From a virus, in IMG/VR virus record IMGVR_UViG_3300023708_001000, positions 1 to 39,839 of that record: 39,839 nucleotides of DNA; one strand, 5' to 3'. The notes beneath the pieces were generated by a model. The model worked only from the letters and a program-made list of their open reading frames with translations, made no database searches and was not told the DNA's origin. Positions within the stretch are counted from its first letter, which is position 1. Every line of letters begins with the position of its first letter. Positions 1-39,839 of the stretch are shown here, piece after piece. Both the position numbers and the translations under genes were made by a program.

Positions 1-146
1 AGAAACAATAGAGCAGGAGAGGCGTCGCACCGGTGCAATCTTGTGCGGCGATTTTTACGAGATGCATAGTGTTTTAGTCGGGAATCGTTGTGTTAAGTTT
101 GTATTGGAGCAACAATAAAAGCCCAAGTGAAAAACAGGAAGCAGCC
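1..146 (+). promoter_or_regulatory. Leader upstream of first gene; only weak promoter-like hexamers
   Basis: No convincing gene begins in this stretch. Two weak sigma70-like pairs can be drawn: TTGTGC (41-46) with CATAGT (65-70) at 18-base spacing, and TTGTGT (88-93) with AACAAT (111-116) at 17-base spacing. Neither has a good -10 box, so the real late promoter may lie to the left of the window. An AGGAAG ribosome binding site (136-141) precedes the ATG at 147. Confidence 0.2.
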
Positions 147-368
147 ATGTTTGAAATTGAAAAGCACATCCCTATCCCTGAGCACACCGGATCCGGCGCT
201 CGACCGAAGTACCCATTTGCCGACATGGAGGTTGGCGATTCGTTTTTTGTTCCAAACATGAAGGCGCAAACGCTGAGTAACTCCAGTCAATGGCACGCCA
301 ACAAGACCGGCAAAAAATTCACCTGCTCAACCGTCGATGGCGGCGCCCGCTGCTGGCGCGTTGCATAA
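147..368 (+). CDS. Small conserved phage protein (DUF7303-like)
   Basis: A 73-residue soluble protein of unknown role. It has the pattern KYPFADMEVGDSFFVP near residues 21-36 and an Arg/Trp-rich end (RCWRV). This resembles small phage proteins that carry a 'MxVGDSF..P' strand followed by 'GkkF' and 'R.WR', which I recall as DUF7303; I cannot verify that here. The reading frame is open back to 90, but the ATG at 147 is preferred because an AGGAAG site sits five bases upstream. Its stop is 28 bases before the methyltransferase start, so the two are probably co-transcribed. The Cys and basic residues at the C-terminus could suggest nucleic-acid contact, but nothing in the sequence shows that. 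Confidence 0.7.
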   Translation: MFEIEKHIPIPEHTGSGARPKYPFADMEVGDSFFVPNMKAQTLSNSSQWHANKTGKKFTCSTVDGGARCWRVA

Positions 369-396
369 TTCACAACCCACCCAAACCGGAGCACGC

Positions 397-1686
397 ATGA
401 AAAAACAGCAGGCTAAAACCGAAACTGAAAACACTGGCGAAAACCAGCAATCAGAAATAGAGCGCGTTTCTATCGAGGCGCTCATCCCCTTCGCACGCAA
501 CAGCCGCACCTACTCCGACGAGCAGGTCGCGCAAATCGCTGCAAGCATCAAAGAGTTCGGCTTCACCAACCCCGTGCTCATCGACAAGGACGGCGGCATC
601 ATCGCTGGCCACGGTCGCGTCATGGCCGCACGCAAGCTCAAGCTGGCTGAGGTGCCCTGCATCCGGCTGTCGCACCTCTCGCCCACCCAGATCCGCGCCC
701 TGGTGATCGCCGACAACAAGCTCGCCCTGAACGCCGGCTGGGACAACGAGATGCTCGCCCTGGAGTTCAAGGACCTCATGGACCAAGGCTTCGATGTGGA
801 GCTGATCGGTTTCAGCCAGGACGAAATAGACGCCCTGATGCCCGAGGAGCTGCCCGAGGGCCTGACCGACCCGGACGACGCACCACCCGTTCCGGTCGAC
901 CCCGTGACCGTCCAGGGCGACGTTTGGGTCATGGGTAAGCACCGGCTGCTTTGCGGAGACAGCACCAGCATCGCAGATCTGGAGCGCCTGTGCGACGGCC
1001 AACCGGTGGACATGTGGCTGACCGACCCGCCCTACAACGTGGCCTACGAGGGCGGCACCAAGGAAAAGCTGACCATCAAAAACGACTCGATGGGCGACGA
1101 TCAGTTCCGCCAGTTCCTGCGCGACGCCTACACCGCCGCCGACGCAGTCATGAAGGCCGGGGCGGTTTTCTACATCTGGCACGCCGACAGCGAGGGCTAC
1201 AACTTCCGTGGCGCCGCCAAGGACGCCGGTTGGACCGTGCGCCAGTGCCTGATCTGGAAGAAATCCAGCCTGGTGCTCGGCCGCCAGGACTACCAGTGGC
1301 AGCACGAGCCCTGCCTATACGGATGGAAAGAAGGCTCCGGCCACCTGTGGGCCTCCGACCGTAAGCAGACCACCATCCTTGAGTTCGACAAGCCCGTCCG
1401 CAACGGCGAGCACCCGACCATGAAGCCCGTGGCCTTGTTTGAGTACCAGCTGCTCAACAACACAAAGGGCGGCGACGTCGTTTTGGACTCGTTCGGCGGC
1501 TCCGGCACCACGTTGATCGCCGCCGAGAAGAACGGCCGGGTTGCGCGCCTGATGGAGTTAGACCCAAAATACTGCGACGTGATCGTCACCCGCTGGCAGG
1601 AGTTCACGGGGCATGAGGCTGTCCATGAAGCCTCTGGAAAAACGTTTGCGGAGGTGAAGAATGTCAAGCAAAAAACAGGCCAATGA
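397..1686 (+). CDS. ParB/Srx-domain and DNA methyltransferase fusion protein
   Basis: A 429-residue two-domain protein. Residues about 21-145 form a ParB N-terminal-like domain, with the nucleotide-contact motif GHGRVMAARKL around 71-81. Residues about 175-405 are an amino-methyltransferase (N6-adenine or N4-cytosine): motif IV DPPY at 210-213, HPTMKP at 339-344, the SAM-binding DSFGGSGTT at 364-372 and ELDP at 387-390. The catalytic DPPY motif precedes the SAM motif, which is the beta-class order. Such proteins transfer a methyl group from S-adenosylmethionine to phage DNA and commonly protect it from host restriction. No partner nuclease is nearby, so it is an orphan. The ATG at 397 has a GGAG site; the frame is open from 337. 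Its end overlaps the terminase small subunit start by 26 bases, linking its expression to packaging genes. Target sequence cannot be inferred. Confidence 0.93.
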   Translation: MKKQQAKTETENTGENQQSEIERVSIEALIPFARNSRTYSDEQVAQIAASIKEFGFTNPVLIDKDGGIIAGHGRVMAARKLKLAEVPCIRLSHLSPTQIRALVIADNKLALNAGWDNEMLALEFKDLMDQGFDVELIGFSQDEIDALMPEELPEGLTDPDDAPPVPVDPVTVQGDVWVMGKHRLLCGDSTSIADLERLCDGQPVDMWLTDPPYNVAYEGGTKEKLTIKNDSMGDDQFRQFLRDAYTAADAVMKAGAVFYIWHADSEGYNFRGAAKDAGWTVRQCLIWKKSSLVLGRQDYQWQHEPCLYGWKEGSGHLWASDRKQTTILEFDKPVRNGEHPTMKPVALFEYQLLNNTKGGDVVLDSFGGSGTTLIAAEKNGRVARLMELDPKYCDVIVTRWQEFTGHEAVHEASGKTFAEVKNVKQKTGQ

Positions 1687-2155
1687 AGAAAAACCCGTTG
1701 TAAAAAAGCGAGGTGGTGCCCGCTACCCGAACGGTGGCGGCGCGCAGCCTGGCGCTGGCCGCCCCGCATTTGAGCCCCTGGAGACTGAGCGCAAGCAGGT
1801 GGAGGCCTTGTCGGGCTACGGCCTGCCTCTGGACCAGATCGCTGTGCTGGTGCGCAAGGGCATCAGCGTGGATACCCTGACCAAACACTTTGCCGACGAG
1901 CTGATCAGCGGCAAGGCTAAGGCCAACAGCCAGGTCGGCCGCACGCTTTTCCAAAAGGCAACGTCCGGCGACACCACGGCCATGATCTGGTGGTCGAAAA
2001 CCCAGATGAAGTGGTCCGAGACCGTGAAGAACGAGCACACCGGCAAAGACGGCGGCGCAATCGCCGTGTCCAGCGTTGACCTCAAAGGCCTCAATGACGC
2101 CGAGTTGGCGCAGATGCAGGCCCTGCTGCTGAAATCCAAAGGATCCGAAGAATGA
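1661..2155 (+). CDS. Probable terminase small subunit
   Basis: A 164-residue protein. After a lysine-rich and Gly/Pro-rich disordered N-terminus (about 1-40) comes a helical segment. It has a helix-turn-helix-like stretch (GLPLDQIAVLVRKGISVDTL, about 54-73) followed by a KHF..EL...K.KAN pattern and IWWSKTQMKWSE. That arrangement is typical of small DNA-binding proteins encoded just before phage large terminases, which recognise the packaging site and regulate the motor. The start has a GAGGTGAAGA ribosome site inside the upstream methyltransferase gene. The stop overlaps the next gene by four bases (ATGA). The large subunit is two small genes downstream, which supports the assignment. No pac or cos site could be identified by eye. 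Confidence 0.75.
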   Translation: MSSKKQANEEKPVVKKRGGARYPNGGGAQPGAGRPAFEPLETERKQVEALSGYGLPLDQIAVLVRKGISVDTLTKHFADELISGKAKANSQVGRTLFQKATSGDTTAMIWWSKTQMKWSETVKNEHTGKDGGAIAVSSVDLKGLNDAELAQMQALLLKSKGSEE

Positions 2156-2433
2156 CCACCACAAAACCCACCCTTCCCGAGTCCCCGCTGCCTGCGCTGC
2201 TGGACCACGACGGCCGCTTCCAGGCGCTGTACCCCGAGGACTTGGTTGTCGCTCACGGCGAGGTCATGGCCTCCTACGAGCGCGCGCGGATCCTGGCGCT
2301 GCTGGACGCCTTTGGCGATCAGTGCACCGCCCAGGGCATGGCCATGGCCGAGAGTGGCCACGCTGACACAAAAATCGTGAACGCCCAGCTCGACGCCGTG
2401 CGTCTGCTTCAGGAAGCCATCGCTAAAGGATGA
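2152..2433 (+). CDS. Hypothetical protein between terminase genes
   Basis: A 93-residue, mildly acidic, probably helical protein that I do not recognise. It has no membrane segment, signal peptide or metal-binding pattern. The N-terminus is Pro-rich (TLPESPLP) and the C-terminal half is helix-forming, with a run LDAVRLLQEAI near the end. It overlaps the genes on both sides by four bases (ATGA at 2152 and at 2430), which suggests translational coupling to the terminase genes. An accessory role in packaging is possible from context but has no direct support. Confidence 0.75.
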   Translation: MTTTKPTLPESPLPALLDHDGRFQALYPEDLVVAHGEVMASYERARILALLDAFGDQCTAQGMAMAESGHADTKIVNAQLDAVRLLQEAIAKG

Positions 2434-2630
2434 GCGCCACGGTGCAGCACCCACGCGACCAGGAGATGGAGCGCTGGCACATTGTCCCGATCAACGATTG
2501 GCGCGAACATGAGCCAAGCTGCGTGTGTTGGTGCCATCCTCAACCAGACGAGATCGACGAGCGCGTGATGCTGCACAACGCCATGGACCAGCGCGACAAG
2601 CTCGAACGAGGTGAGCTGTGGCCGCAGTAA
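2430..2630 (+). CDS. Small Cys/His-containing phage protein upstream of TerL
   Basis: A 66-residue protein with the arrangement HIVPINDWREHE, then CVCWCHPQPDE, then VMLHNAMDQRE/K. Proteins with this same order (PINDxxEHE, CWCxP, HNxxDxRE) are common in phages immediately before the large terminase, but to my knowledge their function is not established. Three closely spaced Cys (residues about 31-35) and neighbouring His could bind a metal ion; this is inference. It starts in a four-base overlap with the preceding gene. It also overlaps the GTG start of the large terminase by 13 bases, so it is translated in step with the packaging genes. Confidence 0.8.
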   Translation: MSATVQHPRDQEMERWHIVPINDWREHEPSCVCWCHPQPDEIDERVMLHNAMDQRDKLERGELWPQ

Positions 2631-4195
2631 GCCCCGCCATCATGCTGGACCTGATCGAGAAGGAGCAGGCCCGCCGCCGCGCTAGCGCCAGCCTGTACGA
2701 GTTCGTGCAGCAGGCATGGCACGTGATGGAGCCCGGCGTGCCATTCGTGCCCAGCTGGCACATCGAGGCCATCTGCGAGCACCTGGAGGCGGTGAGCGCC
2801 GGCGAGATCCACCGCTTGCTCATCAACATTCCGCCGCGCCACTCCAAGTCCACCATCGTTTCGGTGGCCTGGTGCTGCTGGGAATGGATCGCGTCTCCTG
2901 AGCAGAAGTTCCTCGCCGCCTCTTACTCCGGCACGCTGTCCATCCGGGACAACCTCAAAGCTCGCCGCCTGGTGCAGTCGCCCTGGTACCAGGAGCGCTG
3001 GGGTCACCTCTTTGCGCTCTCCGGCGATCAAAACGCCAAGCAGCGCTTCGAGAACAACAAGACCGGCTATCGGCTGGCCACCTCCGTGGGCGGTACCGCC
3101 ACGGGTGAGGGCGGCTCACGTCTGATCCTGGACGACCCGCACGGCGCTCAGGATGCGCAGTCGGAGGCCATGCGCGAGACCGCGCTTGACTGGTTTGACC
3201 AGGTCTGGTCAACCCGACTGAACAACCCCAAGACCGACGCCATGGTCACCGTGATGCAGCGCCTGCACGAGAAGGACATCAGCGGACACATCCTGAACGA
3301 CATAGGCGGCTGGGAGCACATCTGCATTCCGGCCGAGTGGGACGGCAAGAGCCGCCGCACGATCCTTGGCCCCTACGATCCGCGCACTGAAAAGGGCCAG
3401 TTAATCTGCCCGGACCGCTTCGGCGAGGCCGAGATCACGAAGCTCAAGCAATTGCTGGGCACCTACGGCGCGTCCGGCCAGCTCCAACAGGACCCGTCGC
3501 CTGCCGAGGGCGGCATCCTGGCCACAAAGCACTTCCAGCTTTGGCCCATGGCCCAGCGCCTGCCGCCATTCGAGTACATCCTGCAGAGCTACGACTGCGC
3601 GTTCACCGAGCGGACGACCGGCGACCCGACGGCCTGCACGGTCTGGGGCGTGTTCTCGCACCGCGGCCAGCGCCAGGTCATGCTGCTGGACGCCTGGGAC
3701 GAGCACCTTGGCTACCCGGACCTGCGAAAACGGGTGATCAAGGACTGGACGAGCGAGTACGGCGCCGACAGCTCGGCCAAGGCGGGAATGCCCACCAAAG
3801 GCAGGCGCCCGGACCGGCTGCTGGTGGAGGCCAAGGCCAGCGGGCAGTCGCTGCTGCAGGACCTGCGGCTTGCGCGGGTTCCGGCGATCGGCTACAACCC
3901 TGGAAACGCCGACAAAGTATCCCGCGCCCACCAGGCCGCACCGGTTCTTGAGCTGGGGCTGATCTGGATCCCGGAGTCCGCCAAGAACCCTGGGCAACCT
4001 GTAAGCTGGGCTGATGGGTTCCTCAAACAGGTCGCCAAGTTCCCCGTCGCTGAGCACGACGATTTTGTGGATACGTTCACTCAAGCGATAATCTATTTGA
4101 AAAACGACGGCCTGCTGGAGATGCCACGAGCACGCGACGTTGATGAAGATCAAAACCATCGTCGTAAAGAGAGGGTGAATCCCTATGCCGTCTGA
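2618..4195 (+). CDS. terL: Terminase large subunit (packaging ATPase/nuclease)
   Basis: A 525-residue DNA-packaging motor protein. The N-terminal ATPase has a degenerate Walker A, PPRHSKST at 72-79, Walker B LILDDPHG at 169-176 and a coupling-type motif TVMQRLHEKD at 211-220. The C-terminal RNase H-like nuclease shows acidic residues in YDCAF (D326), LVEAKASG (E404) and HDDFVD (D481/D482). The protein cuts concatemeric phage DNA and pumps it through the portal into the prohead. Translation begins at a GTG at 2618, preceded by a CGAGGTGAG site inside the previous gene. The 3' end overlaps the next gene by 11 bases. The length is normal for the family and all motifs look intact. Confidence 0.95.
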   Translation: MAAVSPAIMLDLIEKEQARRRASASLYEFVQQAWHVMEPGVPFVPSWHIEAICEHLEAVSAGEIHRLLINIPPRHSKSTIVSVAWCCWEWIASPEQKFLAASYSGTLSIRDNLKARRLVQSPWYQERWGHLFALSGDQNAKQRFENNKTGYRLATSVGGTATGEGGSRLILDDPHGAQDAQSEAMRETALDWFDQVWSTRLNNPKTDAMVTVMQRLHEKDISGHILNDIGGWEHICIPAEWDGKSRRTILGPYDPRTEKGQLICPDRFGEAEITKLKQLLGTYGASGQLQQDPSPAEGGILATKHFQLWPMAQRLPPFEYILQSYDCAFTERTTGDPTACTVWGVFSHRGQRQVMLLDAWDEHLGYPDLRKRVIKDWTSEYGADSSAKAGMPTKGRRPDRLLVEAKASGQSLLQDLRLARVPAIGYNPGNADKVSRAHQAAPVLELGLIWIPESAKNPGQPVSWADGFLKQVAKFPVAEHDDFVDTFTQAIIYLKNDGLLEMPRARDVDEDQNHRRKERVNPYAV

Positions 4196-4640
4196 CGCTC
4201 CGTCCATTTTTTCCGTTTCGCCCTACGCGCGCTCGATCGCCCGCGAGATGTACCCGGGCCAGCTTGGCCAAGATGACCAGCAAGACGCTGCCCGCCACAT
4301 GCTTGCTGCGGGCACCATGGCCAGAAAGTACGGGCCGACCGTTGCAGAGTTTGCTGGCAAAGCGCACGAGTACTCCACATCCCCGCTGCGCGCCCTGATG
4401 ATGTTGCTTGGCCGGGGCGAGATGCCCGCCGACTATCGTCAGGACATGCACAACAACGCGCTTGGCATTGAGATGGCTCGGCGCGCGCAATCGCAGCGCG
4501 AGCTGGAGGACCTTGTGCAGGCCGCCGCCGAGCGATCGGCACGCGAGCAACAGGCTGGCGTGCCTTGGGTCAACAAAGCAAAAGGCGGCGCAGTCCGCAG
4601 CCCCCTCAACCACGTCAAGGAGTGCTCTTGTGGCCGATGA
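4185..4640 (+). CDS. DUF6973-like protein with DMHNN motif and C-terminal KGG tail
   Basis: A 151-residue soluble protein. It has the spaced pattern DAARHML (about 33-39), AHEY and DYRQDMHNNALG (about 86-97). This resembles the 'AFRHA..HE..D.HNN..G' pattern of DUF6973-like proteins, whose function I do not know. Conserved His, Glu and Asn residues could form a metal or catalytic site, by inference. The C-terminus (KAKGGAVRSPLNHVKE) carries the Ala-x-Gly-Gly-Ala-Val type motif that recurs in several virion-region proteins of this phage. It overlaps TerL upstream and the PcfJ-like gene downstream, so it is part of the packaging/portal transcription unit. It may be a minor virion component. Confidence 0.75.
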   Translation: MPSDAPSIFSVSPYARSIAREMYPGQLGQDDQQDAARHMLAAGTMARKYGPTVAEFAGKAHEYSTSPLRALMMLLGRGEMPADYRQDMHNNALGIEMARRAQSQRELEDLVQAAAERSAREQQAGVPWVNKAKGGAVRSPLNHVKECSCGR

Positions 4641-6912
4641 TCTGAACCAGCCGTTCATCGGCTACCGATCCGCTGGGCGCCGCCGCGCTGCTCTCAACGA
4701 CCGCGCCGCCTCGGCCGACGCTCCGCTGGCGCTGCTGCGTGGCGTGGCCTCTGGCGTGTTGGGCGCTCCTGGCGATATCGAGTCCCTGGTGCGCATGCTG
4801 CCAGGCCTATCCGAGAAAACCGTGCTACCGACAAGTCGGGACGTCGAAGCTCGCCTGCCGTTGCGCGGCGTGAGCCAGACGCCAATTGGCCGCGCCGCGA
4901 CCGAACTGGGAACACTTGGCGGCGGGTTCTACACCGGGCCCGGCTCCCCACTGCGTGCCATCGCTGCGCTGCCGTCGGCGGTCAGCCGCGCTGGTCGGGA
5001 TTTTGCGCTGGCCGGTTCGCCCGTGCACGTTGTGAAGCCCAAGGGCGGCAACTGGCTGGCGGGGAGCGTGGAGCGGGCGATCGAGCCGATGAAGACGCGA
5101 GTTATTGGCCAAGACCCAGCCAGTCGACTGCGTGACCTTGATGCGGCTTACGCGCAGAATGTCGAGGCTGGTGTCGCAATGGACCCTGCTGTTTTTGCAA
5201 GAGAGCGTGCGCGTCTTGAGCCTGAAGTGGCCATGAACCGCTGGCTTGAGTCCAAGCTGGGCAAGTACATCCGCAACGAGATGGCCACGCCAGAGGACCC
5301 TTTGCGAGCTTTGGCTGATCGTGGCGTTACTCACATTCCTGAAGGCGCGGAAAGCCTGGAGCGTGTGACTGAGTGGATACCTGAAACTTTGGAGCCTCGG
5401 CGAAAAGCAGCCGGTTTCCCCGCTGGCGGAATGTCGCAAACACCTTATGGCCAAGGCTGGGAGCAGTTGGCCGATGAGGCAATTCAAAACCTGCCTGCAA
5501 GTGAGCGTTTACGGTTCATGGGCGATACACCTTATCGACAGCAAATTGAGGAAAACCCGTGGATCAAAAAGGTGCCACCCGAAACCATGACCTACGGCGC
5601 TTACCCCGTCGAGGTTCGCCGGGAGCTTGACTTCGAGCACCTGGTCGACGAGCTTAAGAACGCCATCAACCCCGCATCCGGCTTGCCCGAGAACCTGCGC
5701 TGGAAGTACCAGGACCTGGACAAGGTCACCGTTCCACAGGCTGTTCAGCGGGTTTCGGATATCAACGCTTGGCGCGCCGCCCAGAAGGCAGAGGCCGACG
5801 CCGCACGCGCCATGAACCCAGCCACGCACGTGTTCAAGGAGTACCCCGAGCAGGGCTTCAAGTGGGTGGAGCTGCGCCAACCAAAAGAAACAGGCCGCAA
5901 AGTCAGCGTAGAAAAACAAGAGATGGATTTGCCACCGGATTTCAATCAGCAAATGGGCCGCGAAGTTGCCGAGGACATGGCTTTCGATGAAGGCCTGGAG
6001 GAAGGCACCCGCGAGTTCAACGAGTTCGTGCAGCGCACCATGACGGACTTCAACCGCAAGAAAAACGTCGAGATGGACGAGTCGATCAAGGCCCTGGAGG
6101 ACGCCCTCAAGTACGAGGGCGAGACCATGGGCCATTGCGTTGGCGGCTACTGCCCGGACGTGGTCGAGGGCCGCAGCCGGATTTACAGCCTGCGCGACAA
6201 GAAGGGGCAGCCGCATGTGACGATTGAGGTGAAGCCTGGCGTTGAGAACCCATCAATTAGCGAAGGTGAGTTCCGTGGACAAAAACGCTTTATCGTCAAC
6301 AACAAAGGCACTGGCTTTCCAACGATTGAAGAGGCCCAGCAATACGCTCGTGAAATCAGCACACCCGAAATCGTCCAAATCAAAGGCAAGGCCAACCGTG
6401 CACCCAAGGAAGAGTACTTGCCTGCCGTGCAGGATTTTGTGCGGTCGGGGAACTGGGGACGAATTGGGGATTTGCAAAACACTGGCCTGGTTCAACTCCC
6501 AGACAAGCGCCTCCTCACAACGCAAGAATTTGACGATGCTTTAAAGCAAATCACAGGCGGCGATCCATCTGCACCAAATCGAGATTGGTTTTTGAACGTC
6601 ATGCGTGGCGATCCTTCCTGGTGGAATGAAACTCGCGGGGCGTTCGAGGGCCTCGGCCTGAAGCCCGGCGCTAAGGATGAAGGCTTCGCCGCTGGAGGCC
6701 TAGTCGGTGGCGGCCTAGTCGGGTCCAACATCTACAACAGCGACGCAATGCAAAACCCCATGTCGGCCTACAAGTTCTCTGACGGTGGCCAAGCGGGTGA
6801 TGCGCCGGCTTACGCTGATGGCGGCCTAGTTGCAAATTCCCCCACAGGCGACTTTGACCCGGATAGAATCGACGCCATCGTTGGTGAACTCAACGCACTT
6901 AATGCAGGCTGA
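4630..6912 (+). CDS. PcfJ-like domain protein, putative minor virion component
   Basis: A 760-residue multidomain protein. The N-terminal part (about 1-150) is Ala/Gly/Arg-rich and possibly disordered. The middle is charged and helical. Around residues 480-570 sits a block with ESIKALEDALKYEGETMGHCVGGY, YSLRDKKGQPHVTIEV and PTIEEAQQYA, matching the C-terminal 'MGHCVGGY..YSLRD..G.PH.TIEV' signature of PcfJ-like proteins of plasmids and phages; their function is poorly defined. The C-terminus contains three Gly-Gly motifs (FAAGGLV, FSDGGQA, YADGGLV). Start is the GTG at 4630, with AAGGAG at 4618-4623, seven bases upstream, overlapping the preceding gene; the frame is open much further back, but that segment is shadow sequence. 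It lies six bases before the portal gene. The part about 6230-6620 looks less GC-rich than its flanks. Confidence 0.8.
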   Translation: MADDLNQPFIGYRSAGRRRAALNDRAASADAPLALLRGVASGVLGAPGDIESLVRMLPGLSEKTVLPTSRDVEARLPLRGVSQTPIGRAATELGTLGGGFYTGPGSPLRAIAALPSAVSRAGRDFALAGSPVHVVKPKGGNWLAGSVERAIEPMKTRVIGQDPASRLRDLDAAYAQNVEAGVAMDPAVFARERARLEPEVAMNRWLESKLGKYIRNEMATPEDPLRALADRGVTHIPEGAESLERVTEWIPETLEPRRKAAGFPAGGMSQTPYGQGWEQLADEAIQNLPASERLRFMGDTPYRQQIEENPWIKKVPPETMTYGAYPVEVRRELDFEHLVDELKNAINPASGLPENLRWKYQDLDKVTVPQAVQRVSDINAWRAAQKAEADAARAMNPATHVFKEYPEQGFKWVELRQPKETGRKVSVEKQEMDLPPDFNQQMGREVAEDMAFDEGLEEGTREFNEFVQRTMTDFNRKKNVEMDESIKALEDALKYEGETMGHCVGGYCPDVVEGRSRIYSLRDKKGQPHVTIEVKPGVENPSISEGEFRGQKRFIVNNKGTGFPTIEEAQQYAREISTPEIVQIKGKANRAPKEEYLPAVQDFVRSGNWGRIGDLQNTGLVQLPDKRLLTTQEFDDALKQITGGDPSAPNRDWFLNVMRGDPSWWNETRGAFEGLGLKPGAKDEGFAAGGLVGGGLVGSNIYNSDAMQNPMSAYKFSDGGQAGDAPAYADGGLVANSPTGDFDPDRIDAIVGELNALNAG

Positions 6913-6917
6913 CAGAC

Positions 6918-9461
6918 ATGGCTGACCAACTTCTGAACAACGGCGAAGACGAGAACCCCGGCGACGACGAGCAACGCGGCGAGACCGTTTCTCTGCCAGA
7001 CGAGGACGAGCTCGAAGTCGAGGACACCGAGGACGGCGGCGCGGTCATCCGCTTGAAAAACGAGCAGGATGCGGCCGACAAAAAAGCCCACTTCGCCAAC
7101 ATCGTTGACGAGGTCGATCGCAGCATGCTGTCGGACGCTGTGGTCGATCTGCTCGACAAGATCGAGCGCGACAAGGACGCCCGCAAGAAGCGCGACAAGC
7201 TCTACGAGGAGGGCCTGCGCCGCACCGGCCTGGGCGACGATGCCCCAGGCGGCGCGCAGTTCACCGGCGCCAACAAGGTCGTGCACCCGATGCTAGTCGA
7301 GGCCTGCGTGGACTTCTCGGCCCGCTTTATGAAGGAAGTTTTCCCGCCTTCTGGTCCGGTCAAGTCCAAGATTCTGGGCGAGGTCGAGCCCGAGAAGCTG
7401 GAAAAAGCACGCCGCAAGGCCGACTTCATGAACTGGCAGGCCACAGAGCAGATGCCCGAGCTGCGCGGCGAGCTTGAGCAGCTCTCGACACAACTGCCCT
7501 TGGGTGGTGGCCAGTACTTGAAGCTCATGTGGTCCCCGCAGTGGAAGCGCCCAACGGCCGAGTTCATTGCCATCGACGACATTTACCTGCCGTTTGCGGC
7601 CACCAACTTCTACTCAGCCGAGCGCAAGACGCACGTTCAGTACGTGACGAAGGCTGAGTTCACGCGTCGCATGAAGGCCGGCATGTACGCTGAGGTGGAC
7701 ATTGGCTCCCCCGATCAGGTCGAGTTCAGCCGCGCCACCGTGGCCAACGACAAAATCGAGGGCCGAGAGGACACCAGCTACAACGAGGACGGCCTTCGCA
7801 CCATCTTCGAGATCTACACGCACCTGGACTTCGGCGACGGCGTTGAGCCGTACATCATCAGCATCGACAAGTCCACGCGCAAAGCGCTGGCGCTGTATCG
7901 CAACTGGGAGCCCGAGGACGACCGCCGCAAGGAGCTGGACTGGATTGTCGAGTTCCCGTTTGTGCCTTGGCGCGGCGCCTACCCGATTGGCCTCACGCAC
8001 ATGATTGGCGGCCTGTCCGGCGCAGCCACCGGCGCCCTGCGCGCGCTGCTGGACTCGGCCCACATCCAGAACATCCCGACCATGATCAAGCTCAAGGGCG
8101 GGCCTGGCGGGCAGACCATCAACGTTCAGCCGACCGAGGTTGTCGAAATCGAGGGTGGCGCCTTGGTCGACGATATTCGCAAGCTGGCCATGCCTCTGCC
8201 GTTCAACGGACCGAGCGCTACGCTGTTCCAGCTGCTCGGCTTCATCGTTGACGCCGGCAAGGGCGTGGTGCAGACCTCGTTTGAGAAGCTGTCCGACCAG
8301 AACCCCAACGCCCCGGTGGGCACGACCCTGGCATTGATTGAGCAGGGCATGGTGGTGTTCAGTTCCATCCATGCGCGCCTGCACAACTCAATGGCGCGCG
8401 TGTTTCAGATCCTGCACCGTATCAACAGCGCATACCTGACCGACGAGGACATTGATGCCAACGAGTCCGGCCTGGATGTTAGGCCAGAGGACTTCGATGG
8501 CCCGCTGGACGTTGTTCCCGTCAGTGACCCGGCCATATTCAGCGAGGCCCAGCGCTTTGCCCAGGTCCAGGCCGTGCAGGCCCGAGCCGCCGTCTTGCCG
8601 CAGATGTACGACATGCGCAAGGTCGAGGAAATGTTCATCCGGAACCTGAAGCTCAGCCCGGACGACGTGCTGCAGCCTCAGCCTGGCAAAGATGATGTTG
8701 ACCCAGTCAGCGAGAACGTGGCCGCCTCGATGGGTCGCCCGGTCTACGTTGTTCCCAAGCAGGACCATGTGGCGCACATCCAGACGCACCTGGCGTTTTT
8801 GAAGTCTCCGGTGTTTGGCATGAACCCGGCTGTGGTGAAAACCTACCTGTACCCGATGGCGCAGCACCTGCGCGATCACTTGCTGAACTTCTACCTGACG
8901 CAGGCTCACGAGGCCGTGCAGCGCGCAGAACGCGAGCATCTGATCACGGACGATGCTCAGCAGCAGGTGCGCGTGATCGTCAAGGTGCAGCAGATCATCG
9001 AGCAGCAACTGGCGCAGTTCTCGCAAGAGCTGGCCAAGATTGACGAGATGGCGCAGCAGTTCAAGCCGCAGCCACCGATGCCGCCGGACAACAGCATGCA
9101 GATTGCGCAACTCAACGCGCAAATTCAGGGCCAGGCGCTGCAGCAGCGTTCGCAGACAGATCAGGCCCGCTTGCAGCTGGACACGCAAAAGCTGCAGCAG
9201 GATGCGCAGCTCAAGCAGGCCGATCTGCAGCTCAAGCAGGCCGACATGGCCGCCAAGGCTGCATCCGAGCAAGCCGACACGCAACGCGAAATGATGCGCC
9301 AGCAGGCCGAGACGGACCGCACTTCCGCGGAGATTCAGGCTCGCGTCGAGATGAACACAGCCGACAACGCCACAGCCATGCGATTGGCCGCGGCCGAGAT
9401 CGCGTCTGGCGAGAAAATCGCAGTTTCCACTGGTACCGGGATCAACCCGGGCGCACGTTAA
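6918..9461 (+). CDS. Portal protein
   Basis: An 847-residue protein that should form the dodecameric portal ring, through which DNA is packaged and to which scaffold and connector attach. It follows terminase and precedes scaffold and capsid genes, as expected. Segments such as GGAQFTGANKVVHPMLVEACVDF, KEVFPPSGPVK and the aromatic-rich middle resemble large portals of SU10/N4/P22-type short-tailed phages. It begins with a very acidic 50-residue tail. It ends with a long Gln/Ala-rich coiled coil (from about residue 690, LQ..AQLKQADLQLKQAD), the region that forms the internal barrel in P22-type portals. The ATG at 6918 follows the previous stop by five bases. The assignment rests on size, context and sequence character rather than a catalytic motif. 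Confidence 0.9.
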   Translation: MADQLLNNGEDENPGDDEQRGETVSLPDEDELEVEDTEDGGAVIRLKNEQDAADKKAHFANIVDEVDRSMLSDAVVDLLDKIERDKDARKKRDKLYEEGLRRTGLGDDAPGGAQFTGANKVVHPMLVEACVDFSARFMKEVFPPSGPVKSKILGEVEPEKLEKARRKADFMNWQATEQMPELRGELEQLSTQLPLGGGQYLKLMWSPQWKRPTAEFIAIDDIYLPFAATNFYSAERKTHVQYVTKAEFTRRMKAGMYAEVDIGSPDQVEFSRATVANDKIEGREDTSYNEDGLRTIFEIYTHLDFGDGVEPYIISIDKSTRKALALYRNWEPEDDRRKELDWIVEFPFVPWRGAYPIGLTHMIGGLSGAATGALRALLDSAHIQNIPTMIKLKGGPGGQTINVQPTEVVEIEGGALVDDIRKLAMPLPFNGPSATLFQLLGFIVDAGKGVVQTSFEKLSDQNPNAPVGTTLALIEQGMVVFSSIHARLHNSMARVFQILHRINSAYLTDEDIDANESGLDVRPEDFDGPLDVVPVSDPAIFSEAQRFAQVQAVQARAAVLPQMYDMRKVEEMFIRNLKLSPDDVLQPQPGKDDVDPVSENVAASMGRPVYVVPKQDHVAHIQTHLAFLKSPVFGMNPAVVKTYLYPMAQHLRDHLLNFYLTQAHEAVQRAEREHLITDDAQQQVRVIVKVQQIIEQQLAQFSQELAKIDEMAQQFKPQPPMPPDNSMQIAQLNAQIQGQALQQRSQTDQARLQLDTQKLQQDAQLKQADLQLKQADMAAKAASEQADTQREMMRQQAETDRTSAEIQARVEMNTADNATAMRLAAAEIASGEKIAVSTGTGINPGAR

Positions 9462-9479
9462 TTTTCAAAGGAGCCCACC

Positions 9480-9617
9480 ATGAGCGATAAACCCACCCAA
9501 GGCACCGTGCCGATGACCGGCGCGCTGGTGAAACAGCACCACCGCATGGCCGCTGGCCAGCCCGTGACCGGCCAGACCCTGCCGTCCGCCCCGGCACAGT
9601 CCAAGACGCCTGCCTGA
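9480..9617 (+). CDS. Tiny hypothetical protein (45 aa)
   Basis: A 45-residue basic, Pro/Gln/Thr-rich peptide beginning MSDKPTQGTVPMTG and ending AQSKTPA. It has a good AAAGGAG ribosome binding site six bases upstream of the ATG at 9480. Its stop overlaps the next start by one base (TGATG at 9615-9619). Composition suggests an unstructured peptide. The strong ribosome site and tight packing argue that it is translated. Its function is unknown; a place next to the portal hints at a small head-associated peptide, but this is only context. Confidence 0.6.
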   Translation: MSDKPTQGTVPMTGALVKQHHRMAAGQPVTGQTLPSAPAQSKTPA

Positions 9618-9814
9618 TGGCCGTCGAGGACCGCCTGCTTGCTCGGCTCAAGACCGAGCAGCAGGCATTTGCGCTTGAAGCCCTCAAGCGCCCGGTCGAT
9701 CGCGACGCTTTCGAGTACGGATACCGAGTGGGCATGGTCGCTGGATACGAAGCGGCCATCGGAGCCCTGCTTGCCCTTCTGGACGACGAGCGAAACGGCG
9801 ACCGAGACCTGTGA
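9617..9814 (+). CDS. Small conserved helical protein
   Basis: A 65-residue protein that looks fully helical. It starts with a charged amphipathic segment (EDRLLARLKTEQQAF), then FEYGYRVGMVAGYEAAI and a hydrophobic LLALLDDE end. Small proteins with 'FEYGRRvGxxaGyE.A' patterns are frequent in phage structural regions and lack an assigned role. The start overlaps the stop of the 45-residue gene by one base. Its own stop codon lies inside a hairpin that may terminate transcription. No membrane segment long enough to span a bilayer is present. Confidence 0.75.
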   Translation: MAVEDRLLARLKTEQQAFALEALKRPVDRDAFEYGYRVGMVAGYEAAIGALLALLDDERNGDRDL

Positions 9815-9840
9815 TTTGCACAGGTCTGTGACGATTTTTT
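9806..9840 (+). terminator. Possible Rho-independent terminator
   Basis: An 8-bp perfect stem GACCTGTG (9806-9813) and CACAGGTC (9819-9826) closes a five-base loop. Eight bases later there is a run of six T (9835-9840). The gap between stem and T-run is longer than in a classical terminator, so it may be weak, or act as attenuation between portal and the co-chaperonin gene. The stem includes the stop codon of the upstream gene. Confidence 0.35.
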
Positions 9841-9887
9841 GATGGCGGCCGCTGTGGCCGCCGTACACCTGCTGAAAGGAGCAGAAG

Positions 9888-10298
9888 ATGACAGCTGAAG
9901 TGCTGATTGACGCGATGCGGGAGGCCTTTCCGGAAGCCTCGCCAGGCATCATCCCGTTTGGCAGTCGGGTTCTGGTGCAGATTCGCACCCCCAAGACCAA
10001 GACCGCCTCGGGCATCATCATCGACAACGGTTCCCGAGACACCGAGAAATGGAACACGCAAGTTGCTCGCGTTGTCTCTGTTGGCGCGCTTGCGTTCAAG
10101 AACAGAAACACCATGGACTCCTGGCCCGAGGGCAGCTGGTGCAGCCCGGGCGATTACGTTCGCGTGCCCAAATACGGCGGCGACCGCTGGGAGGTGCCGC
10201 TGGCCAACGGCGAGTCGGCTTTGTTCGTGATCTTCAACGATCTGGACATCATCGGCCAGGTGACCGGCGACCCGCTGGCCATCCGTGCGTTCATCTGA
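9888..10298 (+). CDS. GroES-like co-chaperonin
   Basis: A 136-residue protein resembling the Cpn10/GroES beta-barrel: FGSRVLVQIRTPKTKTASGIIID (about 24-46) matches the first strands and the start of the mobile loop. This is followed by ARVVSVG (about 62-68), PGDYVRVPKYGGDRWEV (about 86-102) and a final ALFVIFNDLDIIGQV. Phage proteins of this type, like T4 gp31, cap the host GroEL chamber so that it can fold capsid protein. It is longer than bacterial GroES (about 95 residues), with extra residues at both ends and an insertion near 70-85. The ATG has an AAAGGAG site. It lies between portal and scaffold, consistent with a capsid-folding role. The substrate is not shown by sequence. Confidence 0.82.
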   Translation: MTAEVLIDAMREAFPEASPGIIPFGSRVLVQIRTPKTKTASGIIIDNGSRDTEKWNTQVARVVSVGALAFKNRNTMDSWPEGSWCSPGDYVRVPKYGGDRWEVPLANGESALFVIFNDLDIIGQVTGDPLAIRAFI

Positions 10299-10307
10299 GG
10301 GGCCGCC

Positions 10308-10823
10308 ATGAAACAGCACATTGGAGTGAAGCTCATCAACGCCAAGCCGATGACCCGCCAGGAATACAACGACTTCCGTGGCTGGCAACTTCCCACCGAC
10401 GAAAACGGCGCGGATGAGGGCTTTTTGGTCGAGTACTTGGATGGCGGCAAAGGCAACACGGACCTGTACGCCGGTTATGTGTCCTGGTCGCCCGCCGAGG
10501 TGTTCAACCGCGCATACCGCCCGACCGACGGCTTGACGTTTGGCCTGGCCATCGAGGCGCTGAAGGCTGGCCACAAGGTCGCCCGCGCTGGCTGGAATGG
10601 CAAAGGCATGTGGCTGTCGCTGTCGGGTCATACCGCCAGCATCCGTATTGTGCCAGCCGGTGGCTTCTGGTCGGAGAACAACGCCGACTTCGCCCGTTCG
10701 CTTGGGGGTGCTGCACCAGTGCTGCCCTGCATCACGATGAAAACCGCCACTGGCGAAATTCTGATGGGCTGGCTTGCCAGCCAGACCGACATGCTGGCCG
10801 AAGACTGGGAGATTGTGGAATGA
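10308..10823 (+). CDS. DUF2829 (Tad2-like) protein with N-terminal extension
   Basis: A 171-residue protein. Residues 1-73 are a separate small domain found in front of DUF2829 in other phages (INAKPMTRQEYNDFRGW, SWSPAEVFNRAYRP). Residues about 76-171 match DUF2829: FGLAIEALKAGHKVARAGWNGKGM (78-101), ITMKTATGE (142-150) and LASQTDMLAEDW (156-167). DUF2829 is the fold of Thoeris anti-defence protein Tad2, which sequesters cyclic ADP-ribose-type signal molecules made by Thoeris immunity. Whether this copy binds such a nucleotide is inference; many DUF2829 proteins are untested. It sits nine bases after groES and overlaps the next gene by four bases. Family membership is fairly secure, but the anti-defence function is a hypothesis. 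Confidence 0.85.
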   Translation: MKQHIGVKLINAKPMTRQEYNDFRGWQLPTDENGADEGFLVEYLDGGKGNTDLYAGYVSWSPAEVFNRAYRPTDGLTFGLAIEALKAGHKVARAGWNGKGMWLSLSGHTASIRIVPAGGFWSENNADFARSLGGAAPVLPCITMKTATGEILMGWLASQTDMLAEDWEIVE

Positions 10824-11167
10824 GCACGGCACCCCGCATCACACCTGCCGAACTCGACGCCAACATCGTTGACATCGAAATCGTCAAGCACGTATCGAAA
10901 ACCGGCCAAGTCCTGCGCTGGGCTGTGCTGACCACGCGCAACGGCTTCGCTGTCACTGGCCGCCCGTCCGCGTCCGTGTCTCCGCTGAACGACGACCCTG
11001 CCATCGGCGAGGCCGTCGCCATCGAGAACGCCAAGCACGAACTCTGGCCCCTCATGGGCTACGAGCTGCGCTCCAAGCTGGCCGCCCAGGCCGCTCACGA
11101 CGACGACTTCCCTCTCGGCAAAGCCTGCGACCTCTCCGGCGAAGGCAACTGCGAGGCCTGCCAATAA
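10820..11167 (+). CDS. Phage gp49/gp66 family protein (N4 gp49 / Sf6 gp66-like)
   Basis: A 115-residue protein. It has ITPAELDANI at the N-terminus, a central LRWAVLTTRNGFAVTGRPSASVSP and an IGEAVAIENAKHELWPLMGYELRSKL segment. This is the signature order of the Phage_gp49_66 family (N4 gp49, Sf6 gene 66), small proteins of unknown function widespread in phages. The final 20 residues contain two Cys (ACDLSGEGNCEACQ has three), an extension that could bind metal. The ATG at 10820 overlaps the preceding stop (ATGA), so it is probably coupled to the DUF2829 gene. A longer frame upstream is a shadow of that gene. Confidence 0.88.
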   Translation: MSTAPRITPAELDANIVDIEIVKHVSKTGQVLRWAVLTTRNGFAVTGRPSASVSPLNDDPAIGEAVAIENAKHELWPLMGYELRSKLAAQAAHDDDFPLGKACDLSGEGNCEACQ

Positions 11168-11185
11168 CCATCACAGGAGCACAAT

Positions 11186-12169
11186 ATGCCCGCACTCACC
11201 GAAAACGACGACGACAACAGCGGCAACCAGGGCAACCCGGAAGAGCTGGTCATCGTTGAGACCCCGCCCAATGATGACGGCGGCAACAAAGACGACGCGC
11301 GCCTGAATGGCAACGACGACGACGGCGACAACCACGACGGCAACGACGCCGAGCGCGAGGCGATCCGCGAGCGCCGCCGCAAGGAAAAGGCCGAGCGCAA
11401 GGAGCGCCGCGAGCAGGCGATCAGCCGCGACAAACTGGAGCTGAACTTCCTGCGCCAGCGCAACGACGATCTGGAGCGCCGCCTCGGCAGCGTGGAGCAG
11501 CACACCCACCAAGCCAGTCTGTCCAGCTTTGACGCTCAGATCGCCCAGGCGCGCAACGAGGCTGAGATGGCTGAGCGCGTGATCGCCAAGGCTGTGGCCG
11601 CCGGCAACGGTGACGACGTCACGCAGGCCATGCGCTACCGCGACCAGGCCATGCAAAAAGCCCAGCAGCTGACGTTTGCCAAACAGCAGGCGGCCCAGCA
11701 ACGCCCGGCCCAGCAGCCGGAAGGCCTGGACAACATGACGGCGCACTACGTCAAAGAGTTCATGGCTGAAAATCCCTGGTACGACATCAAGGGCAACGAC
11801 GAGGACAGCGCCATCGTGCTGGCCATCGACGGTGCTTTGCATCGCGAGGGCTTCCGACCCGACACCGAGGAGTACTGGGACGAGCTGCGCGATCGCGCCG
11901 CCCGTCGCCTGCCTGAGCGTTTCAACGCCGCAGGTACCGGCCGCGAGCCCCAGCGCCAGCAGTCGCAGCAGCAGCCAACCCGAACCCCGCGCGGCGGCCC
12001 TGCAGTCGGCTCTGGCCGCGAGCACGCGCCCACCAGCACACGCACCGAGGTGTACATCAGCCCCGAGCGCAAGCAGGCACTGATCGACGCTGGCGTCTGG
12101 GACGATCCCGTGCTTCGCATGAAGTACGTGAAACGCTACTCCGAATACGACAAAAACAACCGCGCTTAA
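11186..12169 (+). CDS. Putative scaffolding protein
   Basis: A 327-residue, very hydrophilic protein between portal and capsid, where scaffold genes usually lie. The first 55 residues are highly acidic (Asp/Asn-rich), followed by an Arg/Lys/Glu-rich coiled coil (about 55-175) and a Gln-rich linker. A folded patch FMAENPWYDIKG...AIDGALHREGF lies near 195-225. After a disordered Gln/Thr/Arg stretch comes a basic C-terminal helix (MKYVKRYSEYDKNNRA). Scaffold proteins often use a basic C-terminal helix to bind coat protein. Assembly scaffolding within the prohead is therefore the likely role. The ATG at 11186 has a CAGGAG site. No protease domain is visible, so the scaffold is probably ejected or cleaved by another enzyme. 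Confidence 0.75.
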   Translation: MPALTENDDDNSGNQGNPEELVIVETPPNDDGGNKDDARLNGNDDDGDNHDGNDAEREAIRERRRKEKAERKERREQAISRDKLELNFLRQRNDDLERRLGSVEQHTHQASLSSFDAQIAQARNEAEMAERVIAKAVAAGNGDDVTQAMRYRDQAMQKAQQLTFAKQQAAQQRPAQQPEGLDNMTAHYVKEFMAENPWYDIKGNDEDSAIVLAIDGALHREGFRPDTEEYWDELRDRAARRLPERFNAAGTGREPQRQQSQQQPTRTPRGGPAVGSGREHAPTSTRTEVYISPERKQALIDAGVWDDPVLRMKYVKRYSEYDKNNRA

Positions 12170-12175
12170 ATTGCG

Positions 12176-12203
12176 TTGTGTTTTTTGAAATCCCACATAT
12201 AAT
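12176..12203 (+). promoter_or_regulatory. Candidate sigma70-type promoter before the capsid genes
   Basis: A perfect -10 box TATAAT (12198-12203) is preceded after 16 bases by TTGTGT (12176-12181), a weak -35. The surrounding 60 bases are strikingly AT-rich in an otherwise GC-rich operon and contain no gene. This would give extra transcripts of the 12232 gene, the decoration protein and the major capsid protein, ending at the terminator near 14364-14389. Confidence 0.5.
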
Positions 12204-12231
12204 TTTTCCCAATCGCTGAAAGGAGCGAGAA

Positions 12232-12762
12232 ATGTCTGACGAACGCCTGAAGAAATCTGCTGGTGACAACCGCGAAAGCCGTGCGATGCAAGATCGCGCC
12301 GCATCCGAATCGCGCGCCCTGTCCGACGATGAGCGGGTTGAAATGTTCCGACAGCAGTTCCACCAGTCCTCACTTCCGGACTTGCCAAAACTCGACGGCT
12401 GGCATTGCTGCTGGCTGACCACTGCAAACCCCCGTGACTCCATCCACATGCGCATGCGTCTGGGTTACGAGCCTTTAAAGCCAAGCGACGTGCCTGGCTG
12501 GGAGTACGTCACCATTAAAACCGGTGAGTACCAGGGCTTTATCGGCGTCAATGAAATGCTCGCTTTCAAGCTCCCCATCAGCCTGTACGAACGCTACATG
12601 CAGGAAGCTCACCACGACGCGCCGATGCGCGAAGAGGAAAAGCTGACCGACACGGCTGAGTTCATGGAGCAACAAGCACGCGCATCTGGGTCACGCATGG
12701 ACGCCGGTGATGGCATGACGGAAATTGGACAAAAACGGTCGGCTCAGTTTGAGCTGACCTGA
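12232..12762 (+). CDS. Conserved phage head-region protein of unknown function
   Basis: A 176-residue hydrophilic protein. The N-terminus (about 1-45) is charged and helical. Residues about 50-110 form a compact domain with LDGWHCCWLTTANPRDSIHMRMRLGYEPLK, VPGWEYV and GFIGVNEMLAFKLP. Proteins with 'GWHxCWLstxNxxDsi..R...GYEPvk' are common between scaffold and coat genes of phages, without a known role. The C-terminus is polar and probably disordered. A GAAAGGAGCG ribosome site precedes the ATG at 12232. A candidate promoter lies just upstream, so it is likely co-expressed with coat protein. A minor head component or coat-assembly helper is plausible from context only. Confidence 0.8.
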   Translation: MSDERLKKSAGDNRESRAMQDRAASESRALSDDERVEMFRQQFHQSSLPDLPKLDGWHCCWLTTANPRDSIHMRMRLGYEPLKPSDVPGWEYVTIKTGEYQGFIGVNEMLAFKLPISLYERYMQEAHHDAPMREEEKLTDTAEFMEQQARASGSRMDAGDGMTEIGQKRSAQFELT

Positions 12763-12797
12763 CCTGACGTCAATTCAACCAATCAAAGGAAAAGCAA

Positions 12798-13391
12798 ATG
12801 TCTTCGACTAGCGCACCCTTTGGCTTCCGTGCTTCGTACCACAACAGTGGTCAAATCCGCCCGAAAGCCTACACCATCGCGAGCACCTACGCCGCCAACA
12901 TCTTCTCGGGCGACCCCGTGAAGCTGACGGACGCTGGTGTTGTTCAGCTGGGCACCTCTGACGGTACCCGCTCTGGCACCACCGACGGCATTACCCTTTT
13001 GGGTGTCTTCGCCGGCTGCCAGTACAATGACGCTCAAGGCCGTCCCACCATCAGCCCCTTCTGGCCGAGCGGTGCAACCGGCACGAACATCATCGCCTGG
13101 GTCTACGACGACCCCGAGACGCTGTTCGATGTGCAGTACAACAACCCCTCTGCAGGCACCACCGTGCAAACGGCTGTCGGCGAAGAGTGCGACTGGACTG
13201 TTGCCTCTCCTGGTGGCTCGACCCAAACCGGTCTGAGCAACACCTACCTCACCGCCATCCAAACCACCTCTGGCCAGTTCCAGATCACCGGTTTTGCTGG
13301 CAACATCAACGACTCGCTGACCGACGCTTACGTTGTGGCCACTGTTCGTATCAACGAGCACGCCTACAAGGCTGCCGTCAACAGCATCTAA
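12798..13391 (+). CDS. Probable head decoration/virion structural protein
   Basis: A 197-residue protein rich in Ser, Thr, Gly, Ala and Asn with a strong beta-strand pattern and no membrane segment or signal peptide. It begins SSTSAPFGFRASYHNSGQIRPKAYTI and carries GDPVKLTDAGVVQLG, a pattern seen in proteins encoded directly before major capsid genes and reported as virion components. By position, 13 bases before the capsid gene with an AAAGGAA ribosome site, it most likely decorates or stabilises the capsid. It has no similarity visible by eye to lambda gpD. Role is inferred from context and composition. Confidence 0.7.
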   Translation: MSSTSAPFGFRASYHNSGQIRPKAYTIASTYAANIFSGDPVKLTDAGVVQLGTSDGTRSGTTDGITLLGVFAGCQYNDAQGRPTISPFWPSGATGTNIIAWVYDDPETLFDVQYNNPSAGTTVQTAVGEECDWTVASPGGSTQTGLSNTYLTAIQTTSGQFQITGFAGNINDSLTDAYVVATVRINEHAYKAAVNSI

Positions 13392-13404
13392 GGAGGGCTG
13401 AAAC

Positions 13405-14319
13405 ATGGCAACCCCAATGCGTAGTACGGACTTCCGTTCCGTTGTTGAGCCGATCCTGAACGAAGTGTTCGACGGCGTTTATGAGCAGCGTGCCGACGAG
13501 TGGAAACAAGTCTTCCGCGAGCAAAAAGGCATCCCGCGCAACTACCACGAAGAACCCGTCCTGTACGGCTTCGGTGCTGCGCCCGAGCTGCCTGACGGCA
13601 TGGCCGTGACTTACCAGTCCGGCGGTACGCTGTTCATGCAGCGCTACCTCTACAAGGTGTACGGCCTGGCCTTCGCCCTGACCAAAGTGCTGGTCGAGGA
13701 CGGTGACCACATCCGTATCGGTCAGACCTACGCCAAGCACCTGGCGCAGTCCCTGATTGAGACCAAAGAAACCCTGGCAGCCAACATCCTGAACCGCGCC
13801 TTCAACAGCGCGTATGCAGGCGGTGACGGCGTGTCCCTGGTTTCCACGGCTCACCCCATCGTCAGCGGCACGTTCAGCAACCAGCTGGCCACCGCCGCCG
13901 CCCTGTCGCAGACGTCCCTTGAGCAGATGCTGATCCAGATCCGCAATGCCGTGGACAACAACGGCAAGCGCATTCGTCTGACACCCAAGAAGATCGTTGC
14001 TGGTCCTTCCAACGTGTTCCAGGCTGAGGTGCTGCTGAAGTCTGTGCTGCGCACCGGCACCGCCGACAACGACATCAACCCGGTGAAATCGATGGGTTTG
14101 CTGGCCGATGGCCAAGCCAACATGTCGCGTATCACCTCGACCACCGCCTGGTGGGTTCAGACCGACGCTCCCGAAGGTCTGAAGTTGATGATGCGCCGTG
14201 GTCTGGAAAAGTCGATGGAGGGGGATTTTGAAACTGACTCCATGCGCTACAAGGCCACCGAGCGTTACGCTCTGGGCTGGACCGACCCGCGCGCCGTGTT
14301 CGGCACTGCTGGTGTGTAA
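13405..14319 (+). CDS. Major capsid protein
   Basis: A 304-residue protein that should assemble the icosahedral shell in an HK97-type fold. Features include a long helical N-arm (about 10-45), TLFMQRYLYKVYGLAFALTKVLVEDGDH (about 74-101) and ETKETLAANILNRAFNSAYAGGDGVSLVSTAHP (about 117-149). The last is a recognisable 'N.AF..a...DG..L.s..H' coat-protein element. The C-terminal domain includes VQTDAPEGLKLM and RYALGWTDPRAVFG. Length is typical of Mu gpT-like and short-tailed phage coats. A strong AGGAGG ribosome binding site lies just upstream and a terminator hairpin just downstream, consistent with very high expression. The usual host-derived or phage GroES may assist its folding. Confidence 0.9.
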   Translation: MATPMRSTDFRSVVEPILNEVFDGVYEQRADEWKQVFREQKGIPRNYHEEPVLYGFGAAPELPDGMAVTYQSGGTLFMQRYLYKVYGLAFALTKVLVEDGDHIRIGQTYAKHLAQSLIETKETLAANILNRAFNSAYAGGDGVSLVSTAHPIVSGTFSNQLATAAALSQTSLEQMLIQIRNAVDNNGKRIRLTPKKIVAGPSNVFQAEVLLKSVLRTGTADNDINPVKSMGLLADGQANMSRITSTTAWWVQTDAPEGLKLMMRRGLEKSMEGDFETDSMRYKATERYALGWTDPRAVFGTAGV

Positions 14320-14363
14320 GTAAAACGGGGATCCGTCCAGGATTCCCGAAGGCACCAAGTGAA

Positions 14364-14389
14364 GCCCCTGCCACCCGGCGGGGGCTTTT
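14364..14389 (+). terminator. Terminator after the major capsid gene
   Basis: A 9-bp stem, GCCCCTGCC (14364-14372) with GGCGGGGGC (14377-14385) including one T-G pair, closes a four-base loop and is followed by TTTT. This fits a Rho-independent terminator ending the capsid transcript. The 158-base gap between 14319 and 14478 holds no convincing gene. Confidence 0.75.
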
Positions 14390-14477
14390 CTGGGCACCTT
14401 CAACCAGCGCAGCAGACGGCCCGCCCTGGCCGACGACATGCAGACGGCTGCGCAAAACTCGCATGTGAGGAAAAATC

Positions 14478-14684
14478 ATGACCACTACCTTCTCTGGCCC
14501 CGTTGCCTCCCAAGCCGGCTTCTCGTACCCCGTTGTCACGACCGCCAACCTGCCTGCCGTGGCCGCTGTGGCCGCCGGCACCTGCTACATCATCTCCGAC
14601 AATGGCGCTGGCAACAACGAGTACTGCCTGGTGATCAACACCGGCACTGCTTGGGTGACTGCCGTCGGCGCAGCTCTGAGCTGA
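14478..14684 (+). CDS. Small Ala/Val/Thr-rich protein
   Basis: A 68-residue protein, mostly beta-strand-like, beginning TTTFSGPVASQAGF and ending with NTGTAWVTAVGAALS. The N-terminal phrase 'F.GPv.S..GF' occurs in small phage head or fibre-associated proteins. The protein has two Cys (residues about 35 and 51). A GAGGAAAA ribosome site precedes the ATG. It stands alone between two hairpins, immediately after the capsid gene, so it could be a second decoration or head-fibre protein. I have no firm family match. Confidence 0.65.
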   Translation: MTTTFSGPVASQAGFSYPVVTTANLPAVAAVAAGTCYIISDNGAGNNEYCLVINTGTAWVTAVGAALS

Positions 14685-14703
14685 TTCCCTGCGTTGTGAC
14701 GCA

Positions 14704-14724
14704 CCCCGTCTTTGCGCGGGGCTT
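14704..14724 (+). terminator. Weak hairpin between two small structural genes
   Basis: Stem CCCCG (14704-14708) with CGGGG (14717-14721), loop of eight bases, followed by CTTC rather than a true T-run. It resembles the hairpin after the capsid gene in form but is shorter. It may be a weak terminator or an mRNA-stabilising structure. Confidence 0.25.
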
Positions 14725-14747
14725 CAACCAAACCAGGAGATCAACTC

Positions 14748-15011
14748 ATGATGACCGACAAACTAGGCTATCTTCCGGTCGCAGCGACAACCGCTGTGAT
14801 CAAAGCCACACCCGCTGGACTGTTTTCTGTGACCTGCATCGTTGCGGGCGCCGTGACGGTCTACGACAGCGCATCGGCTGCCAGTGGCACCATCCTCTAC
14901 ACAAAGACCATGGCCGTGGGCGAAATCGCCACGTGGGCCAGTCACGGTCTGGCCGCAAACAACGGCCTGGTGGTGGTTGCTGCGGGGACGGTGAACGTCG
15001 CATATACCTGA
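14748..15011 (+). CDS. Small beta-rich hypothetical protein
   Basis: An 87-residue protein dominated by Ala, Val and Thr. Alternating strands such as GLFSVTCIVAGAVTVYDS and LVVVAAGTVNVAYT give the look of a small beta-sandwich. The ATG at 14748 is chosen over the adjacent ATG at 14751 because the AGGAGA site (14735-14740) is then seven bases away. It resembles small virion proteins that add a beta-domain to capsids or tails, but no family is recognised. It lacks a signal peptide or transmembrane helix. Confidence 0.65.
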   Translation: MMTDKLGYLPVAATTAVIKATPAGLFSVTCIVAGAVTVYDSASAASGTILYTKTMAVGEIATWASHGLAANNGLVVVAAGTVNVAYT

Positions 15012-15029
15012 CCATTTCCGGAGCAGTAC

Positions 15030-15284
15030 ATGGAAATGATGGTCTGGAATATTGTCCTGAGTGCAATCGTGGCCGTGATGGGGTTTTTGCTGAAAGGGAA
15101 GTTCGACGAGCTCGATCGACTCAGCATTCTTCTGAACAAAACTCGCGAGGAAGTTGCTCGGGACCACATCACACGCGCCGAGTTCCGCGCGGACATGCAA
15201 CAGTTAATTGATCGTTTCGACAGGATCGAGCGCAAGATCGACTCTTTTGTCGGCGGCCGTCGCGGCTCCGACGCACACGACTGA
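15030..15284 (+). CDS. Small membrane-anchored coiled-coil protein
   Basis: An 84-residue protein. A hydrophobic N-terminal helix (VWNIVLSAIVAVMGFLL, about 5-21) could span the inner membrane. After KGK, a charged coiled coil (about 25-75) with LDRLSILLNKTREEVARD and QLIDRFDRIERKIDSF follows. Similar short anchor-plus-coil proteins occur in many phages, often labelled hypothetical. The topology is reminiscent of inner-membrane spanins, but it is short and lies far from the endolysin, so lysis involvement is only a possibility. The ATG at 15030 has a CCGGAGC site. Confidence 0.75.
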   Translation: MEMMVWNIVLSAIVAVMGFLLKGKFDELDRLSILLNKTREEVARDHITRAEFRADMQQLIDRFDRIERKIDSFVGGRRGSDAHD

Positions 15285-15296
15285 TTGGAGAGCAAG

Positions 15297-15857
15297 ATGG
15301 GCAAAACGCTGAAATACGTCAAAGAATTTGACTTCTCTTCTGCCGGCAAGACGGTTGGTCTGTGCAAGGGTGGCCCTGCCAAGTACGCCAACGGCGGCGC
15401 GGTGAAAGCTCCTGGCTTTGCCCTGGCGATGGTCAAATCAAGCGGGAAACTTGGTGTCGAAGGCAACAAGAACCCTGGCATCAAAGGCTCCAAGCCTGTG
15501 GCGCCTGATCTGCCAACTTTGAAGCTGGCCAAGGGTGGCCAGGCCAAGATGCCTCGGATGGAGGCCATGGACAAGCGCGAGATGGCGGCCACGCCGACCA
15601 TGCGCCGCGAGGCCATGATGACCAGCCGCAAGGTGGAAGCTCCAGCTCGTCGTTCCGTTCCTGTGGCGCCGGCCGAGCCAATGATCGGCGGCATGAAAAC
15701 CGGCGGCAAGGTCAGTCAAGCGAAGGTCGGCAAGGTCATGGGCGAGTTCAAGGCCGGCACCCTGCACTCTGGCAGCAAGAAGGGCCCCGAGGTCACCAGC
15801 CGCAAACAGGCCGTGGCCATTGCCATGTCCGAGGGTCGCAAGGCTGCCAAGCGTTGA
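15297..15857 (+). CDS. Lysine-rich protein with repeated xGG motifs and DUF6496-like end
   Basis: A 186-residue, strongly basic protein. The N-terminal half has KYANGGAVKAPGF and LAKGGQAKMPRM. A Met/Arg/Glu-rich middle follows. The last 45 residues, GKVMGEFKAGTLHSGSKKGPEVTSRKQAVAIAMSE, match the DUF6496 pattern (V..EFk.G.LhSGSKKGp.V..RkQAiAIalSEa), a short domain of unknown function found in phages and bacteria. The high charge suggests DNA contact or a place inside the virion. The ATG at 15297, with GGAG nine bases... upstream region TTGGAGAGCAAG, is preferred to an in-frame TTG at 15285. It shares its Gly-Gly motif with four other proteins encoded here. Confidence 0.75.
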   Translation: MGKTLKYVKEFDFSSAGKTVGLCKGGPAKYANGGAVKAPGFALAMVKSSGKLGVEGNKNPGIKGSKPVAPDLPTLKLAKGGQAKMPRMEAMDKREMAATPTMRREAMMTSRKVEAPARRSVPVAPAEPMIGGMKTGGKVSQAKVGKVMGEFKAGTLHSGSKKGPEVTSRKQAVAIAMSEGRKAAKR

Positions 15858-15862
15858 GCGTG

Positions 15863-15888
15863 ACAGGGGTGGCAATTGCCGCCCCTGT
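15863..15888 (+). terminator. Long hairpin after the DUF6496-like gene
   Basis: An 11-bp stem runs from ACAGGGGTGGC (15863-15873) to GCCGCCCCTGT (15878-15888) with an AATT loop and one T-G pair. Only TTC follows, so it lacks a proper T-run. It may still slow polymerase, or act as a 3' processing barrier. A promoter-like pair overlaps its right arm. Confidence 0.45.
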
Positions 15889-15904
15889 TCGCTTGCTCTA
15901 CAAT
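15876..15904 (+). promoter_or_regulatory. Candidate promoter before the connector gene
   Basis: TTGCCG (15876-15881) and TACAAT (15899-15904) are spaced by 17 bases. The -10 differs from consensus at one position and the -35 at two. It overlaps the right arm of the hairpin at 15863-15888 and lies about 60 bases before the ATG at 15966. The 108-base gap 15858-15965 holds no gene. Confidence 0.4.
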
Positions 15905-15965
15905 TCCACAACCCCCAAGGGCGCGCTGAATCGGCGGCCGTCTGACGACCACACACGGAGTTAGC

Positions 15966-16940
15966 ATGGCCTTTTCCGGCAGCATCAGCAGCACAACATT
16001 CAACGCCCTGAAGGTCGTCGATCACGCCTTCCGGCGCTGCCGTATGCCCGCCCAGGCCATCACGGCCGAGATGCAAAGCTACGCGCTGGAATCTCTGTAC
16101 CTGCTGCTCTCCGAGCTGGCCAACACCAAGACCCCCAGCTGGTGCATTGAGCGCCAGATTTACCCGTTTTACGAGGGCCAGCCTGTTGTCACGCTGGACA
16201 ACGGCACCGTTGAGGTTTTGAACGCCAACCTGCGCACCGTGCAGGAGCTGACCGGCGAGACGGTTGCCCTGCCGACCAGCTACACCGTTGGCGTTGGAGG
16301 CACAGTGAACACTGTTGGCGTGAAATGGCTTGGCGCCTCTGTTGATCTGACGTTTCAGACCTCCGAGGACGGATTGGTTTGGGTCACTGTCGGCACGCAA
16401 ACCACGGATGCCACCTCTGGCGAATGGACCTGGACGGACATTTTGCCCGCGCGGTCGGGCACGTTTTTTCGAATCACCAGCACCTCGGCCATGCTGATGG
16501 AGCAGGTCTACCTGGGCACGCTGCCGCAGGAAATCCCCATGGGCGTTCTGAACCGCGACACCTACGTGGCTCAGAGCAACAAGGTGTTCCTGGGCCGCCC
16601 GCTGACCTACTGGTTTCAGCGCGACCTGCCCCGTCCGGTGATGAACCTCTGGCCATCGCCGAACGCCGCGGCAGAGCACCAGCAGCTGATTGTGTGGCGC
16701 CATCGCCACATCATGGACACCAAGAACCTGCAGCAGGACGTCGAGGTGCCGCAGCGCTGGCTTGAGGCCATCACTGCTGGCTTGTCCGCACGTGTTGGCG
16801 CCGAAACCCCGACCGTTGATCCAAATCTGGTCACGGTGCTGGAGCAGAAGTGGATCGCAGCTCGCCAGGCGGCGTGGGATGGGGACAACGACGGGTCGCC
16901 GACGTTTATCAATCCAGGCATCGGTGCCTACACGAAGTAA
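15966..16940 (+). CDS. Head-tail connector/tube-like protein with inserted beta-sandwich
   Basis: A 324-residue virion protein. The N-terminal helical part (TFNALKVVDHAFRRCRMPAQAITAEMQSYALESLYLLLSEL, about 10-51) resembles connector proteins of short-tailed phages (the gp4/adaptor type), which bind under the portal. Residues about 115-180 (VDLTFQTSEDGLVWVTVG..GTFFRITST) look like an inserted discoidin/F5-8-type beta-sandwich. The C-terminal half (RPVMNLWPSPN, VPQRWLEAITAGLSARVGAET) returns to a connector-like helix pattern. It is followed four bases later by a small Cys protein. A CGGAG site precedes the start. The exact position in the tail cannot be told from sequence. Confidence 0.72.
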   Translation: MAFSGSISSTTFNALKVVDHAFRRCRMPAQAITAEMQSYALESLYLLLSELANTKTPSWCIERQIYPFYEGQPVVTLDNGTVEVLNANLRTVQELTGETVALPTSYTVGVGGTVNTVGVKWLGASVDLTFQTSEDGLVWVTVGTQTTDATSGEWTWTDILPARSGTFFRITSTSAMLMEQVYLGTLPQEIPMGVLNRDTYVAQSNKVFLGRPLTYWFQRDLPRPVMNLWPSPNAAAEHQQLIVWRHRHIMDTKNLQQDVEVPQRWLEAITAGLSARVGAETPTVDPNLVTVLEQKWIAARQAAWDGDNDGSPTFINPGIGAYTK

Positions 16941-16943
16941 GCC

Positions 16944-17249
16944 ATGCCACGCTTCATTGATCCAACCGGCGAATCGACCTACGGCATCGGCATTTGTGGC
17001 CGCTGCTCGCGCAAGTTCAAGCTCGCCGAGCTGCATCCGGATCCGAATTTCCCGGCGCTGATGGTCTGCGATGTGGACACGGACGATTACGACCCGTATC
17101 GCCTGGCCGCCAAGCCCGAGGACCAAGTTGTGCTGCCGTTTGTGCGCCCCGACACGCCGATCAACACCAACCCTTCTGGACTGATCACGCCAGATGGCAC
17201 GCAATTCATCATCACCGATACCGGGCAGTTCCTGTTCGTGATCGACTGA
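16944..17249 (+). CDS. Small Cys-containing virion-region protein
   Basis: A 101-residue protein. The N-terminal half has CGRC (Cys18, Cys21) and a third Cys in LMVCDVDTDDYDPYRL (Cys42). In relatives of this type I recall a second CxxC ('VCxxCxDpxhP') that would complete a zinc ribbon. Here the fourth Cys seems replaced by Asp, so metal binding is doubtful or uses Asp or His. The C-terminus (LVPFVRPDTPINTNPSG-like, then GTQFIITDTGQFLFVID) is beta-rich. It sits four bases after the connector gene and directly before a large fibre gene, suggesting a tail accessory role. Confidence 0.7.
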   Translation: MPRFIDPTGESTYGIGICGRCSRKFKLAELHPDPNFPALMVCDVDTDDYDPYRLAAKPEDQVVLPFVRPDTPINTNPSGLITPDGTQFIITDTGQFLFVID

Positions 17250-17259
17250 AAGCACAAAA

Positions 17260-19569
17260 ATGGCTCAAGTCCCATCAAACCTGATCCCCGTCAGCATTGC
17301 AAACCTTCCCGTTCCGGCGACGACGTCTGAGGACACGTTGCTGGTCGGTGTTTATCAAGGCATCACGTACAAGATCCGGGCCGGCGACCTGCTGCAGGTG
17401 GCCGGTGTGCCCACATCGCGCCAGGTGATTGCTGGCACAGGGCTTACAGGCGGTGGGGCACTGTCCTCGAATGTGACCCTGTCGATCGCTGCTGGCGGCG
17501 TTGGCACCTCACAGCTGGCCGCGACGGGCGTGACGCCTGGCGTGTACGGCGACGCCTCAAACGTGCCGCAGTTCACCGTGGACGCCACAGGCCGGGTGAC
17601 GGCCGCGACCTCGGTGCCGCTGTCGATTTCTGGCTACGTGCCAACCAGCCGCCAAGTAATCGCGGGCAACGGCCTGACCGGTGGCGGTGCGCTTTCGTCG
17701 AACGTGACGCTGGCTGTGAGTTACGGCGGCACCCCGCTGGCTGGTTCGAACTCGGGCGCAGCCGGTACCGCTCTGACGATTTCCCGTTCCGACCACCAAC
17801 ACCCGGCCGTGAATCTGGCGCTTGACGCTGAGGTGGACGGCATCTTGGGCCTGAGCAACGGCGGCACGGCTCGCTCCCTGGTGATGAACCCAGGCGCCGT
17901 AATCTGGTCCGGCGCGGACGGGCTCTATGTCAGCCCTGCTGGCGGTGTTGGCCAGGTGCTAGTATCTGGTGGCACCGGCGCGCCGACATGGGGATCAACG
18001 CTGATTGTGGCCCCGGTGGCCGCTGAGCTGTTTTTTGCTGGCCCTGTGAGCGGCCCGGACGCGGACCCGGTGTTCCGCGCCATTGCAAACACCGATCTGC
18101 CGGGCAACGGGGCGCTGACGATCAACGGCTCGTCGATTGCCCTGGGCGGCTCAGCCACGGTCACGGCGGCCAATCCCTACGTGCTGACCATCGGCACCGG
18201 CCTGAGCGGAACGTCGTATGACGGCTCGGCAGCGGTGACGATTTCCAACGCTGGCGTGCTGTCGGCGATTGCCGGAACGGGCATCGGCGTGTCGGGCGCA
18301 ACGGGAAACATCACATTCACAAACACGGCGCCGGACCAGACTGTGGTGCTGACCAGCGGAACGGGGATTTCTGCGACCGGGACGTACCCGAACTTCACGA
18401 TCACAAACACCGCTCCCGACCAAACGGTTGTCCTGGCGTCCGGATCCGGTATTTCGGTGTCGGACACCTACCCATCGTTTACGGTGGCCAACACGGGCGT
18501 GCTCAGCTGGAGCGGTGGCACCACGGGCCTGACGCCCGCCACAGCCACCACGGGCGCCGTGACTCTTGGCGGGACGCTGGCAGTCGCAAACGGCGGCACC
18601 AACGGCTCGGCCACTCCAACGGCGGGCGCTGTAGCCTATGGTACCGGCTCGGCTTATGCGTTCAGCGCGGCCGGCACAAGCGGATACTTCCTGAAATCCG
18701 GTGGTGCTGGCGCCCCGACCTGGAGCAACAGTATCGGCGGCTATTTGGTCGACGGCGGCGCTCCGTATCTGGACTGGGCTGATGGCTCCGCCGTCACTTT
18801 GGCTGCTGGTCGCTCGTGGTACAACGCCACAACTGGCGGCTGGAACTACGGCATGGGCGGTGGAAACATCACCTACAACGCCGGCGAGGAGCTTTTTAAA
18901 TACGGCAAGGCCTCAGCAACAATCAACGACGCCACGCTGCAAATCATCTACCAAACCGGCACCGTTGGGGCCTCTGGCGTTGTCACGTTTGGGCCGACGA
19001 TCGCCGGCCTTACGGATGGTGTAAAAATCATCGGCATTGCCACCGAGCCAATTGCCACAAACGGTTTTGGCCGCATCACCACGTTTGGCACGGTGCACGG
19101 CATCACAACCAATGGAACAGCCTATGGTGAGGTATGGGCCGACAACGATGTGATTTGGTACAACCCAGTCACGGGCAACCCAACCAACGTCAAGCCCGTT
19201 GCGCCAAATATCAAGGTGTCACTTGGCACCGTGATCAAGGCAGGCTCAGGCGGCTCTGGATCCTTTGATGTTGAGGTGAATCACGGCTCCGTCCTGGGGG
19301 GTACAGACTCAAACGTCGAGATCACATCGGTTGCCAACAGCCAGTTGCTCCAGTACTACGGTGCGGGAAGTTACTGGCGTAACGTGGCCCCAAGCACTGT
19401 GTCGGTCGGCACCGCCACCAATCTGGCTAACGGCGCTGCGTCGCAGATCCCGTATCAGACCGGTGCAGGCGCGACCGGGTTTATTGCCAACGGTACCGCG
19501 GGCCAAGTGCTCACATCGGCTGGTTCCGGGACGCCTGTCTGGTCCGGCATTTCCGGAGGCACATTCTGA
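17260..19569 (+). CDS. Large tail fibre-like protein with internal repeats
   Basis: A 769-residue, Gly/Thr/Ser/Ala-rich beta-structured protein, typical of trimeric phage fibres. It contains two families of internal repeats. VPTSRQVIAGxGLTGGGALSSNVTL occurs at residues 50 and 127; NTAPDQTVVLxSGxGIS with YPxFT occurs at 355 and 383, a 28-residue period. A LGGTLAVANGGTNGSATPTAGAVAYGTG segment near 440-470 is a common fibre motif. The C-terminal part ends in SGISGGTF, the same last four residues as the fibre-like protein at 25562-26761. Likely role: host-surface binding. The ribosome site (GAAAGC) is weak. The stop overlaps the next gene by one base. Confidence 0.8.
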   Translation: MAQVPSNLIPVSIANLPVPATTSEDTLLVGVYQGITYKIRAGDLLQVAGVPTSRQVIAGTGLTGGGALSSNVTLSIAAGGVGTSQLAATGVTPGVYGDASNVPQFTVDATGRVTAATSVPLSISGYVPTSRQVIAGNGLTGGGALSSNVTLAVSYGGTPLAGSNSGAAGTALTISRSDHQHPAVNLALDAEVDGILGLSNGGTARSLVMNPGAVIWSGADGLYVSPAGGVGQVLVSGGTGAPTWGSTLIVAPVAAELFFAGPVSGPDADPVFRAIANTDLPGNGALTINGSSIALGGSATVTAANPYVLTIGTGLSGTSYDGSAAVTISNAGVLSAIAGTGIGVSGATGNITFTNTAPDQTVVLTSGTGISATGTYPNFTITNTAPDQTVVLASGSGISVSDTYPSFTVANTGVLSWSGGTTGLTPATATTGAVTLGGTLAVANGGTNGSATPTAGAVAYGTGSAYAFSAAGTSGYFLKSGGAGAPTWSNSIGGYLVDGGAPYLDWADGSAVTLAAGRSWYNATTGGWNYGMGGGNITYNAGEELFKYGKASATINDATLQIIYQTGTVGASGVVTFGPTIAGLTDGVKIIGIATEPIATNGFGRITTFGTVHGITTNGTAYGEVWADNDVIWYNPVTGNPTNVKPVAPNIKVSLGTVIKAGSGGSGSFDVEVNHGSVLGGTDSNVEITSVANSQLLQYYGAGSYWRNVAPSTVSVGTATNLANGAASQIPYQTGAGATGFIANGTAGQVLTSAGSGTPVWSGISGGTF

Positions 19570-19919
19570 TGGCGGCTCAAAATATGCTCGAAGAGTTCAT
19601 CAAGCGGCAGTTCGCCATCCGCGACGCTGCACACCGCGCGCACTGGACGACCGACTCCGGCTATCAGCACGAGACGCTAGGCGCGTTTTATGGCGGCATC
19701 GTGGCCCAAGCCGACACCCTGGTCGAAGCCTCTGTGGCTGCCTTTGGTGACAAGCCGAAATCGGACCCGAAAACGATCGAGGCGATCCGCGCCGAGATGT
19801 TGTGGCTGATCGAAAACCGCGACAAGCTGGCACGCGAGGTTCCAGCCGTGGAAAATATCGTCGACGAGGTTTGCAAGTTCTACCTCGACGCACTGTTCAA
19901 ACTCGAAAACCTGAGGTAA
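19569..19919 (+). CDS. Helical ferritin/Dps-like small protein (DUF5856-like)
   Basis: A 116-residue, entirely helical protein. The segment QFAIRDAAHRAHWTTDSGYQHETLGAFYGGIVAQADTLVEA (about 14-54) has the 'HW.t.s...H..Lg.fYd.l....D...E' arrangement of DUF5856 phage proteins and of the first helices of Dps-like ferritins. The second half (PKTIEAIRAEMLWLIENRDKL...VENIVDEVCKFYLDALFKLENL) gives two further helices. In true Dps the His and acidic residues bind iron at a dimer interface; whether this protein binds metal is unknown. Its ATG overlaps the stop of the fibre gene by one base and another fibre gene follows, an odd place for a ferritin-like fold. Confidence 0.75.
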   Translation: MAAQNMLEEFIKRQFAIRDAAHRAHWTTDSGYQHETLGAFYGGIVAQADTLVEASVAAFGDKPKSDPKTIEAIRAEMLWLIENRDKLAREVPAVENIVDEVCKFYLDALFKLENLR

Positions 19920-19923
19920 GACC

Positions 19924-20658
19924 ATGTCGCAGACCGGCTACACACCGATTTCTCTCTACTACTCAACGACGGCCGCCGCCGCCCCCGTGGCGGGCAACCT
20001 GGTCAACGGCGAGTTGGCGATCAACATTGCCGACATGGCGCTCTATGCCAAGAACAGCTCCGGCACCGTGAAGCGCTTGATCAACAACCCGGCCGGGTTG
20101 AAGTACCCGACCGCCGACGGAACAAGCGGTCAGGTCGTGAGCACGGACGGCGCTGGGAACCTGGTGTTCACCACGCCCGCGTCCGGCGTCTCCCTGTCTG
20201 CAGACAACACCTGGACTGGAACACAGACGTTTGCGGGTACCAGCAGCAAGCTGGCCGAAATCCTGACCAACGCCGGCGAGGTGTGCACCGTCTCTGCAAC
20301 AGCCGCAACCGGCACGATCAACTACGACCTGACCACGCAGTCGGTTCAGTACTACACCTCCAACGCCTCGGCCAACTGGACGGTGAATTTCCGCGCATCC
20401 TCAGGCACATCGCTGAACACCGCCCTGGCCACCGGGCAGTCCATTACAGCAGCGTTCCTGGTCACGCAAGGCTCAACGGCTTACTACAACAACACCGTGC
20501 AGATCGACGGCACCACCACCGGCGTGACCATGCGCTGGCTCGGCGGGGCACCCACGGCAGGCAATGCAAGCGGCATCGACTCGTACCGCTACCTGATCAT
20601 CAAGACCGGCAGCGCCACTTACACCGTGCTGGCATCCGTCACTCAGTTCAAGGCCTAA
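19924..20658 (+). CDS. Tail fibre/virion protein with fibre-type N-terminus
   Basis: A 244-residue beta-rich protein. Residues about 6-52 (YTPISLYYSTTAAAAPVAGNL then NGELAINIADMALYAKNSSG) form a recurrent N-terminal element of phage fibre proteins ('Y.piqLYySttasa.P..gNL.nGELAiNi.D..ly..n'). It is followed by linker TSGQVVSTDGAGNLVFTTP and a beta-domain (about 110-244) with many Thr, Ser and Gly. It may be a short side fibre or a fibre adaptor. A GAGGTAAG ribosome site precedes the ATG at 19924 and the stop is four bases before the next fibre gene. Confidence 0.78.
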   Translation: MSQTGYTPISLYYSTTAAAAPVAGNLVNGELAINIADMALYAKNSSGTVKRLINNPAGLKYPTADGTSGQVVSTDGAGNLVFTTPASGVSLSADNTWTGTQTFAGTSSKLAEILTNAGEVCTVSATAATGTINYDLTTQSVQYYTSNASANWTVNFRASSGTSLNTALATGQSITAAFLVTQGSTAYYNNTVQIDGTTTGVTMRWLGGAPTAGNASGIDSYRYLIIKTGSATYTVLASVTQFKA

Positions 20659-20662
20659 AAAC

Positions 20663-22612
20663 ATGCCATTGCAAGAAACATCTGGAGCGGCGTCGTATGA
20701 CGCATACGGTGGCGGTGTTGCTGCTGTTCCCAACTACATCGAGGACGTGTTCAGCACGTACCTCTACACCGGCAACGGCTCTACCCAGACGATCAACAAC
20801 GGGATTGATCTGGCGGGTAAGGGTGGGTTGGTTTGGATTAAAAGCAGAAGCAATGCTTGGTCAAATCAAATCTTTGATACTGCTCAAGGCGCTCCCTATG
20901 TACTGGTATCAAATACGACAGCTGCTACAGCAGCGAACTTCGATCTGTCTTCGTTTTCCAGCACAGGCTTTAATCTTGGTTCTGGCACTGGCAACGCGAA
21001 TGGCTCTGGCGCTACATTCACCTCCTGGACCTTCCGCAAGCAGCCGAAGTTCTTTGACGTGGTGACGTATACGGGTAATGGCGGAACTCTCAGCGTCAGT
21101 CATTCATTGGCATCCAAACCCGGCTGCATCATTATCAAGCGCACCGATAGCACAGGTGATTGGCTTGTCTGCACGCGAAAAAATGATGGGAACATCTATG
21201 CAATGTATCTCAACCAGACAGCAGGCCAGTTCTACGACGGGACAGAAGGTTCTTTGTGGTCTTCCACCGCAGTGTCGATCAACTGGATCAACAGCAACGT
21301 CGCCGCTGGGTACAACGATTCAGGCGCAACTTATGTGATGTACGTCCTCGCCCACAACGCAGGAGGCTTTGGCCTGACTGGCACGGACAATGTGATTTCG
21401 TGTGGGTCTTATGTAACCACAGGAAACGACAATATCAATCTTGGGTATGAGCCCCAGTTGATTATTGAGCATCGCGTCAATGGCTCATCTGATTGGCACA
21501 TGTGGGACACCATGCGCGGGATGTCTCAAACCAGTTTGTATGAGTTGGAGGCAAATACTTCGGCCGCCGAATACTCTTTTGGCGGCGGTTATGTAAAACC
21601 CACAGCCACAGGCTACAACAACACCTATTGGTCAGCAGGCCAAACAGTCATCTACATCGCCATCCGTCGCGGCCCGATGAAGACCCCGACGACGGGGACG
21701 AGTGTGTTCACGCCTGTAACCCGCGCAGGAACTGGTGCGGCAGCAACAGTAAGCAGTGTTGGTTTTCCGCCTGACCTAACCACTTTGAAGGTTAGAAATG
21801 GCGGTTCGCAATATAACTTTGTTGACAGGTTGCGCGGGCGCGAAGTTGTTTACAGCAGCACGACCTTGGCAGCTATTGCTTTGAATTCAGGGTACGACAC
21901 GGCCATGGATTCAAACACCGGTTTTTACTTTGTCGGGCCTCCTGAAAATGTCGATTGCAATTACGGTGGGCTGAATGATGTTTATCATAATTTCCGCCGC
22001 GCCCCCGGCTTCTTTGATGAGGTGTGCTACACGGGGACGGGTTCTGCGACTACTCAGACTCACAACTTGGGCGTTGTGCCCGAATTGATTATCGGGAAAG
22101 ACAGAACACAGCCTTTCAATTGGCTTGTCTATAGTGCCGCGCTCGGTAACACCAAGGCAATGTATCTGAATACAAACGACGCGCCTGTTACCGGGACTTA
22201 TCTCTGGAACAACACATCGCCTACTTCCACGACGTTCGCTTTGGGGGCTGGCGGCCTGAATGTGTCTGGCGATAGTTTTGTCGCCTACCTCTTCGCATCC
22301 TGCCCCGGCGTGAGCAAGGTTGGCACATACACCGGCAACGGCAGCAGTCAGACCATCAACTGCGGCTTCACTGGCGGCGCTCGATTTGTCCTGATTAAGC
22401 GCACGGACAGCACGGGTGACTGGTATGTTTACGACACAGCCCGTGGCATGACCACGCTTGTTGATCCATATCTGCTTTTGAACAGCACAGCGGCTGAATC
22501 GGCTACGCTTGGCTCGGTTACAACGGTGTCTGGTGGCTTCGCATTGAACGCCAGCATCTTGTCTGCAATCAACACCAACGGCGCGAGCTACATCTTTTTG
22601 GCAATAGCATGA
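20663..22612 (+). CDS. Large modular tail protein (DUF7483-like repeats)
   Basis: A 649-residue protein built of about five related beta-modules. Each has a YTGNG-type strand, a TINxGxxxKPG-type turn and an IIKRTDSTGDW..YDT..GM-type strand; copies start near 20763, 21067, 21407, 22027 and 22327. KRTDSTGDW occurs twice exactly. The spacing and phrases TYVMYVLAHNAGGFGLTG and FFDVVTYTGNG match DUF7483-type tail proteins known from cyanophages and other environmental phages, where they are thought to bind the host surface. Coding from about 20820 to 22620 is visibly richer in A/T at third positions than its neighbours, which suggests recent acquisition. The stop overlaps the next gene by four bases. 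Confidence 0.8.
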   Translation: MPLQETSGAASYDAYGGGVAAVPNYIEDVFSTYLYTGNGSTQTINNGIDLAGKGGLVWIKSRSNAWSNQIFDTAQGAPYVLVSNTTAATAANFDLSSFSSTGFNLGSGTGNANGSGATFTSWTFRKQPKFFDVVTYTGNGGTLSVSHSLASKPGCIIIKRTDSTGDWLVCTRKNDGNIYAMYLNQTAGQFYDGTEGSLWSSTAVSINWINSNVAAGYNDSGATYVMYVLAHNAGGFGLTGTDNVISCGSYVTTGNDNINLGYEPQLIIEHRVNGSSDWHMWDTMRGMSQTSLYELEANTSAAEYSFGGGYVKPTATGYNNTYWSAGQTVIYIAIRRGPMKTPTTGTSVFTPVTRAGTGAAATVSSVGFPPDLTTLKVRNGGSQYNFVDRLRGREVVYSSTTLAAIALNSGYDTAMDSNTGFYFVGPPENVDCNYGGLNDVYHNFRRAPGFFDEVCYTGTGSATTQTHNLGVVPELIIGKDRTQPFNWLVYSAALGNTKAMYLNTNDAPVTGTYLWNNTSPTSTTFALGAGGLNVSGDSFVAYLFASCPGVSKVGTYTGNGSSQTINCGFTGGARFVLIKRTDSTGDWYVYDTARGMTTLVDPYLLLNSTAAESATLGSVTTVSGGFALNASILSAINTNGASYIFLAIA

Positions 22613-22821
22613 AATACATTGACAACACCCAAGCCCTAAGCCTTCTGCAATCGCACAAGGTGACAGCCGTGGACAGCCGTAAAGTGGTCAATGACGCTAT
22701 GAACAACAACATCTGGGAAATTGATGTTTTGATGCTGGACAATGGACAAGCGATTGGCCTTGAAGGTGATGGCAATTCCGTCTCCTACTGGCTGATCGAG
22801 CCGCAAGACTTTAAGGAGTAA
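22609..22821 (+). CDS. Small hypothetical protein after the modular fibre gene
   Basis: A 70-residue soluble protein beginning MKYIDNTQALSLLQSHKV. It alternates helix and strand and has IDVLMLDNGQAIGLEGDGNSVSYWLIEP in its second half, without recognised family. It is tied to the fibre gene by a four-base ATGA overlap, shares that gene's lower GC, and is followed three bases later by a fibre-assembly-type gene. It may be a dedicated fibre chaperone or accessory protein acquired together with the fibre. This is inferred from linkage only. Confidence 0.7.
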   Translation: MKYIDNTQALSLLQSHKVTAVDSRKVVNDAMNNNIWEIDVLMLDNGQAIGLEGDGNSVSYWLIEPQDFKE

Positions 22822-22824
22822 CAA

Positions 22825-23328
22825 ATGGAAATTCGAATCCGCGCCACTGGCGCAGTCATGTACGAAAGCGAACTGCGGACGTACCTCTTGGCCAACGACG
22901 GCCCCTCTTACGGCGTGCTGACTCCTGAAGTCATGGAAGCCATCGGTGTTGACCCTGTGCTGGAAGGCCCGCAGGCTACGCCCACCAACGTCTATGAGTT
23001 CAGTCAGCGCGATGGCGTGGAGCAGCTCAACGGCGCTTGGTACACCAAGTACTCGGTCGGCCCCATCTTTACAGACCACCCCGCAACCGAGACAGAGCCC
23101 GCCAAGACCGCCGACGAGCAAATGGCTGAGTACCGAGCCCAAAAAGACGCAGAGCAGGCAAAGTCTGTCCGCGATCAGCGCAATGAAAAGCTCAAGGACT
23201 GCGACTGGACCCAGCTCGCGGACAGCACCGCCGACAAAACGGCATGGGCCACGTACCGCCAAGCCCTGCGCGATGTTACAGCTCAGCCAGCGTTTCCATG
23301 GACCATCGACTGGCCTGTGGCTCCGTGA
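22825..23328 (+). CDS. Tail fibre assembly/tail chaperone-like protein
   Basis: A 167-residue protein. The N-terminal two-thirds (about 1-95) is a small beta/alpha domain. The C-terminal part (about 110-167) is charged helix followed by RNEKLKDCDWTQLADSTADKTAWATYRQALRDVTAQPAFPWTIDWP. That ending, 'R...L..cDWTQl.Ds....WatYRqaLRDit.Q.gFPw.i.WP', is diagnostic of the phage tail assembly chaperone / DUF4376-like family often found next to fibre genes. It probably helps fold or attach the fibre encoded just upstream. A strong AAGGAG site lies at 22814-22819 and the stop overlaps the next start by one base (TGATG). Confidence 0.85.
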   Translation: MEIRIRATGAVMYESELRTYLLANDGPSYGVLTPEVMEAIGVDPVLEGPQATPTNVYEFSQRDGVEQLNGAWYTKYSVGPIFTDHPATETEPAKTADEQMAEYRAQKDAEQAKSVRDQRNEKLKDCDWTQLADSTADKTAWATYRQALRDVTAQPAFPWTIDWPVAP

Positions 23329-23420
23329 TGAAAGACTGGCTGCTGTCATTCCTGGCGGCTGCCAGCATCATTGCGTTGACGGTGTGGACAACCCGCATCG
23401 TGTTGCTGTATTGGATGTGA
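23328..23420 (+). CDS. 30-residue single-pass membrane peptide
   Basis: A tiny gene, MKDWLLSFLAAAS then IIALTVWTTRIVLLYWM. Almost the whole peptide is hydrophobic and would form one transmembrane helix. Its ATG overlaps the upstream stop by one base and its stop is one base before the endolysin ATG. Being placed directly before the endolysin, it could be a small holin, pinholin or anti-holin. No ribosome binding site is obvious, so it may depend on translational coupling. Function is inferred from topology and place. Confidence 0.55.
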   Translation: MKDWLLSFLAAASIIALTVWTTRIVLLYWM

Positions 23421-23421
23421 C

Positions 23422-23940
23422 ATGGCTGATTTTTACCCCGCCTTTGAGGCCATGATTCAAGACGAGGGTGGCTATAAGCTGCACACCATCGACGGTGATC
23501 GTGGCGGCATGACGTACGCCGGAATTGCCCGCAACTTCAACCCAACATGGGAAGGGTGGGCGTTCATTGACCGCAACGAGACGCCTCCGACACCGATGGT
23601 GCGCAGCTGGTACCACGCCAACTACTGGACCCCGATCTGCGGGGACAGCATTGTCAGCCAAGTGATTGCATCGTCAATTTTCAATTTCGCCGTGAACTCC
23701 AGTGCGCCTGGCCGACCAGCGGTTGCCGTCAAACTCGCGCAGCTGGTTGTCGGGGCCACGCCGGATGGCTCTTTTGGGCAGCGCACGCTCCAGGCGATCA
23801 ACGCCTACGACCCCGAAAAGTTTGTCATGGCCTACGCTCTGGCCAAGATTGCCCGGTACCGGGATATTGTGACGCGCGACCGCACGCAGCAAAAGTTTTT
23901 ATTGGGCTGGCTGTCGCGCACGTTGAAGGGGCTGGCATGA
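23422..23940 (+). CDS. Endolysin, GH108-type N-acetylmuramidase
   Basis: A 172-residue cell-wall hydrolase. The catalytic EGGY motif has its Glu at residue 15. The second motif DRGGMTYAGIAR lies at 26-37, matching the GH108 (DUF847) pattern 'EGGY...D.GG.T..GI'. The C-terminal half includes PDGSFGQRTLQAIN (about 112-125), the usual peptidoglycan-binding 3 domain of these enzymes. It cleaves the glycan backbone of peptidoglycan at the end of infection. There is no N-terminal signal peptide or signal-anchor, so release through a holin is expected. The gene overlaps the HNH gene by four bases (ATGA). Confidence 0.93.
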   Translation: MADFYPAFEAMIQDEGGYKLHTIDGDRGGMTYAGIARNFNPTWEGWAFIDRNETPPTPMVRSWYHANYWTPICGDSIVSQVIASSIFNFAVNSSAPGRPAVAVKLAQLVVGATPDGSFGQRTLQAINAYDPEKFVMAYALAKIARYRDIVTRDRTQQKFLLGWLSRTLKGLA

Positions 23941-24434
23941 TTGATCAAAAGACTCTGATGTCGCTCGTTTCTTATGATCCAGAAACGGGCGTCTTTACGC
24001 GCTTAAAAGGCACCGGCAAGGGCGCGGCGGCTGGCAAGCAATCGCAAGGCTGCGTTGACAAGTCAAACGGGTACAGAAGGCTTTGCGTCAATGGAAAACA
24101 GTATTACGCGCATCGGCTGGCGTGGCTGTACATGACTGGCGAATGGCCTGCTGAACAGATAGACCACATAAACGTGGATAGGGCTGACAACAGGTTCACA
24201 AACCTGAGACAAGCCAATAATGCGCAGAACAATCAACGATCCAAAGCTAGGGCTGACAGCAAGACCGGTGTGCTCGGTGTGAGCTGGCACAACAAGGCCG
24301 GAAAGTACGTTGCGCAGATCAGGCACTTAGGGCGCACGATCTATTTGGGGCTGCACGATTCTGTTGATGCTGCGGTGATTGTTCGACAAGCAGCAGAACG
24401 AAGGCTGCACACGCATCACAGGAGTGCCGCATGA
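23937..24434 (+). CDS. HNH endonuclease with AP2-type DNA-binding domain
   Basis: A 165-residue protein. The HNH core includes AHRLAWLYMTGEWPAEQIDHINVDRADNRFTNLRQANNAQN: His59-Arg60, Asp76-His77 and Asn85 are in canonical spacing. Residues about 109-155 (KTGVLGVSWHNKAGKYVAQIRHLGRTIYLG) form an AP2/ERF-like DNA-binding domain. Such proteins are free-standing homing-type nucleases that cut a specific site and spread between phage genomes. It is seated exactly, with four-base overlaps, between endolysin and holin genes, so both lysis genes remain intact and coupled. It looks less GC-rich than its neighbours, in keeping with mobility. Confidence 0.9.
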   Translation: MIDQKTLMSLVSYDPETGVFTRLKGTGKGAAAGKQSQGCVDKSNGYRRLCVNGKQYYAHRLAWLYMTGEWPAEQIDHINVDRADNRFTNLRQANNAQNNQRSKARADSKTGVLGVSWHNKAGKYVAQIRHLGRTIYLGLHDSVDAAVIVRQAAERRLHTHHRSAA

Positions 24435-24844
24435 ACATCCTGGGTATTGGCAGCGTGATCGAGTCTGTCGGCAAGGTGGCTGGCGATCTGATCACCACGG
24501 ACAAAGAGCGCATGCAGCTGGAGCTGGAGGGCCGCAAACTCGACCAGGCTATCGACCTGGCGCAGATCGAGGTCAACAAGGTCGAGGCGGCATCCAGCAG
24601 TGTGTTTGTGGCTGGCTGGCGCCCCGCGATCGGCTGGATTGGCGCTGCGGCCATGGCCTACCAGTTCCTGCTTTACCCGATGCTCCTGTGGGTCTGGACG
24701 TATCTTCAGGGAACGGGGTGGATTCCCAAGGAGCTCACTCCACCCCCGGTGCTGGACGCTGACCAGCTTTGGGTGATTTTGTCTGGCATCCTTGGCCTCG
24801 CAGGAATGAGGTCTTTTGAGAAGTCCAAAGGCGTAGCGCGATGA
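24431..24844 (+). CDS. Holin (GTA_holin_3TM-like)
   Basis: A 137-residue membrane protein. A hydrophilic N-terminal helix (KERMQLELEGRKLDQAIDLAQIEVNKVEAASSS) is followed by FVAGWRPAIGWIGAAAMAYQFLLYPMLLWVWTYL (about 59-92), one or two membrane helices, and LWVILSGILGLAGMRSFEK (about 113-131), a further one. The 'FVAGWRPaIGW...LLGLaGmRt.EK..Gv' pattern is typical of the GTA_holin_3TM family. It would form inner-membrane pores that release the endolysin. It starts within the HNH stop codon overlap. No spanin gene is recognised beside it. Confidence 0.87.
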   Translation: MNILGIGSVIESVGKVAGDLITTDKERMQLELEGRKLDQAIDLAQIEVNKVEAASSSVFVAGWRPAIGWIGAAAMAYQFLLYPMLLWVWTYLQGTGWIPKELTPPPVLDADQLWVILSGILGLAGMRSFEKSKGVAR

Positions 24845-24852
24845 TGTCCGGT

Positions 24853-24882
24853 TTGCCAGTCTGGGCCGTTCCCGGGCATAAT
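24853..24882 (+). promoter_or_regulatory. Candidate sigma70-type promoter before the tail/ejection module
   Basis: TTGCCA (24853-24858) and CATAAT (24877-24882), each one or two mismatches from consensus, with an 18-base spacer, lie in the 91-base gene-free gap after the holin. The ATG at 24936 follows 54 bases later, with a TTGGAG ribosome site. This could initiate the adaptor, nozzle and ejection-protein transcript that ends at 36273. Confidence 0.5.
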
Positions 24883-24935
24883 TCAGGCACCAGGCGCCAG
24901 CTGGACCAGCGGCTTCATAACCCTTTGGAGTCCCA

Positions 24936-25565
24936 ATGTACACAATGACGTACAGCAGCCTGCTGGAAGATGTGCGCCGCTATCTTGAGCGGGGTTTCAC
25001 CGCCGAGAGCGACCAGATCGTCTATGAGCAGCTTCCGCGCCTGATCACGCTTGGCGAGCGCCGAATCTCGCGCGAGCTGAAGATTCAAGGCCTCATCCGC
25101 GCCGTCACCACCCCGCTGCAGACCGGCGTGGCCACCTACCGTAAACCCGACCGCTGGCGCGACACGGTGAGCATGACGCTCAACGGTGTGCCGATTTTTG
25201 CGCGCGCCTACGAATACTGCCGCAACTACTGGCCCGACGAAGCCGAGACGGCCACGCCGCAGTTCTACGCCGACTACGACTACAACCACTGGCTGATCAC
25301 GCCGACGCCCAACGCTGACAGCACGCTGGAGGTGATGTACTACGAGCAGCCGCGTTTCTTGGGCGAGGACTTCCAGACCAACTGGCTCACCGAGTACGCC
25401 CCAGACCTGCTGCTGTACGCCACGCTGCTGGAGGCCACGCCGTTCTTGAAGAAGGACGAGCGCATCGCCACGTGGCAGCAGATGTACGACCGCGCTGCCC
25501 AGGCCCTGAACGGCGAGGACCTCAAGAAAATCATGGACCGCAGCGCCCAACGGAGTGAAGCATGA
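24936..25565 (+). CDS. Head-to-tail adaptor protein (SU10-adaptor-like)
   Basis: A 209-residue protein. The order of elements is EDVRRYLERG, QLPRLITLGERRISRELKIQG, then a beta-strand region with PDRWRDTVSM, PQFYADYDYNHWLITPTPNADSTLEVMYYEQP. It ends with NWLTEYAPDLLLYATLLEATPFLKKDERI..W...Y. This is the pattern of adaptor proteins such as that of phage SU10 and related podoviruses, which form the ring below the portal and bind the nozzle. An ATG with TTGGAG site starts translation. The stop overlaps the following fibre-like gene by four bases. It lies 9 kb from the other connector candidate (15966-16940). Confidence 0.83.
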   Translation: MYTMTYSSLLEDVRRYLERGFTAESDQIVYEQLPRLITLGERRISRELKIQGLIRAVTTPLQTGVATYRKPDRWRDTVSMTLNGVPIFARAYEYCRNYWPDEAETATPQFYADYDYNHWLITPTPNADSTLEVMYYEQPRFLGEDFQTNWLTEYAPDLLLYATLLEATPFLKKDERIATWQQMYDRAAQALNGEDLKKIMDRSAQRSEA

Positions 25566-26761
25566 CCACATACACCGATGTTTTTGGCGGCGCCAACATC
25601 TATCCCAGCGAAATCGACTACAGCGCTTTGACGCTTGCGGCCGATACCACGCTGAGCTGGCCGGATGAGACCTCGACCAGCCAGAATCTGGCAACCAAGA
25701 TCATGGACGTCACGCCCGCCTCGGCTGGCCTGTCGGTGATCTTGCCGCCAGCTAATAAAACTGGCACCGGTCAAACCATCCTGTTCAACAACCTTGGCGC
25801 GTCCACATTCACGGTCAAGGACGCCGACGGCGTTCAGGTGATGACCGTGGCGTCTGGCACGCTGTGGCAGATTTACCTGACCGACAACAGTGACGCCGCG
25901 GGCGCCTGGGAAACCCTGCAGTACGGCGCATCGATTTCGCAAGCCAACGCCTCCGCTCTGGCCGGCACTGGCATCGTGGCTGTCGGCACATTGCTTTCAC
26001 AGGCCGTGCCCATCACCTCATTCAACAGCGACTACACGGCCGGCGTGCAGGACCGCGCCCGGATGTTCTTGTGGGAGGGCGCCGGCGGCACGCTGACGCT
26101 TCCCGCACCCACCACGGTCGGGAACAACTGGTTCATCTACCTGCGCAATTCGGGCTCAGGCGCCATCGTTGCCGACCCGTCCGGCACCATCCTGATTGAC
26201 GACGGACCAACGCTGTCGTTTCAGCCCGGTGAGTCGGCGATCATTGCCACGGATGGCGCAAACTTTTACACGATCGGCTTTGGTCAATCGGCCACATTTG
26301 CCTTTGATTACACCTCGATCAACGTGGCGGGATCTGGCGACTACACGCTGACGGGCACCGAGCTCAACCGAATCGCCTACGGTTTCACCGGTACGCTGAC
26401 GGGCAATCGGAACATCATTGTCCCGGCCACGGTGCAGCAGTACTGGGTGAACAACCAGACGACTGGCGCATATAACTTCATCGTCAAGACGGCGGCCGGC
26501 TCTGGCGTCCTGGTCAATACCGGCTCGCGATCCATCCTGTACTGCGACGGAACCGACGTTGTCAACGCCGACACTGGTGGCGTCTCTGTCCCCGTGACGA
26601 TTTCCCAGGGCGGCACCAACGCCACGACCGCAAGCGCGGCTCGCATCAACCTTGGCGCAACGGCTGTGGGTGACGCCCTGTTTACCGCGGTGGACGGAAA
26701 TGCCGCCTATGCGGCTCTCGGCATCGCTCCCGCTGGCGTCGTGGTTGGCGGCACGTTCTAA
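25562..26761 (+). CDS. Tail fibre/spike-like protein
   Basis: A 399-residue beta-rich protein. It begins TTYTDVFGGANIYPSEIDYSALTLAADTTLSWP, a widely used fibre N-terminal element that anchors to the tail. Its middle has repeated small beta-segments (GGTLTLPAPTTVGNNW, TLSFQPGESAIIATDGANFYTIG). The C-terminal part contains SVPVTISQGGTNATTASAARINLG, a classic fibre motif, and ends VVGGTF, the same final four residues as the 769-residue fibre. The gene lies between adaptor and nozzle, so the protein probably attaches to the tail itself and contacts the host. It overlaps the adaptor by four bases. Confidence 0.78.
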   Translation: MTTYTDVFGGANIYPSEIDYSALTLAADTTLSWPDETSTSQNLATKIMDVTPASAGLSVILPPANKTGTGQTILFNNLGASTFTVKDADGVQVMTVASGTLWQIYLTDNSDAAGAWETLQYGASISQANASALAGTGIVAVGTLLSQAVPITSFNSDYTAGVQDRARMFLWEGAGGTLTLPAPTTVGNNWFIYLRNSGSGAIVADPSGTILIDDGPTLSFQPGESAIIATDGANFYTIGFGQSATFAFDYTSINVAGSGDYTLTGTELNRIAYGFTGTLTGNRNIIVPATVQQYWVNNQTTGAYNFIVKTAAGSGVLVNTGSRSILYCDGTDVVNADTGGVSVPVTISQGGTNATTASAARINLGATAVGDALFTAVDGNAAYAALGIAPAGVVVGGTF

Positions 26762-26772
26762 GGGCGCCAGAT

Positions 26773-28602
26773 ATGTCAACCCAAATCCTCCGCTCTCAGC
26801 CAGGAATCAAGCGTGACGGGACCAAGTTCGACGGCGAGTTCTACACCGATGGCCAGTGGGTCCGGTTTCAACGCGGCCTGCCAAGGAAAATCGGCGGCTA
26901 TCGTTCGATCTCAAAGTACTTGACGGAAATCTCGCGCGGGTTCACGAGCTTTACGCAGCAGCTGCTGCAGTACTGCCACAGCGGTGGCCCGAGCAAGCTT
27001 GAGCGATTCACGATCGATTCCAGCAAAAACGCCAGCACAATTTCCAACCGAACGCCTGTCGCCGTTGCATCGACGGGCACCGTGACGCTGACCAGTGGGG
27101 CTGCTGGATCTGTCAATGGAATCACCGTCAACGGCGTGCAAATCATGTCCGGCTCGGTTGTTTTTGTCGGCAGTCTTTCGGCAACAGCAACTGCTGTTGC
27201 GGCCAACATCAACGCCTATTCTTCGACTCCGGATTACACAGCGGTTGCCGTTGGTCCGGTGATCACGATTACATCGGTCACTACCGGCATGGCCTCCAAC
27301 GGGTACGCTGTTGTTGCAAGCGTAACGACCGTGACAGCCACATCGACGAACATGGCCGGCGGCTCAGATGCACTTATTGCGTCTGACGCGAATCGCTGGA
27401 TGTTTCAGTCGATCTACGATTCGTCCACCACCGACAACGCCCTTCTTGCTCATGTGGCCCCGAATGGTCAATGCGCTTGCAACGATATCGGCGGACAGAT
27501 TTTCTATGGCGACATTCTTGGTACTGCGCCCCTCAAAAGCGTGAACCTCCCTGATGGAGCTAACGCCACGGGCGGCATCGTTGCGTTGCATCCCTACACG
27601 TTCTACTACGGTACCGCGGGCATCATTGGCTGGGGTGTTGCTGGTGAGCCCACAAACCTGACGGGCGCGGGCTCCGGCATTGCGCGTGTCTGGGGGCAAA
27701 AAATCATCATGGGCATGCCGTTGCGAGCAGGTTCTGGCTCAGCCCCGGCTGGCATTTTCTGGGCCTACGACGCCGTGATCCGCGCCACATTCACCGGTGG
27801 CAGTACGGTGTTCCAGTTTGATACCGTGGCCACCGACACATCGATCATTTCCGCTGAATCCGTGGTGGACTATGACGGCGTGTTTTACTGGGCTGGTGTG
27901 GACCGGTTCCTGATGTTCAACGGTGTGGTGCGTGATGTTCCAAACCAGCTCAACATCAATTATTTTCTGGACGGACTGAACCCAAGCCAACGCAGCAAGG
28001 TTTTTGCTTTCAAGGTCCCCAGGTTTGGTGAAATCTGGTGGTGCTATCCCCGCGATGACGCCACCGAATGCACGCACGCGGTGATCTACAACGTGCGCGA
28101 GAACACCTGGTACGACACCGCGCTTCCCGAATCTGGCCGGTCCGCTGGCGGGTACAACAACGCATTTATGGCCCCGATCCTGGTGGATGCCGTGCCAACA
28201 GCAAGCGGGTATCGCACCTGGGTGCATGAGCAGGGCGTGGACATGATCGACGGAACACTGGCCGAGCCGGTGCAGTCGTATTTTGAGACGGCCGATCTTT
28301 CGCCGGTCGCCCAGGGCAACAACGAATACCTGCGGATCTCTGTGATTGAGCCGGATTTTGTGCAAAACGGACCGATGACCGTGCAGGTCACCGGCCGAGC
28401 CAACGCTCGTGCGCCCGAGGTTTACAGCTCGATCTTCACATTCCCAGATCAAGCCAGCCAGCCATACGAGCAGATTGTTATGCTCAAAGAGCAGCGCCGA
28501 GAGTTGCGTTTGCGTTTCGAGTCCAATGCGCTGTATGGCGACTACCAGATGGGCCAGATCATTGGTCACCTTGAGACCGGCGACAAGACGGTGCTGGGAT
28601 GA
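26773..28602 (+). CDS. Tail nozzle / DNA-stabilization protein
   Basis: A 609-residue protein. The start SQPGIKRDGTKFDGEFYTDGQWVRFQRGLPRKIGGY (about 8-43) matches the N-terminus of podovirus nozzle or packaged-DNA stabilization proteins (P22 gp10-like). The C-terminal half includes FYYGTAGIIGWG, WAGVDRFLMFNGVVRDVPNQ and KVFAFKVPRFGEIWWCYP, typical beta-propeller-like strands of this family. Residues about 100-197, Thr/Val/Ala-rich and low in charge (TGTVTLTSGAAGSVNGITVNG), look like an inserted Ig-like or adhesion domain. It would close the tail channel and hold DNA until ejection. Its stop overlaps the next gene by three bases. Confidence 0.85.
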   Translation: MSTQILRSQPGIKRDGTKFDGEFYTDGQWVRFQRGLPRKIGGYRSISKYLTEISRGFTSFTQQLLQYCHSGGPSKLERFTIDSSKNASTISNRTPVAVASTGTVTLTSGAAGSVNGITVNGVQIMSGSVVFVGSLSATATAVAANINAYSSTPDYTAVAVGPVITITSVTTGMASNGYAVVASVTTVTATSTNMAGGSDALIASDANRWMFQSIYDSSTTDNALLAHVAPNGQCACNDIGGQIFYGDILGTAPLKSVNLPDGANATGGIVALHPYTFYYGTAGIIGWGVAGEPTNLTGAGSGIARVWGQKIIMGMPLRAGSGSAPAGIFWAYDAVIRATFTGGSTVFQFDTVATDTSIISAESVVDYDGVFYWAGVDRFLMFNGVVRDVPNQLNINYFLDGLNPSQRSKVFAFKVPRFGEIWWCYPRDDATECTHAVIYNVRENTWYDTALPESGRSAGGYNNAFMAPILVDAVPTASGYRTWVHEQGVDMIDGTLAEPVQSYFETADLSPVAQGNNEYLRISVIEPDFVQNGPMTVQVTGRANARAPEVYSSIFTFPDQASQPYEQIVMLKEQRRELRLRFESNALYGDYQMGQIIGHLETGDKTVLG

Positions 28603-28826
28603 TCATCACACTGCCAACCAACATGGAACTGTCCGACTGGGCGTCGCAGGTCATCCTTGACCTTGATCCTTACGGCGCATTCGGCCGGCTGCAGGATCCG
28701 GAACGCTGGCAAGACTGGGCTGTTCAGTTTCTGAACAACATGACGATTGGCAGAAATTTACCCAATCCTTACGGCTTCACGGACTGGCGCGAATGGGCCG
28801 AGCGGTTTGTGCAGACCTTGTCATAA
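28599..28826 (+). CDS. Small acidic/Trp-rich phage protein
   Basis: A 75-residue protein with seven tryptophans or so in a short span. The pattern MELSDWASQVILDLDPYG, PERWQDWAVQFLNN and TDWREWAERFVQTL shows three repeated 'DW..WA' helices. Small proteins with 'F..W..WA..F...L' are common between nozzle and internal-protein genes of short-tailed phages and have no assigned role. The start overlaps the nozzle stop by four bases (ATGA). It may be a tail or internal virion component. No membrane segment. Confidence 0.75.
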   Translation: MIITLPTNMELSDWASQVILDLDPYGAFGRLQDPERWQDWAVQFLNNMTIGRNLPNPYGFTDWREWAERFVQTLS

Positions 28827-28840
28827 CGGAGAGCAACAAA

Positions 28841-30637
28841 ATGGATATTCGACAAACCCTTCAAGCAGCCAGCCGCGATCCGCGATTTCAGCAAGCTCTG
28901 CAGGCCGCGCAGGCCGAGCTCTCGGATGCATCACCTGATCAGATTGACGAGCTGATTCAGCTGTTCGAGTTCGCCATCGAACACCCGGAGCAGTACCCGC
29001 AGGTGCGTCAGTCGGTTATTGCCGACGGGATGATCTCCCCAGAGGACATGCCGGAACAGTTTGACCCGATCATTTTTGCCTCCATCCTGGTGGTGCTGTA
29101 CAAGCTTCGCGAGGGTGGCGGGCAGCAAGCGTTTGCGCAAGGTGGCTTGGCTCGCATGCGCACGCTGGCGCGGCAAGGTCGCCATGGCGACACCATGCTG
29201 GCCCACATCTCGCCCGAGGAAGCTGCGCTGCTGAAGGCACGCGGCGGCGCTGGAACGATCAACCCCTCCACCGGCTTGCCGCAGTACTTTTCTTTGGGCT
29301 CACTGTTCAAAGCCGTGGTGCCGATCGCCGCGATGTTTGTGGCGCCGTATCTTGCCCCGATGCTGGGCGGCTCGATGCTGGCTGCTGGCGCTGTGGCCGG
29401 CGGGTTAGGTTCCGCACTGACGGGCGGCAACGCACTGAAGGGTGCGGCGCTTGGCGCGTTGGGTGGCGGCTTGGGTTCTTCCGTTGGCGGCTGGGCCAAC
29501 GAAGCGCTCGGCACCGGACTTAGCTCCGCAGGTCAGAACGTGCTCGGGTCGGGGCTCGTCGGCGGCCTCACCGGGGCCGCGACGGGGCAAGGGTTTGTGC
29601 AAGGCGCGCTACAGGGCGCTGCCGGCGCATCCTTGGGGCAAGCCGTCGGCGGCATGGGCGGCGAAGGCTTGCAGACGGCAGGCCGCACATTCGGCAACGC
29701 CATGGCCGCCGGGTACGACCCAAAGAGCGCGGCAATGATGGGGGGTTTGTCCGGCCTAGCTGCTGGCACTTTTGGCCGTCCTGGCGCCCCGGATGCAACG
29801 ATTGGCAAGGCCCCCGTGGCCCCCGCTGAGTACGGCGCAGAGGACTTGGGCAGCGGACTTTCCCCGTCTGACGCAGCCATTGAAGGTTTGAAAACAAGTG
29901 CCAGCGGTTCGCCCGGCGATTTCTCTCGCTTTGGCACCACCAATTACCTGACCGGTGAACAGGGACTGATTCCCGGGCAAGCCCCCGAGCTGTTTGGTTC
30001 GCAGCCTGGCGGTGAAGGCCTGCGCGCACCGGCGCAAAACCCACTGTCTGAAATTGGAACATCGCAGTCCCCACTGAATGCGTCATCCAAGGGTGGTGTA
30101 TTTGGCACGGGCGTAAGCCCGACGCAAGCATTGGCGCTGGCCAGTGTTGCCGGATCCCTTGGCAGCGCACCGCAAAACGTGCAATCCGCCGTCAAGCAAA
30201 TGTCCCCGGAACAGCAGGCGTATTTCAACCGTCCTTCGGTCACATTCGACTGGAATCGGATGCAACGCGATGCGGCGGCGGCGGGTATGGGTTTGTCGCA
30301 GTACATGGCTCAGGCATGGCCTCAAATCACTGGCGGCGCCTATAATCAAACCGTTCCCCGCCTCGCTCGTGGCGGCGCGCTGAGCACGGTGGCAAACCTG
30401 GCACGCGGCGCAGGATCTGGTCGCGACGACACAATCGACGCTCGGTTGTCTGACGGAGAGTACGTGATGGACGCAGAAACGGTTGCAATGCTCGGCGACG
30501 GCTCTACAGACGAAGGCGCTCGTCGCCTGGACTCCATGCGTTCACAGCTTCGCAAGCACAAGGGCGCAAATCTCTCCAAGGGCAAGATCAGCCCGAATGC
30601 AAAATCCCCCCTGGCATACCTCAAAGGAGCCGCATAA
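28841..30637 (+). CDS. Gly/Ala-rich internal virion (ejection) protein
   Basis: A 598-residue protein, candidate for ejection into the host with the DNA. The first 95 residues are acidic and helical (IRQTLQAASRDPRFQQALQAAQ). Residues about 96-105 carry AFAQGGLARM. Residues about 150-300 are a long Gly/Ala-rich hydrophobic region (VVPIAAMFVAPYLAPMLGG, then repeated GGLGS) that could insert into membrane. The C-terminal part has RLARGGALS near 507 and LSDGEYVMDAETVAMLGDGS, a motif frequent in phage internal and tape-measure-like proteins. The frame is open from 28793, but the ATG at 28841 has a CGGAGAG ribosome site. It is followed two bases later by the next internal protein gene. Confidence 0.75.
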   Translation: MDIRQTLQAASRDPRFQQALQAAQAELSDASPDQIDELIQLFEFAIEHPEQYPQVRQSVIADGMISPEDMPEQFDPIIFASILVVLYKLREGGGQQAFAQGGLARMRTLARQGRHGDTMLAHISPEEAALLKARGGAGTINPSTGLPQYFSLGSLFKAVVPIAAMFVAPYLAPMLGGSMLAAGAVAGGLGSALTGGNALKGAALGALGGGLGSSVGGWANEALGTGLSSAGQNVLGSGLVGGLTGAATGQGFVQGALQGAAGASLGQAVGGMGGEGLQTAGRTFGNAMAAGYDPKSAAMMGGLSGLAAGTFGRPGAPDATIGKAPVAPAEYGAEDLGSGLSPSDAAIEGLKTSASGSPGDFSRFGTTNYLTGEQGLIPGQAPELFGSQPGGEGLRAPAQNPLSEIGTSQSPLNASSKGGVFGTGVSPTQALALASVAGSLGSAPQNVQSAVKQMSPEQQAYFNRPSVTFDWNRMQRDAAAAGMGLSQYMAQAWPQITGGAYNQTVPRLARGGALSTVANLARGAGSGRDDTIDARLSDGEYVMDAETVAMLGDGSTDEGARRLDSMRSQLRKHKGANLSKGKISPNAKSPLAYLKGAA

Positions 30638-30639
30638 TC

Positions 30640-31977
30640 ATGGGCAGCTTGTTCCAAGGGTCTCCACAGACCGCAACCTCGTACACCACCAGCTCCACGG
30701 AAACACCGAAGTGGATGCAGGACGCGATCTACAACCAGATCCAGATGGCGCAAAACGTCGCCAACACTCCGTACCAGTCATACGAGATGCCGACCGTGGC
30801 CGAGCTGTCACCGTTGCAGCAGCAGGCTTATCAGCAGGTGCAGCAGAACCAGGGGGCCTGGGCACCTGCGATGGATTTTGCCCAAACCGGCATGCAAGGC
30901 TTTGCGAGCAAGGGTACAGCCGACCAACTTCGGTCCGATCAAAATCAGTACTTGCGGCAAGGGCTGGTGGACCAGAACCTGAACGCCGGGCAGTCGCTGT
31001 GGGGACAGGCCGGTCAGATGGATATCACCGGCGCTGCGCAGCCGTACCTGAACCAAGCTGGGCAAACCACCGCTGAGGCGTTGTCCGAGCGCGCGCTGAG
31101 CGCCGCCAACCCGTATCTGCAAGCCGCATCACAGAGCTCGGCCCAAAACGTGGGCCAGTACATGTCGCCGTACCAGCAAAACGCCATGGATGTGATCGCC
31201 AAGCAAGGCGCTCGCAACCTGACGGAAAACTTGCTGCCAGGCGTAAGCGATGCTTTCATCCGGGCTGGCCAGTTTGGCGGCACCCGCATGGGCGAGTTTG
31301 GCTCGCGCGCTCTGCGCGACACGCAAGAATCGATCCTGAATCAGCAGGCCCAGATGGCTAATCAGGGCTACGGGCAGGCGCTCAGCGCATCGCAGGCCGA
31401 TTTGGCACGCCAGGCACAACTTGCTGGCACCGTGGGCTCCATTAGCGGCGCGGATTTGTCGCGCGTGATGCAGGGCGGTGCACAGTACGGAAACCTGGCG
31501 CAAACGGCAGGGTCACTGACCGGACAGCAGCAGCAGAATCTGGCGTCATTGGGCCAGATGCAGACCGCCGCGGGTCAAGCTCAGCAGCAATACGGGCTCA
31601 GCGCAGCGCAGGCTGCGCAGGCCGCCCAGGCAGCGGATTACCAGCGCCAGATGGGCGCGCTCAGCAACGTTGCCAACATGGCCCAGCAGGCGCAGGGCAT
31701 GCGCACAGCCGACGTCGCCGCGCTGGAAGCCGCCGGTCAGGCTCAGCAGGCGCAGCAGCAAGCGCAGCTCACAGCGGCGCAGCAGCAGTACCAAAACGAG
31801 CTGAACTACCCCAAGCAGCAGCTCGACTGGCTCAGCACGCAAGTGCGCGGCATGGCCCCGATCACGCCAACGTCCACCACGCAATCTGGCTCTACAACGG
31901 GCGCCACTTACAGCGCTTCCCCGTTGTCTCAGCTGGCAACCGGCCTGTACACGTACAAAGGCCTGCAGGGCATCTAA
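30640..31977 (+). CDS. Gln/Ala-rich internal virion protein
   Basis: A 445-residue protein, about a quarter Gln plus Ala, largely coiled-coil. It begins with a short Ser/Thr-rich tail (GSLFQGSPQTATSYTTSSTETPKWMQ). Then come helices (SPLQQQAYQQVQQNQ, AGQAQQQYGLSAAQAAQAAQAADYQRQM) and ends with YSASPLSQLATGLYTYKGLQGI. A TRMGEFGSRALRDTQESILNQQAQMANQGY segment lies near 220-250. Proteins with this composition and this place after the nozzle are internal virion or DNA-transfer proteins of podoviruses that form the trans-envelope channel. It has an AAGGAG site and sits between two other such genes. Confidence 0.72.
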   Translation: MGSLFQGSPQTATSYTTSSTETPKWMQDAIYNQIQMAQNVANTPYQSYEMPTVAELSPLQQQAYQQVQQNQGAWAPAMDFAQTGMQGFASKGTADQLRSDQNQYLRQGLVDQNLNAGQSLWGQAGQMDITGAAQPYLNQAGQTTAEALSERALSAANPYLQAASQSSAQNVGQYMSPYQQNAMDVIAKQGARNLTENLLPGVSDAFIRAGQFGGTRMGEFGSRALRDTQESILNQQAQMANQGYGQALSASQADLARQAQLAGTVGSISGADLSRVMQGGAQYGNLAQTAGSLTGQQQQNLASLGQMQTAAGQAQQQYGLSAAQAAQAAQAADYQRQMGALSNVANMAQQAQGMRTADVAALEAAGQAQQAQQQAQLTAAQQQYQNELNYPKQQLDWLSTQVRGMAPITPTSTTQSGSTTGATYSASPLSQLATGLYTYKGLQGI

Positions 31978-31989
31978 GGAGCACCGCTC

Positions 31990-34224
31990 ATGGGATACGA
32001 ACTCAACAAGTTGATGCGGCAGTTTGGCGTGAGCAGCCCGACGCTGGGTTACACGGGCACATCGTCGCCCGTGTCGCCGGCGGCGCTCGCTTCAGATGCA
32101 ACGGACGAGCAAAAGGCGGCATTTGATACCGCTCAGCAGCAGTACGCAACGCAAAAAACGGCCTATGACGCCGATCTTGCCAAGTACAACGCGTACAAGC
32201 AAGACTATCTGGCGCGCACGCAAAACACGCCGCAATACATGGACGCCCAGTACCAGACCGCGCCTTCGGCGGCCATGAGCCGCGCCACAGGTCTTGGCGG
32301 CGCTGGTGCGGACGCTTTGAAGCAGGATATTCGCGACTGGTTTACCCAGAACCCAAGCGCCACACCAACAGACGTTCGCGCCGCGATGGACAAATACGGC
32401 GTGTCCGGCTACGACGTGGCGCAAGCGCGCGGCGGCAGCATGTGGGGAACCCCTCTGGCGATGCCGACTTACAAGAACTACGGCTCAACGACTGCGGGCG
32501 CACAGACGGCAACGCCAACGACCTCCACTGTGAAGCAGCCCGTCGTTCAGCAGCCAACGTATGCCGGCCTGACAGCTCAAAGCTCGCCCGCCGATATTGC
32601 AGCCGCCTATGGCCAGTTCATTGGTGGCGCCAATGCCGATACGGCGGCAAACCGCTCCACCGCTATCGATTACCTCACTGGGCTTGGCGTTCCCCAGGAC
32701 ACCATTGGGCAGGCGTACAACACGTACCTGACGAGCCAGCCAACGCAGCTGTACTCCGACCTAAGTGCGCAAAGCTCGCCAGCGGATATTGCCCGGGCCT
32801 ACAACCAGTACGTGGCAGGCGCTGGCGGTAACACCGCTGCCAATCAACAAACCGCGATCGATTACTTGCGTGGCCTGGGCGTCAATGATGCCGCCATTGG
32901 GCAGGCGTACAACCAATACACGGCCGGCACATTTGCCAAGGGCGGCAGTGTGCACGCGCTCGCCAAGAAATATGCCGACGGCGGCGCCGTGGATGCAACC
33001 GACACCCAAGATCAGCTGCCGATGCCTGCCGTGATGGCACAGCCCGCGCCTCAGATGGCCGCACCGAATGTACCCCAGGCTGTTGGCGCTATGCAGCCAG
33101 GCGGAAACCAACAGCTGCTGTCGCTGCTTGGTCGGTATTTCCCGCAAGGCGACGAATACGGCGCGGACTTGAAAGCCGCGCGCGAGACGGTCTCCAAAGA
33201 GTCGCAGGCCTTCCAGGACTTGCTCAAGAAGGCCATGGAATCCAAGGGCGAGTCGGGTCCCAGCAAGTCTGAGATGTATTTCCGGCTGGCCGCCGCCTTC
33301 GGGGCGCCAACGCGAACAGGCGCTTTTGTTGAGTCGCTTGGCAAGGCCGGTGAGGCCACGTCTGAAATGCTCAAGGAACGCCGCGCGGCCGAGCTGGCAT
33401 CGCGCACGCAAAACCTGCAGCTTGGCTTGGAGGCGCAAAAAATGCGCATGACCGGCGCCAAGGAGGATCTGGCCACCTTGCGTCAGCTTGCCACAGAGGG
33501 CATGAAAGACAAGCGCACGATCGCCACAGAGCTGATCAAGGACTACGTGAAGTCCGGTCAGCCGCAGTCCACAGCAGGCAAGCAGGCACAGGACGAGGGT
33601 CTGACGCCCAACACGCCCGAGTTCCAGAAGCGCGTGGCTCAGATTGCCGACATGAACGTCGAAAAACAGATGGCGCAAGTGAATGCGACCCTGGCCAATA
33701 TGAGTGTGGCGCAGGCAAATCTCGCCTTGAATCAGCAGAAATTCCAAAACGTGCAGGCCCAGCAGTCCAAGCTCAGCCCGCAGGAGATGAAGCTGAAGAC
33801 GGCAACCGAGGACACGATTGCGCAAACGCAGCAAGGCTACGAGAACCTGAAAAAAGCTCTGGCGCTCAATCCGAACACTTTTGACACCTCGCTTCCCGAC
33901 ACCGCTCAGCGAAAGTTGCTGGAAGCCGCTGGAAGCAAAGACAAGAAGTTGCAGGACACGCGGGAAATGGAAAATCTGCTCGAAAAAGCAGCCCTATCTC
34001 AGCTCAAATCCACGTTCCCCGGCCAGATTTCCAACGAAGAGCGCAAGGCCCTTATGGCCACGCAAGGTCTGGGTGCGAAAAGCATCGAAGAGCGCGGCAA
34101 GATCATGGAAAATGCTGCGTCGGCTATGCGGTCGATCTACCAGCGCTCCAAAAAGCGCCTCAATGAGATCAACCAGGGCTTGTACCGCGAAACCAACATT
34201 CCTACCAGCGGAGGTGAAGAGTAA
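31990..34224 (+). CDS. Large internal virion protein with 64-residue tandem repeat
   Basis: A 744-residue protein. After a 190-residue Ala/Thr/Gln-rich head, two tandem 64-residue repeats (32569-32760 and 32761-32934) carry SSPADIAxAYxQ, AANxxTAIDYLxGLGV and IGQAYNxY. A diverged third relative (SATPTDVRAAMDKYGVSGYDVAQARGG) lies near 115-145. Then TFAKGGSVHALAKKYADGGAV, with two Gly-Gly motifs, marks the boundary to the C-terminal coiled-coil part rich in Gln, Lys and Glu. It is probably one of the ejection proteins. An AAGGAG site precedes the ATG; the stop overlaps the next gene by one base (TAATG). No lytic transglycosylase motif is seen. Confidence 0.72.
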   Translation: MGYELNKLMRQFGVSSPTLGYTGTSSPVSPAALASDATDEQKAAFDTAQQQYATQKTAYDADLAKYNAYKQDYLARTQNTPQYMDAQYQTAPSAAMSRATGLGGAGADALKQDIRDWFTQNPSATPTDVRAAMDKYGVSGYDVAQARGGSMWGTPLAMPTYKNYGSTTAGAQTATPTTSTVKQPVVQQPTYAGLTAQSSPADIAAAYGQFIGGANADTAANRSTAIDYLTGLGVPQDTIGQAYNTYLTSQPTQLYSDLSAQSSPADIARAYNQYVAGAGGNTAANQQTAIDYLRGLGVNDAAIGQAYNQYTAGTFAKGGSVHALAKKYADGGAVDATDTQDQLPMPAVMAQPAPQMAAPNVPQAVGAMQPGGNQQLLSLLGRYFPQGDEYGADLKAARETVSKESQAFQDLLKKAMESKGESGPSKSEMYFRLAAAFGAPTRTGAFVESLGKAGEATSEMLKERRAAELASRTQNLQLGLEAQKMRMTGAKEDLATLRQLATEGMKDKRTIATELIKDYVKSGQPQSTAGKQAQDEGLTPNTPEFQKRVAQIADMNVEKQMAQVNATLANMSVAQANLALNQQKFQNVQAQQSKLSPQEMKLKTATEDTIAQTQQGYENLKKALALNPNTFDTSLPDTAQRKLLEAAGSKDKKLQDTREMENLLEKAALSQLKSTFPGQISNEERKALMATQGLGAKSIEERGKIMENAASAMRSIYQRSKKRLNEINQGLYRETNIPTSGGEE

Positions 34225-36215
34225 TGGCAGATCCGTATGTTGGCGCCGCGCGTGCCGCCTTAGGCCAGGGCCTGGGCATGGGGTGGGGCGACGAGGGCGA
34301 AGCCTGGCTTCGTTCCAAGCTCGGTGGAATTCCTTATGAGCAAGCGCTCAAGCAGATTCGTCAGGAATATGCGCAGTACTCCAAGGAATCGCCCGTGACA
34401 TCGACGGCATTGGAGTTTGCTGGCGGCGCCGCCCCAGCTGTTGCAGCCATGTTGGTGCCTGGTGGCCAGCCTGCGGGGGCGGCCCAGCTGGGAACTTCCA
34501 CCATGGGGGCGTTGGCAAAACTGGCCGCCCTGGGCGGTGCGACCGGCGCAGTGTCTGGCGCAGGCTCGGCCGAGGAAGGTCAGCGGGTTCCTGGTGCCAT
34601 CTCTGGGGCCACGATTGGCACCATTCTTGGTGTTGGCACTCCTGTTGCCATGCGAGGCACCACAGGGGCCTATCGTTGGCTGCGTGACCGCCTGGCGCCC
34701 AGCGAGACGTCAATCGCCCGGCGCGCTGGCGAGAAAATGACCACCGCTATGCGCGAGTCGGATTTGACGCCCCAGCAGATCGAGCAGATGGCCGCCCGCG
34801 ATCGTGCCATGGGCGTGCCCAGCGTGGTTGCCAACGTGGACAACGCCATGGCCGACCTGGCCGAGGCCGTGGCCCAACGCACCGGCAAAGGCACTCGCCG
34901 CGTCGAAAAGACGCTCACTCAGCAGAAAACCGGCGCCCGCGAGCGCACTTATCAGCAGGTCCGCAAAGGCTTGCAGCCTGGCGACTACTACGCCGACGAG
35001 GAGCGCTTGGTCAAGGAGCTGCGAGGCAAGGCCAAAGATGTGTACGAGGACGCCTATGCCCACGGTGATGTGGACGATCCTCGCATCACCGAAGCGCTTA
35101 AGAACCCACGTTTTCAAGAGTTCTTCAATCGCGCACGCGGCATCGCAGAAACCGAAGGTCAAGCGGCCAAGCTGCGTGGCGAGGACCCGGGCCGGTTTGC
35201 GTTGCCAGAGCTCTACAAGCCCACCGGCAAGTTCACAGACTCCGGTGCCGAAATCCTGGAGTTGACCAAGCTGCCCGATGTACGCACGCTGGATTACATC
35301 AAGCGCGGCATTGACGCCACGATCGAGTCCGGCTTCAAAGGCCAGGGCATGTCGAAGGCCGAGGCCAGCGCGCTGCGCGATCTGCGCCGCGAGTTCGTGA
35401 ACGCAATCGATGAAAACGTCCCCGCCTACAAGGCGGCACGCCAGGCTTATTCAGGCGACCTGGAGGTGATCGACGCAATGCGTGCGGGCATGAACGACTT
35501 TAGCAAGCTCGACCACGAGCAGGTCATCAAGATGGTGGCCGGCATGGGAGACGCCGAGAAGGATGCATTTCGCACGGGTGTGGCGCGCAGTCTGTACGCC
35601 AAGATCATGGAACCCGCAACGAATCGGAATGCGGCGAGCAACATCATTAACTCGCCAGAGACTGTGGCCAAGCTGCAGCCGCTGTTTGACAACCCATCAC
35701 AGTTCCGCCTGTTTCAGACCGCGCTTGAACGTGAGGCCCAGTTGTTCCAGCAAGCCAACAAAATCCTGTCCGGCTCTCAAACGGCCAAACGTGGCGCAAT
35801 GAAGGAAGCCCTGGAAGAAGGCCCGGGCATGGGGGAGGCAATCTCGCACGCCGTGACTGGCGGCGGTTTTGGGACTGGCCTGGCAAGCATCGCTCTGCGC
35901 TCGCTGCGCAACAAGAACATCACACCCCAGGTGGCCGACAAGCTGTCCGAAATGCTGATGGCCAAGGACCCGCACGAAGTGGCCGCTGTGGTGAAGTTTC
36001 TGGAAGAGCATGCCGCTGGTCAAGTGCCGCGCGCTGTTCGCGGTACCGCCGCCGAGCGTGGCGCTGTGATGGGGGGGGCTGCTACGGTTTGGCCTGCGCC
36101 ATCTGGCGAGCAGGTGGCGCCTGAGCCCACCAGCATTGAAACGGATATCGAAGCCCAGCCTGCGCCTGACATTCCGTCCATCGAAGCCGACATCGAAGCT
36201 GCTGGCCAGAAGTAA
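34224..36215 (+). CDS. Internal virion/ejection protein
   Basis: A 663-residue protein. Residues about 60-140 are Gly/Ala-rich and hydrophobic (FAGGAAPAVAAMLVPGG, ALAKLAALGGATGAVSGAG). They are followed by a long charged helical region (about 150-560) with many Arg/Glu/Gln. Near the end there is a run of eight G (36071-36078) in codons for MGGA. The C-terminal tail is acidic and contains two close copies of TSIETDIEAQ / PSIEADIEAA. Its place as last gene of the late operon and its composition resemble other ejection proteins here. It ends 32 bases before the main terminator. No enzyme motif recognised. Confidence 0.7.
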   Translation: MADPYVGAARAALGQGLGMGWGDEGEAWLRSKLGGIPYEQALKQIRQEYAQYSKESPVTSTALEFAGGAAPAVAAMLVPGGQPAGAAQLGTSTMGALAKLAALGGATGAVSGAGSAEEGQRVPGAISGATIGTILGVGTPVAMRGTTGAYRWLRDRLAPSETSIARRAGEKMTTAMRESDLTPQQIEQMAARDRAMGVPSVVANVDNAMADLAEAVAQRTGKGTRRVEKTLTQQKTGARERTYQQVRKGLQPGDYYADEERLVKELRGKAKDVYEDAYAHGDVDDPRITEALKNPRFQEFFNRARGIAETEGQAAKLRGEDPGRFALPELYKPTGKFTDSGAEILELTKLPDVRTLDYIKRGIDATIESGFKGQGMSKAEASALRDLRREFVNAIDENVPAYKAARQAYSGDLEVIDAMRAGMNDFSKLDHEQVIKMVAGMGDAEKDAFRTGVARSLYAKIMEPATNRNAASNIINSPETVAKLQPLFDNPSQFRLFQTALEREAQLFQQANKILSGSQTAKRGAMKEALEEGPGMGEAISHAVTGGGFGTGLASIALRSLRNKNITPQVADKLSEMLMAKDPHEVAAVVKFLEEHAAGQVPRAVRGTAAERGAVMGGAATVWPAPSGEQVAPEPTSIETDIEAQPAPDIPSIEADIEAAGQK

Positions 36216-36246
36216 CGGTTGTCTCCTGTTCCTGTTGGGAACCTTG

Positions 36247-36273
36247 CCCCGCCCTAGCCCGGCGGGGTTTTTT
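36247..36273 (+). terminator. Strong Rho-independent terminator of the late operon
   Basis: A 7-bp GC stem CCCCGCC (36247-36253) with GGCGGGG (36261-36267), loop of seven bases, followed by six T (36268-36273). It ends the rightward transcript. On the other strand the same bases encode the last residues (KTPPG and stop) of the convergent 67-residue gene. It has no T-run for leftward transcription. Confidence 0.9.
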
Positions 36274-36457
36274 CTGAGCCATCGAACGCGACCCGGTTGC
36301 GCAGCTCCAGGATGATGCGCAGATGCTCGGCAGCATGCGGTTGGCTGTCACGCTCGGCGCGTTTGATCGCGTCGATTAAATCCTGCGGTGTTCGCGCCCA
36401 GTGCAATCCCGGGCCCAGAATGCTGAATATGTATGGCCACGGGCTCACTGGTGGCAT
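36254..36457 (-). CDS. Small hypothetical protein, last gene of the leftward block
   Basis: A 67-residue protein beginning MPPVSPWPYIFSILGPGLHWART. A Pro-rich hydrophobic start is followed by a charged helical part (DLIDAIKRAERDSQPHAAEHLRIILELRNR). Its GGAG site lies eight bases from the ATG, and the start comes two bases after the stop of the 173-residue gene. It is unrecognised. The last codons overlap the late terminator hairpin, so the two convergent transcription units are merged at their ends. No leftward terminator was found beyond it. Confidence 0.65.
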   Translation of the reverse strand: MPPVSPWPYIFSILGPGLHWARTPQDLIDAIKRAERDSQPHAAEHLRIILELRNRVAFDGSEKTPPG

Positions 36458-36459
36458 GG

Positions 36460-36981
36460 TCAGAGCTCCATGACGGTCACATCGTGCGGCCGCTTCTTCC
36501 CGCTCAGAATTTCATGCAATCGCCGCTCGGTTTCCCGATGCGCTTTGATCATGGTGCGCGCCGGCAGGGCGTCCATCAGCGAGCTGTAGTCCTCCAGCAC
36601 TCCGCGCACGGCTTGGATGCCTGCGCCGTCGAGCCGAATGTTGCCGCCAGCCTGGTGGCGCTTCCCGGCCAACGCCATGGCGGTCACGGCGTCGGACAGC
36701 AGGCCGCTAGCATCGGTGATTTCAACCATTTCGCCGCCGCAGTCTTCCCATGGGCCGTTCTCGACCAGCGTCTCCATGATGTTCACGCAGTCGGAGACGA
36801 CGCGCCAGTCATCGGGCGTTGGCGTTGGTGCCTTCTCCATGGCGTCCAGGCCCTGGTGCATGCGCGTGAGCTGGTGCACGCGATGCGATTCTGGCAGCGG
36901 CTGCGTTGGGCTGGCCATCATCACATCGATGAGCGTGTAGCGGTAGACGTAGACCGTCTGTTTCTGGCGTCGTTTTTTCAT
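36460..36981 (-). CDS. Conserved phage protein of unknown function
   Basis: A 173-residue soluble helical protein. It has LTRMHQGLDAMEKAPTPTPDDWRVVSDCVNIMETLVENG, then DASGLLSDAVTAMALAGKRHQAGGNIRLDGAGIQAVRGVLEDYSSLMDALPARTMIKAHRETERRL and KKRPHDVTVMEL. The combination 'GLL.DAv.AmalAgkR..aGg.IRLDG.GiqavR.vLEDY' is shared by small proteins of many phages and prophages of Burkholderiales, as far as I recall, with no known role. The basic tip KKRRQKQTVYVYRYT at the N-terminus could contact nucleic acid. It starts four bases inside the preceding membrane-protein gene. Confidence 0.78.
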   Translation of the reverse strand: MKKRRQKQTVYVYRYTLIDVMMASPTQPLPESHRVHQLTRMHQGLDAMEKAPTPTPDDWRVVSDCVNIMETLVENGPWEDCGGEMVEITDASGLLSDAVTAMALAGKRHQAGGNIRLDGAGIQAVRGVLEDYSSLMDALPARTMIKAHRETERRLHEILSGKKRPHDVTVMEL

Positions 36982-37217
36982 AGTCCTGCAAGTGTCTGTG
37001 CGGCTCGGTGCAGCCGCGCGTTGAACCAGCGCCTGATCGCGTAGCTGCGAACCAGGCTAATGACGGTAAACCAGGCGCCGATTGCCAGGTTGTCGGAAAG
37101 TGGCAGTTGAATACCAAACATCGGAAAGATCACCAGCTGGCTGACCAGCGCCACGCCGTAGCCAATGACCACGTTGAACACGGACTCGATCAGCGAGGCT
37201 GTGCGGGTCTGGGTCAT
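36978..37217 (-). CDS. Small membrane protein (DUF7220-like)
   Basis: A 79-residue protein with two predicted membrane helices, FNVVIGYGVALVSQLVIFPMFG (about 14-35) and IGAWFTVISLVRSYAI (about 47-62). It ends in an Arg-rich tail (RRWFNARLHR). The pattern 'slIEs..N..iGy.vAl..Q..iFP.fgi.l.l.dNl.iga.FTviSl.RSY..RR.FN' is a well-known phage membrane-protein family that I recall as DUF7220. The function is unknown. The ATG at 37217 overlaps the stop of the 39-residue gene by four bases; the longer frame to 37283 is a shadow. Overlaps the next gene too. Confidence 0.8.
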   Translation of the reverse strand: MTQTRTASLIESVFNVVIGYGVALVSQLVIFPMFGIQLPLSDNLAIGAWFTVISLVRSYAIRRWFNARLHRAAQTLAGL

Positions 37218-37333
37218 TTGAGAATCGCCGCGACGGTGTAAGCAACGCACAGCAGGCCCGTGAGCCAGTGTTTCCCCAGCCAAGCGGCCAGGAAAACGTT
37301 AGAGGTCAACATGGCGATCTGGGCGTCGGTCAT
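37214..37333 (-). CDS. 39-residue membrane peptide
   Basis: A tiny gene: MTDAQIAMLTSNVFLAAWLG, then KHWLTGLLCVAYTVAAILK. It has a hydrophobic first half and a predicted transmembrane helix in the second (LLCVAYTVAAIL). Its ATG overlaps the stop of the AlpA-like gene by four bases and its stop overlaps the start of the DUF7220-like gene by four bases. This exact packing on both sides supports real translation. The function is unknown; with its neighbour it may form a small two-component membrane unit. Confidence 0.6.
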   Translation of the reverse strand: MTDAQIAMLTSNVFLAAWLGKHWLTGLLCVAYTVAAILK

Positions 37334-37536
37334 CTTGCACCACCCTTTGCATCCTCGAACATAAAGTCCTCCACGTCCTGCTGGCGGTAGCGCACAGGGC
37401 TGCGATGCTGGCCACCGAGCTTCAAGTACTTCGGGCCATGGCCGCGCAGGCGCCAGTTTTCCAGCGTGCCCACAGAAATCTGCAGCATGTCTGACACCTG
37501 TTGTGGGGTCAGCAACTGTTCTGGTTTCTCACTCAT
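37330..37536 (-). CDS. AlpA/MerR-type helix-turn-helix DNA-binding protein
   Basis: A 68-residue protein. LLTPQQVSDMLQISVGTLENWRLRGHGPKYLKLGG, then SPVRYRQQDVEDFMFE, matches the HTH_17 (AlpA/excisionase-like) fold: helix-turn-helix at about 8-30 and the winged 'GP.y.klGg...RY...dvedf' strand. Such proteins act as transcription regulators or excisionases. No integrase is present here, so a role in controlling the leftward block or the early/late switch is the more likely. It has an AAGGAG site; a hairpin lies just upstream at 37551-37572. It overlaps the next gene by four bases. Confidence 0.87.
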   Translation of the reverse strand: MSEKPEQLLTPQQVSDMLQISVGTLENWRLRGHGPKYLKLGGQHRSPVRYRQQDVEDFMFEDAKGGAR

Positions 37537-37550
37537 CGGGTACTCCTTGT

Positions 37551-37577
37551 GGGGCCGCCCGCAGACGGCCCCGTTTT
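37551..37577 (-). promoter_or_regulatory. Hairpin between two leftward genes
   Basis: GGGGCCG (37551-37557) and CGGCCCC (37566-37572) form a 7-bp stem with an eight-base loop. It lies in the gap between the 72-residue gene and the AlpA-like gene. In rightward reading it is followed by GTTTTG, so it could terminate antisense transcripts. In the leftward direction it lies six bases or so upstream of the AlpA-like ribosome site and might affect translation or act as a weak terminator. Confidence 0.35.
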
Positions 37578-37580
37578 GCG

Positions 37581-37799
37581 TTATTCGGCGGCCGGCGCGG
37601 CGGGATCAACCACAGGGATGTTTTTCACCTGCGCCTGAGCCTGGGCCTGGCGCTCCATGTTGTTGCGCAGCACCCAGGCGTTGCTCTTGGTGGGCAGATC
37701 GCTCAGGATGGCGTGCAGGAAGTTGAACTCCTCGACGGTGTACTCGATGAAGATGGTAGGGGCGGCAACTGGCGCGGTTTGATTGGTTTGGTTTTCCAT
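37581..37799 (-). CDS. Small hypothetical protein with Gln/Ala-rich tail
   Basis: A 72-residue protein, MENQTNQTAPVAAPTIFIEY then TVEEFNFLHAILSDLPTKSNAWVLRNNMERQAQAQAQVKNIP and an acidic Pro/Ala end. A single helical core is flanked by disordered ends. The ATG at 37799 is preferred (GAAG eight bases upstream); an in-frame GTG at 37808 would give three more residues and overlap the upstream stop. It is unrecognised. Being linked to DUF2303 and AlpA-like genes suggests a small regulatory or accessory role in the early region. Confidence 0.7.
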   Translation of the reverse strand: MENQTNQTAPVAAPTIFIEYTVEEFNFLHAILSDLPTKSNAWVLRNNMERQAQAQAQVKNIPVVDPAAPAAE

Positions 37800-37804
37800 G
37801 GTGA

Positions 37805-38614
37805 TCACTTCGGTTGGTATGTGCCCAAAAGCACGGGGGTGGTTTTCACGGTGTCGGCCACGATTGTGACCAGCTCGTTTGCCATATCCTCTTCGTGCTG
37901 CTCCATGTTCTGGACGCGAAGGGTCAGGGATGGTTTTTCGCCGCCTGTGCGAACACCGAGGCGCATCACAAACAAGCGAGATTTCAGACCGTGGTAGGGG
38001 ACGGTCTCGAAGTACACCAGGGTCGGAAGCGGCTCGGTGCTGCTTGCCTGGACGCTCTCAAACGCACTGCGGCTGGCCGCGTGCTGCTTCTCGACGCTTT
38101 CCATCTTGCGCATGGCCTCGATGCTGACCTTGCGCACGGCGGCGATCGCCTTTGGATTGGTGATCGGGCCTTCCTCGTTGTAGCAACTAGCCAGACTTGG
38201 CCAGTCCTCCAGGAACTCAGCGACGGTTTGCTGGCTCAGTGGCGCGCCGTTAGCCACCGTCAGCAATGCCGTAAAGGCGGCGGTTTTCTTCGGCGCCAAA
38301 ACGGCTGTGTTGTCGGCGTGGCCGGGCTCGTCCGGGTTGCCAAGATTGAGCACCGCGACGGCTTTCATGCCCTCGGAGTTCACAAACACCGTGGCGCCCG
38401 GCTCGGCGTGCTGGTCAATGTAGGCTGCAAAGTCCTCCACGGCCGTTGTGTTCATCTGGCCGATCGCGCGGCGGCGAATTGCCCGATGTTTTTCCAGGTC
38501 GTGCAACTTGAAGTTTTCCGGCAACGCTGTCACAGCCGGGGATGTGATGCAGTCGTTTGCGGTGGAAATGGCCTGCGACAGTTGCAGGGCTTCGATGGCG
38601 TCTTTGTCAATCAT
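37805..38614 (-). CDS. DUF2303 family protein (YfdQ-like)
   Basis: A 269-residue protein with the layout of DUF2303/YfdQ phage proteins. It has an N-terminal ALPENFKLHDLEKHRAIRRRAIGQMNTT, then a beta domain with GATVFVNSEGMKAVAVLNLG, then DNTAVLAPKKTAAFTALL and EFLEDWP. The C-terminal part has a charged helix and TLVYFETVPYHGLKSRLFVMRLGVRTGGEKPSLTLRV. The family is found in phage recombination regions, often near RecT-like genes, with no established biochemical role. The neighbours here fit this pattern. It lies 15 bases after the 118-residue gene. Confidence 0.9.
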   Translation of the reverse strand: MIDKDAIEALQLSQAISTANDCITSPAVTALPENFKLHDLEKHRAIRRRAIGQMNTTAVEDFAAYIDQHAEPGATVFVNSEGMKAVAVLNLGNPDEPGHADNTAVLAPKKTAAFTALLTVANGAPLSQQTVAEFLEDWPSLASCYNEEGPITNPKAIAAVRKVSIEAMRKMESVEKQHAASRSAFESVQASSTEPLPTLVYFETVPYHGLKSRLFVMRLGVRTGGEKPSLTLRVQNMEQHEEDMANELVTIVADTVKTTPVLLGTYQPK

Positions 38615-38629
38615 GGCGTCTCCAGGCGG

Positions 38630-38986
38630 TTAAACCAGCTCGCCCTGCTTGCCCATCAGCGAAGGCTGAGCGAGCGAGAGGGCGCCGTACTTGCCAACGT
38701 GCAGGACGGTGGCGCGCTTTTCTTCCTCACCGGACTTGCCGTCTAAGGTGGGCTTGACGAATTTGAGCGTGTGCTCGCAGCGCACCTGACCGGTGCCAGC
38801 AATCTGCGAAAACGACAGCTTGATGTTGACCTCGCCGACCTTGTCGTGGTCGGTGCAGGCTGCGGCCACCTGGGACAGGGCAATCGAGAGCTTGCGCTCA
38901 AAGATGCCGCCGTCCAGGTCGGTGAAAAACTCGGAAACATCGGTCGCGGCTGCAACGCTGATGGGAGTTGCTTTCTGGTCACTCAT
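38630..38986 (-). CDS. Conserved small protein next to DUF2303
   Basis: A 118-residue protein. The middle, DLDGGIFERKLSIALSQVAAACTDHDKVGEVNIKLSFSQIAGTGQVRCEHTLKF, looks like an alternating helix-strand domain; the tail is flexible (KPTLDGKSGEEEKRATVLHVGKYGALSLAQPS). Proteins of this type are commonly adjacent to DUF2303 in phages, with no defined function. A single-stranded DNA-related or recombination-accessory role is suggested only by the company of RecT. The start has an AGGAG site. Confidence 0.75.
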   Translation of the reverse strand: MSDQKATPISVAAATDVSEFFTDLDGGIFERKLSIALSQVAAACTDHDKVGEVNIKLSFSQIAGTGQVRCEHTLKFVKPTLDGKSGEEEKRATVLHVGKYGALSLAQPSLMGKQGELV

Positions 38987-39009
38987 GGTGTGCTCCTGGG
39001 TTAAAAAAA

Positions 39010-39213
39010 TCAGTTTTCAAGGTCGTTGTTGGCCACGCGCTCAACGGGCACGCCAGCTTCCACGTAGTCGGCCACATCGGCGGTGCTTGGGCGCTCGATC
39101 ACGAAGCGGTCTTTCATGAGGTGGCGCATCACCTGGGCCGGGCTGCCTGCGCGGATCAGGCGAATTTCATCGGGGCGGTCTTGGTCTTTGACAAGGTAGA
39201 TCAGGTAGTTCAT
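39010..39213 (-). CDS. Small hypothetical protein between RecT and the DUF2303 block
   Basis: A 67-residue soluble protein beginning MNYLIYLVKDQDRPDEIRLIRAGSPAQVMRHLMKDRF. A beta-alpha-beta pattern followed by an acidic end. A CAGGAAA ribosome site precedes the ATG at 39213; the in-frame extension to 39294 is a shadow of the recT reading frame. It is unrecognised. Short phage proteins with 'Yliy.vk......irLi.A.s.aqa.rh' are common next to RecT-family genes, suggesting linkage, not function. Confidence 0.75.
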   Translation of the reverse strand: MNYLIYLVKDQDRPDEIRLIRAGSPAQVMRHLMKDRFVIERPSTADVADYVEAGVPVERVANNDLEN

Positions 39214-39229
39214 GGTGTTTCCTGGTGGT

Positions 39230-39839
39230 TTAAATCGGGCTGTCGGCCGTGTCGTATTCCTGGCCGTCGGAGGCCACTTCGGTGTGCGGCACATCGATCA
39301 CGCCGTCGTCATCGGCCTGGGCAACCGCGGGGGCATCCTGGGCCTGATCCACCGCCTTTTGCAGGCGGCTGGGGCGTCGGGATGCGGACGGTTTTTCAGC
39401 CTCCTGTGCGGGCGCCTGGGCGGCTTGCGCAGGCTCTGCGGGCATAAACAGCTCGTCGTCTTCCTTGATCACACCGTCAATGTCGGTGGAGAGCGGCAGG
39501 CGTTTGCTGTGGCGGCGCACCACAGTTTTCTTGGCCATTTCAGCAAAGTCGGACACCCAGGGGCCGGACTGGCCAGATCGGCTGCGTGCGCGGATCTGGT
39601 TCACATCTTCAACGCTCATCACCTCGCGGGACTTTTCGCCGTCCTTCATGGTCACGATGGAGTAAACCGCGATCAGTTTGCCCCGATTGGCCAGCGCAGG
39701 CTTGTGCGTGATGTGTTCTTCGTCGCCCAGGCAGAAATCGAAGGTGTCGTTCTCGTAGACCGCCTGAACCGACCAGGTGCTGATTTCGCCCGAGTTGCGC
39801 ACCAGCTTCATGATGCCAGCGACCATCGGCATCCACTGC
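39230..39839 (-). CDS. recT: RecT-family single-strand annealing protein (partial)
   Basis: C-terminal part of a RecT-family DNA single-strand annealing protein, cut by the window edge. About 200 residues are visible. PMVAGIMKLVRNSGEISTWSVQAVYENDTFDF, HKPALANRGKLIAVYSIVTMKDG, REVMSVEDVNQIRARS, GPWVSDFAEMAKKTVVRRHSKRLP follow the family's order closely. A long Ala/Glu/Gln-rich, disordered tail (about the last 80 residues) ends SPI. RecT proteins pair complementary single strands during phage recombination and replication, usually with an exonuclease encoded alongside. The N-terminal part and any partner nuclease lie beyond the right edge. The frame continues upstream of the ATG at 39832, which is therefore not the start. 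Confidence 0.92.
   Translation of the reverse strand, partial: QWMPMVAGIMKLVRNSGEISTWSVQAVYENDTFDFCLGDEEHITHKPALANRGKLIAVYSIVTMKDGEKSREVMSVEDVNQIRARSRSGQSGPWVSDFAEMAKKTVVRRHSKRLPLSTDIDGVIKEDDELFMPAEPAQAAQAPAQEAEKPSASRRPSRLQKAVDQAQDAPAVAQADDDGVIDVPHTEVASDGQEYDTADSPI

Follow-up and report, generated by a model that had tools for sequence, protein, structure and literature searches.

The window, which is the whole 39,839-nucleotide stretch of viral DNA analysed here, raises the question of what a protein with a Tad2-like (DUF2829) domain is doing inside an operon of structural genes. The protein, here called N-Tad2, carries an additional N-terminal domain, and the initial annotation offered two readings of it: an immune-signal sponge with unusual timing and architecture, or a domain with a second role. 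The late structural operon that was described is indeed present, as TerS, TerL and portal genes lie upstream and the genes for the scaffold-like protein and the major capsid protein lie downstream, while GroES and gp49/66 were correctly named as the immediate neighbours (Table 1). Ahead of the terminase genes, the window also encodes a DNA methyltransferase whose N-terminal part is ParB-like (337-1686), and one of the genes interspersed with those for the tail encodes an HNH endonuclease (23937-24434). As argued below, N-Tad2 is likely to be an accessory immune-signal sponge, paired with an Acb4-like sponge, that occupies a recombining exchange site flanked by GroES and the scaffold gene.

N-Tad2 is a member of an already known family. 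The whole protein matches PHROG 872 over its full length (E 4e-62), and residues 77-170 match the Pfam Tad2-like profile PF11195 at profile positions 2-73 of 73 (E 2.6e-24), scoring 86 bits where the curated cut-off is 25. In a phmmer search of the PDB, the protein matches HgmTad2/AcrIIA7 (5e-17), SptTad2 (8e-17), ModTad2 (1e-13) and SPO1 Tad2 (~1e-11). The AlphaFold2 model, predicted as a monomer from a 63-row alignment, has a pLDDT of 91.7, and the nearest folds found with Foldseek are SptTad2 with cGG (E 6e-8) followed by HgmTad2. Comparison with VIA places all characterised Tad2 structures at Z 10.8-12.8, the best match extending over 96 residues (Z 12.8, rmsd 3.0), and the next entry at Z 4.9. 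The profile, the PDB sequence matches, the fold and the motifs together bear out the DUF2829 assignment. Loss of the Tad2 ligand-pocket residues, which the initial annotation had set against a sponge, was not seen at the level of sequence motifs: of the conserved segments that make up the Tad2 ligand-binding loops, ARxGWNGKGM is identical to HgmTad2 and SptTad2 at 9 of 10 positions, and the GWLASQTDMLAEDW segment (W-A-S-Q-x-D ... DW) at 13 of 14. Judged by its sequence and predicted structure, the window gene very probably encodes a phage sponge for bacterial immune signals.

Known Tad2 proteins differ in their ligands, which include gcADPR, His-ADPR and cyclic dinucleotides. The gcADPR pocket is not involved when the insert within the Tad2 domain binds cyclic dinucleotides (review, PMC12043709). 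Among 63 diverse N-Tad2 members this insert varies in sequence as well as in length (16-37 residues, with 32 in the window protein), and the inserts of HgmTad2 and SptTad2 are likewise long. On the strength of sequence and model, the Tad2-like domain would form a Tad2-style assembly, a homotetramer whose protomers enclose the ligand pockets between them, that sequesters ADP-ribose-type Thoeris signals and so could protect the phage, and by analogy with HgmTad2 and SptTad2 the long insert probably also takes cyclic dinucleotides. A sponge for a ligand new to Tad2, such as another ADPR derivative or nucleotide for which the variable insert has re-tuned the pocket, would fit the wide variation of the insert in this subfamily and the diversity of ligands among characterised Tad2s. 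This alternative is rather unlikely, however, given that the core and the insert size of the window protein are most like those of HgmTad2 and SptTad2.

Unlike the characterised Tad2 sponges (HgmTad2/AcrIIA7, SptTad2, SPO1 Tad2 and ModTad2), with which it shares fold and motifs, the window protein has a fused 72-residue N-terminal module, is encoded in a late structural operon and stands beside an Acb4-like gene. The existence of a separate N-terminal domain was rightly recognised: residues 1-72 are predicted to fold as their own unit, consisting of a strand, a helix, two strands and a helix (pLDDT 93). The view that such an extra domain is unusual does not hold, as the fusion is the commonest form of the subfamily. 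PHROG 872 includes gp49 of phage N4, which has the same two-domain architecture as the window protein and differs only in sequence. Among loci taken from IMG/VR and from phage records, 303 complete ORFs combine the N-domain with a Tad2-like domain, some of them stemming from stretches that overlap on the same contig, and the gene contexts of the fusion in phages such as N4 and Kapi1 are quite different. The two parts are similarly conserved, with a mean pairwise identity across the 63 diverse members of 68% for the N-domain and 65% for the Tad2 core. In phage N4, gp48 (PF13876) directly precedes gp49 (N-Tad2). Although the name of PF13876 refers to 'N4 Gp49', EF056009 has the PF13876 protein as gp48 and N-Tad2 as gp49; the 'Gp49' label may have been carried over wrongly in some databases (phage N4, locus L162, 3603-4456).

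The C-terminal domain is recognised as PF11195, and the N-domain (residues 1-72) has no match by sequence in Pfam, NCBIfam or the PDB. Foldseek of the N-domain against the PDB gave no match at E <= 0.001, and a likeness to SPO1 Tad2 (E 3.5) was rejected as chance. The VIA scores for a chromodomain fold of the N-domain alone (Z <= 3.0) and for CarD, Tudor and SH3-like barrel folds with the full model (Z up to 4.7) are too weak to name a fold, and the SH3-like barrel is no more than a hint.

The same N-module is found in other combinations. It is fused to PF13876 domains, on either side, in crAssphages (L325, L327), in L235 and in a Rhizobium phage (L332), to PF21825 (crAss001_48) in L252, L257, L269, L280, L328 and L330, and to an AWHCNIA domain in L164 and L240, and it stands alone in L323, L324 and L333. 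Pectobacterium phage phiA41 (L321) and Yersinia phage TG1 (L322) encode fusions to RyR; the HMM match of these (E ~0.004 at a database size of 1e5) is weak by itself and has structural support from a BFVD match with probability 1.00, and standalone relatives score better (L323, E 6e-7). In three proteins, from Stenotrophomonas phage Philippe (L329), L244 and crAssphage cr107_1 (L326), the N-module, PF13876 and PF21825 occur together, which makes PF21825 a candidate anti-signalling domain. At L309 (2501-3019) the N-module precedes a C-terminal domain without a confident Pfam match. As it is fused to Acb4-like, RyR and crAss001_48 domains in addition to Tad2, and also stands alone, the N-module would seem to be a unit that such proteins have in common. 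Its most likely role, proposed with low confidence, would be that of an adaptor or interaction module common to several signal antagonists.

The family of the downstream neighbour had been overlooked. The gp49/66 gene is a member of the family of the anti-CBASS sponge Acb4, and the neighbourhood takes on another meaning in this light. Its product matches PF13876 with E 3.4e-15 (56.7 bits, cut-off 27), and a profile of the PF13876 genes that adjoin N-Tad2 matches the structure of SPO1 Acb4 (gp1.3, PDB 9E4W; E 6e-8). SPO1 Acb4 has been assigned to PF13876, 8/8 purified homologues bound 3'3'-cGAMP, and homologues of varied sequence still bound cGAMP (preprint, PMC11722364). Of the SPO1 Acb4 contacts, read from alignments, F48 and I66 are kept in the Acb4-like protein of the window and K36, E49, F62, N63 and T70 are replaced, K36 and E49 also being replaced in most of its relatives. 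As several contact positions are replaced, the ligand of the window Acb4-like protein may differ or be lost.

This pairing is found well beyond the window. A PF13876 gene is present in 24 of 50 contigs with N-Tad2, and since some of these contigs are related a pooled p-value for the companionship is not to be taken at face value. The two genes are on the same strand in 24/24 cases, and 23 of the PF13876 genes lie within ~810 bp of N-Tad2, in either order, the last being at the other contig end. The control family PF21825 is found in 2/50 of the same contigs. The Acb2 hairpin exceeds its cut-off in 6/50, and by coordinates four of these adjoin N-Tad2. RyR occurs in only 1/50, ~4 kb from N-Tad2; RyR companionship therefore looks like a feature of the clade to which the window belongs rather than of N-Tad2 in general.

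Table 1. Features of the GroES-scaffold junction in the window.
Feature	Position	Strand	Description
Phage GroES homologue	9888..10298	+	PF00166; fixed left flank of exchange site
N-Tad2 gene	10308..10823	+	171 aa, ATG start; N-terminal module and Tad2-like (DUF2829) domain; PHROG 872
N-terminal module (residues 1-72)	10308..10523	+	Signature YNxxRGW ... EGYLVEYxDGG ... GYVSWSPxxVFxxAY; without Pfam family
Tad2-like domain (residues 76-171)	10533..10820	+	32-residue variable insert, size class of HgmTad2/SptTad2
Acb4-like gene ('gp49/66')	10820..11167	+	PF13876; start overlaps N-Tad2 stop by ATGA; divergent 'GRPSxSVSPxNDD' subgroup
3' tail segment (DDDFPLGKACDLSGEGNCEACQ-stop)	11099..11167	+	Common to last cassette gene of siblings, Acb4-like or RyR
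Scaffold-like protein preceding capsid gene	11186..12169	+	Fixed right flank of exchange site

The closest annotated relatives of the window, Caulobacter phages such as RW, encode GroES (63% identity) and, directly after it and without an intervening gene, the scaffold homologue (38%). A survey for which 80 GroES relatives were fetched yielded, with the window and RW, 75 readable junctions, of which 46 are empty and 29 filled. The filled junctions, which all belong to a single clade of related phages and do not count as independent, show 12 arrangements made up only of Tad2, Acb4, Acb2 and RyR/RyDEP homologues. The most frequent are N-Tad2>Acb4 (nine, the window included) and Acb4 (four); two each have Acb2>N-Tad2>Acb4, Acb2>RyR>Acb4, Acb2>RyR, Acb4>RyR, RyR or N-Tad2, and RyR>Acb4, N-Tad2>RyR>Acb4, Tad2 without the N-domain, and Acb2 were seen once each. 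Pfam searches of representatives confirm RyR (PF02026), the Acb2/Tad1 hairpin (PF24729; 36.5-40.2 bits in L341, L350 and L367, cut-off 27), Tad2 and PF13876. The four families tile all 29 filled junctions completely, with no unexplained stretch of at least 100 nt. Eight RyR proteins resident at the site keep equivalents of the RyDEP residues H75, W78, H100 and D117 at the same spacing. RyDEP, a RyR glycosidase or sponge, fills in siblings the site that N-Tad2 fills here, as well as being joined to the N-module in the phiA41 and TG1 fusions; in the window itself, a search that had no positive control did not find RyR.

According to published work, all four resident families are antagonists of nucleotide immune signals: Tad2 and Acb2 sequester such signals (PMC12043709), as does Acb4 (PMC11722364), and RyDEP acts on 2' and 3' cADPR by cleavage or sequestration (PMC13232231). 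Of the 29 filled sites, 24 have an antagonist of ADPR signals and 24 an antagonist of cyclic oligonucleotides, with both in 19. These companions also bear on the idea that N-Tad2 inhibits CRISPR-Cas9 in the manner of AcrIIA7, which is the same protein as HgmTad2, and for which the 'anti-CRISPR protein' labels in the GenBank records of Escherichia phages Louie and Huey could be cited. However, these labels rest on family homology, the solved AcrIIA7 structures contain signal nucleotides (8kbk), and every companion at the site acts on nucleotide signals, so that Cas9 inhibition is extremely unlikely.

The contents of the junction are exchanged while its flanks are retained. A tree built from both flanking proteins, GroES and scaffold, shows 18 or more switches of content. 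The flanking proteins of L342 and L345 are identical over 451 columns, yet the first has Acb2>RyR>Acb4 and the second N-Tad2>Acb4. In L366, L367 and L368, with GroES and scaffold proteins 94-99% identical, the contents are Acb4>RyR, Acb2 and N-Tad2, respectively. Tad2 and RyR occur together in 1/29 filled sites, a count that suggests mutual exclusion (naive p 0.0015) and loses this support after correction for the tree (median p 0.25). A tail, DDFPLGKACDLSGEGNCEACQ, often ends the last cassette gene, whether Acb4-like or RyR, with up to 68/69 nt identical, and is probably a recombination seam. In the window, L350, L357 and L358, the tail contains Cys and is in frame in the Acb4-like and RyR proteins.

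These observations also weigh on the possibility that the Tad2 domain has been recruited, with the help of the N-module, for virion structure or assembly in the late operon and no longer targets signals, as would suit its position between the GroES and scaffold genes and the fact that no sigma-70-like promoter of its own was found near the cassette. Such a role is nonetheless very unlikely, as 46 of the 75 relatives have the same GroES and scaffold genes without N-Tad2, at other junctions its place is taken by RyR, Acb2 or a Tad2 that lacks the N-module, the fusion is not tied to this context in N4, Kapi1 and other phages, and the sponge motifs are intact. The second role suggested at first for the domain is likewise not supported, since most relatives lack the gene at this junction and siblings have RyR, Acb2 or Acb4 instead. 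This pattern points to an accessory counter-defence cassette rather than a part of the virion.

Under the reading of N-Tad2 as an accessory sponge, the Acb4-like sponge would be translated together with it and aimed at CBASS signals, and the phages would re-equip themselves against host signalling defences by recombination at one exchange site. The gene spacing suggests that the cassette is co-expressed with the capsid genes. Late expression was rejected as an argument against a sponge. The major head protein triggers some Thoeris systems (ThsB1; PMC12043709), so that expression from the late operon would be no handicap and antagonist and trigger would be made at the same time.

The junction resembles phage anti-defence islands, which likewise cluster counter-defence genes in an accessory locus, and it shares with them an accessory, variable occupancy at a fixed genomic site. 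It differs from those islands in being one junction within the capsid operon and in accepting, in this sample, nucleotide-signal antagonists alone, with exchange among phages that have identical flanking proteins. A literature search covering few subscription journals found no description of the swap site or of the shared N-module.

The use of one swap site inside the capsid operon by four families of immune-signal antagonists gives a simple rule, namely to look between GroES and the scaffold gene for further counter-signalling genes and new counter-immunity proteins. The site ties antagonists to genes whose products can trigger defences. The N-module links Tad2, Acb4 and RyDEP-type proteins that have been described separately, and leads to testable predictions for PF21825. 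More tentatively, and with somewhat less than even confidence, the N-module (GY[VI]SWSP) may be dedicated to anti-signalling proteins and combined with unrelated antagonists (Tad2, Acb4 and RyR), in which case crAss001_48 (PF21825) and AWHCNIA would be undescribed antagonists and the GroES-scaffold junction a natural trap. If this is true, the dedicated N-module might dock antagonists to a shared partner from the host or the phage, or raise their valency.
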